From Acidimicrobiales bacterium (GTDB lineage: Bacteria; Actinomycetota; Acidimicrobiia; Acidimicrobiales; SHLQ01): DNA of 64,000 bases. Location: contig JAHDCX010000008.1 of NCBI GenBank assembly GCA_020629635.1, forward strand, positions 124,001 to 188,000, in the 5' to 3' direction. This document shows, one piece after another, positions 1 to 64,000 of the stretch. The notes beneath the pieces were generated by a model that did no database searches, was not told the origin of the DNA, and saw only the letters and a list, made by a program, of their open reading frames with translations. A program made the translations under genes and the position numbers. Within the stretch, counting starts at the first letter, position 1. Each line of letters opens with the position of its first letter.

Positions 1-141
1 CAGGGCATCGCCCTGCGCTCGCTGATTCCCGAATCCCGCACCCTCGAGGACGTCTTCATGACGCTCACTGCCGACAGCGTGCAGTACCAGGCCTCGACGC
101 CCTCGGACCGCTCGGGCGAACTCGTCGGAGCGTCGCAATGA
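1..141 (+). CDS. ABC transporter ATP-binding protein, C-terminal fragment
   Basis: The last 46 residues of a gene that begins before the window. The tail contains LEDVFMTLT, the usual ending of ABC-2-type (drug or antibiotic export) ATPases. No Walker motifs remain in view. Its TGA overlaps the ATG of the next gene (ATGA), and that gene is an ABC-2 permease, so the two almost certainly form one exporter. The call rests on the short tail and this context. Confidence 0.75.
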   Translation, partial: QGIALRSLIPESRTLEDVFMTLTADSVQYQASTPSDRSGELVGASQ

Positions 142-1118
142 CCTCGACCTCGCCCCCGGCAACCCCCGACATCGACCCAAACACCACCCACCTCTCACCC
201 GGAAAGCACGAACCAATGACAGCAACGATCCCCGCCACCAATCCGAACAACACCATCAACCCGAACACCACCGTCACGAAAACGCCGAACACCGGCACAC
301 CGACTGACCTCGACGCACCAATGTCCGCCAATGAATCCGGGGGACGAGTCCGACTCGACAACGTGATCCACGGCGAGTGGATCAAGTTCTGGTCGGTCCG
401 CTCGACCAGCATCACCCTCGTCGCCGCGGCCTTCGCCACGGTCTTCTTCGGCATGATCTTCTCCTGGACGGTTGGCAGTGATGAGCCTGCGCCCGGGCCG
501 GGCTTCGGCCTGACCGACCCGATCGATGTCGCCCTCGGCGGGATCAACATGGCCGAGATGATCATCGGCGTCCTCGGCGTGATCCTCGTGACCACCGAGT
601 ACTCGACCGGCCTGATCCGCACGGCCTTCGCCGCCGTGGGCAGGCGGACGAACGTCCTGCGGGCCAAGGCGGCCGTCCTGACGGCATCGGTGATCGGCGT
701 TATGTCAGTCGGCGTCCTCGGAGCGCTCTGGGCCGGCCAGGCCGTCTACGGCGGGACCGAGCCCACGCTGTCGATGACGGATCCCGAGCTGTGGGGCGTC
801 GCCGCAGGTGCCGTGGCCTACCTCGTCGGAATCGGGTTGATCGGGCTGGCGCTCGGCTTCATGCTCCGGTCGGCATCGGGCGCAATCGGGTCGCTCTTCG
901 GCGGCATCTTCATCGGCCCCCAGCTCATGCAGCTGCTCCCAGACTCCTTCACCGACGCCGTCCTCAAATACCTGCCCTCCGAAGCGGGTACTGCGATGAT
1001 GAGCCGGGTGAACGACCCCGACCTTTTGAGCACAGGGACGGCCTACGTCGTCTTCGGCGCCTGGGTCTTCGGGTTCCTCGGGATCGCCGCAGCGATGCTC
1101 CGGCGCCGGGACGCATGA
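138..1118 (+). CDS. ABC-2 type transporter permease
   Basis: A 326-residue membrane protein with about six hydrophobic segments (near residues 90-110, 135-155, 175-195, 210-235, 245-260 and 295-320), as in ABC-2 permeases that pair with a separate ATPase. It overlaps the upstream ATPase and the downstream histidine kinase by 4 bp each, giving an exporter-kinase-regulator operon. The first 60 residues are a Thr/Pro/Asn-rich low-complexity stretch unusual for the family. ATG codons at 216 and 321 are alternative starts; the one at 321 would give a normal-length protein beginning MSANESGG. The 138 start is kept because of the tight overlap. Confidence 0.85.
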   Translation: MTSTSPPATPDIDPNTTHLSPGKHEPMTATIPATNPNNTINPNTTVTKTPNTGTPTDLDAPMSANESGGRVRLDNVIHGEWIKFWSVRSTSITLVAAAFATVFFGMIFSWTVGSDEPAPGPGFGLTDPIDVALGGINMAEMIIGVLGVILVTTEYSTGLIRTAFAAVGRRTNVLRAKAAVLTASVIGVMSVGVLGALWAGQAVYGGTEPTLSMTDPELWGVAAGAVAYLVGIGLIGLALGFMLRSASGAIGSLFGGIFIGPQLMQLLPDSFTDAVLKYLPSEAGTAMMSRVNDPDLLSTGTAYVVFGAWVFGFLGIAAAMLRRRDA

Positions 1119-2290
1119 CCGGACCTGGCGAGAGCGTCACTCGCTGGTTCGCCACCGACCGACGTCGATTCGACGTCGGTCTCGGCGTTCTGGCCACCGC
1201 ACTCACGATCCTGCCGCTGTTTGGTGGGCCCGAAGAGTTCGACACCGGTTGGCCCGATGTGGCCGCCGGTGTCGTCGCGTTCGCGCTGATCGTCTTTCGT
1301 CGGGCCGCCCCCGGGCCGCTGCTCGCGATTGCGATGGTGGGTGCGGCGGCGTTCGTGGGCGTCTACGAACGGCCCACGACGTTGATCTTCGCAGCACTGA
1401 TCCTGGTCGGGACGGTTGCTGTTCGCATCTCGCGTTGGCCGGCGTTCGCTCTCGGCGCAGCGATCGGGGCCAGCTTCTACTTCGTGACCTTGATCGCCGG
1501 TGACCTCGAGTTCGGCGACGAGCGTGCCGTGATCTTCGTCGGCTGGACGGCGGCAGTCATCGGGATTGCCGATGCCACCCGGTCCTGGCGAAGCCTTCGG
1601 GCGTCGTCCGAGGCCCAGATCCGAAGCGCGGTCCTCGCCGCCGAAGCACAGACTCGACAGCAGGTCTCCGAGGAGCGACTCGCGATCGCACGTGAACTGC
1701 ATGATCTGCTCGCACACAATCTGTCGGTCATGAATGTGCAGACCGGGGCGGCGATGCATCTGCTTCGTGACAACCCCGACGCTGCAGAGGCCGCGCTCGG
1801 AACGGCTCGCGACGCCGGTCGCGACGTGCTTGACGAGCTTCGGTCCCTGTTGTCGGTTCTCCGCACGGATGGAGACACCGATGCGCCCACGTCGTCGCTG
1901 CCGACGTTTGTCGACGTTGACGCCCTCGTCGACACGATGCGAACCACCGGTCTCGATGTGCGGTGGACGCAGACGGGTGAGCCACGCGAGCTCGCGCCGG
2001 CGGTGTCGCTCGCGGCCTATCGGATCGTGCAGGAGGGGCTGACAAACGCCGCCAAGCACGGGGCCGGCGCAGTTGAGCTTTTGACGACGTGGTCGGATCG
2101 CATGCTCGACCTGGCCATCGAGAATGACGTTGCGGACGACAACGACCCGAGCGGCGCCGGCCTTGGACTGGTCGGGATGCGCGAGCGGGCAACGGCAAAC
2201 GGTGGCGAGCTCGAAACCACGGTCACCGATCGTCGATTCGTCGTCTCGGCGCGGTTGCCGACGCAACGCATGGAGGGAGACGGGTCGTGA
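1115..2290 (+). CDS. sensor histidine kinase, NarL/DesK type
   Basis: A 391-residue membrane kinase. The N-terminal half has several transmembrane segments (about residues 20-150) and no obvious extracellular domain. Next comes a HisKA_3 dimerisation domain with the phospho-acceptor in ARELHDLLAHNL (His about 196). A C-terminal HATPase has the N box IVQEGLTNAAKHG and a G box GAGLGLVGMRERA. The ATG at 1115 overlaps the permease stop (ATGA). The protein ends 4 bp into the response regulator. It probably senses stress at the membrane and controls the ABC-2 exporter in the same operon; that role is inferred from context. Confidence 0.9.
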   Translation: MTGPGESVTRWFATDRRRFDVGLGVLATALTILPLFGGPEEFDTGWPDVAAGVVAFALIVFRRAAPGPLLAIAMVGAAAFVGVYERPTTLIFAALILVGTVAVRISRWPAFALGAAIGASFYFVTLIAGDLEFGDERAVIFVGWTAAVIGIADATRSWRSLRASSEAQIRSAVLAAEAQTRQQVSEERLAIARELHDLLAHNLSVMNVQTGAAMHLLRDNPDAAEAALGTARDAGRDVLDELRSLLSVLRTDGDTDAPTSSLPTFVDVDALVDTMRTTGLDVRWTQTGEPRELAPAVSLAAYRIVQEGLTNAAKHGAGAVELLTTWSDRMLDLAIENDVADDNDPSGAGLGLVGMRERATANGGELETTVTDRRFVVSARLPTQRMEGDGS

Positions 2291-2952
2291 CGATTCGTGT
2301 CGTACTGGTCGACGATCAGGCGTTGATCCGCGCCGGGTTCAAGGCAATCCTCGATTCGGCAGCCGACATCGACGTCGTTGGCGAGGCCGATGACGGCGCC
2401 GATGCGATCGAGGTCATTCGTCGAGAACGCGCCGACGTCGTCCTGATGGACATCCGTATGCCCGGACAGGATGGTCTGACCACCACACGAGAAATCACCT
2501 CCGATGACGACCTGGTCGGCGTCCGAGTGATCGTGTTGACGACCTTCGAACTCGACGAGTACGTCGTCGAGGCGATGGCCGCTGGTGCAAGCGGCTTTCT
2601 CGACAAGGGTGTGGACCCCGACGTGTTGTTGGATGCCGTCCGAGTCGTTGCGTCCGGGGACGCCTTGCTCACGCCGAAGGCGACCCGAGCGCTCCTTGCG
2701 TCGCTCGACGACCGGGTCGCAGTGCCAGTCGACGAGCAGGCATTGCAGCATCTCACGGCCCGCGAACGAGAGGTCGTGGGCCTCGTTGGTCGCGGGCTGT
2801 CGAACGAGGAGATCGCTGAGGAGTTGTTTCTTTCTCCACTGACGGCAAAGACCCACGTCAGCCGGTCGATGACCAAGTTGCATGCCCGCGATCGCGCCCA
2901 GCTCGTCGTGATCGCCCTTCGGACAGGGCTCACCCGGCTCGACGATCTCTGA
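2287..2952 (+). CDS. response regulator, NarL/LuxR family
   Basis: A 221-residue regulator. Its receiver domain has the acidic pair DD at residues 9-10, the phospho-acceptor Asp 55 in VVLMDIRMP, and a conserved Thr and Lys further on (VLTTFE, FLDKG). A C-terminal LuxR-type helix-turn-helix follows (LTAREREVVGLVGRGLSNEE). The GTG start overlaps the kinase stop. It is the partner of the upstream NarL-type kinase; the likely target is the exporter operon itself. Confidence 0.92.
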   Translation: MTIRVVLVDDQALIRAGFKAILDSAADIDVVGEADDGADAIEVIRRERADVVLMDIRMPGQDGLTTTREITSDDDLVGVRVIVLTTFELDEYVVEAMAAGASGFLDKGVDPDVLLDAVRVVASGDALLTPKATRALLASLDDRVAVPVDEQALQHLTAREREVVGLVGRGLSNEEIAEELFLSPLTAKTHVSRSMTKLHARDRAQLVVIALRTGLTRLDDL

Positions 2953-2984
2953 CTCGGCCGCCCGAGCGTTGGGGTCGCTCGACC

Positions 2985-3402
2985 TCAGTGGATCTGGCCG
3001 ACCGCCGTCGACGGAACGAACGTTGCGAGCAGGCGTCCTTCTTCGACCATCGCCTGTCGGTACTCGTCCCAGTCCGGATGTTCGCCGGCGACCAGGCGGT
3101 AGTACTCGACGAGGGCGTCGCAGGTCGCGTCGCCGGGGCTCCCGTGCCACAGCGGAGAGCTCGACCGTGCCGTCGAGCGAGGCATAGCTCCACGAACCGG
3201 GCTCGGTGATGTGGACGACAACCCTCGGATCGCGTCGCATGTTGGCGGTCTTGGCCCGACTGTCGGTCAGCGAGATCCAGATGGTGCCGTCGACGACCGT
3301 GTAGGCCACATCGGAGGACTGAGCCCGTCCATCCCTGCGAAGGGTGATGAGCACGGCGTTGCGTCGCTCCGATGCCCAGGCGAGTGTCGTCTCCATGTCC
3401 AT
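2985..3402 (-). pseudogene. PPOX-class (F420-type) oxidase, frameshifted
   Basis: The N-terminal frame (from ATG 3402, SD GAGGAG) encodes ITLRRDGRAQSSDVAY and SRAKTANMRRDPRVVV, as in Rv1155-like pyridoxamine-phosphate-oxidase-fold, F420- or flavin-binding proteins. The matching C-terminus (LVEYYRLVAGEHPDWDEYRQ, ending VGQIH) is in another frame. The two frames join near 3141-3165, where one extra base (or two missing bases) disrupts an otherwise full-length gene of about 138 residues. The first frame would otherwise read on as unrelated sequence for over 1 kb. It is either a recent pseudogene or an assembly/base-call error; the coding quality on both sides is good. Confidence 0.8.
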
Positions 3403-3450
3403 CGATGCTCCTCGTCAATTGTCTGCGGTGGGGCGTCTGGCTGCACACGA

Positions 3451-3489
3451 GCGGCGAGGTAGGCACCGATCGCCAACCTACCTCGCCGC
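3451..3489 (-). terminator. hairpin after the ABC efflux operon
   Basis: A perfect 13-bp inverted repeat (GCGGCGAGGTAGG and its complement) with a 13-nt loop. It starts 14 bp downstream of the permease stop. There is no clear U tract, so this is a strong stem-loop rather than a classical terminator. Confidence 0.5.
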
Positions 3490-3502
3490 CCAGACTCGTG
3501 GA

Positions 3503-4696
3503 TCAGCTACGCAGTGCCTCGACGGGCGAAAGCTGCGCGGCCCGCATCGCCGGGTAGAGACCGGCGACGGCGCCGATGACGATCGCCGACGCGAAGCCAC
3601 CTGCGGGGCCAATCCACGGGATCACCACCCGCCATCCCTGCGTCGCCGCATAGGCGTAGGTGACGAGGATGCCGATCACCACTCCGGCACCTCCACCGAG
3701 AATCCCGAGGAGCACGGACTCGGTGAGGAATTGCCGACGCACGTGTGCCTGCGTGGCGCCGAGCGCTCGCCGAAGACCGATCTCGCCGCGGCGTTCGATC
3801 ACGGCGATGATCATGACATTGGCGATGCCGACGCCGCCGACGAGCAGCGCGACGGCCCCGAGGCCCAGGAACAGCGAGGTGAAGCTGCTCTCCGCCGCAG
3901 CCTGTGCCGACAGCACATCGGAGGGTCGAGAAACGTTCACCTCCTCGGGGTTCTCCGGGTCCGCGGTTCCCGCGATGAGGTCCCGGGTCGCGTCGACCCG
4001 CCCCTCTTCGACCCGCACGTAGACCGTGCTTGGGGTGGCTTCGGCGTCGTAGGCGGCGACTGCTGCGTCGATACCGATCATCACCGACCGGTCGAGGTCG
4101 GCAGCGAGCGTGAACTCATCGAGCATGCCGACGACCTGCACCTGGTCATCGCCGATCTGTACGTGGGTCGGCTGGTCGAGATCGGTGATACCGAGCCGTT
4201 CCGCAGCGACCGATCCGACGACCGCGACCGGATACGGCGACGATGCGTATTCGTCGAGGTCGACCCCGACCGCCACCGAGCCGTTGAGCGTGTCGACGAG
4301 ATCACCGTCGGTGCCTACAACCGTGAGACCGCCGGTGATGCCCTCGTCGACGAACTCGCTTCGCCGAACCGTGGCGTCCACGGGGATGACCTGGCTCGTC
4401 TGCTCGACCGTCGGAATGCGCTGGATCGACGCCGCGGCGCTTTCGGGCAGGGCACCGTCTCCGCCACCGATGCCTTGTCCGGCCTCCACTGTCAGCAGGT
4501 TGGTGCCGAGCAGTGACAGCTCGTCGAGCAGGTCGGATTTCGATGACTCCGAGAGGCCCAGCACGCCGACGAGCGCGGCGATCCCGATCGACACGCCGAG
4601 CGCGGAGAGCGCGGTTCGTGATTTGCGGGCGCGCGGTCCCGAAGAGCCGACACGAAGGATGTCTGCGAATCGAAGGGTGGATGTCGGGTGGTTCAT
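3503..4696 (-). CDS. MacB/FtsX-like ABC transporter permease
   Basis: A 397-residue protein in the order typical of MacB permeases. An N-terminal transmembrane segment (about 30-50) is followed by a periplasmic MacB_PCD-like domain (about 50-260). Three C-terminal FtsX transmembrane segments follow, with the loop motif RRGEIGLRRALGAT between the first two. The ATG overlaps the stop of the ATPase gene by 4 bp. Together with the ATPase and the HlyD-like adaptor it forms a MacAB-style tripartite exporter. Substrates could be lipoproteins, peptides or antibiotics; the sequence does not say which. Confidence 0.9.
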   Translation of the reverse strand: MNHPTSTLRFADILRVGSSGPRARKSRTALSALGVSIGIAALVGVLGLSESSKSDLLDELSLLGTNLLTVEAGQGIGGGDGALPESAAASIQRIPTVEQTSQVIPVDATVRRSEFVDEGITGGLTVVGTDGDLVDTLNGSVAVGVDLDEYASSPYPVAVVGSVAAERLGITDLDQPTHVQIGDDQVQVVGMLDEFTLAADLDRSVMIGIDAAVAAYDAEATPSTVYVRVEEGRVDATRDLIAGTADPENPEEVNVSRPSDVLSAQAAAESSFTSLFLGLGAVALLVGGVGIANVMIIAVIERRGEIGLRRALGATQAHVRRQFLTESVLLGILGGGAGVVIGILVTYAYAATQGWRVVIPWIGPAGGFASAIVIGAVAGLYPAMRAAQLSPVEALRS

Positions 4697-5430
4697 GAGG
4701 GCCTCCCCGAGTCGTCGAGGATTCGTCCATCGAGGACGGCGACCCGCCGTGGCAGCGCCTCGGCGATGGCGTTGTCGTGAGTGATCACGACAATCGTCGT
4801 GCCGAGGTCGTTGAGTTCCCGAATGAGGTCCATGACCGCCGCGCTCGACTTCGAGTCGAGATTGCCGGTGGGTTCGTCGGCCAGGACGAAGGCCGGTCGG
4901 TGGACCAACGCCCGTGCAACCGCAACTCGCTGACGCTCGCCGCCGGACAACTTGTTCGGTCGATGATTGAGCCGATGGCCAAGCCCCACGGTCTTGAGCG
5001 CCTCGATGGCCCGGTCATGTCGCTCTGCGGGTGGAACGCCCTGATAGAGCAGACCGTTGGTGACGTTGTCGACCGTGGACATGCCGTCGAGCAGAAAGAA
5101 CTGCTGGAAGACGAAACCGATCTTGCGGGCCCGAATGCCTGCGATGTGCTTGTCGGGGAGCGACGCGGTGTCGACACCGTCGATCTCGACGATTCCGCTC
5201 GTCGGGCGGTCGAGGGTGCCCATCACGTTGAGCATCGTCGACTTGCCCGACCCCGACGGACCGACCACGGCGACGAGTTCTCCGTGGTCGATCCGAACGG
5301 ACACATCGTCGAGCGCCCGTACTGGTGGTGACCCCGGGAACTCCTTGACGACGTTGCGCATGTGCAGCGCAGCTCGGACCGAGTGGGGAGGGGTCGTCTC
5401 GGTCCGAGCGGCCTGGGTGAGGGCGCTCAT
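4693..5430 (-). CDS. ABC transporter ATP-binding protein, MacB/LolD type
   Basis: A 245-residue ATPase. It has Walker A GPSGSGKST, signature LSGGERQRVAVARAL, Walker B with FVLADEPTGNLDS, and the H loop VITHD. The family pairs with FtsX-type permeases such as MacB, LolCDE or FtsEX. The start MSALTQ at 5430 overlaps the adaptor stop by 4 bp; in-frame sequence further upstream belongs to the adaptor gene read in another frame. It powers the permease encoded just downstream. Confidence 0.92.
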   Translation of the reverse strand: MSALTQAARTETTPPHSVRAALHMRNVVKEFPGSPPVRALDDVSVRIDHGELVAVVGPSGSGKSTMLNVMGTLDRPTSGIVEIDGVDTASLPDKHIAGIRARKIGFVFQQFFLLDGMSTVDNVTNGLLYQGVPPAERHDRAIEALKTVGLGHRLNHRPNKLSGGERQRVAVARALVHRPAFVLADEPTGNLDSKSSAAVMDLIRELNDLGTTIVVITHDNAIAEALPRRVAVLDGRILDDSGRPS

Positions 5431-7082
5431 GACGGCACCACCACGGCGGTTCCGGCGTCGATTCCGGCGACCTCGACCCACCCGTCGGCGAACATGCCCG
5501 GGTCGACCTCCACGAAGCGGGTCGTCGTGCCGTCGACGATCTCGACGGCGAACGCCGACCCGGTCGAGACGATGGCTGCGGCCGGAACGGCGACGACCTG
5601 CGACGCAATGTCGTCGACCAGGAGCACGGTCACATCGAGTTCGGCGAACGACGCCGCCGATTCGGGGATCCGGTCGAGTTCGATCCGGACTTCGATCGTC
5701 GGATCTGCGTCGGGTTGACCGACGGGTGCCGTCGACTTCGCGGCGATCCACACGACGGATCCTTCCTGCACCGATCCGTCGGGGAACTCGACATCGACGC
5801 GTGCGCCGAGCGGGAGCTGGCCCTGATCGGCGACGTCGATGTTGGTCGTCACAACCTGTGTGGGCTCGGTGATCGTGGCGACGGCGGTTCCTCGCTCGAT
5901 TTCGTCGCCGCGTTCGATCTCGATCGTGGAGATGGAGCCCGGCTCTTCGATACCGACGTACTGCTCCAGCTGGAGGATTCCGTCCTCTTCGATTCCGAGA
6001 TCCTCCTCCCAAGCGAGCAGTGCGTCGGTGGTGGCCTCGTCCCAGACCTCGTCGACCTCGAGCTCGCCGTCAGCGTGGTAGCCGAGTTCGACGAGCACGG
6101 TTTCGAAGGCCTCGATGTCCTCGCCGTCCTCAACGCCCTGGGCGAGCTCCCGGTCGATTGGTTCACCGACGATGACGGGGATGGGCTCGGTGTCGACCTC
6201 GTAGAGGGGCGTTCCGGTGGCGAGCCCCGTGCCGACCGGTGCGACGGCGGTGATCAGCCCGTCGGCGGTTGCGAGGAGCACGGTCGTCGACTCGATCAGA
6301 CTTGCTTCGACGATGGCGCCGCCGGCGCGTGCAGCGTCGCCGGGACGCGCCATCACCGCATCAACGGTGATCGGCCCTTGTTCGACGTGCACGTCGTGGA
6401 TCGCGATCGTTCCGTCGATCTCTGCGTCGATGTCGTCCTGCCAGGCCTCGATAGCCGTCGCGGTGTTGGCATCGAAGACACCGTCGACGACCATGGCTCC
6501 ATCGGCGGTGAAGCCGAGGGCAGCCAAATTCTCCTCGATCATCGCCACGTCGTCGCCCGAGTCGCCGTTGGACAGCGGCCGGTGGGTGGGAGTGGTGCCG
6601 TAGAAGAGGCTCGTCGGTGCTTCATCGATCTCCCAAAGCACGTCGCCTCGCTCGATGCGTTCGCCAACGGCAGCGATCGTCGTGACCGTTCCGTCGACAC
6701 GAGGGCCGATCATGAATGCGTCGCCGTAGCCGAGCGTTGCGTCAAGTTCGGTGAATTCGACGAGGTCTCGTACCTCAGCTGTCACCGCAGTGATCTGTGC
6801 TGGCTCGGTGACCGTCGTGGGATCGTCGTCGGTTGCCGTCAGGTACCACACGGTTGCGCCCGCCGCGATGGCGAGCAAGACGACACCGCCGAAGATTGCC
6901 CCGGTCCGTTTGGTGGGAGGTGTCGGCGTCGCGTGAATCTCTGCGGTGTCCGCGCCAGGGATCGCGGCGCCGCTGCCCGCGGTGGTTTCGATCGCGGAGT
7001 CATCGAGGGCGGTGTTCTCGAGCGCGGTGCCAGCGGCGGATTCGGAAGACTCGACATCGTTGGACTGTGTGATCTCGCTCAT
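5427..7082 (-). CDS. efflux periplasmic adaptor with two peptidoglycan-binding domains
   Basis: A 551-residue membrane-anchored protein. A cytoplasmic N-terminus of about 40 residues precedes one transmembrane segment (near 40-65). An HlyD/MacA-like barrel sandwich follows, interrupted by two PG_binding_1-type modules (near 150-205 and 275-335; for example GDDVAMIEENLAALGFTADG). Lipoyl/barrel strands close the C-terminus. The ATG at 7082 follows GGGAGGTCAGGGAGC and overlaps the TGA of the lipoprotein gene. It probably spans the cell wall and links the MacB-like transporter to peptidoglycan or an outer partner. This adaptor type occurs in Gram-positive actinobacteria, which have no outer membrane channel. 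Confidence 0.85.
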   Translation of the reverse strand: MSEITQSNDVESSESAAGTALENTALDDSAIETTAGSGAAIPGADTAEIHATPTPPTKRTGAIFGGVVLLAIAAGATVWYLTATDDDPTTVTEPAQITAVTAEVRDLVEFTELDATLGYGDAFMIGPRVDGTVTTIAAVGERIERGDVLWEIDEAPTSLFYGTTPTHRPLSNGDSGDDVAMIEENLAALGFTADGAMVVDGVFDANTATAIEAWQDDIDAEIDGTIAIHDVHVEQGPITVDAVMARPGDAARAGGAIVEASLIESTTVLLATADGLITAVAPVGTGLATGTPLYEVDTEPIPVIVGEPIDRELAQGVEDGEDIEAFETVLVELGYHADGELEVDEVWDEATTDALLAWEEDLGIEEDGILQLEQYVGIEEPGSISTIEIERGDEIERGTAVATITEPTQVVTTNIDVADQGQLPLGARVDVEFPDGSVQEGSVVWIAAKSTAPVGQPDADPTIEVRIELDRIPESAASFAELDVTVLLVDDIASQVVAVPAAAIVSTGSAFAVEIVDGTTTRFVEVDPGMFADGWVEVAGIDAGTAVVVPS

Positions 7083-7744
7083 GCTCCCTGACCTCCCGCA
7101 GCGAAGGTGAGAATGTCTGAGCAAGCCTCGACTTCAGCCTCGTATTGAGGGTCTTGCAGGTCGAGTCCGAACAGTGCCTCGGGGCCGCCCGCAGCAGCGC
7201 TCAGCCCCCCGGAAATGTCCGGATCCCGAACATCGAGTCCTTCGTCGCGGAGGCAGCCAGCGAACTCGACGAGTTGGTCTTGGATCTCCGTTTGGTCGAA
7301 TCCGCTCGCGCCGGGTCCGAAGTTGCCACCGTCGAGTAGCGCCGAGCAGCTGTCGACGGCCGCCTCGTTCTCTCCGAACAACTGCGCCACGTTCCCGTCG
7401 GAGAGCGTCGACATGTCGACCGAGCCGTCCGCGGCAACGGTCGGATCGTCGACCTCGAGTCCTTCGTCTCGAAGGCAGTCTGCGAAGGCGAGGGCTCGTT
7501 CTTCGTCGGAGGCGTCTTCGGCGAGAGCCGCAGCCACCTCGGGCTCGGCACGATCCGTCGTCGAATCGGTGATCTCGGCTTCCGGTTCGGCGACAGCCTC
7601 CGAAGAAGCGGCGGGAGCCGATGACGAGGTGTCGGCTCCGTCGATGACGATGATCGGTTCGTCCGATGTGGTCTCGGCCGATCCGCCACAACCGGCTAGC
7701 GCCACGGCGCCTACCAAGGTCGCAACGAGGTATCTGGTTCTCAT
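7079..7744 (-). CDS. predicted lipoprotein with repeated CLRDEGL motifs
   Basis: A 221-residue secreted protein. The signal peptide ends in the lipobox LAGC (Cys 19); the start at 7744 is preceded by GGAAAGGA. After an acidic Ser/Ala linker it carries two copies of a motif (ADCLRDEGLEVDDP and AGCLRDEGLDVRDP). Each is followed by a short acidic segment and a further Cys, so it is an internal duplication with paired cysteines. It is the first gene of the adaptor-ATPase-permease operon and overlaps the adaptor start. No family name was recognised; a substrate-capture or accessory role for the exporter is inferred. Confidence 0.75.
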   Translation of the reverse strand: MRTRYLVATLVGAVALAGCGGSAETTSDEPIIVIDGADTSSSAPAASSEAVAEPEAEITDSTTDRAEPEVAAALAEDASDEERALAFADCLRDEGLEVDDPTVAADGSVDMSTLSDGNVAQLFGENEAAVDSCSALLDGGNFGPGASGFDQTEIQDQLVEFAGCLRDEGLDVRDPDISGGLSAAAGGPEALFGLDLQDPQYEAEVEACSDILTFAAGGQGA

Positions 7745-7825
7745 GATGTTCCTTTCCAGCGTTGTGCTGGGAGCCACCATGAGGATTGGCGTGTTTGGAC
7801 AGGGTCTGGTTGGGTGCAGATGTGG

Positions 7826-7841
7826 CTGAAGGATTCCTGAA
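7826..7841 (-). promoter_or_regulatory. candidate OmpR-type direct repeat
   Basis: On the minus strand TTCAG is repeated 11 bp apart (TTCAGGAATCCTTCAG), 82 bp before the lipoprotein start. Head-to-tail 5-mers with an 11-bp period are the usual shape of an OmpR/PhoB-family site. The regulator encoded immediately upstream (9040-9696) is of that family. Confidence 0.35.
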
Positions 7842-7882
7842 CGCCAGGTAAGCGAGGTGAGGTAAGGAGGGTCGCTCGGGCG

Positions 7883-9043
7883 TCAGCGTGTGGGGAACGA
7901 CACGTCGACCCTCATGCCCCCGGCAGGTCGAGGCGTCAGCTGTAGCGTTGCGTCGTGGTGGTCGACGATCGTCCGCACGATCGACAGGCCGATTCCGTGG
8001 CCGAGGTCCTGTGGGTTGTCCACGCCGCGTTGGAACGGTTTGTTGATTCGCTCGAGGGTGTGGCCATCCACCACCGGCCCACTGTTCTCGACGATGAGGT
8101 CCACTCGGTGCGCCCTCTGGGCCACGGTCACGGTGACCTCACCGCCTGCGACGTTGTGGCGAATCGCGTTCTGAATCAGATTTGCCACCATCGAGGTGAG
8201 CAGCGTTCGGTCGCCGATGACCTGTCCCGAGCCGGGTACGAAGTCGACGCGCACCTCCCGCTCGTTCGCCCGATCGAGCTGCGGGTCGAGCGCCGAGTTG
8301 ACGACCTCCCAGAGCTCCAGCGGAGAACGCTCGATCGGGCCTGCCTGGCCTCGGGCGAGTTCGAGGAGCTTCGCCACGAGTTCGGAGGCACGTCTCGACC
8401 CTCGAAGCGTGCGGTCCGCAAGCTCGACGACGGTTGTCGACGTTGGATCGCTCCTGGCGAGGTCGGCTTCGAGCTCGATGCCGGCGAGCGGGGTGAGCAG
8501 CTCGTGAGAGGCCATGGCGGCGAACTGTCGTTGTGCGCTGATGCCGTCCTCGATTCGTTGCAACATGTGGTCGATGGTGGAAGCGAGGTCTCGCACCTCG
8601 TCGTCAGGTCCATCCCATGAGAGTCGAGTGTCGAGCGATGAGGCAGTGATGCGCTTGGCCGTCTCGGTGATGCCCTCGATGGGTCGAAGCGCCCGCTCCG
8701 CAAGCCATCGTCCGATGAGGATCGCGAGGACGCCCGTGATGGCGATCGACACACCCGACCACAGCGTGAGTTCGGCGAGTGTGTCGATGCGGAACTGCTC
8801 CTGGGCTTCGACGACGATGTCGGCGAGCGATCGCCCGTCCGGAAGCACGATGGCTGGGGGGCCGCGATCCTCGAGCCCTTCCGGCAGTTCGATACCGAGT
8901 GACTCGAGGTTGCTCCCATCGAAATCTGATCGCAAGCGGCGGTCCAGGCGCCACGCCACGATCGCCTGGACGATCACGCCGCTGACGAGGAACGCGACGG
9001 CGAACCAGAGTGTCAGGCGTTGTTTGATGGTCGGAGCCTTCAT
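7883..9043 (-). CDS. sensor histidine kinase, OmpR-partner type
   Basis: A 386-residue kinase. Two transmembrane segments (about 10-30 and 90-115) enclose a short extracytoplasmic loop. A HAMP segment follows, then a HisKA domain with the acceptor His in AAMASHELLTPLAGIE. The HATPase domain has N box LIQNAIRHN and G box GHGIGLSIVRTI. The ATG at 9043 overlaps the regulator stop (ATGA). It lies directly upstream of, and in the same direction as, the efflux operon, so it plausibly controls that operon. Confidence 0.92.
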   Translation of the reverse strand: MKAPTIKQRLTLWFAVAFLVSGVIVQAIVAWRLDRRLRSDFDGSNLESLGIELPEGLEDRGPPAIVLPDGRSLADIVVEAQEQFRIDTLAELTLWSGVSIAITGVLAILIGRWLAERALRPIEGITETAKRITASSLDTRLSWDGPDDEVRDLASTIDHMLQRIEDGISAQRQFAAMASHELLTPLAGIELEADLARSDPTSTTVVELADRTLRGSRRASELVAKLLELARGQAGPIERSPLELWEVVNSALDPQLDRANEREVRVDFVPGSGQVIGDRTLLTSMVANLIQNAIRHNVAGGEVTVTVAQRAHRVDLIVENSGPVVDGHTLERINKPFQRGVDNPQDLGHGIGLSIVRTIVDHHDATLQLTPRPAGGMRVDVSFPTR

Positions 9044-9696
9044 CGGATCACGTATCCCGATCCGACGACCGTCTCGATGACGGCGGGATCGCCGAGCTTC
9101 TTGCGCAGCGTCGTCATCGTGACTCGGACTGCGTTGGTGAAAGGGTCGGCTCGGTCGTCCCACACCTTCTCGAGAAGAACCTCGGCGCTGCACACATGAG
9201 GGCTTGCGGCAAGCAGCTCGCGTAGAACACCGAACTCCTTCCGCGACAATCCGAGCGGTCGGCCCTCACGGGTTGCGGTGAGCGCGGCGGAGTCGAGCGT
9301 GATTCCTCCGACGGACAGCTGTGAGTTCGTGGTGGTGCCGGCCCGCCGTCCGAGCGCATCAACTCGGGCGAGTAGCTCTGCCATGGCAAAGGGCTTGGGC
9401 AGGTAGTCGTCGGCTCCGAGCCGCAGGCCCTGGACCCGATCGTCGACTTCTCCGAACGCGGTCAGCATGAGCACGCGTGCCCCGTTGTCGTCGGCGACGA
9501 GCTGGCGACAGACGTCGTCCCCGTGGACGTAGGGGAGGTCGCGATCCAAGACCACGACGTCGTATGCGGTCACCAACGCCTTGTCGAGTGCGACTCGCCC
9601 ATCCTCCGCAACGTCCACCGAGAGGCCGGCGGAACGCAGTCCACGGGCCAATCCCTCTCGGAGCTGTTCGTCGTCTTCGACAACGAGTATTCGCAT
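9040..9696 (-). CDS. response regulator, OmpR/PhoB family
   Basis: A 218-residue regulator. The receiver has VVEDD at residues 5-9 and phospho-acceptor Asp 51 in VVVLDRDLP. A winged-helix output domain follows (LSRKEFGVLRELLA, and VRVTMTTLRKKLG near the end). The start at 9696 follows GGGAGA. It is the partner of the kinase that overlaps its stop codon. Confidence 0.93.
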   Translation of the reverse strand: MRILVVEDDEQLREGLARGLRSAGLSVDVAEDGRVALDKALVTAYDVVVLDRDLPYVHGDDVCRQLVADDNGARVLMLTAFGEVDDRVQGLRLGADDYLPKPFAMAELLARVDALGRRAGTTTNSQLSVGGITLDSAALTATREGRPLGLSRKEFGVLRELLAASPHVCSAEVLLEKVWDDRADPFTNAVRVTMTTLRKKLGDPAVIETVVGSGYVIR

Positions 9697-9840
9697 CGCG
9701 GTCTCCCAGCGGTTGAGGGGTGAGACCACGGTGGCGGCTCGACGTGCAAGAGGAAAGCGATGTCGGTGGGTTCTTCGGCAGTCTTCAGGGTCGGCTTGCT
9801 CGTCGGTTTGGCCGTGTCGGGGGTTACCCGTTGCCGCGCA

Positions 9841-10749
9841 TCAGGCACAGCCGATTTCGCCGTCTGCGGCGTCCCACCGTTCGAATGTTCCGTCCTTTCG
9901 CAGCACGAACAGCGAGTCGGGGTGGTCGTCGGCGGTGGCGAGTTGGCCCGCGGGGATCCAGATCTCCAACACGCGATGATTGCTGGGCAACGAGTCGACG
10001 ATGGTGGGCTCCGTATTGGCACCATGCTGCGTTCGAAGATGGCGCTGCCCGGGCCGTGCGTCGATCTCGACCACGGCAGGCCACGGCGCGCAGTGGAATC
10101 CCGGATGAAGCTCCCGATGGTTCAGCGAGGCGCCGTCCGTCGGGCATCCCTCTGCGTCGACCACGGGGCCGACCCTTGTGAGTCGTGCGCCAGCCGCTGC
10201 GCAGGTCGCGTCCTCGGGCACCCGCAACACGAAAAGGAAGTGGTGGGCGACGGCGTCGAGCTCGGTGATGGTGCTTCGGATCGACACGTGATGCAGCCCG
10301 TCCTCGTCGATCGAGAATCCGTCGAGGTCGCCGTCGATCGACCCGGCGGCGCGGTATCGGAGCTGATCGCCGAGCCGGGTCACGGAGATTCGGTCGATCT
10401 CTCCGCGAGGCAGTTCGAGAGCGATTCTTTCGGTCGACGTGACGAGTACCGCCGTGGCGCCGGACGTCGGTTCGATCGGGTCCTGACAGGTTCCCGCGAA
10501 ACACTCGATCGTTGCGCCGACCCGACCCACGTTGACGTCCCCGACAACGAGCTCAGCCGCCGACATCTCGCGTCGAAGGGAATTCCATGTCGCCGACGGG
10601 GTCGTGTCCACCGGCTCGCTCAGTGCCGTCGAAGACGCGCCTGTTGCCGTGGTCGACGTCGGTTGAGGAGCAGCGGCGTCGCTCGACGTGCCGCAGGCGA
10701 CGGCGAGAAGAATCGTTGCCGCCGCTGTCGTCGCCCGCCAGATCTGCAT
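9841..10749 (-). CDS. hypothetical lipoprotein
   Basis: A 302-residue secreted protein with signal peptide and lipobox LAVAC (Cys 19). A Ser/Thr/Ala-rich linker of about 40 residues follows, then a folded region with several cysteines (for example CFAGTC, FHCAPW). No catalytic motif or known family was recognised. It lies upstream of the OmpR-type pair in the same direction, with 144 bp between; that gap (9697-9840) holds nothing identifiable. The start MQIWRATT was chosen because it begins the signal peptide. Confidence 0.65.
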   Translation of the reverse strand: MQIWRATTAAATILLAVACGTSSDAAAPQPTSTTATGASSTALSEPVDTTPSATWNSLRREMSAAELVVGDVNVGRVGATIECFAGTCQDPIEPTSGATAVLVTSTERIALELPRGEIDRISVTRLGDQLRYRAAGSIDGDLDGFSIDEDGLHHVSIRSTITELDAVAHHFLFVLRVPEDATCAAAGARLTRVGPVVDAEGCPTDGASLNHRELHPGFHCAPWPAVVEIDARPGQRHLRTQHGANTEPTIVDSLPSNHRVLEIWIPAGQLATADDHPDSLFVLRKDGTFERWDAADGEIGCA

Positions 10750-10775
10750 GACGGAAGTGTGCCATCTGGCAACGC

Positions 10776-11341
10776 TCAGTATTCGTCGTGGCGGCGTAGC
10801 CAGGCCTGGCTCCACGGCAGGTCCGCCTCGTCGCGCCCGAGCGACGTCACGTCGAGGTGGTGATACGCCCCGTTCAACATGTCGAGGCCACGAGCGAACG
10901 TCTGATACGTCAAGAAGACCCGGTCGCCTTCACGACGGAAGGCACTCAACCCCGGGGATTCCTCACCGAACGCAGCCATGGTCCCGTGGTTGTAGGCGAG
11001 CTCGCCCGCGGCGACCTGAGCGGGGGAGAAGCTCACGCCGAAGTCCTCGTTGAACGACGAGCCGAACGAGGAGTACCAAGGAAACGTCCATCCCATCCGA
11101 GTCCGGTAGTCATCGAGCTTGCCGAATGGCGCTCTCGCCACCGCGACGAATCGGGTGTGGCATGCTGCGAGGTGTTGGATCGTGCCGTCGTAGTTGTCGG
11201 CCCAGAACGAACACGTCGGACACCCCGCCTCCCAATCCGGGACAGCTCGTCGCGGGCTCGGGTGAAGGCTTTCTCGGCGTCGAGATGCTCAAGACGGGCA
11301 GCTCGAAACGCTTCAGCGTCGACGATCGGGTTGGTGATCAT
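10776..11341 (-). pseudogene. DUF899 thioredoxin-fold protein, internally deleted and frameshifted
   Basis: The start at 11341 encodes a DUF899 N-terminus (EHLDAEKAFTRARDELSRIG). The thioredoxin-like core GCPTCSFWADNYDG and the whole C-terminal part (FVAVARAPFGKLDDYRTRMG to the end) are in a different frame. Between them, near 11226-11240, about 50 residues normally present in this family (the segment with the VYHFMF-type strand) are missing. The two halves are joined out of frame. Loss of a block plus the frame change points to a real pseudogene rather than a base-call error. Confidence 0.8.
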
Positions 11342-11453
11342 GGTCGTTCCTCGGCAGGTCGTGTCGGTGATCTCAGACGGACGTCGAACGGGGTCCTCGA
11401 CTTTCGACACCCTCGCAGTACGTTTGGTCGGGAGCAACCATCGGAGGTGCACG

Positions 11454-12212
11454 TTGGACACGGTCTTGGTCGACAAACGGGATGGCTACGCGATCGTGAC
11501 GTTCAACGATCCCGACCGCCGCAACGTCTTCACGCTCGAGATGAGCGATGGCGTGATTGCAGCCTTCGACGACCTGGAGGCCGACGAATCCATCAACGCA
11601 GTGATCATCACCGGCGCCGGCAAGGCGTTCTCGTCGGGCGGGCACCTCGATGAGCTGCTCGACAATCCCGGCCACGACGGGCTTCGCAAGATCTACTCGG
11701 GTTTCGTGCGCATCGCGAACTCGCGCCTCGCCACGATCGCAGCGGTCAATGGGGCAGCTGTCGGCGCAGGCATGAACGCGCTCTTGGTCTGCGACCTCGT
11801 CATCGCCGGCGAGTCGGCAAAGTTCGACTCGCGGTTCTTGCAGATCGGCCTCGGGCCTGGTGGGGGACACACGTGGCGTCTGCGAAACAAGACCGACCTG
11901 CAGACCACGAAGGCCATGGTGTTGTTCAGCGAAGTCCTCGACGGGCGCCGAGCCGCCGACGTCGGCCTCGCGTGGGCCTGCGTTGCCGACGACGAACTGC
12001 TGACCGCTGCAGAAGCTCTGGCTGCCAAGGCGGCGTCGGCCCCACGCGAACTGCTGATGCGAACGAAAGAAACGATCCAACGCACCGCTGCGATCGACGA
12101 CAGCGACGCCGCGATCGACAACGAGCTTGACACGCAGGTCTGGTCGATGGGTGAGGCTGCATTCGTGGACATGGTCACGGCGCTCAAGGCCCGGATCGCG
12201 GCGAAGGGCTGA
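11454..12212 (+). CDS. enoyl-CoA hydratase/isomerase family protein, atypical active site
   Basis: A 252-residue crotonase-fold protein. Oxyanion-hole segments are present (GAGKAFSSGGHL and AAVNGAAVGAGMNALL). The two glutamates used by true hydratases are not at their usual places: FLQIGLG replaces the F..PE.. motif and TTKAMVL the second one. It may therefore be an isomerase, hydrolase or lyase. The TTG start at 11454 has a good SD (GGAGGTG) and a -10-like TACGTT at 11419. Two bases after its stop begins an acyl-CoA dehydrogenase, so it is the first gene of a three-gene catabolic operon. Confidence 0.85.
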   Translation: MDTVLVDKRDGYAIVTFNDPDRRNVFTLEMSDGVIAAFDDLEADESINAVIITGAGKAFSSGGHLDELLDNPGHDGLRKIYSGFVRIANSRLATIAAVNGAAVGAGMNALLVCDLVIAGESAKFDSRFLQIGLGPGGGHTWRLRNKTDLQTTKAMVLFSEVLDGRRAADVGLAWACVADDELLTAAEALAAKAASAPRELLMRTKETIQRTAAIDDSDAAIDNELDTQVWSMGEAAFVDMVTALKARIAAKG

Positions 12213-12213
12213 C

Positions 12214-13332
12214 GTGAGCGGATTCGACTTTCGGCTCACTCCGGAGCTCGAGGAACTGCGCGAGCATGCCGCCGACGTCGCGGCGAAGGGTGTGGCGGAC
12301 CACGGCGTACACAACGATTCGTGGATCAACGGGTTCTCCAAGGAGTTCTCCGAGACGATCGCCGCCGAAGGCTGGGTCGGGATGACCTGGCCGACCGAGC
12401 ACGGCGGCGGTGGCCGACCACCGATCGAGCGGGTCATCATGGCCGAGGAGATGATCGCCGTCGGTGCCCCGATCGCGGCGAGCTGGTTTGCGGATCGTCA
12501 GTTCGGGCCGTCGTTGTTCACGTACGGGACGGCCGATCAGCAAGCCGAGTATCTGCCCGACATGCTGGCCGGCCGGACCACCTGGTGCATCGGAATGAGC
12601 GAGCCTGAAGCCGGATCCGACCTCGCCGCGCTGAAGACGTCTGCCGTGCGCGACGGCGACGAATTCGTCGTGAACGGGCAGAAGATTTGGACATCGGGCG
12701 GTGCCTTGGCCGACTACTGCTACCTGATTTGTCGAACCGACTCCACCGGCAAACCCCATCAGGGCGTGTCCGAACTGATCGTTCCGATGGACCTACCCGG
12801 GATCGAGGTCCGGACGATCCGAGACATGGTCGACAACACCCACTTCTGCGAGATTTTCTTCACCGATGTTCGAGTACCGGTGGAGAATCTCGTCGGGGTC
12901 GAGGGCGGCGCGTTCAAACAGACGATGGTCCAGCTCGAACACGAGCGAGGCGGCATCGACCGGCTCGTGTCGAACAAACCGCTGTACACCTTCGCCAAGG
13001 CCCATGCGGATCGATCGGATCCGCGGGTTCGCCAGGAGATTGCCGCGCTCGAGTCGGGCTATCACGTGGGTCGGCTGCTGGTCTACCGAGAGGTTCTCCG
13101 CCAGGCACCGAAGGGCTTCAGCGCCGCGACCAAGTCGTACTGCACCGAACACCAACAGCGGGTGGCCGACTTCGCCGCCCGGGTCCTGGGCCCGGAAGCA
13201 ACGCTGGACACGCAGTTCAGCCGAGAGCTCTGCTACTCCCCGTCGTACACCCTTGCGGGAGGGACCTCCGAGGTCATGCGCAACATCCTTGGCGAACGGG
13301 TTCTGGGACTACCGAGGGCGCCTCGTGGCTGA
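12214..13332 (+). CDS. acyl-CoA dehydrogenase
   Basis: A 372-residue flavoprotein of the acyl-CoA dehydrogenase family, catalysing alpha,beta-dehydrogenation of acyl-CoA. It shows MSEPEAGSDLAALKT and GQKIWTSG in the FAD/substrate region, and a C-terminal TSEVMRNILGERVLGLPR. The GTG at 12214 lies 1 bp after the upstream stop. The last bases overlap the GTG of the hydrolase gene. Co-transcription with the crotonase-fold and hydrolase genes suggests one pathway acting on a CoA thioester. Confidence 0.92.
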   Translation: MSGFDFRLTPELEELREHAADVAAKGVADHGVHNDSWINGFSKEFSETIAAEGWVGMTWPTEHGGGGRPPIERVIMAEEMIAVGAPIAASWFADRQFGPSLFTYGTADQQAEYLPDMLAGRTTWCIGMSEPEAGSDLAALKTSAVRDGDEFVVNGQKIWTSGGALADYCYLICRTDSTGKPHQGVSELIVPMDLPGIEVRTIRDMVDNTHFCEIFFTDVRVPVENLVGVEGGAFKQTMVQLEHERGGIDRLVSNKPLYTFAKAHADRSDPRVRQEIAALESGYHVGRLLVYREVLRQAPKGFSAATKSYCTEHQQRVADFAARVLGPEATLDTQFSRELCYSPSYTLAGGTSEVMRNILGERVLGLPRAPRG

Positions 13333-13954
13333 CCGCCTCGTGTTCACCCACGGATGGAAGGACTCTGCGGAAGTGTGGGCGCCGCTGCGAGAAGCGCTCG
13401 GTGACATCGCCGCTGATGCAGTGGCTTGGGACCTGCCGTACCACGGCCAGTCCGGTCCGCTCGCCGAGCCGGATCGGGATGCTCGCGATGAGGTGCTCGG
13501 ACTGCTCGATGACGTCATCGGCGATGCGTCAGACCCGGTGTTGATCGGGCATTCGCTCGGTGGCTTCGTGTCCCTCGCACATGCCGTGACCCGCCCGGAC
13601 ATTGCACGAGGACTCGTCCTCATCGCCACGGGGCCAGGCTTCAAGCGAGACGAATCGCGCGAGCAATGGAACGCATGGGCGCGCAAACACGCAGACCCTG
13701 ATCGTCCTGGCGAAGAGCTTGTGGTCCTGCAGCATGACGCCCTCGTCATCGAGAACCTCGAGGCCATCACCGTGCCCGTCCTGGTGATCACTGGCGAGCG
13801 TGACCGCCAATACGACGCGGCGCGTGCAGTCTTCGAGAAGAAGCTTGCCGATGTGGAGTCGGTCGTGGTGGCGGACGCCGGACACAACGTGCACAAGTCG
13901 CACGCCCCCGCCGTCGCAGCAGCGATCGGCTCCTGGCTCAGCGACCGACGATGA
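13325..13954 (+). CDS. alpha/beta hydrolase
   Basis: A 209-residue alpha/beta-hydrolase. The oxyanion HG is in VFTHGWKDS, the nucleophile elbow is GHSLGG, an acid is near GERDRQYD, and the catalytic His is in DAGHNVHKS. Its GTG start overlaps the acyl-CoA dehydrogenase stop by 8 bp. It is short for the family (usually 250-300 residues) because the cap domain is small. It probably hydrolyses an ester or thioester of the same pathway. Its end overlaps the convergent acetyltransferase gene by 17 bp. Confidence 0.85.
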   Translation: MADRLVFTHGWKDSAEVWAPLREALGDIAADAVAWDLPYHGQSGPLAEPDRDARDEVLGLLDDVIGDASDPVLIGHSLGGFVSLAHAVTRPDIARGLVLIATGPGFKRDESREQWNAWARKHADPDRPGEELVVLQHDALVIENLEAITVPVLVITGERDRQYDAARAVFEKKLADVESVVVADAGHNVHKSHAPAVAAAIGSWLSDRR

Positions 13955-14636
13955 GGTCGTCCAACCGGCGACGCTGAAGGCCTTCGGGATCAAAATTGGC
14001 GGGGTCGAGCCATGTCCGGAGACGCATCTCAACCCGGGGCCAGTCGTCGTCGATGATCGAAAACCACGAGGTGTCCCGGCTCCGGCCCTTGTAGTGGGTC
14101 GCCTTGCGGAAGGTTCCCTCGTAGGTGAATCCGAGTCGCTTGGCCGCGTCGCGGGACGCTCCGTTGAGATCGTCACACTTCCACTCGACCCGGCGATAGC
14201 CCAACTCGAACGCGTGCGCGAGCATCACGACGATTGCTTCGGTTGCCGCTGTGGTGCGCTGCAACGATGGCGCCCACGTGATCCCGCCGATCTCGATCAC
14301 GCCAGCCGTCGGGTCCATCCGCAGGTAGCTGCACATCCCGGCGGGGTTGCCATCGACGACGGCGACGAACGGGACCCAATCGGGCTTCGCGACCAGCGAG
14401 TCGCAAAGTTGGCCGAGCTCGGCGGCATCGATGAACGGACCCCAGCTCATGTAGGTCCAGATCGACTCGGGCGCAGCCTTGAATGCATGGAAGAGCGGGA
14501 TGGCGTGACTCGTCCGACGCATCGGTTCGAGTCGGACGTGGGTGCCCTCGAGCGTGGTGGGCACAATCGGGTCGGGAGAGGTCCACTCGCCGAGGGGATC
14601 GCCCACCATTTGGTCGAAGTCGTTCGTTGTCACCAC
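13938..14636 (-). CDS. GNAT family N-acetyltransferase, RimJ/RimL type
   Basis: A 232-residue protein of the RimJ/RimL-like GNAT group: GTHVRLEPMRRT near the start, EIGGITWAPSLQRTTAATEA in the acetyl-CoA region, and LNGASRDAAKRLGFTYEG towards the end. It transfers an acetyl group to a protein N-terminus or a small amine; the substrate is unknown. The GTG at 14636 stands 7 nt after TAGTGT (14644-14649, minus strand), suggesting a leaderless transcript. It is convergent with the hydrolase gene, overlapping by 17 bp. Confidence 0.88.
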   Translation of the reverse strand: MVTTNDFDQMVGDPLGEWTSPDPIVPTTLEGTHVRLEPMRRTSHAIPLFHAFKAAPESIWTYMSWGPFIDAAELGQLCDSLVAKPDWVPFVAVVDGNPAGMCSYLRMDPTAGVIEIGGITWAPSLQRTTAATEAIVVMLAHAFELGYRRVEWKCDDLNGASRDAAKRLGFTYEGTFRKATHYKGRSRDTSWFSIIDDDWPRVEMRLRTWLDPANFDPEGLQRRRLDDLIVGR

Positions 14637-14643
14637 GACGTCG

Positions 14644-14649
14644 ACACTA
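14644..14649 (-). promoter_or_regulatory. -10 box TAGTGT of a leaderless GNAT mRNA
   Basis: TAGTGT lies 7 nt before the GTG start at 14636, with no room for a Shine-Dalgarno sequence. Confidence 0.55.
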
Positions 14650-14684
14650 TTGGGCGGCTGTCGGGTGCTGCGATCATCGAACCA

Positions 14685-14768
14685 ATGGGGTCAGGTCTGA
14701 CATAGCAACAGGTTCGGACCACGGGGCTACGAACGACGAACCTCTTGCTATGTCAGACCTGACCCCAT
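14685..14768. repeat. REP-like palindrome (REPIN-like doublet)
   Basis: Two 32-nt arms (14685-14716 and 14737-14768) are inverted copies with one mismatch, around a 20-nt loop. Each begins ATGGGGTCAGGTCTGACATA. Single copies of the same sequence occur at 34087-34118 and, inverted, at 35881-35913. The GGGGTCAG core resembles repeats often found near REP-associated Y1 tyrosine transposases; no such transposase gene is in this window. It sits between a divergent pair of genes (GNAT and acyl-CoA ligase). Confidence 0.85.
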
Positions 14769-14860
14769 GTTCGTCGCTGGTGGCGGGTGCTCTGACGTGA
14801 AGCTGGCAAAGGGCAGGCGCGTCGGCCATGATTCGATCGAGGTTCTAACGAAAGGCGGCC

Positions 14861-16654
14861 ATGGCCCCGACGACGATCATCCATCATCTCGAGCGTCACG
14901 CATCCACACAGGGTGCACGTATTGCCTATCGCGACAAGCTCGCCGGTCACTGGCGTTCCACGAGCTGGTCCGAATTCAATCGGCTCACGCGCACGGCCGC
15001 CCGTGCCATGGTCTCGCTTGGCCTGGGCACCGGCGACGTCGTCACGATTCTCGGAGCGAATCGTCCCGAGTGGTCGATTTCGGCCCTTGCCGCAATGCGA
15101 GTGGGCGGAATTTCGGCCGGGATCTACACGACCTGTTCACCCGAGGAGATCGCCTACATCGTTTCGCATGCCGAGTCGAAGTTGCTCGTGGTCGAGACGC
15201 TCGAGCAGTACGAGCGGGTTGCCTCGGTGCGAGGCGAACTTCCGGATCTGCAGACCATCGTGCTCCTCAACGATGCCGACAAGGTCGACGCCGACGACGT
15301 GTTGTCGTGGGAGGCATTCTTGGAGAAGGCCGAGGGCACGACCGACGAGTCGATCGATGAGATCCTCGATGGAATCACCGGCGACCAGGTCGCCGACTTC
15401 ATCTACACCTCGGGAACGACCGGCCCGCCAAAGGCCGTCATGTTGACCCACGAGAATCTTGTCTGGACAGCCCAAGCGCTCGGCGATGCCGTCGAGGTGA
15501 CGTCCGAGGAGATCGGTCTCAGCTATCTGCCGCTCTCCCACATCGCCGAGCAGTCCGGCACCATGCTCATCCCGTTGAGCTACGGCTACGAGGTCTGGTA
15601 CTGCCACGACGGTCTTCAGCTGGCCGACTACCTGAAAGACGTGCGGCCGACAGTCTTCTTCGGCGTGCCCCGTGTGTGGGAGCGCATCGAAGCCGGCGTC
15701 AGTGGCCAGCTCGCTCAGGCCGAAGGGGCCAAGGCCAAGATCGCCGAGTGGGCGATGGGCGTCGGCACCGAGATGACGAAGGTCAAGAACGCGGGTGGAA
15801 CTCCCGGAGCTGCACTGAAGGTCCAGTACGGCGTTGCGGAGAAGTTGTTCTTCTCCAAGATCAAGACCGCGCTCGGCTTCGATCGCTGCCGATTCATGAT
15901 CTCGGGAGCCGCCCCGATCCCTCGCGCCATCCTCGAGTTCTACGCATCGCTCGACATGGGCATCATCGAGCTCTACGGCCAGTCCGAGGACACCGGCCCA
16001 ACCACCACCAATCTTCCCGGCGCAACCAAGTACGGAACGGTCGGCCGTGCGGTGCCCGGCGTCGAGGTGAAGCTGTCGGAGGAGGACGAGATCCTCGTCC
16101 GCGGCAAGAACGTGTTCGCCGGGTACTACAAGAACCAGGAAGCCACCGACGAGACGCTGATCGACGGGTGGCTCCACTCTGGCGACCTCGGCGCCTTCGA
16201 TGACGACGGCTTTTTGTCGATCATTGGGCGAAAGAAGGACATCATCATCACGAGCGGTGGCAAGAACATCGCTCCGCAGAACATCGAGGAGCTGCTGTCT
16301 GGCATCGATCTCGTCTCCCACGCCGTCGTCATTGGCGAGCAGCAACGTTTCCTCGTCTCGCTGCTCACCCTCGAGCCTGAGTCCTCCGCCAAGTTCGCAG
16401 AGGAGCACGGGCTCGATGTGGCGACGATGCATGAGTCCGACGTCGTTCGGTCGCACATCGAGGCGGCCATCAAGGCCGACGTCAATCCGCAGATGGCCCG
16501 CGTTGAGCACGTGCGAAACTTTGTCGTGTTGCCGGGCGAGTTCTCGACCGACGGCGGCGAACTCACCCCCACGTTCAAGGTGAAGCGCAAGGTGGTCAAC
16601 GAGAAGTACGCCGACGAGATCACCGCGCTGTACGAGGCCGGCCAGCTCCTCTGA
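14861..16654 (+). CDS. long-chain fatty-acid--CoA ligase, FadD15-like
   Basis: A 597-residue AMP-forming acyl-CoA synthetase. It has the P-loop-like YTSGTTGPPKAVMLTHEN, then ELYGQSEDTG, the hinge region GDLGAFDDDGFLSIIGRKKD, and GGKNIAPQNIE. The C-terminal VKRKVVNEKY carries the catalytic Lys region. It activates long-chain fatty acids to acyl-CoA for beta-oxidation or lipid synthesis. The ATG is preceded by GAAAGGCGG. Length and architecture fit the long-chain FadD15/FACL group rather than the short-chain type. Confidence 0.92.
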   Translation: MAPTTIIHHLERHASTQGARIAYRDKLAGHWRSTSWSEFNRLTRTAARAMVSLGLGTGDVVTILGANRPEWSISALAAMRVGGISAGIYTTCSPEEIAYIVSHAESKLLVVETLEQYERVASVRGELPDLQTIVLLNDADKVDADDVLSWEAFLEKAEGTTDESIDEILDGITGDQVADFIYTSGTTGPPKAVMLTHENLVWTAQALGDAVEVTSEEIGLSYLPLSHIAEQSGTMLIPLSYGYEVWYCHDGLQLADYLKDVRPTVFFGVPRVWERIEAGVSGQLAQAEGAKAKIAEWAMGVGTEMTKVKNAGGTPGAALKVQYGVAEKLFFSKIKTALGFDRCRFMISGAAPIPRAILEFYASLDMGIIELYGQSEDTGPTTTNLPGATKYGTVGRAVPGVEVKLSEEDEILVRGKNVFAGYYKNQEATDETLIDGWLHSGDLGAFDDDGFLSIIGRKKDIIITSGGKNIAPQNIEELLSGIDLVSHAVVIGEQQRFLVSLLTLEPESSAKFAEEHGLDVATMHESDVVRSHIEAAIKADVNPQMARVEHVRNFVVLPGEFSTDGGELTPTFKVKRKVVNEKYADEITALYEAGQLL

Positions 16655-16657
16655 GGC

Positions 16658-17317
16658 TCAGGTCGCGCTCAGGAAGGCGCTACCGAAGTTGACGCCGAAG
16701 CGTTCGCACCAGATCTGCACCTCGGAGAACACGCTCAGATCGACATCGACGGGGATCTCGTAGTTCTGCGACCCGATGTTGCCCTTCAGCTCACCGAGGC
16801 TCACGAAGTCGCCATTCTCGGCCCGAAGGTAGACCTTCAGGTCGGGACCGTTGTCTGAGCTGAAGTCTTCGAAGCGGAGGAATCGCTGCTCGGACCCATC
16901 GTTCAAGACGTCGGCGCGCCCGACGATCTCATACCGGGATTCGCCGCTGAAGGCGCCGCTGAAGATCGTCACGATCCCGCCGGGTTGGTTGGCGGTGTCG
17001 GCGGCGGTGTCGTTGGTTGCGCCATCGTCACCGGTCGCCTCGTCGTCGTCCGCCATCTCTTCTTCGACGGCCTCGATCGGTTCGTCGATCTCGGTCATGT
17101 CCTCTTGGGCCTCTTCCATGGCCTCGATGAATTCGTCGGTCGCGGCGACTTCGTCCTGTTCCTCGATGGTGGCGGTGAAGACCGGGCCGGCTTCATCGAC
17201 CTCGTTGTCGAGGAACGCTGCTTGGATCCCGAAGAAACCGAAGGCGAGCCACGCAAGGCCGGCAAGCACCACGACGCCGATGCCGGCGAGAAGGGGGGTG
17301 TTCTGTCGAATGTTCAT
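16658..17317 (-). CDS. membrane-anchored DM13-domain protein
   Basis: A 219-residue protein. One N-terminal membrane segment (about 10-32) is followed by an acidic linker rich in Glu/Asp/Met/Ala (about 40-105). The C-terminal DM13 domain has FEDFSSDNGPDLKVYL, LKGNIGSQNYEIP and VQIWCERFGVNFGSA. DM13 domains are extracytoplasmic and thought to take part in redox or electron transfer; the conserved Cys in the WCERF motif is present. It converges with the ligase gene with 3 bp between. A 6-bp palindrome touches its start codon (17318-17335). Confidence 0.85.
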   Translation of the reverse strand: MNIRQNTPLLAGIGVVVLAGLAWLAFGFFGIQAAFLDNEVDEAGPVFTATIEEQDEVAATDEFIEAMEEAQEDMTEIDEPIEAVEEEMADDDEATGDDGATNDTAADTANQPGGIVTIFSGAFSGESRYEIVGRADVLNDGSEQRFLRFEDFSSDNGPDLKVYLRAENGDFVSLGELKGNIGSQNYEIPVDVDLSVFSEVQIWCERFGVNFGSAFLSAT

Positions 17318-17335
17318 GCGTAGATGAACCTACGC
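17318..17335. promoter_or_regulatory. palindrome directly before the DM13 gene
   Basis: GCGTAG-ATGAAC-CTACGC, a perfect 6-bp inverted repeat with a 6-nt spacer, abuts the start codon at 17317. On the coding strand the right half overlaps a -10-like TAGGTT (17327-17332). It could be an operator or a translation-blocking hairpin. Confidence 0.4.
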
Positions 17336-17380
17336 GTACCGGTCGTTCATTTCGGTGACGGTGTGAACAACTGAGGAACC

Positions 17381-18520
17381 TCAGGCGAGCACGTCCTTGG
17401 CGATGATCGTCTTCATGATCTCTGACGTTCCGCCGTAGATCCGAGTGACGCGGGCATCGGCCCACGCACGAGAGATTGGGTACTCGCTCGTGTAGCCGTA
17501 TCCGCCGAACATCTGGAGGCAGCGGTCGGTGACCCGGCCTTGGAGTTCGGTGCCCCACAGCTTCGCCTGCGCCGCCTTGGAGGCCGAGAGCGTGCCGGCA
17601 TTGAGCTCGATGATGCACTGCTCCATGAATGGCCGCGTGACCGCGATCTCGGTTGCGATTTCGGCGAGCTCGAACTTCGTGTTTTGAAAGGAGGCGAGAC
17701 GTGACCCGAACGCGGTGCGCTCCGTCACGTACTCGACGGTCCACGCGAGTGCGGCTTCGGCGACGGCGAGCCCATAGACCCCGATGGACAGCCGTTCCTG
17801 GGCGAGGTTGAACGTGAGGTACTCGAAGGCCCGGCCTTCCTCGCCGAGCAGGTTGGTTGCCGGTACCCGCACATCGGAGAAGAACAATTCGGCGGTGTCG
17901 GCGCTGTGTTGGCCCACCTTGTCGAGGTTCCGGCCCCGCTCGAAACCGGGCATGCCGCGCTCGAGGACGAGGAGCGACATGCCCTGGCCGTCCTCGCCGG
18001 TGCGAACCACGGTGATGACGAGGTCCGAGTTGATGCCGTTGGTGATGAACGTCTTGGAGCCGTTCACGACGTACTCGTCCCCGTCGCGGACGGCTGTCGT
18101 CGCGATACCCCGAAGGTCCGATCCGGTGCCGGGTTCGGTCATGGCGATCGCAGTGACCACCTCGCCCGATGCGATGCCGGGCATCCAGCGATCTCGTTGG
18201 TCATCGGTGCAGTATTCGACGAAGTACGGGACCGTGATGTCGTTGTGGAGGGTGAGGCCGAGCCCGGCGCCACCGATGCCGGCGCTGGCGAGCTCTTCGC
18301 TGATGATGGCGTTGAACCGGAAATCGGTGGACCCGCCACCACCGTGGCTCTCCGGTGCGTTGAAGCCGACGAAGCCGTGCTCGCCCGCTGCGGCGTACAC
18401 GGACCGGTCCATGATCCCCGCCCGCTCCCAGTCGTCGTAGTGGGGAACCATGGCGTCGGCGATGAACGCTCGCACGCTCTGACGGAAGAGTTCGTGGGTG
18501 TCGTCGTAGATGGACGTCAT
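17381..18520 (-). CDS. acyl-CoA dehydrogenase
   Basis: A 379-residue acyl-CoA dehydrogenase. AIAMTEPGTGSDLRGI, NGSKTFITNG and the C-terminal GGTSEIMKTIIAKD are the family signatures. The last contains the loop near the FAD adenine; the catalytic Glu of short/medium-chain enzymes lies just before, in QMFGGYGYTSEYPISR. The start MTSIYDDTHELF was chosen because TACCGT stands 6 nt upstream. No neighbour is closely linked; it is flanked by a small gap and a convergently arranged DM13 gene. Confidence 0.92.
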   Translation of the reverse strand: MTSIYDDTHELFRQSVRAFIADAMVPHYDDWERAGIMDRSVYAAAGEHGFVGFNAPESHGGGGSTDFRFNAIISEELASAGIGGAGLGLTLHNDITVPYFVEYCTDDQRDRWMPGIASGEVVTAIAMTEPGTGSDLRGIATTAVRDGDEYVVNGSKTFITNGINSDLVITVVRTGEDGQGMSLLVLERGMPGFERGRNLDKVGQHSADTAELFFSDVRVPATNLLGEEGRAFEYLTFNLAQERLSIGVYGLAVAEAALAWTVEYVTERTAFGSRLASFQNTKFELAEIATEIAVTRPFMEQCIIELNAGTLSASKAAQAKLWGTELQGRVTDRCLQMFGGYGYTSEYPISRAWADARVTRIYGGTSEIMKTIIAKDVLA

Positions 18521-18526
18521 GGCGCC

Positions 18527-18532
18527 ACGGTA
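18527..18532 (-). promoter_or_regulatory. -10 box TACCGT of a leaderless acyl-CoA dehydrogenase mRNA
   Basis: TACCGT lies 6 nt before the ATG at 18520. Confidence 0.5.
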
Positions 18533-18637
18533 CGGCGTACATCGGCCCGATGCGTGCGGGAAGCCGGGCAAACGTTACTGTCGGGTAACTCGCTTGCACC
18601 CGCCCGCAGGCGATCAGAGAAAAGTGAGGGGACTCTC

Positions 18638-19201
18638 ATGAAGAAGATGTTGGCAGCGTTGCTCGCCGTTGCGCTGATGATGCTCGGGCTTACCGGCACG
18701 GCATCGGCACAGGACGAAGAGCCGGTCATCGGCACGGTCGAAAGCGACCCGCCCGCCGTACCGGCTGCCGGTGAGTACACCGTCACGGCGACTGGCGCCG
18801 GATTCATTCCGGAGTCAACGATCCTGCTCGGATCGTGCATCTCACCGGCAGACACGCTGGTTCCCGGTGTGTCCACCGTCGAAGAGATCACCGCCGCCGC
18901 TGGCGCCATCGATGCTTTGGCCGATTGCGACCTCACGACGGCGCTCACCATCGAGACCGATGCCGACGGTGCATTCGAGGCCGAGGTGACCGCCGAGATC
19001 GGCGACAACTTCTTCCTGTCGGCCGGAACCATCACCGGTGCGCCCCAGGCCGGCGCAGTGTGGATTCCAATCGTCGATCCGGCTGCAGCTCAGCTCGCCG
19101 TCACCGGCGTTGAGTCTTCGCACCTCGCACTCCTCGGCACTGCTCTGGTGCTGTTCGGGGCGCTCGCCGTGCAGGTGAGCCGTCGTCGGGCCACGATCTG
19201 A
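18638..19201 (+). CDS. secreted surface protein with LAxTG sorting signal
   Basis: A 187-residue protein with a Sec signal peptide (residues 1-26, ending TASA) and an acidic Ala/Thr-rich mature region containing two cysteines. The classic wall-sorting tail is present: LAVTG at about 153-157, a hydrophobic segment (LALLGTALVLFGALAV), and RRRATI at the end. LAxTG is the motif used by class E sortases of actinobacteria; no sortase gene is in this window. The start follows GTGAGGGGACTCTC. A strong terminator follows. Function unknown; it is probably an abundant cell-wall or surface protein. Confidence 0.8.
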   Translation: MKKMLAALLAVALMMLGLTGTASAQDEEPVIGTVESDPPAVPAAGEYTVTATGAGFIPESTILLGSCISPADTLVPGVSTVEEITAAAGAIDALADCDLTTALTIETDADGAFEAEVTAEIGDNFFLSAGTITGAPQAGAVWIPIVDPAAAQLAVTGVESSHLALLGTALVLFGALAVQVSRRRATI

Positions 19202-19222
19202 TCAGACCCTGATCCACTGCCG

Positions 19223-19250
19223 AACGCCCGTCCCGCAAGGGGCGGGCGTT
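19223..19250 (+). terminator. Rho-independent terminator of the surface-protein gene
   Basis: AACGCCCGTCCC pairs with GGGGCGGGCGTT around a 4-nt loop, followed by a short T-rich run (TTTGCGGTTTT). Confidence 0.75.
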
Positions 19251-19267
19251 TGCGGTTTTGGTGAGGG

Positions 19268-20431
19268 TCAGCTCGACTCGGCGAGGAGCCGACGGGCGAT
19301 GACCATCTTCTGGATCTCGTTCGTGCCCTCTCCGATGATCATCAGCGGGGTGTCTCGGAGGTAGCGCTCAACCCGGTACTCGGTGGTGAATCCGTTGCCG
19401 CCGTGGATTCGGACGGCATCCATCGCCACCTCAAACGCGGCCTCGCTCGCAAACAGCTTCGCCATGCCTGCATCGAGGTCGATGCGTTCGCCAGCGTCGA
19501 ACTTGCGTGCCGCGTCGTAGGTGACCAGCCGGGCGGCGTGGACCTTCGTCGCCATCTCTGCGAGTCGGAAGGCGATGGCCTGATGATGGGCGATTGGCTT
19601 GCCGAACGTTTCCCGTTCCTTCGCGTAGGCGATCGCATCGTCGAGCGCCGCTTGCGCGACGCCGACCGCTCGTGCGGCGATGTTGACCCGACCGAGCTCG
19701 AGCGCAGAGAGGGCGTATTGCAGCCCGTGGCCGATGCCGTCGTCTCCACCGAGGATCGACGAATGCGGAACGCGATGATCGACATAGCTCATCTCGACGG
19801 TTTCGAGGCCCCGATAGCCGAGCTTGTCGATCTTCTTCGAGGCGGTGATCCCTTCGAAGGCATCTCCGGGTTCTTTCTCCACGAGGAAGCAGGTGATCTG
19901 GTCGTCGGCAGTCTTGGCGAGCAACATCACCAGGCTCGCCCGAACGCCGTTGGTGACCCACATCTTGGTTCCGTTGACGACCCACTCGTCGCCGTCGCGT
20001 CTGGCACGACACCGCATCGAGCGGGTGTCGCTACCCGCGTCGGGTTCGCTGAGAGAAAATGCGGCGCGGAACCGGCCGTCGACCATCCGTGGGAGCAGCG
20101 ACGCCTGCTGTTCGGTGGTACCGAAGCGGGCGATCATCGTGGCCGCGATCTTGTGCGTGTTGACGATGCCAGCGAGCGACATCCATCCCCGCGAGAGTTC
20201 CTCGATGATGCGGGCGTAGGTGGTGGCGTCGAGGCCCAGCCCGCCGTGTTCGGGAGCGATGGTTGCGCCGAAGAGACCGAAGGCGCACATCTGCTCGAAC
20301 ATCGCGTCGGGGAAGTCGTCGGCATGCTCGAACGCCTCGACGTTGCCGATCACCTCGGCGTCGACCCACGACCGGACCGCTCCGACGATCTCGTCGGCGA
20401 CGGTGGGATCGGTCGGTGGATTGCCGCTCAC
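19268..20431 (-). CDS. acyl-CoA dehydrogenase
   Basis: A 387-residue acyl-CoA dehydrogenase. FSLSEPDAGSDTRSM, NGTKMWVTNG and GEGTNEIQKMVIARRLL are present. The probable base is in the region before IHGGNGFTTEYRVER. The GTG start at 20431 overlaps the ferredoxin stop (GTGA), so the flavoenzyme is translationally coupled to a 3Fe-4S ferredoxin. That pairing suggests electrons may pass between the two, or that both serve a nearby oxygenase. Confidence 0.92.
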   Translation of the reverse strand: MSGNPPTDPTVADEIVGAVRSWVDAEVIGNVEAFEHADDFPDAMFEQMCAFGLFGATIAPEHGGLGLDATTYARIIEELSRGWMSLAGIVNTHKIAATMIARFGTTEQQASLLPRMVDGRFRAAFSLSEPDAGSDTRSMRCRARRDGDEWVVNGTKMWVTNGVRASLVMLLAKTADDQITCFLVEKEPGDAFEGITASKKIDKLGYRGLETVEMSYVDHRVPHSSILGGDDGIGHGLQYALSALELGRVNIAARAVGVAQAALDDAIAYAKERETFGKPIAHHQAIAFRLAEMATKVHAARLVTYDAARKFDAGERIDLDAGMAKLFASEAAFEVAMDAVRIHGGNGFTTEYRVERYLRDTPLMIIGEGTNEIQKMVIARRLLAESS

Positions 20432-20634
20432 GGTTCGACCGTGATGGCGAACTCGGGGCAATTGTCTGCCGCGAGGATGGCGAGCTCCTCGAGTTCGGGA
20501 GGAACTTCGGCGGTCACTCCGTCGCCGAGCCGAAGAATGGAGTACCCCTCGTCGTCGACGTCGAAGATCGCGCCGGCGAGGGCGTAGCAACGGTTGTGAC
20601 CCTGACAGGCGGTGCGGTCATAGACGATTCTCAT
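20428..20634 (-). CDS. ferredoxin, 3Fe-4S (P450-type)
   Basis: A 68-residue ferredoxin with CQGHNRC and a final NCPEFAI. Three cysteines (about 10, 16 and 59) and no fourth at the usual place imply a [3Fe-4S] cluster, as in ferredoxins serving actinobacterial cytochromes P450. No P450 gene is in this window. A -10-like TACAAC stands 8 nt before the ATG. Confidence 0.9.
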   Translation of the reverse strand: MRIVYDRTACQGHNRCYALAGAIFDVDDEGYSILRLGDGVTAEVPPELEELAILAADNCPEFAITVEP

Positions 20635-20667
20635 CGACTGTCGTTGTAGCAGGAAACGACCCGGCGG

Positions 20668-22065
20668 TCAGGAGTCGAAGCCGACTCCGATGGCGCTCAG
20701 CAGGCGAAGCCATCGACCGTCCTGCCCGCCGTTCTCGTCGGCACGTGCGATTTGTTTGCGCGTGTATTGGATGACGGTGTTCCGGAACGGCTCGGGCGGG
20801 AACGGCATCGGCTTGCGGCGGACGAGCGCGAGGTCGGTTCGCTCGGAGTCGATGCCGTCGACGAGATCGAGGGCGACCCGTGCCCCCCAGCGTGACGCGC
20901 CGACGCCGAGACCGGTGTAGCCGGCCACCCATGCGAGTTGGCCGTCGTGGCGAGTCCCGAAGGTTGCGGCGAACTTCGACGTCGTCCCGATCGGTCCAGC
21001 CCAGCGGTGTGAGAACGCAACGTCGTCGAGTTGGGGGAAGGTGGCCCGAAAGTGCGAGGCCAGGAGCGCGTGACTTGCCGTGCGGTTCTCGTACTCCGGG
21101 CCCATGCCGTTTCCGGCGTAGTAGTTCGCGTCGTAGCCGCCCCAGAGGATTCGTCCGTCTCGCGTCAACCGGTAGTAGTGAAACTGGTTGCCAGAGTCCG
21201 AAACGCCGAAGGGCTCGACCCAGCCGATGCTGTCTCGTTGCGGCTCGCTGAGCGGTTCGGTCATGAGCACGTGGTCGTAGATGGGAATGACCCAGTTCCG
21301 GATCTGGCGGACGGGTTCGGCCCATGCGTTGGTTGCGACGATCACCCGCTCCGCTCGACACGATCCGTGTTCGGTACGCACCTCGAGCGTCGGCCCCTGT
21401 CGTTCGATCGAGGTGACGCGGCTGTCTTCATGAAACCGGACACCCTGCGTTTCGAGCGCGGTCGCGAGGCCCCACACGAGCTGTGCGGGGTCCACCATGA
21501 CCGACCCGCCGTGCACGCGGAGGCCCGCAAGGTAGGTCGGCGAGTCGAGTAGCGCCCGTGTGCCGGACGCGTCGAGCAGCGTGGCTTCACGGCCCCGGGC
21601 GCGGAGGATCTCTGCCTCGTCGGCGAGATCGTCGACCTGCCATTCTCTGTCGGCGACACCGAGAAATCCGGCAGTGTCGACAGCTGCGTCGATGCCGAGA
21701 GCGTCGAGCTGAACCTGCATGTCGGCGAGGTTCTGATGCCCCATTCGTTCGAGGGTGTCGTAGTCGTCGGGCCAGTGCCGCAACCCGTTCCAGAGCCCGT
21801 GCGTCAGCGACGCATCGCAGAAGCCGCCGTTGCGCGTCGAGGCCCCGAAGCCGACGGCCTTTGCGTCGAGCACGACGATCGACCGGCCGGGCTGCTCGAG
21901 GGTGGCATGGAGCGCGGCCCAGAGCCCGGTCAGGCCTGCCCCAACGATCACCAGATCGGCGGTGTGTTCGCCGACGAGCGACTCGTAGGGGCCAGGGGCG
22001 CCTTCGCGGTCGGTCCAGAACACGGTCGGCTTCGCCGCCGTGATGTCCTCGAGGTGCCGGTTCAC
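20668..22065 (-). CDS. FAD-dependent oxidoreductase, DAO family
   Basis: A 465-residue flavoprotein. The dinucleotide-binding motif VIVGAGLTGLWAALHA lies near the N-terminus. A second conserved stretch, GFGASTRNGGFCD, is typical of the DAO/GlpO group that oxidises amino acids, sarcosine-like amines or gamma-glutamyl-putrescine. The C-terminal domain has GYTGLGVGASRWGA. Two GTG codons are possible (22074, 22065). The second stands 7 nt after TAGCGT while the first overlaps that box, so 22065 is preferred. Substrate unknown. Confidence 0.87.
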   Translation of the reverse strand: MNRHLEDITAAKPTVFWTDREGAPGPYESLVGEHTADLVIVGAGLTGLWAALHATLEQPGRSIVVLDAKAVGFGASTRNGGFCDASLTHGLWNGLRHWPDDYDTLERMGHQNLADMQVQLDALGIDAAVDTAGFLGVADREWQVDDLADEAEILRARGREATLLDASGTRALLDSPTYLAGLRVHGGSVMVDPAQLVWGLATALETQGVRFHEDSRVTSIERQGPTLEVRTEHGSCRAERVIVATNAWAEPVRQIRNWVIPIYDHVLMTEPLSEPQRDSIGWVEPFGVSDSGNQFHYYRLTRDGRILWGGYDANYYAGNGMGPEYENRTASHALLASHFRATFPQLDDVAFSHRWAGPIGTTSKFAATFGTRHDGQLAWVAGYTGLGVGASRWGARVALDLVDGIDSERTDLALVRRKPMPFPPEPFRNTVIQYTRKQIARADENGGQDGRWLRLLSAIGVGFDS

Positions 22066-22072
22066 GCGTGTC

Positions 22073-22078
22073 ACGCTA
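22073..22078 (-). promoter_or_regulatory. -10 box TAGCGT of a leaderless oxidoreductase mRNA
   Basis: TAGCGT lies 7 nt before GTG 22065. It overlaps the alternative GTG at 22074, which argues against that start. Confidence 0.5.
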
Positions 22079-22093
22079 GGTCTCAGCAGGGGG

Positions 22094-22831
22094 TCACCAG
22101 AGACCGAGCAGGCGTCCAGCGAGGGCGAGCGCGGCAACGATCATCACGCCGCGGATCCACCGTTCGCCGCCACGCACGGCGAAACGAGCCCCGACCCAAC
22201 CCCCGATCGACAGGCCGACCGCGAGGACGATCGCCGGGCCCCATTGCACGTTGCCCTGAGCGATGAAGACCGGCAGGGCGATGCAGGTGGCACACAACGT
22301 GAAGATGACCTTCACGACGTTTGCGGTGACCAGGTCGAGGCCGGCACGGCTGAGTGCACTCAGCAACACCAGGCCCACCCCGGCCTGGATGGCGCCCGCA
22401 TAGATCCCGATCACGAAGAAGACGGTCAGGGTGACCCACAGCGGCCACGGTTCGGCGTCCTGGCGCGGTTTGGGCTTGAGGATCGTGAGCACGATGAGCG
22501 GGATCATCAGTAGGCCGAAGACCCGCTCGAAGGACTCGTCGGTGAGCTCGCCAATGCCGTAGGCACCGACGAGCGCTCCAACGAGCGCTGGGGGGATGAC
22601 GCGAGTGAGTCGATCGGGGGACACGGTCGCGCCCTCCCGTCGGTATGAGAGGAGTGACGTCACGTTGGACGTGAGGATGCCGACCCGGTTGCTTCCGTTG
22701 GCCGCGACGCCGGGGACTCCGGCCAGAACCAGCAGCGGGACCGTGAGCATCGATCCGCCGCCCGCCATGGCGTTGACGGCACCGGCAAACGTCCCGCCGA
22801 CGAGGAGGAGAACGGCGTCGAGCGTGCTCAC
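22094..22831 (-). CDS. TauE/SafE family sulfite exporter-like permease
   Basis: A 245-residue membrane protein with about seven hydrophobic segments and the family motif FAGAVNAMAGGGSMLTVP at the N-terminus, repeated in weaker form in the second half (GIYAGAIQAGVGLVLL). The family moves sulfonates, sulfite or other organic anions across the membrane. The GTG start overlaps the stop of the upstream SDR gene (GTGA), so the two are co-transcribed. Confidence 0.9.
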   Translation of the reverse strand: MSTLDAVLLLVGGTFAGAVNAMAGGGSMLTVPLLVLAGVPGVAANGSNRVGILTSNVTSLLSYRREGATVSPDRLTRVIPPALVGALVGAYGIGELTDESFERVFGLLMIPLIVLTILKPKPRQDAEPWPLWVTLTVFFVIGIYAGAIQAGVGLVLLSALSRAGLDLVTANVVKVIFTLCATCIALPVFIAQGNVQWGPAIVLAVGLSIGGWVGARFAVRGGERWIRGVMIVAALALAGRLLGLW

Positions 22832-23574
22832 GGTGTGTCGCCGTCGAGTGGAGCGAACCGCGCACCGCCGTAGATCTGTTCGACCGGTGCGAGTTCGAGT
22901 TGGTGGATGTTGACGTGCGTGGGCGCATCGAGGCAGTGAAGGATCGACGCGGCGACGTCTGCTGGGGTGAGCTCGACGATGCCCGTCGTCTTTGCGGCGG
23001 CGCGGCGCTCGGGATCGTCGAAAGCCACGTCGTAGAACTCCGTGGCGACACGGCCTGGATTGATCTCGCTGACTCGGATGCCGGTGCCCGCGAGCTCGAC
23101 GCGCAGGTCGCGGCAGAACTTGTGGACCGCGCCCTTGCTCGCTCCGTAGAGAGACGCCGGACCGGGGTAGAGCGCAAGCGTGGAGCTGATGTTGACGACG
23201 TGACCTCGTCCGCGCTCGATCATGCCCGGAAGGACCGCTTGGGTCATCTGAATGAGGCCGATCACGTTGGTGCCAATCGTTCGCTCGACATCAGCGGCGT
23301 CGCCCTCGGCGAGGGAACCCATCGCTCGGCCGAGGCCTGCGTTGTTGATCAGCACGTCGATGGGGTGCGCATCTGCCACTTCGGCGATCTGTTCGGGGTC
23401 ACGAACGTCGAGCACGATCGGCGTGCAACCGACCTGCTCGGCCACCGCATGGAGTCGGTCGGCTCGTCTCGCCGCAGCCAGGACATGAAGGTCTCGTCGG
23501 GCGAGCATGCGGACGACCGCTTCGCCGATGCCACTCGAGGCGCCTGTCACGAGCACCGTTCCGGTTTCGAGCAT
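22828..23574 (-). CDS. short-chain dehydrogenase/reductase
   Basis: A 248-residue classical SDR. It has the cofactor motif TGASSGIG, NNAGLG, the catalytic Ser in NISSTLA, and YGASK with the catalytic Tyr and Lys. The ATG at 23574 is preceded by GGAGATCCTG. It is likely NADP-dependent: basic residues (AARRADR) follow the second beta strand. It is coupled to the TauE-like permease. Substrate unknown. Confidence 0.92.
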   Translation of the reverse strand: MLETGTVLVTGASSGIGEAVVRMLARRDLHVLAAARRADRLHAVAEQVGCTPIVLDVRDPEQIAEVADAHPIDVLINNAGLGRAMGSLAEGDAADVERTIGTNVIGLIQMTQAVLPGMIERGRGHVVNISSTLALYPGPASLYGASKGAVHKFCRDLRVELAGTGIRVSEINPGRVATEFYDVAFDDPERRAAAKTTGIVELTPADVAASILHCLDAPTHVNIHQLELAPVEQIYGGARFAPLDGDTP

Positions 23575-23637
23575 CAGGATCTCCGTTTCTGCGCTCGCTA
23601 ACGTCGGACCACCGTACGTGCGAGAGAGCGAGTCTCC

Positions 23638-24822
23638 GTGTCCCGACGAACGATCACCACCGAACAGCGACGACACCGGCTGGGTCGCCGACATCTCCTG
23701 GTCCCCGGAGCCGCGACCGACGACGTGGCGGGGATCACTGACGCCGTGCTCGCCCTCCACGCGAGCGACCCGGCGACGGTCTACCTGTCCTGCCTTGCTC
23801 GGATGGCCAATCCGTCGATCCCGGTCATCGAGGACACGATCTATGAGGACCGGTCGATCGTCCGGCACCACGCGATGCGCCGCACGATCTGGGTGATGGG
23901 ACGCGAGACCGTCCGCCTTGCGCATGCAACGGCCACCGCGAAGATCGCCGCCGCCGAGCAGAAGCGGAACATCAAGGCCGCGGCGAACGCCGGAATCGAC
24001 GACCCCGAAACCTGGTTCTTGGATGCCCAGGCCGAGGTGATCGCTCACCTCGCACGGGTCGGTTCCCGGAGCACCCGACAGATCGGCGAAGAACTTCCGC
24101 ATCTCGCCGTCCCGCTCGAGTACGGTTCCGCGAAACATACCGCGACCCTCAACGCGCACTCGAAGCTGCTCCAAGGGGCCGCCTTCGACGGAAACATCGT
24201 CCGGGTCCGACCGGGAGGTACCTGGATCTCCTCGGAGTACCCCTGGACCGTGACCGAGGACTGGCTCGGCGAACCAATTGCGGGCCTCGAGAAGCGGCCG
24301 GCCGCTGCGGCTCTCGTCGACCGGTGGCTCCGGCGTTTCGGTCCGGGAACCGAGACCGACCTGGTCTGGTGGTTCGGTGAGACCAAGACGCTGATTCGCA
24401 ATGCGCTCGCGGATGCCGAGGCGGTCGAGGTCGAGCTCGACGACGGATCGTTGGCGTGGGTGGCAGCCGATGACGTGGACCCTGAGGACGAGGTGGGGCC
24501 CTGGGTGCGGTTGCTCCCCGGTCTCGATCCGACGGCGATGGGGTGGAAGGAGCGGGACTGGTTTCTCGATCCTCGGTGGGTCGGGCCGATGTACGACCGG
24601 TTCGGGAACATCGGACCGTCGATCTGGGCGGACGGGCGGATCGTCGGAGGCTGGATGCAGCGAGCGGACGCCTCGATCAACGTGGAGCTGTTCACCGAAC
24701 TCGACGCCGTGCATCGTCGGGCTCTCGACGAGGCGATCGGCCAGCTCGAAGCCGCGGTCGGGGACGTCGTCGTCAAACCGAGATTTCCGGCGAGGATGAC
24801 GAAGACCCTCGCCGCCGGATGA
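23638..24822 (+). CDS. winged-helix (HTH_42/AlkZ-like) DNA-binding protein
   Basis: A 394-residue protein of the HTH_42 family, which includes the AlkZ/YcaQ DNA glycosylases that remove bulky alkylated bases. At the place of the catalytic QxQ or QxD motif it has ALHASDPATV (about residues 39-48), so a glycosylase reaction of that type is uncertain. The rest shows the family's repeated winged-helix shape (ARVGSRSTRQIGEELP, LRRFGPGTETDLVWW). The GTG start is preceded by GAGAGAGCGAG. It is divergent from the SDR gene, and its stop abuts the convergent synthetase gene. Confidence 0.8.
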   Translation: MSRRTITTEQRRHRLGRRHLLVPGAATDDVAGITDAVLALHASDPATVYLSCLARMANPSIPVIEDTIYEDRSIVRHHAMRRTIWVMGRETVRLAHATATAKIAAAEQKRNIKAAANAGIDDPETWFLDAQAEVIAHLARVGSRSTRQIGEELPHLAVPLEYGSAKHTATLNAHSKLLQGAAFDGNIVRVRPGGTWISSEYPWTVTEDWLGEPIAGLEKRPAAAALVDRWLRRFGPGTETDLVWWFGETKTLIRNALADAEAVEVELDDGSLAWVAADDVDPEDEVGPWVRLLPGLDPTAMGWKERDWFLDPRWVGPMYDRFGNIGPSIWADGRIVGGWMQRADASINVELFTELDAVHRRALDEAIGQLEAAVGDVVVKPRFPARMTKTLAAG

Positions 24823-26379
24823 TCAGCGCCCCCAGTACTCGTCCTTGAGGAGCCGCTTGTAGAGCTTGCCTGTGGGGTGTCGCGGGAGTTCGGCCCGAAA
24901 GTCCACCGACCGTGGGCACTTCACGTCTGCGAGCTGCTCGCGGCAATGGGCGATCAGGCGACGTTCGAGCTCAGTCGACTCGTCGTCGGTCGCCGGCATC
25001 GTGGTCGGCTGAACAACGGCTTTGACCTCTTCGCCGAACTCTTCGTTCGGTACGCCGAACACGGCGACGTCGACGACATCGGGGTGCATGGCGAGGGCGT
25101 TCTCGGCCTCCTGCGGGTAGATGTTCACGCCACCGGAGATGATCGTGAACGCTCGGCGATCGGTGAGGTAGAGATAGCCGTCATCGTCGATCCGTCCGAT
25201 GTCGCCGAGCGTCGACCAGCCGTTGCTGAGGTGGGAGTCAGCGGTCTTGTCGGGGTCGTTGTGGTAGCTGAACGTTCCGCCGTCCGAGAAGTACACGCCG
25301 CCTTCTTCGCCAATCGGCAGTTCGTTGCCGTCGTCATCGACGATGTGCAGTACGCCCAGCACGGGCTTGCCGACGGTCCCCTTGTGGGTCAGCCACTCCT
25401 CGGAATTGCAGTAGGTGAGCCCGTTTCCTTCGGTGCCGGCGTAGTACTCGTGGATGACGGGCCCCCACCAGTGGATCATGCGTTCTTTGACATCGATCGG
25501 GCAGGGGGCCGCTGCGTGAACGGCACACCGCAGAGACGAAACGTCGTGGGCAGACCGGATCTCGTCGGGCAGCTTGAGCATGCGGATGAACATCGTGGGG
25601 ACCCACTGGGACGTCGTCACCTGGTGCCGTTCGATGGCGGCAAGGGCGAGTTCGGGGTCGAACCGTTCGAGCACGATGACGGTTCCGCCCGTGCGGAGCA
25701 CCCCACGGCAGAATCGGAGGGGAGCGGCGTGGTAGAGCGGTCCGGGGGAGAGGTAGACGGCACCGTCGCCGAACCCGAACAACATCTGGCCGAGCCCGGT
25801 GACGCCATCGCCGGTGCCGAGGGGTTCGCCGCTGGCCGGCACCTTGACCCCTTTGGGGCGACCGGTCGTGCCAGAGCTGTACAGCATGTCGTTCGCCTCG
25901 ACCCGGTTCTCGCTCGGCGTGGGAGACGCCGCTGCGACGGCGGCCTCGAGGCGGTCGTGACCTTCGATGTCACCTCCGACGGACAGTCGAGTTCGGACGT
26001 TGGGGGTCGAAGCGACGATGCCGGACGCAACATCCGTCAACGATCGGCTCGCGATGAAGGCTTGGGCCCCGCAGTCGTTGACGATGTACGCAACTTCGTC
26101 AGCGTTCAGGCGAGAGCTGATCGCCGTGTAGTAGAGCCCGGCGTAGTGACAGCCCCACATGATTGCGAGAAACTCCACGCGATTCTCCAAGCAGAAAGCG
26201 ACATGATCCCCGGCGGCGAGTCCGCACTCGGAGAGATGATTGGCCAGACGATTCGCCAGGTCGTCGAGCTCGGCGTAGGTCATGGTCTCGCCGGAGGGTT
26301 CCATGACGATGGCCACCCGGTCGGGGTCGACTTCGGCCCAGTGACCGGGAAACAGGACAGGTGTCGCGGCGTCGCTCAT
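24823..26379 (-). CDS. acyl-CoA synthetase (AMP-forming)
   Basis: A 518-residue AMP-binding enzyme with YSSGTTGRPKGVKV and EYYAGTEGNGLTY (adenylate binding). It also has TLGDIGRIDDDGYLYLTDR (hinge), ISGGVNIYPQEAE, and a C-terminal PTGKLYKR carrying the catalytic Lys. Medium or long acyl chains or other carboxylic acids are possible substrates. The family is common in lipid and steroid catabolic clusters. The ATG at 26379 has GCGGAG 2 nt upstream. Confidence 0.92.
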   Translation of the reverse strand: MSDAATPVLFPGHWAEVDPDRVAIVMEPSGETMTYAELDDLANRLANHLSECGLAAGDHVAFCLENRVEFLAIMWGCHYAGLYYTAISSRLNADEVAYIVNDCGAQAFIASRSLTDVASGIVASTPNVRTRLSVGGDIEGHDRLEAAVAAASPTPSENRVEANDMLYSSGTTGRPKGVKVPASGEPLGTGDGVTGLGQMLFGFGDGAVYLSPGPLYHAAPLRFCRGVLRTGGTVIVLERFDPELALAAIERHQVTTSQWVPTMFIRMLKLPDEIRSAHDVSSLRCAVHAAAPCPIDVKERMIHWWGPVIHEYYAGTEGNGLTYCNSEEWLTHKGTVGKPVLGVLHIVDDDGNELPIGEEGGVYFSDGGTFSYHNDPDKTADSHLSNGWSTLGDIGRIDDDGYLYLTDRRAFTIISGGVNIYPQEAENALAMHPDVVDVAVFGVPNEEFGEEVKAVVQPTTMPATDDESTELERRLIAHCREQLADVKCPRSVDFRAELPRHPTGKLYKRLLKDEYWGR

Positions 26380-26406
26380 CTCCGCATTGTTGCACCCGCG
26401 GTGCGG

Positions 26407-27117
26407 TCAGCTCGTCGAGAGGACGTCGACGTCGAGCGGATTGCGGCCACCGATGCGCCCGTCGATGGACAGCGGACGGAAGCCGAGAAATCCACCGTCG
26501 GTCACGAACTCGTGACCGTTCGGGTCCTTTTCAGGATCGAAGTGGGCGCGCATCGCCGCGCCGTGTGCGCCCTCCTTCATGTAGCTCGACGCTGCGTCGA
26601 GCGAGTCCCAGACGGTGAGCGTGGCCACGAACCGAGTGCGAAGGTTGGACATCGCGGTGCCCCACCGGCCGCTCGGCGTCGCGAGAAATTGGCGTTCGAG
26701 TCCCGTGTTGACCCGGAAGAACGTCGGAAACGTCCTCAGGTAGGCGGTACCGAGAGTGATGGCGACGCTTGGCCCGTCGACGTGTTCGTCGACGCCGTCG
26801 AGCGCCTTGTCGATTTGGTGTCGGGTGAGGCCTGGAAAGATCCCGACGGCCCGCACAAGCTCCAGGCGGACGGTGACGCCGTCGCCAAGTTGCCGGCCGA
26901 GATCGTCACGCTCGAGAAACTTCTCCAGCGCCGCAGCGTCCTCCCACGCAGCGAGCATGATCTCGCGGCCGAACTGCGGTCGGGGTGCCCCGCCCGTGAA
27001 CGGCGCAGCGATTGCCGTTCGGGCGGATCGCAGGCCCGGTACCTCACCGGGCGCCGGCGTCGCTCGCCGGAGGGCGGAGAGTGGCGTGGTGTCGGCAATG
27101 TGGGCGCTGAACAACAT
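26407..27117 (-). CDS. spheroidene-monooxygenase-like protein
   Basis: A 236-residue soluble protein. It resembles the CrtA-like dimeric alpha/beta-barrel group, with FATLTVWDSLDAASSYM and a SYMKEGAHGAAM segment near the C-terminus. These proteins bind haem, and CrtA oxygenates carotenoids, but no carotenoid gene is present here, so the substrate is unknown. It lies 27 bp upstream of the acyl-CoA synthetase gene in the same direction and is probably co-transcribed. The assignment is by overall resemblance only. Confidence 0.55.
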   Translation of the reverse strand: MLFSAHIADTTPLSALRRATPAPGEVPGLRSARTAIAAPFTGGAPRPQFGREIMLAAWEDAAALEKFLERDDLGRQLGDGVTVRLELVRAVGIFPGLTRHQIDKALDGVDEHVDGPSVAITLGTAYLRTFPTFFRVNTGLERQFLATPSGRWGTAMSNLRTRFVATLTVWDSLDAASSYMKEGAHGAAMRAHFDPEKDPNGHEFVTDGGFLGFRPLSIDGRIGGRNPLDVDVLSTS

Positions 27118-27200
27118 GATGCACGTTGCGCCTCGGCGGCCAGCCCGTCGAGAGGATCTCCGTCACAGGGGCGAGCTGGATAGGTCGAATCTCCCGCTCT

Positions 27201-27300
27201 GCGAAAATTGGCTCCTTTTTTGCCTCGCAACTTTGGCTTGATTTGGATTGTTCGCGGGAGTTTCGCAAAAACATGCAGTTTTTGTCTCGAGTTTTCGCGT
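27201..27300 (+). promoter_or_regulatory. AT-rich control region of the aceA operon with GCGAAA/TTTCGC motifs
   Basis: An AT-rich patch in an otherwise GC-rich genome. It contains GCGAAAATT at 27201, TTTCGCAAAA at 27261 and GTTTTCGCG at 27291. The half-site TTTCGC/GCGAAA recurs three times. TTTGCAAA-like boxes are bound by the RamB acetate regulator upstream of aceA in corynebacteria and mycobacteria; the match here is approximate. Confidence 0.45.
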
Positions 27301-27353
27301 CAGCACGGCCGCTGCAGCGTCGATAGTGGTGCACGAACACAGGAGGCGACCCC

Positions 27354-27521
27354 ATGAATCCACCAGCCAACACCGATCACAACATGATGATGAGCGCTCC
27401 GCAGCCCACGGGCTTCGGTGGTGGATACGCGGAAGACGACCTCTGCGATCTGTGCTTCGAGGAACTGCGCGAGCTCCCGATGCGGATGCAGCTCGGAATG
27501 GACCTCTCGGCTCTCGACTGA
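27354..27521 (+). CDS. 55-residue CxxC protein upstream of isocitrate lyase
   Basis: A short reading frame with an excellent ribosome site (AGGAGGCGACCCC then ATG), 57 bp upstream of aceA in the same direction. The peptide starts MNPPANTDHNMMM, is glycine-rich in the middle (TGFGGGY), and has an acidic patch with CDLC (Cys 31 and 34), followed by a Leu/Met-rich helix-like end (ELPMRMQLGMDLSALD). Two cysteines alone could bind a metal in a dimer or form a redox switch. No family was recognised. Its position and SD make it likely to be translated; it may be a regulatory small protein or leader peptide for aceA. Confidence 0.6.
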   Translation: MNPPANTDHNMMMSAPQPTGFGGGYAEDDLCDLCFEELRELPMRMQLGMDLSALD

Positions 27522-27578
27522 GCCAGGTCCACGCTCCATCCTCAACCACACAAGCCCCACACGACGAAAGCAGCCCCG

Positions 27579-29177
27579 ATGACTTCGTACCTCTCCGACC
27601 TCGAGTCCTTCGCGTCCCTCCGCACCGAGAAGGGCGAGACCTGGAGTTCGATCAACCCCGAGTTCGCCACCCGGATGGCGCTCCAGAACCGGTTCCACAC
27701 CGGTCTCGACATCGCCAAGTACACCGCCCAGGTCATGCGCAAGGACATGGCCGAGTACGACGCCGACGTGACCCGCTACACCCAGAGCCTCGGCTGCTGG
27801 CACGGCTTCGTCGGCCAGCAGAAGCTGATCTCGATCAAACGCCACCACGGCACCACCGACAAGCGTTACCTCTACCTCTCCGGCTGGATGGTCGCCGCCC
27901 TCCGCAGCGAGTTCGGTCCGCTGCCCGATCAGTCGATGCACGAGAAGACCTCGGTGCCCGCACTCATCGAAGAGCTCTACACGTTCCTCAAGCAGGCCGA
28001 CGCCCGCGAGCTCAACCATCTCTTCCACGACCTCGACACCGCACGGTCGTCAGGCGACTCGTCAGCCGAAGAGGCGATCCTCGCCAAGATCGACAACTTC
28101 GAAACCCACGTCGTACCGATCATTGCCGACATCGACGCTGGTTTCGGCAACGAAGAGGCCACGTACCTCCTCGCCAAGAAGATGATCGAAGCGGGCGCCT
28201 GCGCCATCCAGATCGAGAATCAGGTCTCCGACGCCAAGCAGTGCGGCCACCAGGACGGCAAGGTGACCGTGCCGCACGAGGACTTCACCTCGAAGATCAA
28301 CGCCGTGCGCTACGCCTTCCTCGAGCTGGGCATCCCCGAGGGGATCATCGTTGCTCGTACCGACTCGCTCGGCGCCGGCCTCACCCAGAAGCTGCCCGTG
28401 TCGACCACGCCGGGCGATCTGGCCAGCCAATACCTCGACTTCGTGGACTGCGAAGAGCTCGGCTCGGTTGACGACGCCGAGGAGAACGACGTGCTCCTCA
28501 AGCGTGACGGCAAGCTCGTCCGCCCGGTCCGTCTCCCGAACGGCCTCTACCGCTTCAAGGAGGGCACCGGCGAAGACCGTGTCGTGCTCGACTGCATCAC
28601 CAGCCTCCGCAGCGGTGCCGATCTTCTCTGGATCGAGACCGAGAAGCCCCACGTCCAGCAGATCAAGGGCATGGTCGACCGGGTCAAGGAAGCCGTCTCG
28701 GACGCCAAGCTCGTCTACAACAACTCGCCGTCGTTCAACTGGACGCTCAACTTCCGCCAGCAGGTGTTCGACTCGTGGACCGAAGAGGGCAAAGACCTCT
28801 CCGAGTACAACCGTGACGAGCTGATGGCCGCCGCCTACGACGAGACGCCGCTGGCCATCGAGGCCGACGCCCGCATCCAGTCGTTCCAGGCCGACGGGTC
28901 CGCACACGCCGGCATCTTCCACCACCTGATCACGCTCCCGACGTACCACACCGCGGCGCTGTCGACCGACAACCTCGCTGCCGGCTACTTCGGCAAGGAA
29001 GGCATGCTCGCCTACGTCGCAGGCGTCCAGCGCCAGGAGATCCGCCAGGGCATCGCCTGCGTGAAGCACCAGGACATGGCCGGCTCCAACATCGGTGACG
29101 ATCACAAGGAGTACTTCTCCGGTGATCAGGCCCTCAAGGCCGCTGGCGAAGACAACACCATGAATCAGTTTGGCTAG
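27579..29177 (+). CDS. aceA: isocitrate lyase
   Basis: A 532-residue isocitrate lyase, which cleaves isocitrate to glyoxylate and succinate as the first step of the glyoxylate shunt. The active-site loop reads AKQCGHQDGKVTVPHEDF (catalytic Cys in KQCGH, where many enzymes have KKCGH). Metal-binding acids lie in ADIDAGFGN, and YNNSPSFNW is present. Length and the KQCGHQDGK signature match the longer Pseudomonas-type enzyme rather than the 430-residue type. It probably shares a transcript with the small CxxC gene. With the acyl-CoA genes around it, it supports growth on fatty acids or acetate. Confidence 0.96.
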   Translation: MTSYLSDLESFASLRTEKGETWSSINPEFATRMALQNRFHTGLDIAKYTAQVMRKDMAEYDADVTRYTQSLGCWHGFVGQQKLISIKRHHGTTDKRYLYLSGWMVAALRSEFGPLPDQSMHEKTSVPALIEELYTFLKQADARELNHLFHDLDTARSSGDSSAEEAILAKIDNFETHVVPIIADIDAGFGNEEATYLLAKKMIEAGACAIQIENQVSDAKQCGHQDGKVTVPHEDFTSKINAVRYAFLELGIPEGIIVARTDSLGAGLTQKLPVSTTPGDLASQYLDFVDCEELGSVDDAEENDVLLKRDGKLVRPVRLPNGLYRFKEGTGEDRVVLDCITSLRSGADLLWIETEKPHVQQIKGMVDRVKEAVSDAKLVYNNSPSFNWTLNFRQQVFDSWTEEGKDLSEYNRDELMAAAYDETPLAIEADARIQSFQADGSAHAGIFHHLITLPTYHTAALSTDNLAAGYFGKEGMLAYVAGVQRQEIRQGIACVKHQDMAGSNIGDDHKEYFSGDQALKAAGEDNTMNQFG

Positions 29178-29202
29178 TTCGGGCTGACAACGGGGGAAGT
29201 GA

Positions 29203-29226
29203 ACGGGCGCCCTACGGGGCGCCCGT
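29203..29226. terminator. bidirectional terminator between aceA and the GyrB-like gene
   Basis: A perfect 10-bp stem (ACGGGCGCCC and complement) with loop TACG, lying between two convergent genes. Confidence 0.75.
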
Positions 29227-29233
29227 CTCGCGT

Positions 29234-29854
29234 TCACCGTTCGTCGAGAATGGTGAACTCAAGTGAGTTGAGGTCGACTTCGATCGCAGCGAGGTGTGCT
29301 CGAATCGCTCCAGCGTCGAAGAGCTGGTCGTCGACGAACTGTGCGTCGAACGTGAACTCGAGCGTTGTCCCTCGAATCGGAGTCGGGAGCTCTGCGAATA
29401 GGTCGATCGGTGAGCCCGATTCGTAGCGTTGCCCCCACGCAGATCGGCCATCACCCGTGCTGATCGATGACTGGGAGGCCAGCGCATTCACTGCGGCAAG
29501 GCCAACGGGGCAAAGAAGGCGCTTGTTCTCCAGCATCGCATCGTGGTCACGACAGGCCGACAGCTCAGTCATCGCACGCTCGGGAAAGGTGCGACCAGAT
29601 CCATCGACGTCGAGCGCCAGACCGGGCCCATCGTCCGTGATCGTCAGGGTGTGTCCATCCGCTCGTAGCGCTATCGACGTGACGGCGCCGCATGCCGCCT
29701 GCGCGAGGCCAAGACACATGGCTTCCTTTGCGAGCGTTGTGATGGAGATGGAATCGGTACCGAAGTACATGTGCGGCCGTCGCCGTACCGCCTCGATGCC
29801 GGAAACCGCCTCGATCATCGACGAGTCGTACGTGGAAGGCTGATCGTCGTCCAC
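29234..29854 (-). CDS. stand-alone GyrB-like ATPase-domain protein, degenerate
   Basis: A 206-residue protein resembling only the N-terminal GHKL domain of DNA gyrase B: YDSSMIEAVSGIEAVRRRPH then MYFGT, DDGPGLALD, and PVGLAAVNALAS followed by WGQRYESG. Gyrase B continues for another 450 residues; here the gene stops. The helix that normally has E..DN (the Asn binds Mg-ATP) reads KEAMCLGLAQA, and the glycine-rich lid GLHGVG is LLCPVG. ATP hydrolysis is therefore doubtful. The GTG start lies 4 bp after the quinone oxidoreductase stop, in the same direction. Role unknown. Confidence 0.75.
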   Translation of the reverse strand: MDDDQPSTYDSSMIEAVSGIEAVRRRPHMYFGTDSISITTLAKEAMCLGLAQAACGAVTSIALRADGHTLTITDDGPGLALDVDGSGRTFPERAMTELSACRDHDAMLENKRLLCPVGLAAVNALASQSSISTGDGRSAWGQRYESGSPIDLFAELPTPIRGTTLEFTFDAQFVDDQLFDAGAIRAHLAAIEVDLNSLEFTILDER

Positions 29855-29858
29855 CTGA

Positions 29859-30854
29859 TCACGTCATCGTGACGACGACTTTGCCTTTCGCCCGGCGTTC
29901 CATCAGCTCGGTGATGGCGTCGGCGGCTTGTTCGAGCGGATAGTGGGCGGTGATGTGGGGCGTGATCTTGCCTTCGCCGTACCACTGCATCAGTTCGGCG
30001 ACGTGTTCGTTGTGGCGGTCCCGGTTGCCGAAGACGAACGCGCCCCAGAACACGCCGACGATCTGGCAGCTCTTGAGCAACGTCAGGTTGAGCGGGACTG
30101 ACGGAATGCCAGCGGGGAAGCCGACGACGAGAAAGCGGCCTTCCCAGTTCATCGCCCGGATCGCAGGTTCGGCGTAGTCGCCGCCGACGGCGTCATACAC
30201 GATGTCGACCCCGCCGCCTCCGGCCGCCTTGATCTCGGCGGAGAGCGCCTTCTGCTGGTCGCGGTCGAGAGGTTGGCGAGGGTACACGATGCCGGCGTCG
30301 GCGCCGTGTTCGAGACACAGGTCGACCTTGTCCTGCGAGGAACAGCCGGCGATGACGGTGAGGCCCATCGCCTTGCCCAGCTGAACCGCGGCGAGGCCGA
30401 CGCCGCCCGATGCGCCGAGGATGAAGAGCGTCTCGCCGTCCTTGGCGTGGGCGCGGTCCTTGAGGGCGTAGTGGCTGGTGCCGTAGGTGAGCAGGAACGA
30501 CGCTGCGTGGTCGAAGGGCATGTCGTCGGGGATCGGGACGATCGCCGAGGCGTCGACCGCCACCTTCTCGGCCATCGCGCCGTGACCGGTCGAAGCCAAC
30601 ACCCGTTGCCCGACTTCGAGGACCGACACGTCGGCCCCGACAGCGCTGATTACGCCGGCGCATTCGGAGCCGGGGGAGAAGGGGCGTGGTGGTTTGAATT
30701 GGTACATGTCCTGGATGATCAGGACGTCAGGAAAGTTGACGCTGGCGGCGTGAACATCGACGACGACCTCGTTGCCCGATGGCGTTGGGTCGTCGACCTC
30801 TTCGAGGACGAGCGTGTCGGGGCCGCCGACGTCGTGGGACAGGATGGCTTTCAT
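29859..30854 (-). CDS. NADPH:quinone oxidoreductase family (zinc-free MDR)
   Basis: A 331-residue medium-chain dehydrogenase/reductase. The substrate domain has ASVNFPDVLIIQDMYQ and GSECAGVISAVG. The NADPH domain has LGASGGVGLAAVQLGKA and a basic/polar residue set (SSQDK). The zinc-binding cysteines are absent, as expected for quinone oxidoreductases. The start MKAILSHDVGG was chosen because residues upstream have no family match. It follows the dioxygenase gene by 11 bp in the same direction. Confidence 0.9.
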   Translation of the reverse strand: MKAILSHDVGGPDTLVLEEVDDPTPSGNEVVVDVHAASVNFPDVLIIQDMYQFKPPRPFSPGSECAGVISAVGADVSVLEVGQRVLASTGHGAMAEKVAVDASAIVPIPDDMPFDHAASFLLTYGTSHYALKDRAHAKDGETLFILGASGGVGLAAVQLGKAMGLTVIAGCSSQDKVDLCLEHGADAGIVYPRQPLDRDQQKALSAEIKAAGGGGVDIVYDAVGGDYAEPAIRAMNWEGRFLVVGFPAGIPSVPLNLTLLKSCQIVGVFWGAFVFGNRDRHNEHVAELMQWYGEGKITPHITAHYPLEQAADAITELMERRAKGKVVVTMT

Positions 30855-30865
30855 CGGGTGCTCCT

Positions 30866-31720
30866 TCAGGCCGCTGCGGCGTGCAGCGGGTCGCCTTCGA
30901 TCGTGATGCGGTGCATGAGCCGGCGGTGGCCGGCGTAGTCGTTCATGGCGTTGTGCCACACCGCTCGGTTGTCCCAGAAGGCGACCGAACCCGGCTCCCA
31001 GCGGAATCGATGAACGAACCGCTCTTGGGTGGCGTGGTCGTACAGCGTCTTGATGATCCGGCGGCTCTCGTCGGGGTCGACGCCGACGATGCCGATCGTG
31101 AACGCGATGTTGACGAACAGCGCTGGCTTTCCGCTGATCGGGTGAGCGATCACCATCGGATGGATCGGGTTCTTCAGCTCATCTGCCGCAGCGGCGTTGC
31201 CGAGACGGCCTTCGTATTCGGGGTCGGATTCGCCGTAACCGTCGGCTTCGGTGCCGAAGGCATGGTGGGCAGAGTGCTCTGCGTTGTGAGTAAGGCAGAA
31301 CTCCTTCATCTCGTCGTCGAGCGCGTCGAACGCAGCGAACATCGAAGTGAAGTGGGTGTCGCCGCCGACGGGAGGGAGGTCGCGGGCAACGAGGATCGAT
31401 CCGAGCGCAGGCTCGTGGTCGTAGCTGTGATCGGTGTGCCAGAGCCCGCCGATGTTGCGATCGTCATCGGGCTCCTTGAGCACCATGGCGATCTCTGGGT
31501 GATCGGGATGGGCAGCGAAGAACCGGTTGATGTTGATCGTGCCGAAGCGCTCGGCCAACGAGATGTGGTCGACCTCATTCAACTCTTGGTCACGAAAGAA
31601 GACGACGCCGTGGTTGCCGAGCGTCGATCGAATCTGGTCAACCTGCGCATCGGAGAGCGAGCGCAGATCCATGCCTCCGATGGTCGCCCCAACCCCGTAA
31701 TGCACCGTGATGTCGCTCAC
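30866..31720 (-). CDS. TauD/TfdA family Fe(II)/2-oxoglutarate dioxygenase
   Basis: A 284-residue dioxygenase with metal ligands HTD in LWHTDHSYD and a second His in RAVWHNAMND. A C-terminal Arg (HRRLMHRITIEG) binds 2-oxoglutarate. The GTG start at 31720 follows AGGAGGGGAAGTCAG. The family oxidises sulfonates, phenoxyacetates and other small acids. It is transcribed with the quinone oxidoreductase gene. The true substrate is not evident. Confidence 0.92.
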   Translation of the reverse strand: MSDITVHYGVGATIGGMDLRSLSDAQVDQIRSTLGNHGVVFFRDQELNEVDHISLAERFGTININRFFAAHPDHPEIAMVLKEPDDDRNIGGLWHTDHSYDHEPALGSILVARDLPPVGGDTHFTSMFAAFDALDDEMKEFCLTHNAEHSAHHAFGTEADGYGESDPEYEGRLGNAAAADELKNPIHPMVIAHPISGKPALFVNIAFTIGIVGVDPDESRRIIKTLYDHATQERFVHRFRWEPGSVAFWDNRAVWHNAMNDYAGHRRLMHRITIEGDPLHAAAA

Positions 31721-31769
31721 CTGACTTCCCCTCCTGCGCAGACGGTAGCAAGAAGGCGACGAGGGCTGG

Positions 31770-33245
31770 TCAGCGAGGGAGCGCCGTGACAGTCGGAACG
31801 TTCGACGTTGGGTCGATGGTGACGGTGCGGCCGATGCTCGGCTCGTCCACGATCGCGTCGATCAACGCCGGATCGACGGCATGGGCCCAGTGGCGGGCGC
31901 CGTCGTCGTCGAGGATCGACAAGATCGCCTTGTCGCGTGTGCCGTAGCGACCGTAGGTGGCGGTGTACGCCTCGATCGTGGCAGTGGTTGGGCACTCCGC
32001 ACGGAGCGGCCGCTTCGGAAGCAGGTCCACAGCCTCCTGGGGTCGGTGCCACTCGAACGGCTTGGGTCCCGGGTCCGACGTGAGCACGAGTGCGCTGTGT
32101 TTCGTGAAGAAGCCACCGTTGCCGGTCAACAACGCGTGTGGGGATCCCATCTGGCGCCACTCGAACGCCCGCACGAGCGAGTGCATGCAGTACGAGTTGA
32201 ACGGGCCACCGGCGAAAGTCATCCCACCGGTGATCGTGTAGCGCCGGCCTTCTCGCCAGCGCAGCTCGCGGAAGGCGGTCTGAACGGCTGCAGGGAAGCA
32301 CGAGTAGAAGTCGACCATGTCGGGCTCGGTGGCAGCAAGGTTGTGGTCGAGCGCTGACTCGATCGATGCACGCATGGCAGGTGACTCATCGAGGGTCCAC
32401 CGTTCGCGGATCATCCAGTGGTCGTTCGCCTTCGCACCGGCATTGACGAAGAACCACCGGTCCTCGGGTACCCCAGCCCGCTGGGCCCACTCGACGCTGC
32501 AGACGACGACGGCCGCGGCTTGGTCGACGTTGATGTTGCTCGTCATCAACTTGGGGTACGGCGAGGCGACCATGCGGTTGCGGTCGGTAACGGTGGCGAT
32601 CGTTTCGGCGTCGATGGCGTTGGGCATCGCCGCCACCGGATTGGTCGGCGCCGTCTCGGACCCCTGCGCCCACAGCTGGGCGATTCGGGCTCGGTGCGCA
32701 GCGACCGTCTCTCCCCGACGGTGCCGAATCGCCGATTCGGCCATGGCATAGAAGTTGACGGCGGTCGACGCTTCGGCAGCGACGTCGAGATCGTCCCAAA
32801 ACGGCTCCGCGGAGCCGATCAGCAGATCGGGCACGGCATCGAGCGCTTCGTCGAGGTAGGTCGATCGGCGCCCGGCGGCTTTGTCGCGGCGACGGGTGCG
32901 CATCGTCTCGGCCGAACACACCAGCGCCGCATCGAGCTGGCCGGCGAGGATCTGCTCGGCCGTGAGGTTGACGAGGTCGAACGCTTCGTTGCCGCCGATC
33001 TGGGTGTGTGCGGTGTGTGCGCCTTCGAGGCCGAGCCGATCGGCAACCAGGGCCGCCGGATTGCGGTACGGGTTGATGCCTCGAACCACTCGGACCGATT
33101 CGATCGGGCGGGCCGACGGATCAGGGATCTGGTCGAGTGCGATCGACGACACGGCGACCATCTCGGCGATCGGTTCGGCCGTCTCGCCATCGCCAGCCGT
33201 CTGGGCGGCGGCGACGATGATCGGCGTGCGGGGGTCCAACGGCAT
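31770..33245 (-). CDS. thiolase-like acetyl-CoA acetyltransferase family protein
   Basis: A 491-residue thiolase-fold protein. VCSAETM (at the position of the nucleophilic Cys region), FVNAGAKANDHWM, YSCFPAAVQTAF and ITGGMTFAGGPFNSY are recognisable. This is the long SCP-x-like actinobacterial type with an extra C-terminal domain (AYTATYGRYGTRDKAI), often found in lipid and sterol degradation. The ATG at 33245 is 8 nt after TACCGT. It is divergent from an enoyl-CoA hydratase, with which it shares a 25-bp promoter region. Confidence 0.87.
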   Translation of the reverse strand: MPLDPRTPIIVAAAQTAGDGETAEPIAEMVAVSSIALDQIPDPSARPIESVRVVRGINPYRNPAALVADRLGLEGAHTAHTQIGGNEAFDLVNLTAEQILAGQLDAALVCSAETMRTRRRDKAAGRRSTYLDEALDAVPDLLIGSAEPFWDDLDVAAEASTAVNFYAMAESAIRHRRGETVAAHRARIAQLWAQGSETAPTNPVAAMPNAIDAETIATVTDRNRMVASPYPKLMTSNINVDQAAAVVVCSVEWAQRAGVPEDRWFFVNAGAKANDHWMIRERWTLDESPAMRASIESALDHNLAATEPDMVDFYSCFPAAVQTAFRELRWREGRRYTITGGMTFAGGPFNSYCMHSLVRAFEWRQMGSPHALLTGNGGFFTKHSALVLTSDPGPKPFEWHRPQEAVDLLPKRPLRAECPTTATIEAYTATYGRYGTRDKAILSILDDDGARHWAHAVDPALIDAIVDEPSIGRTVTIDPTSNVPTVTALPR

Positions 33246-33253
33246 CGCCGTTG

Positions 33254-33263
33254 ACGGTACTGT
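33254..33263. promoter_or_regulatory. overlapping divergent -10 boxes
   Basis: ACGGTACTGT. On the minus strand TACCGT (33254-33259) precedes the thiolase ATG by 8 nt; on the plus strand TACTGT (33258-33263) precedes the hydratase ATG by 7 nt. The two boxes share the TA at 33258-33259. Confidence 0.55.
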
Positions 33264-33270
33264 GCGCGTC

Positions 33271-34086
33271 ATGGCCCATGGAGATCCCCTTCCGTCCGAC
33301 CCCGGCGAGATCCGCCATCCCGAGCTCGTTCTCTACGACGTCGACGACCGGGTGGCCACGATCACCTTCAACCGTCCCGACCGGATGAACGGGATGATCG
33401 GCAACATGGAGCTCGTCTACCTCCAACGGCTCGTGCAGGCCGCACACGATCCGGAGGTCCGGGCGATCGTGGTGACCGGCGCCGGACGGGGTTTCTGCCC
33501 CGGAGCCGATCTCGCCTACCGAGCGGGCGAAGGCGACCTCCCGCTGCCCAACGAGGTCCTCCCGACGTCCCTGCCGTTGCAGGTGCCGAAGCCGATCATC
33601 GCAGCGATCAACGGTGCCTGCGCCGGAGCCGGGCTCGGGCACGCCATGTTGTGCGACATGCGGATCGCCGCCGCTGGAGCCAAGTTCACGACGGCGTTCA
33701 GCCAGCGCGGCCTGATCGCCGAGTACGGGCTTGCGTGGCATCTCGCCCACGTCGCCGGACGGGCGACAGCCCTCGACCTATTGCTCACCGCCCGAGTGCT
33801 TCTGGCCGAAGACATGGCCGAGCTCGGCTTGGTCAACCGTGTTGTTCCCGTGGGGGGCGTCGTGGCCGAGGCGCAGGCGCTGGCACGCGAGCTCGCCGCC
33901 AACGTGAGCCCGACGTCGATGAAGGTGATCAAGGACCAGGTCCTCAATCAGCCGTTGACCTCGCCCTTCGAGGCCATGACCCGCGCCGACGAGCTGATGT
34001 ATGAGTCCCTCCAAGGCGATGACGTGAAAGAAGGCATCACCGCCTTCCTCGAGAAGCGCCCCGTCGACTTCCCACCTCTCCCCTAA
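33271..34086 (+). CDS. enoyl-CoA hydratase/isomerase family protein
   Basis: A 271-residue crotonase-fold protein with oxyanion-hole segments GAGRGFCPGADL and AAINGACAGAGLGHAM. It also has FTTAFSQRGLIAEYGL and the late helix VSPTSMKVIKDQVL. One acidic residue of the active site is in AEYG; the classical PE motif is absent, so hydratase versus isomerase or thioesterase activity is open. No SD: the start is 7 nt after a -10 box. Its stop is directly followed by a REP-like repeat. Confidence 0.88.
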   Translation: MAHGDPLPSDPGEIRHPELVLYDVDDRVATITFNRPDRMNGMIGNMELVYLQRLVQAAHDPEVRAIVVTGAGRGFCPGADLAYRAGEGDLPLPNEVLPTSLPLQVPKPIIAAINGACAGAGLGHAMLCDMRIAAAGAKFTTAFSQRGLIAEYGLAWHLAHVAGRATALDLLLTARVLLAEDMAELGLVNRVVPVGGVVAEAQALARELAANVSPTSMKVIKDQVLNQPLTSPFEAMTRADELMYESLQGDDVKEGITAFLEKRPVDFPPLP

Positions 34087-34118
34087 ATGGGGTCAGGTCT
34101 GACATAGCAAGAGGTTGG
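34087..34118 (+). repeat. REP-like repeat, left copy of the pair bounding the 34-36 kb block
   Basis: A 32-nt copy of the sequence seen at 14685-14768, identical over ATGGGGTCAGGTCTGACATA and the following GCAAGAGGTT. It begins at the position after the hydratase stop codon and ends 1 bp before the lipoprotein stop. Confidence 0.85.
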
Positions 34119-34119
34119 C

Positions 34120-35274
34120 TTAGTGAGGAAGCTCTGTGACGACACCGATATCAACGATTCGGACGTTGCCGCTCGGGCCGACGCGGACGGTCTGTTCGAC
34201 CCGGACTCGACGGATCTGGCCGCTCTTCGTGTCGGCCCAGATGAATGTCTGGTTGCGAACCTCGGTGTCCGCAATCAGCTCGTCAAACTCTTCGGACCCT
34301 GCGTCTGGAAACAGCGGCCGGAGTGAGTCGGACAGGATTGGGCCCGCCGACTCTCGGTCGAGCTCTGTGACGAGATGCACTAGCCCGCACGACGTGGATG
34401 GATCGAACGCGGTGGTGGCATTCGTTGTGGCTGGGTACGGCGCGCCACCAAGGTGGTTCGGGAGTAGATCCGAGGTGGAGGCCGGTACGCCAAGCTCGAA
34501 TTCGTAACCCTCAGCAGCGTGATACACCTGCACGTCTGCAATCGCGATTGCAGCGACTGCCTCATCGCTCATCGTTTCATAGCGACTCGGGTCGAAGGCT
34601 GGGCCGCCTTCGAGCTCAGACAAGGCTCGGTGGCCATCGAGAAGCACTTCGCGGACCTCGTCAAGGTTCTCGACTGTCGCAACCAGTCCCGACTCAGCGA
34701 CCCGCAACGTGACCGGCGGAGGCGGCGAATCCAACAACTCTGAGAGAACGGCACCCTCAGTCCCATCCGGCGCCCCGACGACGAGCGGCGGTGTTCCCCA
34801 CGTCCACCGCACGCTCTGTCCATCCTCGTCCCACCCTCCGTATGCGATGGCCGCCGGCGTGGTGAAGCCGATACTGAAGGGGTTGCGTTCGCCGATGTCT
34901 GTCGTGAACAGATCGGCGAGAAGCGTTGTCCCGTCCGGGACCTGGGTTCCCGTCTTGATGACCTCGGGAGGTGACTCACGCGGCGAGCATTGGGGTAGGT
35001 CGCGAAGAGCTGGGATGTCGGGAAGTGCCTCGAACGCTTGGAGAACACTGTTCATCTCGAATGAACTGGGCTCCGTGGGTGCGACCTCCAGAATCGTCGA
35101 ACTGGAACTGTCATCTGAAGTGGTCGTCGACAGGTCGGGAGAGGCCGATGACGACGTGGGTTGAGCCTGCGAGGTCTGCGTCGTGCTGGAAAGGGCTGCC
35201 GTTCCGGACTGCTCGCCTGCACAGGCAGAAGTAAGAAGCACGAGGATCGAGACCGTGACGGGAGCAATCCGCAT
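34120..35274 (-). CDS. hypothetical lipoprotein (in REP-bounded block)
   Basis: A 384-residue secreted protein with signal peptide and lipobox LTSAC (Cys 18). A long Ser/Thr/Gln/Asp-rich linker (about 20-70) is followed by a globular region without recognisable motifs. It contains single cysteines (LPQCSPRES, STSCGLVHL) and an acidic, Pro-rich segment. The C-terminus has SGQIRRVRVEQTVRVGPSG. The TAA is 1 bp from the left REP-like repeat. It is unrelated in function to the acyl-CoA genes on either side, which suggests it was inserted with the block. Confidence 0.6.
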   Translation of the reverse strand: MRIAPVTVSILVLLTSACAGEQSGTAALSSTTQTSQAQPTSSSASPDLSTTTSDDSSSSTILEVAPTEPSSFEMNSVLQAFEALPDIPALRDLPQCSPRESPPEVIKTGTQVPDGTTLLADLFTTDIGERNPFSIGFTTPAAIAYGGWDEDGQSVRWTWGTPPLVVGAPDGTEGAVLSELLDSPPPPVTLRVAESGLVATVENLDEVREVLLDGHRALSELEGGPAFDPSRYETMSDEAVAAIAIADVQVYHAAEGYEFELGVPASTSDLLPNHLGGAPYPATTNATTAFDPSTSCGLVHLVTELDRESAGPILSDSLRPLFPDAGSEEFDELIADTEVRNQTFIWADTKSGQIRRVRVEQTVRVGPSGNVRIVDIGVVTELPH

Positions 35275-35317
35275 AGGTCTGGGTCGGCACAAGCCAGCGA
35301 ACATCAAGCGGCGGATC

Positions 35318-35845
35318 TCAGCCGTGAGGCGTTACCCTGACGCCTCTGCCGGTCACAATTCGAGCGTCTCGGCCCAGACGCATCAGGCATGAATCGGCTG
35401 AATAGTGGACGGATGGACTCGCCGATGCCCTTCGGAGTCGTGGCATCCACGTGCGTAGCTCGCCGAAGTCGAATTCGACGTTCGGTGGCAGCGCAACGAA
35501 CAGGCACCCGCCCATCGCCATCTCGCTGTAGCCACCGATTGCAGTCACGCGTTCGGCGAACTCGCTGAAGTCGAAGGTCTCGGCACGCTGTTGCGACAAC
35601 AGAAAGTCATGTTGCTTCAACGGACTCCGTTCGACGACGGACACGAACTCGTAGACCTCCTCATCGGGCCGCTCATAACGGGTCGCATCGGGACCTCGGC
35701 GTCGCACTTCGATGAGGTCGTCGTAGCGAAAGGCTTCTTCGAACCAGGGGCAGCATGCGATGCGTAGGTGGTCCGTGCTCACCACCTCGACATCGCACGC
35801 GAAGGTGTCGCCGTTGACGCTGATTCGAACGTCCTTGGTTCCCAT
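35318..35845 (-). CDS. hypothetical protein (in REP-bounded block)
   Basis: A 175-residue soluble protein with no family recognised by eye. MGTKDVRISVNGDTFACDVE begins it; FEEAFRYDDLIEVRRRGPD and VTAIGGYSEMAMGGCLFVAL are further landmarks. The last 40 residues are Arg-rich and may not be native. An upstream ATG (35926) would start inside the promoter of the divergent gene and read through the REP-like repeat, adding about 27 residues, so the start is uncertain. It lies upstream of the lipoprotein in the same direction with 43 bp between. Confidence 0.5.
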   Translation of the reverse strand: MGTKDVRISVNGDTFACDVEVVSTDHLRIACCPWFEEAFRYDDLIEVRRRGPDATRYERPDEEVYEFVSVVERSPLKQHDFLLSQQRAETFDFSEFAERVTAIGGYSEMAMGGCLFVALPPNVEFDFGELRTWMPRLRRASASPSVHYSADSCLMRLGRDARIVTGRGVRVTPHG

Positions 35846-35880
35846 TCGAACAACGTGCCACCGATCGGGCCCCACCCATT

Positions 35881-35913
35881 CGAAACCTCTTGCTATGTCA
35901 GACTTGACCCCGT
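35881..35913 (-). repeat. REP-like repeat, right inverted copy
   Basis: A 33-nt inverted copy of the 34087 repeat with few changes. One C-to-T change turns CTGACC into TTGACC (35904-35909), creating a possible -35 box for the acyl-CoA dehydrogenase at 35966. Confidence 0.8.
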
Positions 35914-35943
35914 TGTACGGGGACATACTGTACGGAGGCATAC
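35904..35943 (+). promoter_or_regulatory. promoter and 13-bp direct repeats before an acyl-CoA dehydrogenase
   Basis: TTGACC (35904-35909), 16 bp, then TACTGT (35926-35931). Across and after it, TACGGGGACATAC (35916-35928) and TACGGAGGCATAC (35931-35943) form a 13-bp direct repeat with a 15-bp period and two mismatches. It could be a regulator site overlapping the promoter. Confidence 0.5.
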
Positions 35944-35965
35944 GAACGCGACCGGGGAGTAGCCG

Positions 35966-37168
35966 ATGGCTGAGACGTTGACCACCGAAGAGTCCGAGGC
36001 GTTTGCGCTCCGCTGTCGTGAGGTGCTCGAGTCGCTTGCGGGCGAGTCCGGTGGTGAAGGCCTCGACGACGCCAAGTGGTGGCTCGGTCAGGTTGCCGAG
36101 GCGGGCCTCGGCGGCATCGTGTACGACGCCGACCACGGCGGCGCCGGCCTCACCAAGGCGCACGACAAGATCTGGCGTCAGGAGAAGGCCAAGTTCGCCG
36201 CCCGCGACGGAGAGTTCGTGATCAGCCATGGCATGTGCCTGCCGGTGATGAACGACTTCGGCACCGACGAGCAGAAGCGCACCTTCATGCCGCAGATGAT
36301 CACGGGCGAGACGATGTGGTGCCAGATGTTCTCCGAGCCCGGCGCCGGGTCGGACGTCGCCAGTCTCGCCACGAAGGCGATGCTCGACGGTGACGAGTGG
36401 ATCATCAACGGCCAGAAGGTCTGGACCACCCTCGCCCACGTGTCCGACTACGGCATCCTCATCGCCCGCACCGACCCCGAGGTCGTCAAGCACGCGGGCA
36501 TCTCGATGTTCATCGTCGACATGAAGGCCCCCGGCGTCGAAATCCGCCCGATCCACCAGATCGACGGCGGCAAACACTTCAACGAGGTCTTCTTCACCGA
36601 CCTGCGCATTCCCAAGGACTGGCTCCTCGGCGAGCTGAACAACGGCTGGAACCAGGCCACCGCCATGCTCATGTACGAGCGGGTGGCGATCGGCAGCCTC
36701 GGCGCCGGCAGCGCCATCAGCCAACCGATGACCAAATCGCTCATCAACGCCGCCACGAAGAACGGCCGCATCCAGGACGCAACCGTCCGCGACGAGCTGA
36801 TGAAGCTCTACGCGATGGAGAGCACCAAGGCGATGGTGGCAATGCGGGCCCGCGCCGAGGTCAAGGCCGGCAAGGCCCCCGGCCCCGGCGGCTCGCTCGG
36901 CAAGCTGGCGTCGTCGGAGATCTCGTGGCGCTACCGCGAGATCGCCCAAGCGATCCAGGGCCTCGACTCCCAGGCGTGGGTCGACGAGGGCGAGCCTGGC
37001 CATGCCGTGCAGTCCCGAGTGCTCAACTCGTTTCAGGCCGGCATTGCGGGCGGAACCGACGAGATCCAGCGCAACATCATCGGCGACCGTGTGCTCGGTC
37101 TGCCCCGAGACATCTCGGTCGACAAGGGTGTCCCGTTCAACGAGCTGAAGACCGGCTCGGCGAGTTGA
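35966..37168 (+). CDS. acyl-CoA dehydrogenase
   Basis: A 400-residue acyl-CoA dehydrogenase, of the type with QMFSEPGAGSDVASLATKA and GQKVWTTLAHVSDYG. The C-terminus has AGGTDEIQRNIIGDRVLGLPRD. The ATG follows GGGGAG. Its stop overlaps a TTG that starts the next gene. The N-terminus lacks the usual catalytic-domain extension of long-chain types; the substrate is probably a medium or branched acyl-CoA. Confidence 0.92.
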   Translation: MAETLTTEESEAFALRCREVLESLAGESGGEGLDDAKWWLGQVAEAGLGGIVYDADHGGAGLTKAHDKIWRQEKAKFAARDGEFVISHGMCLPVMNDFGTDEQKRTFMPQMITGETMWCQMFSEPGAGSDVASLATKAMLDGDEWIINGQKVWTTLAHVSDYGILIARTDPEVVKHAGISMFIVDMKAPGVEIRPIHQIDGGKHFNEVFFTDLRIPKDWLLGELNNGWNQATAMLMYERVAIGSLGAGSAISQPMTKSLINAATKNGRIQDATVRDELMKLYAMESTKAMVAMRARAEVKAGKAPGPGGSLGKLASSEISWRYREIAQAIQGLDSQAWVDEGEPGHAVQSRVLNSFQAGIAGGTDEIQRNIIGDRVLGLPRDISVDKGVPFNELKTGSAS

Positions 37169-37845
37169 GCGACCCCGGCGACTGGCTGAAGGTCGTCGAC
37201 GACGAAGGCACCGAGTGGTCGCTCGACGCTGCGTTCCTCCGCTCCAATTGGGCGTGCATCTGGGGTGCGGGCTGCAAGGGGATCGAAGCCACGCCCGATG
37301 AGACGTCGATCTTGGGGTGCTGTTCGGTCGGTGCCGAGCTGCTCGACGACGACGAGGCCATGCGCATCGCCGCGCTCGCAGCAACGATCGATCATGCCCA
37401 CCTGCAGTTCGCCGACGAGCTCGCCGCCGGCGGGCCGTACGTCGAGCCGAGCTTCGGCGACCGTCGCCACACACGAGTCGTGGACGGTGCGTGCATCTTC
37501 CTCAACCGGAAGGACTTCGCCCGGGGAGCGGGCTGCGCTTTGCACGCTGAGGCCATTCGATCCGGCGAGTCGATCACCGATTGGAAGCCGGCGATCTGCT
37601 GGCAGCTACCGATCCGGGTCGAACGCCCCGCAGAGGGTGCCGCGACGTTGCGGGCGTGGTCGCGCGCCGACTGGGGGCCGGAGGGCGACACCATGGCGTG
37701 GTGCTGCACTGAACAAGCCGAGGCACACGTCGGCGAGGTTCCGGTCGTCGTCTCGCTGCGAGAAGAACTGACCGCCCTGCTCGGAGAGGATGCCTATGCG
37801 GCCGCGTCGAGGGCGCTCGCCGATGGTGGGGTGAGCCCGGCCTGA
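37165..37845 (+). CDS. cysteine-rich protein, YkgJ/DUF3109-like cluster
   Basis: A 226-residue protein with nine or more cysteines arranged as CIWGAGCKG, GCCSVGAE, GACIFLNRKDFARGAGCALH, KPAICWQLP and AWCCTEQA. This spacing is like the YkgJ and DUF3109 families, thought to bind zinc or an Fe-S cluster. The TTG start overlaps the acyl-CoA dehydrogenase stop (TTGA), so translation is coupled. The 3' end overlaps the convergent PF10118-type gene by 52 bp. Exact family uncertain; the cysteine pattern is clear. Confidence 0.65.
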   Translation: MSDPGDWLKVVDDEGTEWSLDAAFLRSNWACIWGAGCKGIEATPDETSILGCCSVGAELLDDDEAMRIAALAATIDHAHLQFADELAAGGPYVEPSFGDRRHTRVVDGACIFLNRKDFARGAGCALHAEAIRSGESITDWKPAICWQLPIRVERPAEGAATLRAWSRADWGPEGDTMAWCCTEQAEAHVGEVPVVVSLREELTALLGEDAYAAASRALADGGVSPA

Positions 37846-38645
37846 TCCCACCGGCTGATCGTGTTGGTGGCCGGGTCGAATTCGCGCAGCCAGGCTGCCA
37901 TCCACGGGGGATCAACCAAGTCATTTGGGTGAAACCCCGAAGTCATCGACTGGCCGACCACGGGCAAGACAACGAACGCGAACGAGAATCCCCAGCCCAC
38001 CAGTCGGATCCACCGGAGCGGGTTGAGCGCCGACCGCCCCGAGGTGGCGAAGAGCAGCACGCCACCCAACGCGGTGAAGCCAAGCAGGACAACACAGGCG
38101 GCCAGCACGGCACCGTGATAGCGCCGGCTTGCAGTCGGTACAGCAGCCATGACGTCATGGACGAGGCCCTTGTGCTCGATCTCTTCAGCGAGATGCCACA
38201 AGAAGATCGTCGCAGCCTCCGGGTTTGCGCCGCCGAAAAAGCGGCGCAGCCCGGCCTCGGCCCAACGCGCAGAGCAGAAGGCAACGATCTCGAATGCGGC
38301 TGCAAAGGCCAGTGCGAACTCGGGCGAGCGGCGCCGCAACGCTCCGAACACTTCTTTCGCGACGCGGTCGAGCATCCGCGCCGTCCGCGAGGTCGTGATG
38401 AGGCGGCGGTTGAAACGGGCATGAGCTCCGTGGTGGGCCCGCTCCTGTCCGATCCATGCCTGGGTCGCCGGTGTGGAGGCGTATTGGGCGACCGCGTCGA
38501 TCACGAATGGCTCTGCATGAGGCATCAGCAGCGAGACGGCGTTCGCTCCTGCGCCGAACTCGGGAAGTTCGTGATGCCAGTCGGTCGGATCGACCGCGTC
38601 CCAGTCGAAGCGAACGCGTCGAACGGCGAGCTCGGAACCGACCAT
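37794..38645 (-). CDS. metal-dependent hydrolase family (PF10118-like) membrane protein
   Basis: A 283-residue protein. Metal-ligand motifs QERAHHGAHARFN and HLAEEIEHKGLVHDV (E..H) are spaced as in ferritin-like di-iron or di-metal proteins of the PF10118 family. Two hydrophobic segments (about 190-215 and 225-250) follow. The family is described as predicted metal-dependent hydrolases; no reaction is established. It converges with the cysteine-rich gene, overlapping by 52 bp. Confidence 0.8.
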   Translation of the reverse strand: MVGSELAVRRVRFDWDAVDPTDWHHELPEFGAGANAVSLLMPHAEPFVIDAVAQYASTPATQAWIGQERAHHGAHARFNRRLITTSRTARMLDRVAKEVFGALRRRSPEFALAFAAAFEIVAFCSARWAEAGLRRFFGGANPEAATIFLWHLAEEIEHKGLVHDVMAAVPTASRRYHGAVLAACVVLLGFTALGGVLLFATSGRSALNPLRWIRLVGWGFSFAFVVLPVVGQSMTSGFHPNDLVDPPWMAAWLREFDPATNTISRWDQAGLTPPSASALDAAA

Positions 38646-38689
38646 GGAGGTTTCATCGGTCGACTACCCGGTCCGCCCAAGGCCAAGGT

Positions 38690-38703
38690 GGCTCCGCGGA
38701 GCC
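38690..38703. repeat. palindrome GGCTCCGCGGAGCC, left copy
   Basis: A perfect 14-bp palindrome 27 bp before the VOC gene start. The same palindrome is at 39151-39164 after that gene. Short flanking similarity (GGCCAAGG) lies outside both copies in inverted orientation. Confidence 0.5.
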
Positions 38704-38730
38704 GTTTTCGACTGTGCGAGACTCCATCGC

Positions 38731-39132
38731 ATGGCCGGGCCGTGGCAACAGACGATGATCATCTGCTCCGATGTCGAGGCATCGTCGAGCTTCTACTGCC
38801 AACTCTTTGGGTTCGAGAGCGGGCACGGGGGCGAGGAGTACGAACAGCTGCTCCTCGATGGCGAGATCGTCATGCAGCTCCACGACGACAAGCCCGACGA
38901 TGCGCATTCGGCGCTCGCCGATCTCTCCGCTCCCGTTGGGAACGGTGTGCTTCTGTGGTTCGAGGTCGAGGACTTCGGGGCCGTCGTCGAGCGAGCACGT
39001 GCATTGGACGCCCCGATCGACCGGGACCCACACATCAATCCCAATGCGAAGCAACAGGAGTGCTGGATCCTCGACCCCGACGGCTACCGAATCGTCATCG
39101 CCGGTCCCTCGGAGTATCGACCCCGGAACTGA
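38731..39132 (+). CDS. VOC superfamily (glyoxalase/bleomycin-resistance) protein
   Basis: A 133-residue single-module VOC protein: SDVEASSSFYCQLFGF near the start, VLLWFEVEDFGAVVERA in the middle, ECWILDPDGYRIVIAG near the end. Metal-ligand candidates include the Glu in WFEVED and the His in VMQLHDD. Function unknown; such proteins act as isomerases, dioxygenases or binding proteins. The ATG at 38731 was chosen because the residues upstream are Arg/Pro-rich and do not match the fold. Confidence 0.85.
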   Translation: MAGPWQQTMIICSDVEASSSFYCQLFGFESGHGGEEYEQLLLDGEIVMQLHDDKPDDAHSALADLSAPVGNGVLLWFEVEDFGAVVERARALDAPIDRDPHINPNAKQQECWILDPDGYRIVIAGPSEYRPRN

Positions 39133-40606
39133 TTGCGAACTCATCAATGCGGCTCCGCGGAGCCGCCGCTGCCTCGGCCTTGGCCCGGCGGACGCGTTCG
39201 TTCCCGCCGAGGAACGCCACGACGAAGCAAAGGTCCATCCTCTCGCCGGTGCCCGACAGGGGTTCGAGCTCGTGAGTGGGGCGACGATTCGGCCGACGCT
39301 CGGGCAGAAGCTCGCCCGGCATCGGATCGACGAGTTGCTCCGATGTCGACGCCTTGCCATGTGGGTCGTAGAAGACGAACCGTCCGTTCTTGTTGACCAC
39401 GTTCCATCCGCCCTCGTGGAGCGAGCGGTGGTGGAAGTGACAAACGAGGACGAGGTTGTCGAGCTCGGTCTCGCCGCCGTCGACCCAGTGGATGACGTGA
39501 TGGGCATGCAGTCCCCGCCGCACACCACATCCGGGGAAACGACACATGTTGAGATCGCGTCGAGCGAGCAGCCGGCGTAGACGGCGGTTGACCACCCGGG
39601 ATTCGCGGCCGAGACCAATGGCATCACCGGTCTCGTCTGCCAGCGCGAGCTGAAGCCGGCTGTCGCAGGCGATGCGGCGAGCGATGATCGGCGGCACATG
39701 CTCGGAGCCGAGCGTGCACTCGGCACCACATGCTCCCGAACCTGCACTGCTCTCCGCGTTCGAATGTGCCTCCGCGTCATTGTCCACCACGTCATCGGCC
39801 GCAGCCGCCGAACCGTCCGACTGCTCGTCCGAGTGGTCGTTGCACGCGTCACGAAGGACATCGTCGTCGACGATCAACATCGCGTCTTCGAAGGGGCCGT
39901 CGGCGGTGTCCATGGCCCCGGTGAGCATCGCGGCGGCCGCGGCCGAGCGGATCGCACTGGCGCCGCCAAGGAGCGCGCTCATCTCGTGGCGGCGAAGCTC
40001 GCCAGGCTGATCAGCCATCGCCTCAGCGAGGATCCGGTCCGCGGCGTCGTCGACCGATTGGCGAGCCCGGTGGAAGTCGTCGATCGGAAGGTCGATCACG
40101 ATCCGGCCGTACTCGCCTCGGTTCTCGAAGGCGACCATCGGGTCCCAGTTGCTCGGCTGCTCCCTGCGTTTGGTCGCCGCGCACGTGCGAGCGAGCTGAT
40201 TGGCGGTTGCATGCAGGGCGATCTCGGCGAGGTCCTCCTCGTTGAATTCGTTGGCGACCCCGGCGAGTGCCCGCACCTTGGAGTACGACAGCTCACCGGC
40301 AGCGAACATCGCCCGGATCCGCGGAAGGCCCTCGAGCGCGTGGGCGACACGAAGGTGGTCGCGGGCCGTGCGCGATTCGATCCCGCACTTCCAGTTGAGC
40401 CAGCCAACGCATGACGTTTGATCCCAACGCTCCCAGCCCTTGCGTCGATCGAACTCGGCAATCCACGCAAACCACAAGGCCGTGGCCGCAGCGATCCGGC
40501 CGGCGTATGAGGTGATCGAGTGCTCGAGTTGCTCGGTCGAGAAGGTGGAGAGATCGGCGTCGAGATCAGGGAAATCGACCGTGGTCGGGGTGGGCTGCCA
40601 GGGCAT
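39095..40606 (-). CDS. DUF222 / HNH endonuclease (13E12-repeat family)
   Basis: A 503-residue protein. The N-terminal DUF222-like helical domain covers about residues 1-340. An acidic Ser/Ala linker (about 255-300) lies within it. The HNH nuclease is near residues 355-405 with CRFPGCGVRRGLHAHHVIHW, DNLVLVCHFHH and HEGGW. Members are present in many copies in actinobacterial genomes and their biological role is unclear. The last 38 bp overlap the convergent VOC gene. The ATG at 40606 has a weak SD. Confidence 0.9.
   Translation of the reverse strand: MPWQPTPTTVDFPDLDADLSTFSTEQLEHSITSYAGRIAAATALWFAWIAEFDRRKGWERWDQTSCVGWLNWKCGIESRTARDHLRVAHALEGLPRIRAMFAAGELSYSKVRALAGVANEFNEEDLAEIALHATANQLARTCAATKRREQPSNWDPMVAFENRGEYGRIVIDLPIDDFHRARQSVDDAADRILAEAMADQPGELRRHEMSALLGGASAIRSAAAAAMLTGAMDTADGPFEDAMLIVDDDVLRDACNDHSDEQSDGSAAAADDVVDNDAEAHSNAESSAGSGACGAECTLGSEHVPPIIARRIACDSRLQLALADETGDAIGLGRESRVVNRRLRRLLARRDLNMCRFPGCGVRRGLHAHHVIHWVDGGETELDNLVLVCHFHHRSLHEGGWNVVNKNGRFVFYDPHGKASTSEQLVDPMPGELLPERRPNRRPTHELEPLSGTGERMDLCFVVAFLGGNERVRRAKAEAAAAPRSRIDEFAISSGVDTPRDRR
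39151..39164. repeat. palindrome GGCTCCGCGGAGCC, right copy
   Basis: Second copy of the 14-bp palindrome, here inside the 3' end of the HNH gene (encoding AAPRS). See 38690-38703. Confidence 0.45.
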
Positions 40607-40743
40607 GAAAGGGGCCTTTCGTTCGCTGTGCGAACGAGACTACGAAGGACCTGTGACAGTGCTCGGAGCCGAGATGCCACCTGGAAAATCAACAGAAAGC
40701 GATCGAGTTCAACAAGGTGAAGCGAACAGGTGTTCTAGCTGGC

Positions 40744-40749
40744 TATCGT
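40744..40749 (+). promoter_or_regulatory. -10 box TATCGT of the SNF2 gene
   Basis: TATCGT lies 8 nt before GTG 40758, which supports that start over GTG 40752. Confidence 0.45.
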
Positions 40750-40757
40750 CTGTGGCT

Positions 40758-43571
40758 GTGACTTCGACCCCGTGGCGCAACCGCGTCTGCACCTTTGTTC
40801 CGGCGGACCCGCCGCGGGCGTCGACGTTCGTGTTCTGGGACGAAGCCGAACCGGGCGGGCTCACCGCCGGAGCACCGCCAGAGGGCCTGACCGAAGTCGA
40901 CATCGAGCTCGTGCTCCCGGCGGCACGGGGAACGACTCTGTCGCCGGTTCGGGGATGGTCGATGGACATGGCGACGGCGATCGACGAGCTCGCCGTGATC
41001 GGGCTCGCCGACGATGCCCATCCGAGCGTTCACGCCTGGTCGAGCATCGTGCGGACTGCGCTCAGCTACATCGCCGACGGCCGTGTCCTGCCGTGGGTGT
41101 CGCCAAGCGGCCGCGACACCTGGCGGGTTGATCCACTCGATGCGGGCGACGACCTGATCGTCGCCAACCTTGCCGCCGCCCTTCCGGCCACCGCTCATGC
41201 CATCCCGAGAGGCCGGGGGCGGATCGCCGATCCCGTCCACCACGTGCGGGCAGCCTTCGACGCGATCGCCGATCGCTTCATCCGCACGGCCGCGGCGCAC
41301 CGAGTCGAGGGCCTGTCGCTGTTCGCCGATCCTCGGCCCACGACGGTCGAACACCTTCGGCCGTGGGTCGGCGACATCGCCCGTTCACGCTGCGCCAACA
41401 GCCGATTCGTTGTCTGTGTGCATCCGCCCGCGGGCGGCGATGAGGAAGACGATAATCCGTGGCGGTTGGTCTTCCAGCTCCAAAGCACCCGAGACCCGTC
41501 GCTGATCATCGACGTTGCCGACTGGCATCGAGCGCCCGACGAGGTCGCCGCCCGGTTGGGCGACGAAGCAGAGTCGGTGATGGTGGCGGGCCTCCAAACG
41601 CTGGCGACCAACGTGGCGGGGCTCGAACACGTCCTCGACATCGACCGCCCGTCCGAAGCGGATCTGGCCGATGCCGACCTCGACGACTTCCTCGACCAGC
41701 TCGACGTGCTCGAACTCGAACGGGTCGACGTGCGCTGGCCCGCCCAGCTCGTCGCCCCCCGAATCGAACGCAAACTCGTCGTCGACACGATGGCCGGCGA
41801 CCAAGGTGGCGTCGGCACGATCGGCGACCTCGAATCGCTCCTCACCGTGAATTGGGAGTTCCTCCTGGATGGCCTCGCGCTCACCGCCGAGGAGCTCACG
41901 GTGTTGGGCGAAGCCAAACGAGGCGTGGTTCCGCTGCGCGGACGGTGGGTGCGCCTCGACCGCCGTGCCCGGCAGATGCTGACGGCACCGCCACCGGCGA
42001 TCAGCCCCACCGAGGCGCTGGCGGCGTCGCTCGGTTCACCCCTCGAGGGTGCCGAAGACGAGTTCGGCGAGGCCGAGGTCGAGATCCGCGGCGGGCTGCA
42101 CGACTTCGCGGGCATGATCGGCGAGGTCGGCCGAGATCGCGAGATGGCCGAACCCGCAGCGTTGCACGCGGAGCTGCGGCCGTATCAGCGACGTGGGCTT
42201 GCGTGGATGAACGACCTGGTGAGCGTGGGGCTGGGTGGTTGTCTTGCCGACGACATGGGTCTCGGCAAGACGATCCAGGTGTTGGCGCTGCACGTATCCC
42301 GGCCCGGGCAGACGTTGGTCGTCTGCCCGACGTCGCTGCTCGGCAACTGGGCGCGAGAAGCCGCCAAGTTCATCCCCGACACGCCTGTTCGCACCTTCCA
42401 CGGCCCCACCCGGTCGCTCGACGATCTCGCCCCCAACGAGATCGTCCTCACGACGTACGGCGTGGTCCGCTCCGACACCGAGACCCTCGGCGCGCATCGA
42501 TTCGACCTCGTCGTCGCCGACGAGGCCCAACACGCCAAGAACCCGAGGTCCCGCACGGCGAAGGCCATACGAGAACTCAACGGCACGGCCCGCATCGCGA
42601 TGTCGGGCACGCCGGTCGAGAACCGGTTGCTCGAACTCTGGTCGATCCTCGATTGGGCGGTACCCGGGTTGCTCGGGCCGTTGGACCGCTTCCGTCGCAC
42701 CGTCGCCCAACCGATCGAGAAGGACGATGATCGTGAGGCGGCGTTCCGCCTCCGTCAGCTGATCGCCCCCTTCGTGCTTCGACGAACGAAACAGGATCCG
42801 GGCATCGCCCCCGATCTCCCGGAGAAGCTGGAGCGCGACGTCGTCGTGCCGCTCTCCGAAGAGCAGGTCACCCTCTACAAAGCAACGGTGTCCGAAGCGA
42901 TGGCCGAGGTCCAGAAGGCGTCGGGCATCGAGCGGCGGGGTCTCGTCCTCAAGATGCTGACGGGTCTCAAGCAGATCACGAACCATCCCGCGCACTACCT
43001 CGGAGAAGACGGACCGCTCGCCGCTCGTTCCGGCAAGCTGACCCAGCTCGAACAACTCGTGGCCGATGTCGTCGACGGGGGTGAAGCGATGCTCGTCTTC
43101 ACGCAATACGTCGCCATGGGCGAGCTGCTCGTGCAGCATCTTGCGGGCGCCGGCCATCGGGCAGCGATGTTGCACGGCGGCCAGTCGGTTGGTGCCCGAC
43201 AGCGCCTCGTCGACGACTTCCAGGACGGGGCGATCGACGTGCTCGTGCTCTCGCTCAAAGCCGGCGGAACCGGGCTCAACCTCACCCGCGCCACCCACGT
43301 CGTCCACTACGACCGCTGGTGGAACCCGGCGGTCGAGGACCAAGCCACCGACCGGGCGTACCGGATTGGCCAGACCCGATGTGTCACGGTGCATCGCATC
43401 ATCACCGAAGGCACCGTCGAGGATCGGGTGGCGACCCTGCTCGAACGCAAACGCAAGCTTGCCGACCGGGTGATGGCGGGCGGCGAAGGCTGGATCAGCG
43501 AACTCGACGATGACGACCTCGCCGACCTCGTCCGCCTCGACCGATCCTCGAGCGCCGTGGCTGTCGGATGA
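40758..43571 (+). CDS. SNF2-family DEAD/DEAH helicase
   Basis: A 937-residue Swi2/Snf2 ATPase. An N-terminal region of about 400 residues without recognised motifs (bacterial SNF2 N-domain) precedes the helicase core. The core has LADDMGLGKT (motif I), LVVADEAQH (II), AMSGTPVEN (III), VLSLKAGGTGLNLT (V) and DRAYRIGQTR (VI). It probably remodels nucleoprotein or helps DNA repair. The stop overlaps the SWIM gene (ATGA), the usual actinobacterial pairing. GTG 40752 is an alternative start. Confidence 0.93.
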   Translation: MTSTPWRNRVCTFVPADPPRASTFVFWDEAEPGGLTAGAPPEGLTEVDIELVLPAARGTTLSPVRGWSMDMATAIDELAVIGLADDAHPSVHAWSSIVRTALSYIADGRVLPWVSPSGRDTWRVDPLDAGDDLIVANLAAALPATAHAIPRGRGRIADPVHHVRAAFDAIADRFIRTAAAHRVEGLSLFADPRPTTVEHLRPWVGDIARSRCANSRFVVCVHPPAGGDEEDDNPWRLVFQLQSTRDPSLIIDVADWHRAPDEVAARLGDEAESVMVAGLQTLATNVAGLEHVLDIDRPSEADLADADLDDFLDQLDVLELERVDVRWPAQLVAPRIERKLVVDTMAGDQGGVGTIGDLESLLTVNWEFLLDGLALTAEELTVLGEAKRGVVPLRGRWVRLDRRARQMLTAPPPAISPTEALAASLGSPLEGAEDEFGEAEVEIRGGLHDFAGMIGEVGRDREMAEPAALHAELRPYQRRGLAWMNDLVSVGLGGCLADDMGLGKTIQVLALHVSRPGQTLVVCPTSLLGNWAREAAKFIPDTPVRTFHGPTRSLDDLAPNEIVLTTYGVVRSDTETLGAHRFDLVVADEAQHAKNPRSRTAKAIRELNGTARIAMSGTPVENRLLELWSILDWAVPGLLGPLDRFRRTVAQPIEKDDDREAAFRLRQLIAPFVLRRTKQDPGIAPDLPEKLERDVVVPLSEEQVTLYKATVSEAMAEVQKASGIERRGLVLKMLTGLKQITNHPAHYLGEDGPLAARSGKLTQLEQLVADVVDGGEAMLVFTQYVAMGELLVQHLAGAGHRAAMLHGGQSVGARQRLVDDFQDGAIDVLVLSLKAGGTGLNLTRATHVVHYDRWWNPAVEDQATDRAYRIGQTRCVTVHRIITEGTVEDRVATLLERKRKLADRVMAGGEGWISELDDDDLADLVRLDRSSSAVAVG

Positions 43572-44725
43572 GCAGCGAATCGATGACTCTGGGCGAGCGT
43601 TGGGTCGAGGCCTTCGTCGCCGCCGTTGACGATGGCGGCCGTCTCACGTCCTCACGTCCGGTCAGGAGCGGAGAGGCGGCAAACCTCGAACTCATCCCCG
43701 GTCTCGCTACCGGTGAGGTCGGTGGCGAGTCCGTGCAGATCGGCATGCAGATGCTCCCCGAGCCGGCGTGGGACACCCTCGTCGAGTCGGTGCGCTCCGA
43801 CCGTCGGCTTCGGACCCTTGCGACGGGAGGAACCCTCGACGGCGATTTCGCCTCGGTGCTCCTCCCAGTGCGCAGCGAGCTGTCGGTCGAGTGTTCGTGT
43901 GGGAAAGGCGCGTGGACGTGTGCCCACGTTGCGGGTTTCGTCCGGGTGCTCGCCGACCTGATCGACGACGACAACTTCACCCTCGCCCTCCTTCGAGGGC
44001 GGGACCGTGCCGGTCTCGTCACCGCCATTCGAGGGTCCGCCCCGAGCGCGGCCGGGATCGGCGAGCCACGTGGAATCGACGCTGGGATCCAGGCGGCCGA
44101 TGCCTATAGACGGCAGCGGTCGACACCTCGTGCCCGGCCCGCGCCAGTTGCTGCGGCAACGCATTCGCTGCGGCTCACCCCGCCTGCAGGGGCAGGACTC
44201 GACACGGTCGCCCTCGATCGTGTCGTCCACGATGCCGCCGAGCGGGCACGTCGAATGTTGGTCGAGGGCGACCGGTCCGGACTCGAACTCAAGGCCGGCG
44301 CCGACGCCGTCCGACGAGCGGCGGCACGAATTCGGCCCGTGCTCGCCAACGCCGACCGGCTGGCGTGGGCGAGCGGGCAACGCGATCCGCATGCCGCCAC
44401 CACCACCGAACTTCTGGCCCCGATCGCCAAGACCACCGGTCTCGCCGAAGACGAGCTCGAAGCTGCCGCCCGATCGTGGCTGACCGGCGGACACGACGCG
44501 ATGCGTGCGCTGCGGCGCCGTTGGGAACCGGCCGAGGGCGCGCTCGACGCCGGTCTGCGGGCATTGGGCAGCGGCGCTCGCCAGCGGGCGAATGTCGTCG
44601 CCGCGGGCCCCGTTCAGCTCCGGCTCGATGAGGATGGCCGCTGGTGGCGCGCCGACGCCGACGATCGCCTCGGCTGGGTGATCACCGACGGTCCCACCGA
44701 ATCGCCTGCCGAGCTCGTCGACTGA
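43568..44725 (+). CDS. SWIM zinc-finger protein, SNF2 partner
   Basis: A 385-residue protein with the SWIM zinc motif CSCGKGAWTCAHV (CxC...CxH) near residues 109-121. A long, Arg/Ala-rich helical region follows. Translationally coupled to the SNF2 helicase. SWIM proteins are thought to bind DNA or protein and to act with the helicase. The C-terminal third (LRRRWEPAEGALDAGLRAL onwards) has no recognised domain. Confidence 0.88.
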   Translation: MSSESMTLGERWVEAFVAAVDDGGRLTSSRPVRSGEAANLELIPGLATGEVGGESVQIGMQMLPEPAWDTLVESVRSDRRLRTLATGGTLDGDFASVLLPVRSELSVECSCGKGAWTCAHVAGFVRVLADLIDDDNFTLALLRGRDRAGLVTAIRGSAPSAAGIGEPRGIDAGIQAADAYRRQRSTPRARPAPVAAATHSLRLTPPAGAGLDTVALDRVVHDAAERARRMLVEGDRSGLELKAGADAVRRAAARIRPVLANADRLAWASGQRDPHAATTTELLAPIAKTTGLAEDELEAAARSWLTGGHDAMRALRRRWEPAEGALDAGLRALGSGARQRANVVAAGPVQLRLDEDGRWWRADADDRLGWVITDGPTESPAELVD

Positions 44726-44746
44726 GTGCCGTACCCGGCTGAAGGG

Positions 44747-45370
44747 TCAGGACCGGTCGATCGTGGCCAGAACGATCGAGCCGTCGAGCCCGTCGCCGCT
44801 CGCCGTCAGGCCCATCGATGGCTGAGTGCCGGGTTGGGGCAGGCGGTCGACCCGCATGGCGAAGCGCGGACTCGTGAGTGTGACCGTGGCGAGGTCGAGG
44901 TCGTCGGCCACAAAACCGTCGACGGATACCCGTTCGAGACCCCAACCGCCTCCGCGGATCCGAATGTTCGTGGGTGCGATCGTCCATTCGCCGTCGTAGA
45001 CGACCATGCCGAGTGCCTCCCCCTGGCCGGTGAGCGCTGCGCCGGCGAGCATCACCACGAAGCGAGGGTCGCTCAGCCCGTCGTACACCCACCGGGTACC
45101 GAGGGCCGAGTGTTCCATCGTGCCGACCTGTCGAGCAGTGGCAACGTCCATGGGCTCAGCTCGATAGGTGAGCGGCACGTGCACGACCATGTCGCCGACC
45201 CGAACGAGATGGACTTCCATACCCACGGCACCTTCAGGATCGTCAAAGCGAAACGCGCCAATGGCCTCTGCAGAGCCCGAATCCGGCGGCGACCATGACT
45301 GGCTCGGAAGCCAAGCCTGGATCACCTCGAGCTTGGAGGGCGTGATCGTTGCCTTGTGGTACAGCGCCAT
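44747..45370 (-). CDS. stand-alone maltokinase N-terminal-cap-like protein
   Basis: A 207-residue protein resembling the N-terminal cap of maltokinase (Mak_N_cap): ATITPSKLEVIQAWLPSQSW, AFRFDDPEG, then VHVPLTYRAEPMD and GTMEHSALGTRWVYD. The kinase domain that normally follows is absent and no glycogen or trehalose gene is nearby. The ATG is 6 nt after TAGCGT (45377-45382, minus strand). Such free-standing cap proteins occur in actinobacteria; function unknown. Confidence 0.75.
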   Translation of the reverse strand: MALYHKATITPSKLEVIQAWLPSQSWSPPDSGSAEAIGAFRFDDPEGAVGMEVHLVRVGDMVVHVPLTYRAEPMDVATARQVGTMEHSALGTRWVYDGLSDPRFVVMLAGAALTGQGEALGMVVYDGEWTIAPTNIRIRGGGWGLERVSVDGFVADDLDLATVTLTSPRFAMRVDRLPQPGTQPSMGLTASGDGLDGSIVLATIDRS

Positions 45371-45376
45371 TCGCGC

Positions 45377-45382
45377 ACGCTA
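45377..45382 (-). promoter_or_regulatory. -10 box TAGCGT of a leaderless cap-protein mRNA
   Basis: TAGCGT lies 6 nt before the ATG at 45370. Confidence 0.5.
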
Positions 45383-45391
45383 CCTCTCCCC

Positions 45392-45421
45392 GGTCACTTC
45401 GGGGTCAGGCAGCAACGTGAC
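45392..45421. repeat. second REP-like family, copy 1
   Basis: A 30-nt element starting GGTCACTTCGGGGTCAGG and ending GTGAC. Its ends (GTCAC/GTGAC) are themselves inverted. An inverted copy with two mismatches lies at 51531-51560. It shares the GGGGTCAG core with the family at 14.7 and 34-36 kb. Confidence 0.75.
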
Positions 45422-45438
45422 TGGATGTCGTCCGGGGG

Positions 45439-46269
45439 TCAGCCGAGTTTGGCGACGAGGGCGAGCTGGCGGCTCTGGGCGACGAGTGTGCCGTCGGGTT
45501 GCCACGCTTCGGCGTCGACTTCGAGCATGCCGTCCTGAATCACTCGGGTTCGGCTGTCGATCATCAGCCACTCGCTGGTCGGGCGGGCTCGAACGTGCGT
45601 GGTCATCTGCACCGTCGGGGTCCATCCCATTCCTGCTGGGGTGTTGAAGGCAGTCGGTGGCATCGAGTCACATGCGAGCACACAGGCGGCCGAGTCCATT
45701 GGCTCGCCATCGAGCAGGCGGAACCACACCCGCATTCGGCCCGAATCGTTGCTGCCCGACGCGAGGTCGCCATCCTCGGGGTGGAGGCGCATGTCGATCT
45801 TGCCGGAGAACGGGGGCGGGAAGAAGTCGTTCATCGAGCCCGGCACCGATCGGATGCACTCGTCGGGCGAGGGCATGTCCGGTGGACTGGCGAGGGCGAA
45901 GTCGAGCCCGTCGCCCCGCGTGAGGTCGCCGGTGACCACCGTTCCGCTCAGGATGTGACGGTCCGCTCCGGTTTCGGGATCCTCGTGGAAGAGGTCGGTT
46001 GCCATCGTGGCGAACCGCTTGCCCGATTTGTGCGTGTGGCACTCGATTCGCGCTGGTCCCGGTCGGCCGGGTGCGAGAAAGGACGCCGAGACCGACACGA
46101 TGTCGGGCCGATCCGAGGCCACCTGCGCGGCTCGGGCCATGAGTCCCATCGAGTAGCCGCCGTTGATGTTGCCGAGAATGTCCCACCCCTCGTTGAACGA
46201 ACCAGAGAGAGTGGTGTCCGGCCCAACAGCTGCGACTGCGGAGACGGCCGTGGCGTCGGCGAACCGCAC
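45439..46269 (-). CDS. acyl-CoA thioesterase family protein (hotdog fold)
   Basis: A 276-residue protein in the two-hotdog (TesB/4HBT_3) shape. The N-terminal hotdog has NINGGYSMGLMARAAQVA. A second hotdog carries DSAACVLACDSMPPTAFN and SEWLMIDSRTRVIQDGMLE. It would hydrolyse acyl-CoA thioesters. The GTG start lies 1 bp from the stop of the small membrane-protein gene, so the two are co-transcribed. Confidence 0.85.
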   Translation of the reverse strand: MRFADATAVSAVAAVGPDTTLSGSFNEGWDILGNINGGYSMGLMARAAQVASDRPDIVSVSASFLAPGRPGPARIECHTHKSGKRFATMATDLFHEDPETGADRHILSGTVVTGDLTRGDGLDFALASPPDMPSPDECIRSVPGSMNDFFPPPFSGKIDMRLHPEDGDLASGSNDSGRMRVWFRLLDGEPMDSAACVLACDSMPPTAFNTPAGMGWTPTVQMTTHVRARPTSEWLMIDSRTRVIQDGMLEVDAEAWQPDGTLVAQSRQLALVAKLG

Positions 46270-46270
46270 G

Positions 46271-46639
46271 TCAGCCGAGCAGGGTCTGGCTGTCGAGGAC
46301 GAACAAGACGAGGAGCAGGATGATCACGGCCACGTTCATGGCGCTGGCCCACCACCGGTAGGGGTGGCCAGAGGCGAAGAACCGACGAATGCTCCACACG
46401 TTGAAAAAGATCGCCACGACCCCGATGATCACACCGAGGACGGCACCGACGCTCGCCGTCACGCCGACGAGCGGCGCCACGAACGGGAAGAGCACGTAGA
46501 AGAGCAGGCAGCGGATGCCCGAGATCACGACCGACTTCGAGAAGACGCCTTCGGCGTTCTCGGAGCCGGCGCCCGAGGAGTCATGGTCGAGTCCGTCGAG
46601 GCCGGTCGTGTCGGGCGATCCCGAGGCGGTGTCGGTCAT
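46271..46639 (-). CDS. small membrane protein, function unknown
   Basis: A 122-residue protein: an acidic, Gly/Ser/Asp-rich cytoplasmic start (about 30 residues) followed by three hydrophobic segments (about 38-58, 60-80 and 98-118) with SIRRFFASGHPYRWWAS between the last two. Not recognised as a family. Leaderless-type start: TACCAT 8 nt before the ATG. First gene of an operon with the thioesterase. Confidence 0.65.
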   Translation of the reverse strand: MTDTASGSPDTTGLDGLDHDSSGAGSENAEGVFSKSVVISGIRCLLFYVLFPFVAPLVGVTASVGAVLGVIIGVVAIFFNVWSIRRFFASGHPYRWWASAMNVAVIILLLVLFVLDSQTLLG

Positions 46640-46647
46640 CGATGACG

Positions 46648-46653
46648 ATGGTA
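46648..46653 (-). promoter_or_regulatory. -10 box TACCAT of the small membrane-protein gene
   Basis: TACCAT lies 8 nt before the ATG at 46639. Confidence 0.45.
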
Positions 46654-46725
46654 TCCGTGCGATGTCGGTCGTAGGCGGTCGAGACGATGTCGATACCGGT
46701 CACGATCCTGACGGACGATTGCGGC

Positions 46726-46731
46726 TAGTCT
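46726..46731 (+). promoter_or_regulatory. -10 box TAGTCT of a leaderless ruvC mRNA
   Basis: TAGTCT lies 7 nt before the ATG of ruvC at 46739. Confidence 0.55.
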
Positions 46732-46738
46732 CGTACAG

Positions 46739-47239
46739 ATGTTCGTTCTCGGAATCGACCCCGGGCTCACCCGCTGTGGTTACGGAGTGGTGGATTGGCG
46801 AGGCCCCTCGCGGGTGAAGGCCATCTCGGCCGGCGTGATCAGCACCGAGCCATCTGCGGAGCTTCCGAACCGCTTGGCCACAATCCAGCGAGAGGTCCGC
46901 GAGCTGATCGCGGAGTTCGATCCGAAGGTTCTAGCGATCGAACGGGTTCTGTTCCAGGTCAACGTGCAAACGGCGATGTCGGTCGGCCATGCCTCTGGTG
47001 TGGTCATGGCCGAAGCCGCCAACGCAGGCTGTGACGTGATCCAGTATTCGCCGAACGAGATCAAGCTCGCCGTCACCGGATGGGGCGGCGCCGACAAGCA
47101 ACAGGTCGAACGCATGGTGCGCGCCCAACTCAAGATCGAACACGAGCTCAAGCCGGTCGATGCCGCCGACGCGATCGCCGTGGCGTTGTGCCACACAGCG
47201 GTTGTCGGTATCCCCGAGGCCCCGGCGGTGGTCCGATGA
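46739..47239 (+). CDS. ruvC: Holliday junction resolvase RuvC
   Basis: A 166-residue resolvase that cuts Holliday junctions symmetrically in the RuvABC complex. Catalytic acids are visible: Asp in LGIDPGLTRCGYG, Glu in AIERVLFQ, and the Asp pair in PVDAADAIAVALCH. First gene of ruvC-ruvA-ruvB; its stop overlaps the ruvA start. It probably has a leaderless message. Confidence 0.96.
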   Translation: MFVLGIDPGLTRCGYGVVDWRGPSRVKAISAGVISTEPSAELPNRLATIQREVRELIAEFDPKVLAIERVLFQVNVQTAMSVGHASGVVMAEAANAGCDVIQYSPNEIKLAVTGWGGADKQQVERMVRAQLKIEHELKPVDAADAIAVALCHTAVVGIPEAPAVVR

Positions 47240-47841
47240 TCGGCTCGGTTCGTGGGACCCTGATCGACCGCTCGCCAGACGGCAGTGAGCTCATCGTCGA
47301 GGTCGGTGGCGTCGGCTATCGCATCCAGGTCGGGCCCGGCGCGTCTGCTTCGGCTGGCGTGATTGGGGGAGAGGCGTTTCTCCACATCCACCATCAACAG
47401 CGCGAAGACGCCCAGATCCTCTACGGGTTCACCTCGGTGGATGAGCGGCGCATCTTCGAAGCCGTGATCTCCGCCCACGGAGTCGGGCCGGCGCTTGGGA
47501 TGGCAATCCTGTCGATCCACAGCCCGATCGAGCTGCGTGCGGTCCTCGCCGCCGAAGACGTCGACGCGCTGTGTCTCGTGCCCGGCGTCGGCAAGAAGAC
47601 CGCCACGCGCTTGCTCATCGAGCTGAAGTCCAAGCTCGATCTCCCCGACGTCGATCTGTCCGCGATCGAGAAGCCGACCGCTGCCGTCGACGCCCCGGCC
47701 CATGTCGAGGTTCGCCAAGCGCTCGAGGCCCTCGGCTACGGCACCGACGAGGTTCGCACCGTGCTCAGTCGTCTCCCATCGGAGGGCGATTCGGCCACGC
47801 TCACCCGCGACGCGCTCCGCATGATCGCCGAGGGCGTCTGA
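47236..47841 (+). CDS. ruvA: Holliday junction DNA helicase subunit RuvA
   Basis: A 201-residue subunit that binds the four-way junction and recruits RuvB. The N-terminal OB fold has GSVRGTLIDRSPDG. Two helix-hairpin-helix motifs follow, including VPGVGKKTATRLLIELK. The small C-terminal domain (VRQALEALGYGTDEVRTVL) contacts RuvB. The ATG overlaps the ruvC stop; ruvB begins 1 bp after its end. Confidence 0.96.
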   Translation: MIGSVRGTLIDRSPDGSELIVEVGGVGYRIQVGPGASASAGVIGGEAFLHIHHQQREDAQILYGFTSVDERRIFEAVISAHGVGPALGMAILSIHSPIELRAVLAAEDVDALCLVPGVGKKTATRLLIELKSKLDLPDVDLSAIEKPTAAVDAPAHVEVRQALEALGYGTDEVRTVLSRLPSEGDSATLTRDALRMIAEGV

Positions 47842-47842
47842 G

Positions 47843-48892
47843 GTGCGCAGCGAGCTGCTCTCTGCCGAGGGTGACGACGAAGAACGCCGCATCGAGGACC
47901 GCGACGAGCAAGGGCTTCGGCCGCAATCGCTCGACGACTTCGTCGGTCAGGAGCAACTGAAGTCGCACCTGCGAGTCATGCTCCAAGCCGCCAAGAACCG
48001 CGACCACGCGATGGGCCACTTGCTCTTCGCCGGGCCCCCTGGTCTCGGCAAGACGACGCTGTCGGCGATCATCGCCAACGAGATGGGAGCCGAGATCCAC
48101 ATCACGTCGGGTCCGGCTCTGGAGAAAGGTGGCGATCTCGCCGCCATCCTGACCAAGCTCGAAGACGGCGATGTGCTCTTCATCGACGAGATCCACCGGC
48201 TCGCCCGGCCGGTCGAAGAGGTCCTGTACCCAGCGATGGAGGACTTCCAGCTCGACCTCGTGCTTGGCAAGGGCCCGGCCGCTCGCACGATGCGCCTGCC
48301 GGTCGCCCAGTTCACCTTGGTTGGCGCCACGACTCGGACGGGTCTCATCACCGGCCCGCTGCGGGATCGCTTCGACTATCCGGCTCGCCTCGACTACTAC
48401 GAACCCGACGAGCTCGCCTCGATCGTGCTGCGCGCCGCGGGCATCCTCAACGTCGACATCGCGCCCGACGGCGCCGCCGAGATCGCCCGCCGCAGCCGAG
48501 GCACGCCACGCATCGCCAACCGGCTGCTGCGCCAGGTCCGTGACTTCGCCGAAGTCGAACGAGACGGCAAGGTCACCGCAGATGTTGCCCGAGACGGCCT
48601 CGAGTTCTTCGGGGTCGACAACCGAGGCCTCGACAAGGCGACCCGGGCGATCCTCGACGCGCTCTGCTCGCACTTCGACGGCGGCCCGGTCGGGCTGAAG
48701 ACGCTCGCGATCGCCTGCTCCGAACCGACCGAGACCGTCGAAGACGTTTACGAGCCGTACCTCATCCAGCAGGGCCTCCTCATGCGCACCCCCCAGGGCC
48801 GGGTGGCCACGGCGGCCGCGTGGGAACACCTCGGCAAGACCCCACCCACAACCAGCCCCGACAAGCAGATCCCGCCCGGTCTCTTCGACTGA
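47843..48892 (+). CDS. ruvB: Holliday junction DNA helicase subunit RuvB
   Basis: A 349-residue AAA+ motor of branch migration. It has Walker A GPPGLGKTT, Walker B LFIDEIHR, sensor 1 LVGATTRTG and sensor 2/Arg finger GPLRDRF. The C-terminal winged helix contains RGLDKATRAIL. The GTG start follows ruvA by 1 bp. A convergent LtrA-like gene follows. Confidence 0.96.
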   Translation: MRSELLSAEGDDEERRIEDRDEQGLRPQSLDDFVGQEQLKSHLRVMLQAAKNRDHAMGHLLFAGPPGLGKTTLSAIIANEMGAEIHITSGPALEKGGDLAAILTKLEDGDVLFIDEIHRLARPVEEVLYPAMEDFQLDLVLGKGPAARTMRLPVAQFTLVGATTRTGLITGPLRDRFDYPARLDYYEPDELASIVLRAAGILNVDIAPDGAAEIARRSRGTPRIANRLLRQVRDFAEVERDGKVTADVARDGLEFFGVDNRGLDKATRAILDALCSHFDGGPVGLKTLAIACSEPTETVEDVYEPYLIQQGLLMRTPQGRVATAAAWEHLGKTPPTTSPDKQIPPGLFD

Positions 48893-48922
48893 CCTGGTGT
48901 CGGGTCTCAGAGACGCGGTTTT

Positions 48923-50425
48923 CTAATTGCGGTTGAGCCAGGTGGGGTCGCTGATGTCGCAGATGAAGCAGTACGCCCAGGTGCCGCCGGGTTCGATGGT
49001 GGCAATCACGGGGTTTCCGCTTCGCTCGTAGCGTGCTCGGGCGTGCTGGCCCGGGGTGTCGTCGCAACATCCGACCTCGCCCGACGTCAGACACCACCGC
49101 AGTTGCACCCAGTCCTGGCCCTTCGCCACACACTCCCGGCATTCGAGCTCGGGGACCGGTCCCGGTCGTGTCGCCGCCTCGAGATGCTCACACGTGCCGG
49201 TCCTGTCGTCGATGATCTGGCGAACTTCCTTGTCGATCCGGTACTCCGACTTGGCGGCAGCCACGACTTCGACGGCGATCTGGGCGACCACGACCGCCGC
49301 AATCAACCCGACACCGACGAGCGCTCCCACAGAACCCGAGGCGACGAGGAATCCGAGCGGCACGAGCACGACCGCCGCCACCAGACGGGGGCCGACGCGT
49401 TCGGGAGCTTCGATCGAGTAGTGCGGGCTCACGGTCACGAGGTCGAGCACGGCGACGCACAACAACACCGCCATCACCGAGAGCACGAGAAGCCACGTGT
49501 AGTTGGCGGAGAAGGCGTCGCCGAACTCCTTGACGCCCAACACCTTCTTGCTCGACACCCCGAAGGCCGTGATGGCCATCGTGAGCGGAAGGTGGGTGTA
49601 GACCCAGGTGAGCATGTTGAACCGCGGCGTCTTGGCGATCGCGCTCGTCGATCGAACATGACCGCCGGCCACGTCGTCGAAGTAGGTCCACCAGATGGCG
49701 ACCAGGATGAGGAAGCCCACGGTGCCGAACACCTGCGTCTCGAACCGAATGCCGGTGTCCGCCAACTTCGTGAGGCTCTTCACGAAGGTCTCACCGAGCA
49801 CGATGATCGTGAACAGCGCATAGCGCTCCTGAAAGTGCTCGCTGTGGTTGGGCGCATCGACGGCGGCGTCCCGCTGGGTGAACGGCGTCGAGAACTCGAT
49901 CAACAGCGCAAACGCCCACACGAACGGGCGGACATCGTCGGGGAGGGCGATCGAGACCAGCCAGATCACGAGGCTGATCGAGAAGAACCGCAGTGCGTGA
50001 TCCGCGATCGGTTTTGCGGCAGGCAGGCGCTTTCTTGCCCGCACGTACATCAGCAGCAGCGGGAGGCGGGCTGCGATGTAGGCGACGGGCAGCCATGTCC
50101 GCCAGTTGTCCGGCGTCGTGGCGGCGATCACCGCCATGTTGCCGACGGCGAACATCTGCACAAACGCCAACAGCCGGTGCACCACATCGTCGACGGCGAA
50201 CCGATTCATGAACGCGGTCGTGCCGGTCCACGTCCACCACAACAAGGTGAACGAGCCGATGAACACGACCGCGCCGTTCCAGGAGGTGTCAGCGGACAGT
50301 CGGTCGCCCAACTGGATGAACGCCGCCACGTAGATCAGGTCGAAAAAGAGTTCCAGCCACGTGACGCGGCCATCGTCGGCCACGTCGTGACGCAGCGCAG
50401 GAGGTTGCCACTTCGTCAATGCCAC
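48923..50425 (-). CDS. LtrA-like membrane protein fused to a UBP-type zinc finger
   Basis: A 500-residue protein. Residues 1-400 are a low-temperature-requirement-A-like multi-pass membrane domain (WLELFFDLIYVAAFIQLGDR at the start, about ten hydrophobic segments). Residues 408-500 look like a UBP-type zinc finger of the actinobacterial stand-alone type: CEHL, ECRECVA, RWCLTSGEVGCCD, PGQHARARY, GGTWAYCFICD. One of the usual zinc cysteines is Ser (CLTS instead of CLTC). The GTG at 50425 is 7 nt after TACGTT. It interrupts the ruv-queA gene order on the other strand. Function unknown. Confidence 0.82.
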   Translation of the reverse strand: MALTKWQPPALRHDVADDGRVTWLELFFDLIYVAAFIQLGDRLSADTSWNGAVVFIGSFTLLWWTWTGTTAFMNRFAVDDVVHRLLAFVQMFAVGNMAVIAATTPDNWRTWLPVAYIAARLPLLLMYVRARKRLPAAKPIADHALRFFSISLVIWLVSIALPDDVRPFVWAFALLIEFSTPFTQRDAAVDAPNHSEHFQERYALFTIIVLGETFVKSLTKLADTGIRFETQVFGTVGFLILVAIWWTYFDDVAGGHVRSTSAIAKTPRFNMLTWVYTHLPLTMAITAFGVSSKKVLGVKEFGDAFSANYTWLLVLSVMAVLLCVAVLDLVTVSPHYSIEAPERVGPRLVAAVVLVPLGFLVASGSVGALVGVGLIAAVVVAQIAVEVVAAAKSEYRIDKEVRQIIDDRTGTCEHLEAATRPGPVPELECRECVAKGQDWVQLRWCLTSGEVGCCDDTPGQHARARYERSGNPVIATIEPGGTWAYCFICDISDPTWLNRN

Positions 50426-50432
50426 ATCGGCG

Positions 50433-50438
50433 AACGTA
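50433..50438 (-). promoter_or_regulatory. -10 box TACGTT of a leaderless LtrA-like mRNA
   Basis: TACGTT lies 7 nt before GTG 50425. Confidence 0.5.
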
Positions 50439-50479
50439 GCTCCACCAGGCCTCGATCCGCATGGCTGGGGCTGTGACCA

Positions 50480-50485
50480 TAGGCT
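50480..50485 (+). promoter_or_regulatory. -10 box TAGGCT of a leaderless queA mRNA
   Basis: TAGGCT lies 7 nt before GTG 50493. Confidence 0.5.
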
Positions 50486-50492
50486 CGGAATC

Positions 50493-51521
50493 GTGACCCG
50501 CATCGACGAGTTTGATTACCTCTTGCCTCCCGAGCGGATCGCTCAGGTCCCGCTCGCCGACCGTGCCTCGTCCAAGCTGCTCGTCGATCAGGGGAGCGGT
50601 GCCCCCGCCCACCGGAATGTCCACGACCTGGCCGAGGTCCTCCGTCCCGGCGATCTCCTCGTGGTCAACGACACGAAGGTTCTGCCCGCTCGTCTTCACG
50701 CCGTCCGGCCCACAGGCGGACGTACCGAAGTCCTGCTGCTCCACCCCGATGGTCCGGCAGCGACGGCGCTCTCGGCAGCCGAGTCGCAGTGGGAGGTGCT
50801 CGTTCGGCCGAGCAAGAAGGTCTCCCCGGGCACCGAGCTGCACGTGCCTGGCGAAGACGACCTCGTGATCACCGTCGGCGAGGACCTGGGGGAGGGGCGG
50901 CGCCGCGCCACGCTCGCATCGACCGCCCTCGACGCTGCCCTCGATCGCATCGGCCAGATGCCGCTACCGCCTTACATCACCGAGCGGCTCGAGGATCCGG
51001 ATCGCTACCAGACCGTCTACGCCCAGCAACCCGGCAGCGCCGCAGCACCGACCGCCGGGCTGCACCTCACCGACGAGCTGTTTGCCGACCTGGCTGGTCG
51101 AGGCGTCGGTCTCGCTCGTGTCGAGCTCGTCGTGGGCCTCGACACATTCCGCCCCGTCACCGCCGAGCGGCTCGATGATCACGCCATGCACGCCGAGCGC
51201 TATCGCGTGCCCACCGAGACCAGCCTGGCCGTCGCCGAGGCCGACCGGATCGTCGCCATCGGAACGACCACCGTTCGCGCCCTTGAATCGTCCGCCCGAT
51301 TCGGCCCCGAAGGCGACACAAGCCTGTTCATCCGCCACCCGTTCGAGTTCGAGGTGGTCGACCTGATGCTCACGAACTTCCACATGCCCAAGTCGACCCT
51401 GCTCGTGATGATCGACGCGTTTGTCGGGCCTCGATGGCGTCGGCTCTACGATGAGGCGCTCGCCGGTGACTATCGCTTCTTGTCATTCGGCGACGCCATG
51501 CTCCTCGACCGCCACGCGTGA
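50493..51521 (+). CDS. queA: S-adenosylmethionine:tRNA ribosyltransferase-isomerase
   Basis: A 342-residue enzyme that adds the epoxycyclopentanediol group to preQ1 at tRNA position 34, making epoxyqueuosine. Motifs seen: FDYLLPPERIAQVP, DLLVVNDTKVLPARL, PTAGLHLTDEL, and TNFHMPKSTLLVMIDAF. The GTG start has a leaderless-type box. tgt follows 41 bp downstream, the usual queuosine pairing. Confidence 0.96.
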   Translation: MTRIDEFDYLLPPERIAQVPLADRASSKLLVDQGSGAPAHRNVHDLAEVLRPGDLLVVNDTKVLPARLHAVRPTGGRTEVLLLHPDGPAATALSAAESQWEVLVRPSKKVSPGTELHVPGEDDLVITVGEDLGEGRRRATLASTALDAALDRIGQMPLPPYITERLEDPDRYQTVYAQQPGSAAAPTAGLHLTDELFADLAGRGVGLARVELVVGLDTFRPVTAERLDDHAMHAERYRVPTETSLAVAEADRIVAIGTTTVRALESSARFGPEGDTSLFIRHPFEFEVVDLMLTNFHMPKSTLLVMIDAFVGPRWRRLYDEALAGDYRFLSFGDAMLLDRHA

Positions 51522-51530
51522 CCCGATTCG

Positions 51531-51560
51531 GTCACGTTGGTGTCTGACCCCGAAGTGACC
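51531..51560. repeat. second REP-like family, copy 2, in the tgt start region
   Basis: An inverted copy of 45392-45421 (28 of 30 bases). It ends 2 bp before the tgt ATG, so it occupies the place of the ribosome-binding site. Confidence 0.75.
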
Positions 51561-51562
51561 TG

Positions 51563-52672
51563 ATGAAGACGACGTTCACGCTCGAGAATGCCGACGGCCT
51601 CGCCCGCGCTGGCACGGTCACGACGGCACGAGGCACATTCACGACGCCGTGTTTCATGCCCGTCGGTACCCGCGGTGCGATCAAGCATCTGTCGTCAGCG
51701 GACATGGAAGATCTCGGCGCGCAGGTGATTCTGGCCAACAATTACCACCTGATGCTGCGGCCGGGAGCCGACGTCGTCGCCGCGCTCGGCGGGCTGCATT
51801 CGTTCGCCGACTGGCACGGGCACACCCTCACCGACTCGGGCGGCTACCAGGTCTTCTCGCTCGAACCGAAGATCGACGACGATGGCGCCACGTTCAAGTC
51901 CGTCTACGACGGCTCCAAGCTCCACATGACGCCCGAGAGTGCCGTCGACTCCCAAGTCCAGATCGGCGCCGACATCCAAATGGTGCTCGACGTTTGCTCG
52001 GCCCTCCCGAGCCCCGACCACGTCATCCGCGAGGCCCTCGATCGCACCATCGACTGGGCAGTCCGGGCACGCCAGCACTTCCTCGACCAACCCGACGCCC
52101 TCGCCCGCCAAGCACAGTTCGGAATCGTTCAAGGCGGCCTCGACCTGTCGATGCGCGCCGAATCTGCACAACGCACGGTCGAGGTGGGCTTCGACGGCTA
52201 CGCAGTCGGCGGACTGTCGGTCGGCGAACACCGGAGTGAATGGCACGAACCGCTGCTCGCCGCCACCAATGAGCTCCCCGCCGACCAACCCCGTTACTTC
52301 ATGGGCCTCGGCGACCCCGCCGGCATCGTCGACGCGGTCGCACGGGGGATCGACATGTTCGACTGCGTGCTCCCGACCCGACTCGCTCGCCACGGCACGC
52401 TGCTCACGTCCCAAGGACGCCTCAACCTGAGTCGCGCCGAATTCGAACGCAGCGACGAGCCCATCGACCCGGCGTACCCCGACAGCCCAGTCGCCCGCTG
52501 GTCCCGCGGCTACCTGCGTCATCTCCTGCGGGTGAAAGAGCCAACGGCCGCGCGCCTGCTCACGATCCACAATCTGTGGTGGCTTCTCCGCTTTGTCGAC
52601 GACATGCGAACAGCGATTCTCGAAGACCGCTTCGAGTCCTTCGCCGCAAGCGTCCACGAGGTCTGGAGCTGA
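51563..52672 (+). CDS. tgt: tRNA-guanine transglycosylase lacking the zinc cysteines
   Basis: A 369-residue enzyme exchanging guanine 34 for preQ1. Catalytic and base-binding motifs are intact: TLTDSGGYQVFSL, GIVQGGLD, GGLSVGE, and FDCVLPTRLARHG with the nucleophilic Asp. The C-terminal CxCxxC that normally binds structural zinc before YLRHL is replaced by DPAYPDSPVARWSRGYLRHL (about residues 302-321); only the His-containing end is conserved. Either this lineage folds without zinc or the enzyme is impaired. A REP-like element lies directly before the ATG. Confidence 0.92.
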   Translation: MKTTFTLENADGLARAGTVTTARGTFTTPCFMPVGTRGAIKHLSSADMEDLGAQVILANNYHLMLRPGADVVAALGGLHSFADWHGHTLTDSGGYQVFSLEPKIDDDGATFKSVYDGSKLHMTPESAVDSQVQIGADIQMVLDVCSALPSPDHVIREALDRTIDWAVRARQHFLDQPDALARQAQFGIVQGGLDLSMRAESAQRTVEVGFDGYAVGGLSVGEHRSEWHEPLLAATNELPADQPRYFMGLGDPAGIVDAVARGIDMFDCVLPTRLARHGTLLTSQGRLNLSRAEFERSDEPIDPAYPDSPVARWSRGYLRHLLRVKEPTAARLLTIHNLWWLLRFVDDMRTAILEDRFESFAASVHEVWS

Positions 52673-52752
52673 GCTCTCGCGCCGAAGACACCGGACCCGC
52701 CCGCCACAGCGGTAGCCTCGGCGGCTGACTTCGCTCGACAAGGGGTGCACCC

Positions 52753-53046
52753 ATGGAGTCCCTGATCCTCCCGATCCTGCTCTTCGGCGGCATGTGGTTC
52801 TTGCTCATCCGTCCGCAGCAGCAGAAGCTCAAGCAACAGCGCGAAACGATCGCCTCTGCGTCTGCAGGAGACCGGGTGCTGCTCACGTCCGGCATCTACG
52901 GTTCGATCACCGAAGTGCTCGATGCGGCCATCTATGTCGAGGTCGCCGAGGGCATCGAGATCCTCGTCGCGAAGTCGCAGATCGACAGTATTCCCACCCA
53001 CTTTCCGGGTGAGGACGAGCCCGAGCCGGCCGACGCCGAGGCCTGA
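52753..53046 (+). CDS. yajC: preprotein translocase accessory subunit YajC
   Basis: A 97-residue protein: one N-terminal membrane segment (LILPILLFGGMWFLLIRPQQ) followed by the YajC domain (ASAGDRVLLTSGIYGSI). Part of the SecDF-YajC complex that helps SecYEG pull proteins outward. The ATG follows AGGGGTG; the stop overlaps secD. Confidence 0.94.
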   Translation: MESLILPILLFGGMWFLLIRPQQQKLKQQRETIASASAGDRVLLTSGIYGSITEVLDAAIYVEVAEGIEILVAKSQIDSIPTHFPGEDEPEPADAEA

Positions 53047-54500
53047 TGCCCCGCAACACGCTTCTCTCGCTGATCGGCATTGTCGTCGTTTCGGCAGCGG
53101 CACTGATCTACACGATCGTCGCCAACAACCAGCCCCTGCTGGGTCTCGACCTCCAAGGCGGTGTGTCGGTTCGCTACCGCGCCACCGAGCCGGTCGAAGA
53201 CCCCGAACAGATCGATCAGGCGGTCGAGATCATCCGCAACCGAGTCGACGGTCTCGGTGTTGCGGAACCCGAGATCCAGGCCGAAGGTGACGGCATTCTC
53301 GTTTCGCTGCCCGGCGTCGATGACCAACAGCGGGCCCTCGAGCTGGTGGGAGACACCGCCGTCATGCGATTCCGGCCGGTCCTCCAAGACCTCGCCCCCG
53401 GAACGACCGATCGCCCCGCCGCCTATCCTGCCGACCTTCCCCTCGACGAGTTCGGACTCACCCCGGTCGAGGCGATCGAAGAAGACTCGATCATCGTCGT
53501 CGATGCCGATCCGAACCTCGCCATTCCGGCTCGGTATGTGCTCGGCCCGAGCGGGATGACTGGCGAGGGACTCTCCGACGCCTCTGGCGTCTTCGACGGA
53601 CTCCAATGGGTGGTCGCCGTCGATCTCCAAGGTGGCGACATTGGAGAGAACGCCTTCCGCCGTCTCACCGAACAGTGCTTCTTCGGTACCCCGGAGTGCC
53701 CGTCGCTCGGCGGGGGCCCCGGTCGAATTGCCGTCGACCTGGACAACCAGGTGATCTCGGCACCCGCCGTCCAAGCCGCCGACCTCGGGGACTCGTTCCA
53801 GATCAGCGGCTCGTTCACCGAGGAGAGCGCCAGGGAGCTCGGGCTGAAGCTCCGATTCGGTGCGCTCCCCATCGAGCTCGAACCAGAGAATCAGCAGATC
53901 GTGTCCGCCACGATCGGCCAGGATGCGCTTCGGGCGGGCGTGATCGCCGGCATCATCGGCCTCATCCTCGTCGCCGTCTACATCATCGCCCTCTACCGAA
54001 TGCTCGGCGTCATCGCCATGGTCAGCCTCGCCATCTCCGCAGCGCTCCTGTGGTCGATCATTGCGTTCTTGGGAGAGACCCAGGGGCTTGCCCTGACGCT
54101 TGCCGGAATCACCGGCATCATCGTGTCGATCGGCGTGTCCGTCGACTCGAACATCGTGGCCTTCGAACACCTCAAAGAGGACGTGCGCAACGGTCGGACC
54201 GTCCGTACCGCAGTCAACAAAGCGTTCCCGGTTGCGTTCTCGACGATCGTCAAAGCCGATGTCGCGTCGCTGATCGGCGCCGTGTTGCTCTACGCCCTCA
54301 CGGTCGGTGCCGTCCGAGGCTTCGCCCTCTATCTCGGCATCGCCACGATCCTCGATCTGATCGCCACGTGGTTCTTCCTCGGCCCAGCCCTGCAATGGGT
54401 CTCACGAACGCCCTCGATCGCAGGATCATCGGCGCTCATGGGCATCCCCGGGCTCAGCTCCGAACGGGTCGGCACCGAAGCGGGGGAGGAGAAATCATGA
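53046..54500 (+). CDS. secD: protein translocase subunit SecD
   Basis: A 484-residue membrane protein using proton flow to assist late export. The first transmembrane segment is at about 10-30, then LGLDLQGGVSVRY (the family's D1-like motif). A periplasmic P1 region follows. Five C-terminal transmembrane segments contain GVSVDSNIVAFEHLKEDVRNG. Overlaps yajC by 1 bp and secF by 4 bp. Confidence 0.95.
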   Translation: MPRNTLLSLIGIVVVSAAALIYTIVANNQPLLGLDLQGGVSVRYRATEPVEDPEQIDQAVEIIRNRVDGLGVAEPEIQAEGDGILVSLPGVDDQQRALELVGDTAVMRFRPVLQDLAPGTTDRPAAYPADLPLDEFGLTPVEAIEEDSIIVVDADPNLAIPARYVLGPSGMTGEGLSDASGVFDGLQWVVAVDLQGGDIGENAFRRLTEQCFFGTPECPSLGGGPGRIAVDLDNQVISAPAVQAADLGDSFQISGSFTEESARELGLKLRFGALPIELEPENQQIVSATIGQDALRAGVIAGIIGLILVAVYIIALYRMLGVIAMVSLAISAALLWSIIAFLGETQGLALTLAGITGIIVSIGVSVDSNIVAFEHLKEDVRNGRTVRTAVNKAFPVAFSTIVKADVASLIGAVLLYALTVGAVRGFALYLGIATILDLIATWFFLGPALQWVSRTPSIAGSSALMGIPGLSSERVGTEAGEEKS

Positions 54501-55630
54501 AGCTCACTCCCGAGAACGACGGCCTCCGTCACTTCGACTTCCCGGCGCTCTGGAAGAAGGCGCTCGTCGTCTCCGGGGCTCTGGTTGCCATCAGCGTCGT
54601 CGCCCTGATCATCGGTGGGCTGAACCTCGGTATCGATTTCGAGGGAGGCACCTCCTTCGAGGTCGCAACCGACGTCTCGACCGACGACGTTGCCGCAGCG
54701 CTTCCCGCGGACATCGCGTCCGAGGCACGGGTGCAGGAAGTCACCGACGAGACCGGTCAGCGTTTCGTACGAGTCCGCTCTGGAGTCGAGGACCCTGCCG
54801 AAGTCGAGACGCTCCGCGGCGCACTCAATCAGCTCGGCGAAATCACCGCATTCGAGTCGGTCGGTCCGACCTGGGGCTCAGCCATCACCAACCAGGCGAT
54901 CCGAGCGCTGATCTTCTTCTTCATCGCGATCGCGCTCTACATCTCGGTTCGCCTCGAATGGAAGATGGCGCTCGGCGCACTGGCCGCAGTGGCCCACGAC
55001 ATCATCATCAGCGTTGGCGTCTACGCCGTCTTCCGGTTCGAGGTCACGCCGGCAACGGTCATCGCCTTCTTGACGATCATGGGCTACTCGCTCTACGACA
55101 CGATCGTCGTCTACGACAAGGTCCGAGACATCACCGCACGAGTCGGCGCCACCGGTCGCTACACGTACACCGAAATGATGAACCTGGCCCTCAACCAGGT
55201 GCTCGCCCGCTCGATCAACACGACGGTCAGCTCCATCATCCCGGTGCTCTCCATGTTGATCGTCGGCTCGCTCATTCTCGGCGCGACGACGCTGCAGGAG
55301 TTCTCGATTGCCCTGCTCGTCGGCCTGATCGTGGGCGGCTATTCGTCGATCTTCGTTGCCTCCGCGGTTGTGGCGTGGCTCAAGGAACGCGAGCCCGAGT
55401 ACCAGCAGATCGCCGCCAAGGTCGCAAAGAAGGACGGCGATACCGACACGGGGACTCGCCGGGTCGCCGCGTCGGATGCCGCTGCGTCCGAGCCTGCACG
55501 CAAGCGCCGCCAACAAGAGGGCGGTTCGAGCAGTGGTCCGGCCAAGCCCCGAAAGACCGCAAAGCCCGGAGGCTCCGGCACGGCGACCGCCGTCCCGCCC
55601 CGCCCTCGAAAGACCAAGAAGAAGAAGTAG
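54497..55630 (+). CDS. secF: protein translocase subunit SecF
   Basis: A 377-residue partner of SecD. GLNLGIDFEGGTSFEV follows the first membrane segment. Five more segments include IMGYSLYDTIVVYDKVRD. After about residue 310 there is a cytoplasmic Lys/Arg/Pro-rich tail ending TKKKK, as in other actinobacterial SecF proteins. The start overlaps the secD stop. Confidence 0.95.
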   Translation: MKLTPENDGLRHFDFPALWKKALVVSGALVAISVVALIIGGLNLGIDFEGGTSFEVATDVSTDDVAAALPADIASEARVQEVTDETGQRFVRVRSGVEDPAEVETLRGALNQLGEITAFESVGPTWGSAITNQAIRALIFFFIAIALYISVRLEWKMALGALAAVAHDIIISVGVYAVFRFEVTPATVIAFLTIMGYSLYDTIVVYDKVRDITARVGATGRYTYTEMMNLALNQVLARSINTTVSSIIPVLSMLIVGSLILGATTLQEFSIALLVGLIVGGYSSIFVASAVVAWLKEREPEYQQIAAKVAKKDGDTDTGTRRVAASDAAASEPARKRRQQEGGSSSGPAKPRKTAKPGGSGTATAVPPRPRKTKKKK

Positions 55631-55663
55631 CAGGTCGCCGATCCTGCGGCTTGCGCCGCGGGA

Positions 55664-56512
55664 TCAGCGCATCACGGCGTCGGTCTTCAGAGCCACGATC
55701 CCGGTTGCGCCCATCGCCCGGAGCTCACCGAGCTTCGCCCACAGGTTCTTTCGTTGCACGACGATGTGGGCGGCGACGAGGTCGTCTCGTCCCGCCAACG
55801 GAAGCACGGTCGGCGCCGCAAGTCCCGGGAAGATGGAGCCGAGGTCGGCGACCTTGTTCGCCGGAAGGTGCAACATCACGTACTGCGTGAGGCGCGCATC
55901 GAGCGCAGCCTCGAGGCGAAGTCGAAGGTCGGTCAGCGCCGGGTGCGGATCGGTCTGCCAGGAGAACGTCGCCTGGCACGAGACCCCCTCTGCGACCACG
56001 CGCAGCCGGTTCCGCTGAAGGCTTCCGCCCGTCTCGCGTAGATCGACGATCGCGTCAGCCATGCCGACGGCACACACACCTTCGAGCGAGCCGCCCATCC
56101 CAACGACCTTGGCATCGACTCCGACCGCGTCGAGCCAGCGCTCGGTCCAACCGGGCAGATGGGTCGCAATCGTCGCGCCGCTCAAATCTCGGATGGACTG
56201 GTACGCGGAATCCTCATGCACCGCGATGATCAGATCCGACCGGCTGAAGCCGAGGTCCAGCGTCGGCCAGTCCTCGATGTCGTTCTCGAGCGCGGTGTCC
56301 GTCGAGATGAACGCCGCATCAAGCCGGCCTTCGGCGAGCCATGCGGCGGCGTCTCGCGGGCGCATCTCGATGAACTCGAAGTCATCGACGATCGCCGACG
56401 CGTTCATACGGTCGAACGCCCGGCGGGAGTACCCGGCGTGGGCGAGGAGATCGAGAACCGAGTCGCGCAAGCGACCCTTCGAGGGCACGGCAATCCGTGC
56501 GGTGGAAGTCAC
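55664..56512 (-). CDS. hisG: ATP phosphoribosyltransferase, long form
   Basis: A 282-residue enzyme for the first step of histidine synthesis (ATP + PRPP). VPSKGRLRDSVLDLL is at the N-terminus, VGMGGSLEGVCAVGMADAIV is the PRPP-binding loop, and a C-terminal regulatory domain (QYVMLHLPANKVADLGSIFP) marks the long, histidine-inhibited form. The GTG at 56512 follows the DUF1844 gene by 10 bp in the same direction. No other his gene is in the window. Confidence 0.93.
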   Translation of the reverse strand: MTSTARIAVPSKGRLRDSVLDLLAHAGYSRRAFDRMNASAIVDDFEFIEMRPRDAAAWLAEGRLDAAFISTDTALENDIEDWPTLDLGFSRSDLIIAVHEDSAYQSIRDLSGATIATHLPGWTERWLDAVGVDAKVVGMGGSLEGVCAVGMADAIVDLRETGGSLQRNRLRVVAEGVSCQATFSWQTDPHPALTDLRLRLEAALDARLTQYVMLHLPANKVADLGSIFPGLAAPTVLPLAGRDDLVAAHIVVQRKNLWAKLGELRAMGATGIVALKTDAVMR

Positions 56513-56522
56513 GAGCGCGCGC

Positions 56523-56993
56523 TCAGGCGTCCGGGGCAGCGGAACCCTTGGCCGCCACGAACGCCTGCTGGAGCTGTGCGCGGGCCTGGACAAGCGTTGC
56601 TTCGTTCTCGCCGAGCCGGCCGACGAGCCCGTCGAGTAGCGCCCCGAGGCCGTCGATGGCGAGTGAGGCCTCAGCCAGGTTCGGTGGACTCTGGCGAAGG
56701 TGAATGGCGGCCAGCTCGTACATGCCCATCGCGTGATTGGCGATCACCATGTCGGCGGGCGTCGTCGCGAGCTGACGCTCGGTCTCGGCCATCCGGATCA
56801 CCGCCTCTTCGAGCTGGGCACGTTCTTCGTCGCTCAGCTCGTCGAGCGACGGGATGCCCAACATCTCGGCAAGCGCTGCTTCGTCGATCTCGACTCCGGC
56901 CGCATCGGCGCTCGAGGGAGCCGTGTTCGGGGCGGGCTGGGGCTGGGGCTCGCGGGGAACTTCGTGTTCTCCACCGGGGGTCCAGAGGCTCAT
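56523..56993 (-). CDS. DUF1844 family protein
   Basis: A 156-residue soluble protein. A Pro/Gln-rich N-terminus is followed by a helical region with ERAQLEEAVIRMAETERQLA, then the DUF1844-like core (MGMYELAAIHLRQSPPNLAE, ASLAIDGLGALLDGLVGRLG). The family commonly sits near infC in actinobacteria; its role is not known. It lies in one direction with hisG and is divergent from infC. Confidence 0.75.
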   Translation of the reverse strand: MSLWTPGGEHEVPREPQPQPAPNTAPSSADAAGVEIDEAALAEMLGIPSLDELSDEERAQLEEAVIRMAETERQLATTPADMVIANHAMGMYELAAIHLRQSPPNLAEASLAIDGLGALLDGLVGRLGENEATLVQARAQLQQAFVAAKGSAAPDA

Positions 56994-57231
56994 GGGGGTT
57001 GCTCCTGTGTGCAAAGTCCGCAACAAGCCTATGCTGGGTAGCTGACAAATCGTTTCCGGAGAAGCGGCCCCCGTTGACCAAACTGGTCACACGTGTGGGC
57101 CCGCCTCGTCACTTGCGGGTGCACCAGGTCGAACACGGAGTTTTCCGCCACATTGGCGGGACGTTCGGCTGTGCCCGTCGGGTGGGATGGAGACCCGATG
57201 AAAGGTTCTGCCAATTGCGCAGTGAGCAGTC
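56994..57231 (+). other. infC leader and divergent promoter region
   Basis: 238 bp without a gene. It holds TATGCT (57030-57035) as a possible -10 for rightward transcription, a GACCA-AAC-TGGTC hairpin (about 57074-57086) and CACACGTGTG next to it. A structured leader that controls infC is plausible, since infC is autoregulated in many bacteria, but no known leader motif was identified. Confidence 0.35.
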
Positions 57232-57888
57232 ATAGCTGACAAGTCCGAAGCCCGAGTGAATGACCGCATCCGAGCCCGAGAGGTGCTCCTGGTCGGACCC
57301 GAAGGCGAGAAGATGGGTGTGCGTCCCACGCCCGAAGCCCTCCGGATGGCCCGAGACATGGGTCTCGACCTCGTCGAAGTCGCCGCAAAGGCGAATCCGC
57401 CGGTGTGTCGAATCATGGACTACGGCAAGTTCAAGTACGAACAGTCCCAGAAGGACAAGGAATCCCGGAAGAAGGCGACGAACATCACCGTCAAGGAGAT
57501 GAAGTACCGGCCCAAGATCGGGCAGGGAGACTTCGACACCAAGACGAAGAAGGTCGTCAAGTTCCTCGGCGAGGGCTCGAAGGTGAAGGTCACGATCATG
57601 TTCCGTGGTCGAGAGATGCAGCACCCCGAGCTGGGTCGCCGAATTCTCGATGACGTCGCCGAAGAGGCATCGCACCTCGCAAACGTCGAGTTCGGACCGA
57701 ACACCGAGGGTCGAAACATGGTCATGGTTCTCGGACCCGACAAGAAGAAGCTGGCTGCACTCAAGAAAGCCGAAGAAGAAGCCCAAGCCGCCGAAGCCGC
57801 GGCCGCCGAACCAGACGAGGCCGTCGACACCGACGCCCCCGCCGAGCCGGAGGCTGCGGTTGATGCCGCGGCGGGCACCGACGACTGA
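57232..57888 (+). CDS. infC: translation initiation factor IF-3
   Basis: A 218-residue factor if started at ATA 57232 (IADKSEARVNDRIRAREVLL). A start at GTG 57256 would give 210 residues and cut into the conserved RVNDRIR segment seen in other IF3 proteins. Non-AUG starts (AUU, AUC, AUA) are normal for infC and are the basis of its self-control. The N-domain has LRMARDMGLDLVEVAAKANP; then CRIMDYGKFKYEQSQK and KITIMFRGRE-like VTIMFRGREMQHPELG. An unusual Ala/Glu-rich tail of about 40 residues ends the protein. First gene of infC-rpmI-rplT. Confidence 0.93.
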   Translation: MADKSEARVNDRIRAREVLLVGPEGEKMGVRPTPEALRMARDMGLDLVEVAAKANPPVCRIMDYGKFKYEQSQKDKESRKKATNITVKEMKYRPKIGQGDFDTKTKKVVKFLGEGSKVKVTIMFRGREMQHPELGRRILDDVAEEASHLANVEFGPNTEGRNMVMVLGPDKKKLAALKKAEEEAQAAEAAAAEPDEAVDTDAPAEPEAAVDAAAGTDD

Positions 57889-57902
57889 CACGGAGACAAT
57901 CC

Positions 57903-58100
57903 ATGCCAAAGATGAAGACCCACAGCGGCGCCGCCAAGCGCTTCAAGAAGAGCGGTAGCGGCAAGCTTCGCCGCGAGAAGCAGGGCCGCAACCACATGCT
58001 CGAGAAGAAGAGCACGAAGCACAAGGCCCGGTTCCACGGCTCGGTCGACGTCGCCAAGGGCGACCAGAAGCTCGTCGAGAAGATGCTCGGCGAGCGCTGA
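57903..58100 (+). CDS. rpmI: 50S ribosomal protein L35
   Basis: 65 residues: MPKMKTHSGAAKRFKKSGSG and a basic tail, as in all L35 proteins. Follows infC by 14 bp. Confidence 0.97.
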   Translation: MPKMKTHSGAAKRFKKSGSGKLRREKQGRNHMLEKKSTKHKARFHGSVDVAKGDQKLVEKMLGER

Positions 58101-58121
58101 GCCAGAGGAAGGAGAAACGTC

Positions 58122-58493
58122 ATGGCACGAGTCAAACGAGCGGTCAACGGCCGCAAGAGCCGGAAGGCCACGCTGAAGAAGGCCAAGGGCTACTACGGCA
58201 ACAAGAGCCGGTCCTTCCGGGCCGCCAACGAACAGGTGATGCACTCGGGCAACTACGCCTTCCGTGATCGCCGGGCCCGCAAGGGCGAGATGCGCCGCCT
58301 CTGGGTGCAGCGGATCAACGCCGCCTGCCGCCAGAACGGCACGACCTACTCGAAGTTCATCCACGGCCTGAAGGAGGCCGGCATCGAGGTGGATCGCAAG
58401 ATCCTCGCCGACATGGCGATGCACGATGCCGACTCGTTCGCGGCGTTGGTCGAGGCGTCGAACGCCGCAGCCAAAGAGGGTGCTGCGGCCTGA
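58122..58493 (+). CDS. rplT: 50S ribosomal protein L20
   Basis: 123 residues: [40 protein letters not shown] and [20 protein letters not shown]. The ATG follows AGGAAGGAGAA. Its stop overlaps the CTG proposed as the start of the next gene. Confidence 0.97.
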
Positions 58494-59287
58494 TCGAGCC
58501 GCTTTCGCCCCGTAATCCACGGATCGCCGACGTCCGGCGTCTGCTCCGCCAACCAGCGGAGCGGCGCCGGACGTCGCGCGTCGTGATCGAAACGCCGAAG
58601 CTGATCGTCGAGGCGTTCGAGGACGGTGTCGAGGTCGAGCACGTCATCGTGCCGGCTGGACGCCACGTAGACGCGTCGCTGCTCAACGCTGCCGAAGCTT
58701 CGCGTACGACAGTGTTCGAGCTCGAGGATGCGGCCTTCGACAAGCTGGCGGACTCGAAGAACCCTCAGGCAGGTATTGCCGTCGCCGCAGCTCCACCGAT
58801 CACCTTCGACGAACGGTTCGACACCGATGGCACGATCCTCGTGCTGTTCGACGTCGCCGACCCGGGCAATGTCGGCACGATCCTCCGAACGGCTGAGGCC
58901 TCAGGAGTGACTGGCGTTGTCGTCGTCGGGGGTGCGGATGTTCTCGGGCCCAAGGTCATTCGGGCGGCCGCCGGATCACTCCATCGAGTGCCGATCGGAA
59001 GGTTCGAACCGGATGAGCCGGTGCTCGCCACGCTGGGCAGCTGGAAGTACCGAACGCTGGCAACCGTGCTCGACGGCAGACCTCACGATGAGATCAGTGT
59101 CGAGGGCAACATTTGTGACGCCATCCTGTTCGGCTCGGAAGCACACGGGCTCCCGCCCGACGTCGTCGAGCACGCCGACGTTCGCATCAGCATTCCGATG
59201 TCGGGCCGCGTCGAATCGTTGAACGTCGCCACCGCGGCCGCAGTCCTCGCTTTCGATATGCGCCGCCGACACGGTGGTGGATCATGA
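58490..59287 (+). CDS. SpoU-family rRNA 2'-O-methyltransferase
   Basis: A 265-residue protein if started at CTG 58490 (overlapping the rplT stop as CTGA, with AGAGGG 10 nt upstream). The first ATG/GTG in frame is GTG 58583, but the 30 residues before it ([20 protein letters not shown]) match the normal SpoU N-terminal substrate-binding part. The knot domain has [30 protein letters not shown] and [20 protein letters not shown]. It methylates a ribose in rRNA or tRNA using SAM; the usual neighbour of rplT. Confidence 0.9.
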
Positions 59288-60027
59288 TGGAAGACTTCGC
59301 GTGCGTCCGGTTCTCGGCGCTGGCCGGTGGCCGGATGCTCGAGCGAGATGTCTACACGTTGGGCTCGGGCCCGGTGGTCCTCGTCATACAGGAACTCCCC
59401 GGCATCGAGGTCGAGACCGTTCGCTTCGCCCGCAGGCTTGTCGAGCGTGGCTTCACCGTGGTGCTCCCGCACCTCGTCGGCCCGTTGGGCAAGAACACCA
59501 CCAACGCCAATTTGCTTCAGGTCATCTGCGTCCGTCGGGAGTTCCGGATCTTCGCTCGCGGGGAGGCGAGTCCTGTCGTGGACTGGCTGAAGGCGTTGTG
59601 TCGCCGGCTTCGAGACGACCACGGCGGCAACCGAATCGGCGTGGTCGGCATGTGTCTCACGGGCAACTTCGCGATCTCGTTGATGGCTGATGACGCGGTC
59701 TTCGCTGCAGTGTCGTCACAACCGTCGCTACCGATCCTTGGGGAGGATCATCTGCACATGGCTTCAGAGGAGGTCGTCGCGATTCGCCGAAAGCTCGACG
59801 AGGTCGGCCCGATGAAGGCCTATCGCTTCGAGGGCGACCGCCTGTGCAGCGCCCGTCGGTTCGACGCAATCGACGCCGCCTTCAATGACGACGGCGGTCA
59901 ACGCATCGAGATGAACACCCTGCCCGGGAACGGGCATGCGGTTTTCACGCACGACTTCGTCGATGAGGCCGGCCACCCGACACGAGAGGCATTGGACGAG
60001 GTCGCCGCCTACCTCCACGCCCGCTGA
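59284..60027 (+). CDS. dienelactone-hydrolase family protein
   Basis: A 247-residue alpha/beta-hydrolase of the DLH type with a cysteine nucleophile in GVVGMCLTGNFA and the catalytic His in GNGHAVFTHD. The N-terminus has VVLVIQELPGIEVETVRFA (the Glu of this motif binds the active site in DLH). Its start overlaps the methyltransferase stop by 4 bp. Substrate unknown. Confidence 0.88.
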   Translation: MMEDFACVRFSALAGGRMLERDVYTLGSGPVVLVIQELPGIEVETVRFARRLVERGFTVVLPHLVGPLGKNTTNANLLQVICVRREFRIFARGEASPVVDWLKALCRRLRDDHGGNRIGVVGMCLTGNFAISLMADDAVFAAVSSQPSLPILGEDHLHMASEEVVAIRRKLDEVGPMKAYRFEGDRLCSARRFDAIDAAFNDDGGQRIEMNTLPGNGHAVFTHDFVDEAGHPTREALDEVAAYLHAR

Positions 60028-60041
60028 TCGGCGGGCGGCGT

Positions 60042-62420
60042 TTACGCGGCGTCGGGTATCTCACGGTCGGTTGTGTCGACGAGGAGCCAGGTCTCTCCGA
60101 ACGCGCGCGGGTCGACGGGAGCCCCGAAGTGGAACCCTTGGAAGCGGGCGATGTCGAGCTTGCGGAGCAGCTCGTACTGTTCGGCGGTCTCGATACCTTC
60201 GACGGTGACGTCCAAGTCGAGCATCCGGCACTGCATGATCAACCCGCTCAACAGTTCGTAGGTGGCGGAGTCATGGCGGTCGGCGGGAACCCATCGTCGA
60301 TCGATCTTCGCGACGTCTGCACTGATGTCGACCAGCCGCTCGAGGTTCGAGTACTGACAACCCACGTCGTCGATTGCCACCCGAATGCCGGCGTGGCGAA
60401 GACGGTGGATCAAGCCATGATCGACTTCGTGAGCCGTCTCGGGCACCTCCACGACAAGATCCGTTGGCACGAGGCCCGTCGCATCGAGGACGCGACCAAT
60501 GTCGTCGGCAAGTTCTCGGTTGGCCATCGCTGCTGCACCGAAGTTCGCCGAGAGATAGAAGTCCGGTGCCAGCCGGTCTTCCCGTCGCCAGTGGGCGACC
60601 GAGGTGGCAGCCTTGTGAAGAACGCGCAGGTCGAGCGCGTACGCCAGCTCACTCGCACCGATTCCGGGCAAGAACGATGCCGGACTCTCGAGCGAGCCGT
60701 CCTCGTTGCGGAGGCGGACGAGCGCCTCGGCCCCCGACAGGCGAGGCGGGCTCTGGCCGTTCGTGGAGACGAACGGCTGCAGGTAGGCCTCGATCCGGTC
60801 GTCGCGGAGCGCACTCTCGACCATTTTCAGTGCCTTGCTCGACAGGCGTGGCGAACGCCCGTCGCGTTGTCGTTTCATCTGATACATCGAGGCATCTGCA
60901 GAGGACATGACGTCGTCGATCGTCGGCCCGTCGCTCCGGCCGGCAATTCCTCGGCTGACGCCGACTCGATGTTCGCCGGCTTCAGTCGTGAACGCCCGGT
61001 CGAATTGCTCGTCGATCAGCTCGGCGATTGAGCCGGCGTCAGTCGCCCCGACCCCCGGACAGACCACGACGAACTCGTCGCCGCCCCACCGGCCGAGGTG
61101 CGTGTGGGGCTCGGTCGTTTCGAGCGCCTGCTGGATGCGTGCGGCGACCAGTCGAAGCACATCGTCGCCGATTCCATGCCCGTAGGTGTCGTTGATCTCC
61201 TTGAAGCCGTCGAGGTCGAGGAAGACGACGGCGTAGTCGTCGTCGGCCTCGTGGAGCTCTTCGAGCAGGGCGGTGGTCCGGTGGCGGTTCATCAATCCGG
61301 TGAGGATGTCGGTCTCGGCGCGGACCCGCAGTCGGGCTTCCGCGGCTTCGCGTCGCTTGATGTCTTCGTCGAGATCGAGGGCGAGGCGATCCATGCTCTC
61401 CGACATCCGGCCGATCTCGTCGGATCTCGAGTCCTCGATCAGCTGATTGAAGTTGCCGGACGCGAGCTCTTCCGCCGCATCGGCTGCCCGGGCCAGCCGA
61501 CTCCCGATCGGACGAACGAGCGCAAACCACCCGATGAGCATCAAGCCGGCCACGACAAGACCCGTGATCGATGCTGTTCGCCGGACAGTGTCGAGCAGCG
61601 CAAAGATCTCGGCCTCGTCCATCTTCACGGCGACACCCCAGTCCGCCTCGGGGACAGTCGACCAGGCAGTCAGGGTGTCGACCCCGCGATAGTCCGTCGC
61701 ACTCACCATTCGAAGGTCTGAAAGGTCACCGCAGTTGCGGGCGAACGCGCCGTCCAGGGCCGAGAACGCGGCAGATCGATCGAAGCGAAGATTGGTGAGC
61801 AGTTCGCAACTACCGTCTGCCCGCAGTTGATAGACGAAGGCTTCGCTGGTTTCCGCGTACTCTTCGAAGCGTTCGCTGAGGCCGACGACTGGTCGGAGCT
61901 CGATCTCGACACGGAGCGCTCCGAGAACCTCGCCCACGTCCGAGACAATCGGTGCGGCCATCGCGATCCCCGACGTCGACGAGGAGTTCCCAACGATGGT
62001 CTTGCGGTCTTCCATGGCGTGACCGGTGATCGCGTCTGCCGCCTCGTTGGTGGGCCCGACCGTGACGAGCAATGCACCGCTTCGGTCGTACAGCCTCATG
62101 GCGTTGACCGTCTGTCCAGCGGACTGCGTTCGGGCGAGAAGTGTCTGCAGGGCGGAGGCGCGGCGAAGGGCGTCCGAGTCGTCGTCGAATGTCGCGTGGA
62201 GAGCCTCGTCGGCCGCAATCCGTTCGATGGCGGCGCGTTGCGCGTCGATCTCCGCCGACAGGCGGTTGCGCTCGAGCAGGACGAGCTGACCGAGCGAGTC
62301 CTCCGCCGAGGTACGCAGCTGTGTCTCCGTCAGCTGCACGAGAACTGAACCGGAGATCACCAGGGCCAATCCCATCAGGAGCAGCCAAAACGCAACGCGA
62401 CCACGAACACCAAGGTCCAT
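60042..62420 (-). CDS. membrane GGDEF-EAL cyclic-di-GMP enzyme with extracellular sensor
   Basis: A 792-residue protein. TM1 (about 10-30), an extracytoplasmic sensor region of dCACHE-like size (about 35-265), TM2 (about 270-290) and a HAMP segment (LARAADAAEELASGNFNQL) come first. The GGDEF domain follows with intact RWGGDEFVVV, so diguanylate cyclase activity is possible. The EAL domain has AEALVRL, AIDDVGCQYSNLERL, VAKIDRRWVP and VEGIETAEQYELL, so phosphodiesterase activity is also possible. An upstream ATG (62528) would add 36 basic residues; MDLGVRGR is preferred. Divergent from a solute-binding protein. Confidence 0.9.
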   Translation of the reverse strand: MDLGVRGRVAFWLLLMGLALVISGSVLVQLTETQLRTSAEDSLGQLVLLERNRLSAEIDAQRAAIERIAADEALHATFDDDSDALRRASALQTLLARTQSAGQTVNAMRLYDRSGALLVTVGPTNEAADAITGHAMEDRKTIVGNSSSTSGIAMAAPIVSDVGEVLGALRVEIELRPVVGLSERFEEYAETSEAFVYQLRADGSCELLTNLRFDRSAAFSALDGAFARNCGDLSDLRMVSATDYRGVDTLTAWSTVPEADWGVAVKMDEAEIFALLDTVRRTASITGLVVAGLMLIGWFALVRPIGSRLARAADAAEELASGNFNQLIEDSRSDEIGRMSESMDRLALDLDEDIKRREAAEARLRVRAETDILTGLMNRHRTTALLEELHEADDDYAVVFLDLDGFKEINDTYGHGIGDDVLRLVAARIQQALETTEPHTHLGRWGGDEFVVVCPGVGATDAGSIAELIDEQFDRAFTTEAGEHRVGVSRGIAGRSDGPTIDDVMSSADASMYQMKRQRDGRSPRLSSKALKMVESALRDDRIEAYLQPFVSTNGQSPPRLSGAEALVRLRNEDGSLESPASFLPGIGASELAYALDLRVLHKAATSVAHWRREDRLAPDFYLSANFGAAAMANRELADDIGRVLDATGLVPTDLVVEVPETAHEVDHGLIHRLRHAGIRVAIDDVGCQYSNLERLVDISADVAKIDRRWVPADRHDSATYELLSGLIMQCRMLDLDVTVEGIETAEQYELLRKLDIARFQGFHFGAPVDPRAFGETWLLVDTTDREIPDAA

Positions 62421-62462
62421 GACAGTCAATCGACCAATTCGCCGGCCCCTTGACCAGAGGAA

Positions 62463-62510
62463 CTTGCCCCGACGTTGGGTGAAAGTACCCAACGGTCGGA
62501 ACCGGGCAAG
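62463..62510. promoter_or_regulatory. 48-bp palindrome between the GGDEF-EAL and solute-binding genes
   Basis: Inner repeat CGTTGGGT-GAAAGT-ACCCAACG (62473-62494) is a perfect 8-bp stem. Outer arms CTTGCCC (62463) and GGGCAAG (62504-62510) extend it. It could be a shared operator or a leader hairpin of the solute-binding gene. Confidence 0.5.
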
Positions 62511-62548
62511 GGCCAGCTGAACTCTCACATCAACATGCCGATTGGCTC

Positions 62549-63883
62549 ATGATGAGACAGCAAGACCTCGCTCCTCGGCGATGTACGCGGCGGTTCGCGT
62601 TGAAGGGTTTGGGTGCGGCCACAGCGCTGGGTCTCACCGGCGCGCTCAACTCGTGCGCCGAGCAACCCGAGTCCCTCGCAATGGTGGACGACCTCGATGG
62701 GGCAGCGCTCGAGGGTTCGCTTCGGGGCGAGCTCATCCCGGAGTTTGATGAACTCACGCTCCGCCTGGTCGACGAGTGGCAGTCGCAGAGGAACGCATCG
62801 CTCGACGTCGAGATCAGCCTCGACTGGAAGGCTGCCGCGCTGCAGATCGCGGAGCGCCGGCAAGGCGCGGACATCGTCGAGGTCCACAACAACCAGCCTC
62901 ATGTGCTGAGCGACCGGCTGGTAGACGTGTCCGAGCTGGCCGAATGGGTCGGCGAGTCGATGGGCGGCTGGACGTCCGTCGCTCGCGATACGTGTGTCGT
63001 CGATGGCATCTGGCGAGCCGTGCCGTGGTCGGCAACTCGGCACTGTCTCGTGATCCGTGCCGACGCGCTCGACGCGGTGAGCCCGGCGGTACCGGACTCC
63101 TACGAGGATCTGCTCGAGGTGGCCGAGTCGTTGCACGATGCGGGCCTGCCGCCGGTCGGTCTGACCATGTCCGATGTCGGCCCGAGCGACTCCTCCGCGC
63201 TCGCATACAGCATGGTCTGGGCCTTTGGTGGACAGGAGCTGTCCGAGAACGGTCGCGTCGCGATCGACAGCGCACACACGCTCGCCGCACTCACGTACTT
63301 CAAAGATCTGTCGAGGGTGAATGCGGATGGCGCGTTGTCCTGGGGGCATCCGGACAACAACGCTGCGTTCCTGGCAGGTCGGATCTCGGTGACCCAGAAT
63401 CCGTCGTCGATCTACGTCAAAGCGCTCGACGAAGATGTGGCCCTCGCTCGGGAGATGCGACACGTCCCACTGCCTCAAGGACCCGCGGGTCGCTTCCAGC
63501 TGCCCGAGATCAACAGTCTCGGGATCTTTCGCCACTCACCCGACGCAGAAGCGGCGAGCGACTTCATCGAGTTCGTTATGCGGCGATCGGTTCTGATCGA
63601 TCGCGCCGAAAAGTCCCTGGCGTTTCACGCCCCCCTCGTGATCGGCCTCGATGACGACCCCCAGATGCCATGGCGGACCGACCTCAACCTCGCCGGATTG
63701 TCGTCGGGCTCGGCCGAGGGTCGGATGCCGGGCTGGCCACTACCTCCCAGCCTCGAAGCGGGCCTCGTCTATCAGAACGCCTCGATCGTCAACATGTTCA
63801 ATGCGGTCGGGAGCGGGCTGATGACCCCGAGAGAGGCGCTCGCCACCGGGGCCGAGGAGCTTCGACGCGTCTACGAGACCTGA
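62549..63883 (+). CDS. Tat-exported extracellular solute-binding lipoprotein
   Basis: A 444-residue family-1 solute-binding protein. The N-terminus has a twin-arginine motif (TRRFALKGLG) and a lipobox ending LNSC (Cys 36), so it is probably a Tat lipoprotein. The mature part resembles sugar-binding proteins (LLEVAESLHDAGLPPVGLTM, AAFLAGRISVTQNPSS, FIEFVMRRSVLIDRAEKS). No ABC permease or ATPase is adjacent. Its divergent neighbour is a GGDEF-EAL sensor, so it may present a ligand to that sensor rather than feed a transporter; this is inference. Confidence 0.87.
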   Translation: MMRQQDLAPRRCTRRFALKGLGAATALGLTGALNSCAEQPESLAMVDDLDGAALEGSLRGELIPEFDELTLRLVDEWQSQRNASLDVEISLDWKAAALQIAERRQGADIVEVHNNQPHVLSDRLVDVSELAEWVGESMGGWTSVARDTCVVDGIWRAVPWSATRHCLVIRADALDAVSPAVPDSYEDLLEVAESLHDAGLPPVGLTMSDVGPSDSSALAYSMVWAFGGQELSENGRVAIDSAHTLAALTYFKDLSRVNADGALSWGHPDNNAAFLAGRISVTQNPSSIYVKALDEDVALAREMRHVPLPQGPAGRFQLPEINSLGIFRHSPDAEAASDFIEFVMRRSVLIDRAEKSLAFHAPLVIGLDDDPQMPWRTDLNLAGLSSGSAEGRMPGWPLPPSLEAGLVYQNASIVNMFNAVGSGLMTPREALATGAEELRRVYET

Positions 63884-63970
63884 CACAAAACGCCGCCTCG
63901 TGACTGTGGATTCTTCGAGTTCGCTCGTCCGATGCGAGTCGCGCTGCGCTGTGCACGGCAGACTGGGCGG

Positions 63971-64000
63971 ATGGATGTCCAGCAACTGATCGACGAGGCC
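63971..64000 (+). CDS. start of an unidentified gene cut by the window edge
   Basis: ATG followed by ten open codons (MDVQQLIDEA) to the end of the window, with a weak GGGCGG 1 nt before the start. Too short to identify. The 87 bp before it hold nothing recognisable. Confidence 0.25.
   Translation, partial: MDVQQLIDEA

Follow-up and report, generated by a model that had tools for sequence, protein, structure and literature searches.

Facing repeats of a probable TIRYT/REPIN system bracket two orphan genes in an Acidimicrobiales bacterium

A 1.8-kb block in the DNA analysed here (the window, a stretch of 64,000 nt) raises the question of how two orphan genes came to stand between facing copies of one repeat. 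The initial annotation placed the repeats at positions 34087 and 35881, with two minus-strand genes and no transposase between them. The inverted pair is present: segments 34086-34116 and 35884-35914 are 94% complementary across 31 nt, with 1,767 nt in between. The enclosed genes are a lipoprotein-like ORF at 34120-35307 and a second ORF, g2, that ends at 35318, and no transposase is found among the enclosed ORFs. The features of the window that concern the block are as follows.

14685..14768, no strand: ordinary REPIN of the block's repeat family; two facing arms, a loop of about 22 nt, a long DNA hairpin
33271..34086, plus strand: left neighbour, enoyl-CoA hydratase-like gene; ends FPPLP*, without the C-terminal tail of the congeners
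34087..34116, plus strand: left terminal inverted repeat (TIR) arm, AT + GGGGTCAGGTCTGACATAGCAAGAGGTT, directly 3′ of the hydratase stop codon
34120..35307, minus strand: lipoprotein-like ORF of 395 aa, an orphan for which the searches gave no full-length relative; by eye it has a signal peptide and the lipobox LTSAC
35318..35884, minus strand: g2, the second of the orphan ORFs, with an uncertain start codon and a similarity to DUF4265 that stays under threshold
35884..35913, minus strand: right TIR arm, AC + GGGGTCAAGTCTGACATAGCAAGAGGTT; an operator-like palindrome upstream of the acyl-CoA dehydrogenase gene follows about 10 nt beyond the outer arm end
35924..35944, no strand: operator-like palindrome CATACTGTACGGAGGCATACG, by eye; similar sites precede the dehydrogenase gene in several congeners
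35966..37168, plus strand: right neighbour, acyl-CoA dehydrogenase gene, conserved in congeners

The two block arms have a 28-nt core in common, with one mismatch between them. This core, GGGGTCARGTCTGACATAGCAAGAGGTT, has four matches in the window at up to 3 mismatches, as against none in 100 shuffles, and the four are the facing pair of the block and one inverted doublet of about 80 bp at 14687-14766. The left arm is placed where the hydratase and lipoprotein genes converge. Its core starts 2 nt past the hydratase stop codon (34084-34086), in agreement with the earlier remark that the left copy directly follows a stop codon, and stops 3 nt short of the lipoprotein stop codon. The operator-like palindrome marks resident sequence just beyond the right arm.

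The description of the repeats as REP-like has to be corrected, in that they are not REPs of the canonical kind. Canonical REPs have a 5′ GT[AG]G foot and an imperfect palindrome of their own, and neither is found here; the arms begin ATGGGG. DNA folding of the single block arms is weak (-1.7 and -2.0 kcal/mol, z -1.2 and -1.5), and the doublet at 14685-14768 folds very strongly as DNA (-35.4 kcal/mol, z -10.9).

Pattern searches were run over the whole genome (37 contigs, 4.45 Mb), and stretches of it were read. A 16-nt core gave 76 matches, versus 1 for the reversed control. The family consists mostly of inverted doublets of about 80 bp: thirty facing doublets of 45-89 bp were found, with conserved arms and variable loops, together with about a dozen single arms of the same family (11 in the placement statistic below). 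Inverted repeats, a variable spacer and a hairpin, the marks of a REPIN, are seen together in the doublets, the hairpin being computed for the one in the window, and not in the 1.8-kb block itself. AT precedes GGGG in 50 of the 60 doublet arms, and the right arm of the block has AC instead. The arms differ at position 8. The form GGGGTCAG, which fits the motif GGGGWSAS in full, occurs in 22/60 doublet arms and in the left arm of the block; GGGGTCAA, which fits 7 of the 8 positions of a motif that is given for some TIRs and not for all, occurs in 38/60 doublet arms, in the right arm of the block and in the arms of the transposase unit described below. The block arms disagree at position 8 (G/A), a position at which 24 of 30 doublets are concordant. 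Doublet arms are more similar to their own partner than to shuffled partners (p 0.0025).

Two further TIR families are present in the same genome. The second, GGGGTCAAGTCTTTCCAATCGACA, bounds a Y1 transposase gene on contig C4; the third, GGGGTCAAGTCYCAACAAGTAACA, was mapped for part of the genome, from the first 100 of 160 GGGGTCARGTC matches. One hybrid doublet (L047:1045-1111, C33:238344-238410) is composed of one arm of the window's family and one arm of the second family, although each of these families has its own transposase gene.

The initial annotation proposed a search of the genome for a Y1 transposase. Such a gene was found on contig C33, inside a facing pair of the same repeat with the same outward orientation as in the block:

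L031 3106-3133 and 4106-4133, plus and minus strand: arms of the C33 unit, identical across 28 nt

This pair, of 1,028 bp, encloses a 331-aa Y1 tyrosine transposase, here called TIRYT1. Its aa sequence matches Pfam Y1_Tnp PF01797 (34.4 bits, cut-off 23), displays the HUH (NHYHLVL) and Y---NP (YVHRNP) motifs by eye, and scores 66.6 with NCBIfam REP_Tyr_transpos, under the cut-off of 80. A C-terminal extension is present, in which a helix-turn-helix like that of Bac_DnaA_C was sought; Pfam gives no second domain there at E 0.1. The Y1 gene product from C4 is 48% identical to TIRYT1.

Transposase genes flanked by terminal inverted repeats, some of which carry GGGGWSAS, have been described as TIRYTs or TIRtrons, and their TIRs are scattered both singly and as dimers (Di Nocera et al. 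2013, PMC3733652). Their probable counterpart in the TnpA_Y1 classification is subclass 2.1, which includes RAYT group 1 (PMC6006769). The C33 unit shares with them a Y1 gene between inverted repeats that start GGGGTCA(G/A), where GGGGWSAS fits when position 8 is G, and related repeats scattered as singles and doublets. It differs in that this genome has about 30 strong-hairpin doublets at gene 3′ ends, and at least three coexisting TIR families with two TIR-bounded transposase genes. The inverted doublets, with their variable spacer, hairpin fold and minority of single arms, are like REPINs (Bertels and Rainey 2011, PMC3116915), but the arms have neither the canonical GT[AG]G foot nor the strong own palindrome of REPs, and the block, at 1.8 kb, is much longer. 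With the REPtron, the RAYT or TnpA_REP unit (Nunvar et al. 2010, PMC2817692), the C33 unit has in common a single transposase gene between inverted repeats and cognate repeats genome-wide; it departs from the REPtron in that TIRYT1 falls under the REP_Tyr_transpos cut-off and the repeats are of the TIR and not of the REP kind. The block repeats are thus very probably arms of a resident TIRYT (RAYT group 1-like)/REPIN system. We infer that TIRYT1 spreads the approximately 30 REPINs in trans by way of single-stranded intermediates; what is observed directly is the set of parts and how they are distributed.

Related Y1 genes are found in 16 of the 18 other genomes of the family that were searched, several with inverted repeats of their own, and the repeat of the window in 0/18. 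Congeners display other arrangements of TIRs. In genome G006 the family GTCGCGTCTCACYTTCACCC forms direct arrays with a period of about 34 bp, each with a facing inverted array 0.6 to 7 kb away. These arrays flank a DJ-1/PfpI gene (C32:3260-4066, L225:3260-4066), a 3.9-kb segment (C54:21375-25236, L226:1876-5737) and a transposase gene (C108). The array loci include L228 and L229:1808-4703, and by eye a GntR/MocR-like regulator, accompanied by a LysE-like exporter and a lipoprotein, is among the genes so bounded. The near relative G008 is collinear with G006 at the transposase locus (93.9% identity across 3.85 kb), and DNA identity between G006 and G008 is 91.7-93.9% at the loci compared. Genome G005 has the family GGGTCAGGCCTCAACAACTA, in units of about 230 bp with two arms per side (++ ... 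--), a double-armed form of REPIN (for example C28:20987-21221 and C41:41798-42030).

The doublets of the window's family are found almost always at the 3′ ends of genes. An ORF of 90 codons or more ends at -35 to +24 of the outer edge in 47 of 56 doublet arms, compared with 5/56 in a control 300 nt further out; reading frames near arms were called mechanically, and some are not genes. In 34/56 doublet arms the frame ends inside the arm, with the tails MGSGLT*, MGSSLT* or WGQV*. Arms often provide the stop codon of the neighbouring frame, for example at L151:4595, L155:4876 and L031:3106. The element may be tuned to insert harmlessly at gene ends. Single arms are likewise mostly found at gene 3′ ends (18/21), and 3/21 have no outer gene stop. 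The left arms of the block (hydratase stop at -2) and of the C33 unit fit the 3′-end pattern, and the right arms of both do not. The right arm of the block faces the 5′ end of a gene, which is uncommon among single arms.

The enclosed genes gave no match above cut-off in Pfam, nor any in NCBIfam, PHROGs, PADLOC or the contigs of 84,980 species. The lipoprotein was absent from the phages searched, and of 394 other genomes of the class 8 gave matches, all weak and partial; these mostly span the signal peptide and the low-complexity N-terminal region, and one spans residues 192-327. For g2, which was absent from the plasmids searched, one weak partial match (E 8e-4, 25% identity) was the sole hit among the other genomes of the family searched. 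Its similarity to DUF4265 (E 0.0068) is under the Pfam gathering score, its single-sequence fold is too poor to use (mean pLDDT 47.3), and its start codon is uncertain because the frame stays open past the right arm, as far as 37474. A second copy of the block was found neither in the genome itself nor in the congeners searched. The GC content of the block, 61.7% versus 65.3% for the window, is low, yet not unique within the window; GC3 was computed on greedy ORFs and is unreliable because wrong frames were picked. The block is an accessory, species-specific gene pair.

An empty site in related genomes, joining hydratase and dehydrogenase, had been suggested as a check, and the outcome is mixed. 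The block genes were not found in the congeners, and in G003 and G004 the two neighbours are directly adjacent, the hydratase ending about 100 nt before the dehydrogenase. But the site often holds an alcohol dehydrogenase (ADH) gene in the nearest relatives, as in G005 and G009, and the G003/G004 comparison is made at about 72% protein identity across a rearranged junction, with no strain-level empty site among the relatives compared. The ADH of the relatives is without a close counterpart in this genome (best 42% identity). The hydratase is without the tail GEGTxFDWM... of the congeners, and the loss falls exactly at the left arm. Because the hydratase tail is lost and the relatives' ADH gene is missing, the site must have been rearranged and not simply inserted into. 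Trees of the acyl-CoA dehydrogenase and the hydratase did not resolve the place of this genome, so that the block may either have taken the place of an ADH gene or have come into an empty junction.

According to the initial annotation the block could be a cassette moved in trans. If it is a single passenger unit, TIRYT1, acting in trans on the two outward-facing arms, would have moved both genes, as one single-stranded segment, to the 3′ end of the hydratase gene, in the manner presumed for REPINs. The block arms do share family and orientation with the ends of the TIRYT1 unit, and they lie tight against both the cargo and the resident sequence, with the hydratase stop codon at the left end and, at the right end, a gap of about 10 nt to the operator-like site. 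The cargo is not found in the congeners searched, the hydratase-dehydrogenase adjacency in G003 and G004 is as expected of such a transfer, and the facing TIR arrays of G006 around ordinary genes, such as DJ-1/PfpI, are consistent with it. Several observations run counter to this account: neither a second copy nor a strain-level empty site was found, the block arms are discordant at position 8, and the loss of the hydratase tail and of the ADH gene points to a rearranged site. Moreover, REP-bounded transposase units seem not to transpose as a unit (PMC6006769).

The likelihood that the two arms pair by chance bears on the same point. When the 11 single arms of the family are placed at random, a facing pair within 1.83 kb is obtained with a probability of 0.011, which is in favour of a passenger unit. 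The concern raised at the outset, that the repeats may be so frequent that their pairing is fortuitous, is borne out as regards frequency (76 matches). Long facing pairs number 3, compared with 0.11 expected at random (p 0.0002), in about 2.0 Mb, with the 3′-end preference ignored and from lists that were assembled after the pairs had been seen; this excess is a pointer and not a test.

Other facing pairs were scanned for gene sets bounded by the repeat, and none was shown to have moved. The pair at C9:39375-40226, with a REP1 and a REP3 arm, brackets an SDR gene. G009, G002 and G005 share the order LLM>, <SDR, <SDR2, and SDR lies between the same neighbours in G006; this set was considered as a second cassette and rejected, since the gene order is ancestral in the congeners. 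The pair at C7:146097-147428 has REP3 arms and seemingly includes the 3′ part of ctaA, clpS and a DUF2017 gene, named by eye; judged from this gene content it appears to span resident genes. The apparent ctaA of C7 contains, in frame, a single arm of the third TIR family (L162:2561-3589), and the reading frame stays open. A further stretch, C13:47094-48019, is bounded by a single arm and by a REPIN, both of the window's family; the RNA-ligase-like gene inside it (L151:4623-5432, C13:47122-47931) appears to be split by a frameshift. Within the flanks retrieved, this gene was not found beside its YjbR-like left neighbour in the congeners.

As the C9 and C7 pairs show, facing single arms can arise around resident genes, which weighs against a passenger unit; since these other long pairs bracket ancestral-looking genes, pairing alone is weak evidence. 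The cassette of the initial annotation has in its favour a Y1 transposase with the same arms and genes that were not found in congeners, and has against it the frequency of the repeats, the lack of a second copy and the pairs around resident genes. A passenger unit is possible, but we regard it as rather unlikely.

The arms could also be the two halves of one REPIN that lay between hydratase and dehydrogenase and was opened by illegitimate recombination of gene-bearing DNA into its loop. Such an event would account for the family, the orientation, the position at the hydratase 3′ end and the orphan content without any long transposition, and one route described for the formation of single REPs is the disruption of a doublet by inserted DNA (PMC3116915). 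The loop is a target of just about 22 nt, however, no transposase is present inside the block, and discordance at position 8 is less usual within one REPIN. We find this origin unlikely.

We prefer, at a probability of roughly 0.45, to see the block as an accessory gene pair bracketed by separate arm insertions, or by the remains of two doublets; single arms have been described as defunct remnants of REPINs (PMC3116915). One arm would have landed at the 3′ end of the hydratase gene and the other before the promoter of the acyl-CoA dehydrogenase gene. The left arm fits the 3′-end preference, the C9 and C7 pairs need no cassette, and the disagreement at position 8 agrees with arms of separate origin. 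The chance value of 0.011 makes the coincidence uncomfortable, the enclosed genes are orphan, unlike those of the C9 pair, and few single arms point, as the right arm does, at the 5′ end of a gene. Separate insertions are nonetheless judged somewhat likelier than any single alternative. The weights given to these readings, with a very small share kept for something else, are the author's weighing and not a calculation.

More generally, a TIRYT-type single-strand transposase might move kilobase gene cassettes in trans between dispersed TIRs, with the lipoprotein pair, and perhaps the array-bounded genes of G006, as examples. This proposal is doubtful; if true, TIRYT systems, which are thought to spread only hairpins of about 100 bp, would also shuffle accessory genes. 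If the 1.8-kb gene pair proved mobile, the RAYT/TIRYT family, credited so far with moving tiny hairpins only, would join the gene-moving transposons. The present analysis adds a new TIRYT system whose repeats strongly favour gene 3′ ends, and offers a defined place at which gene movement can be tested.
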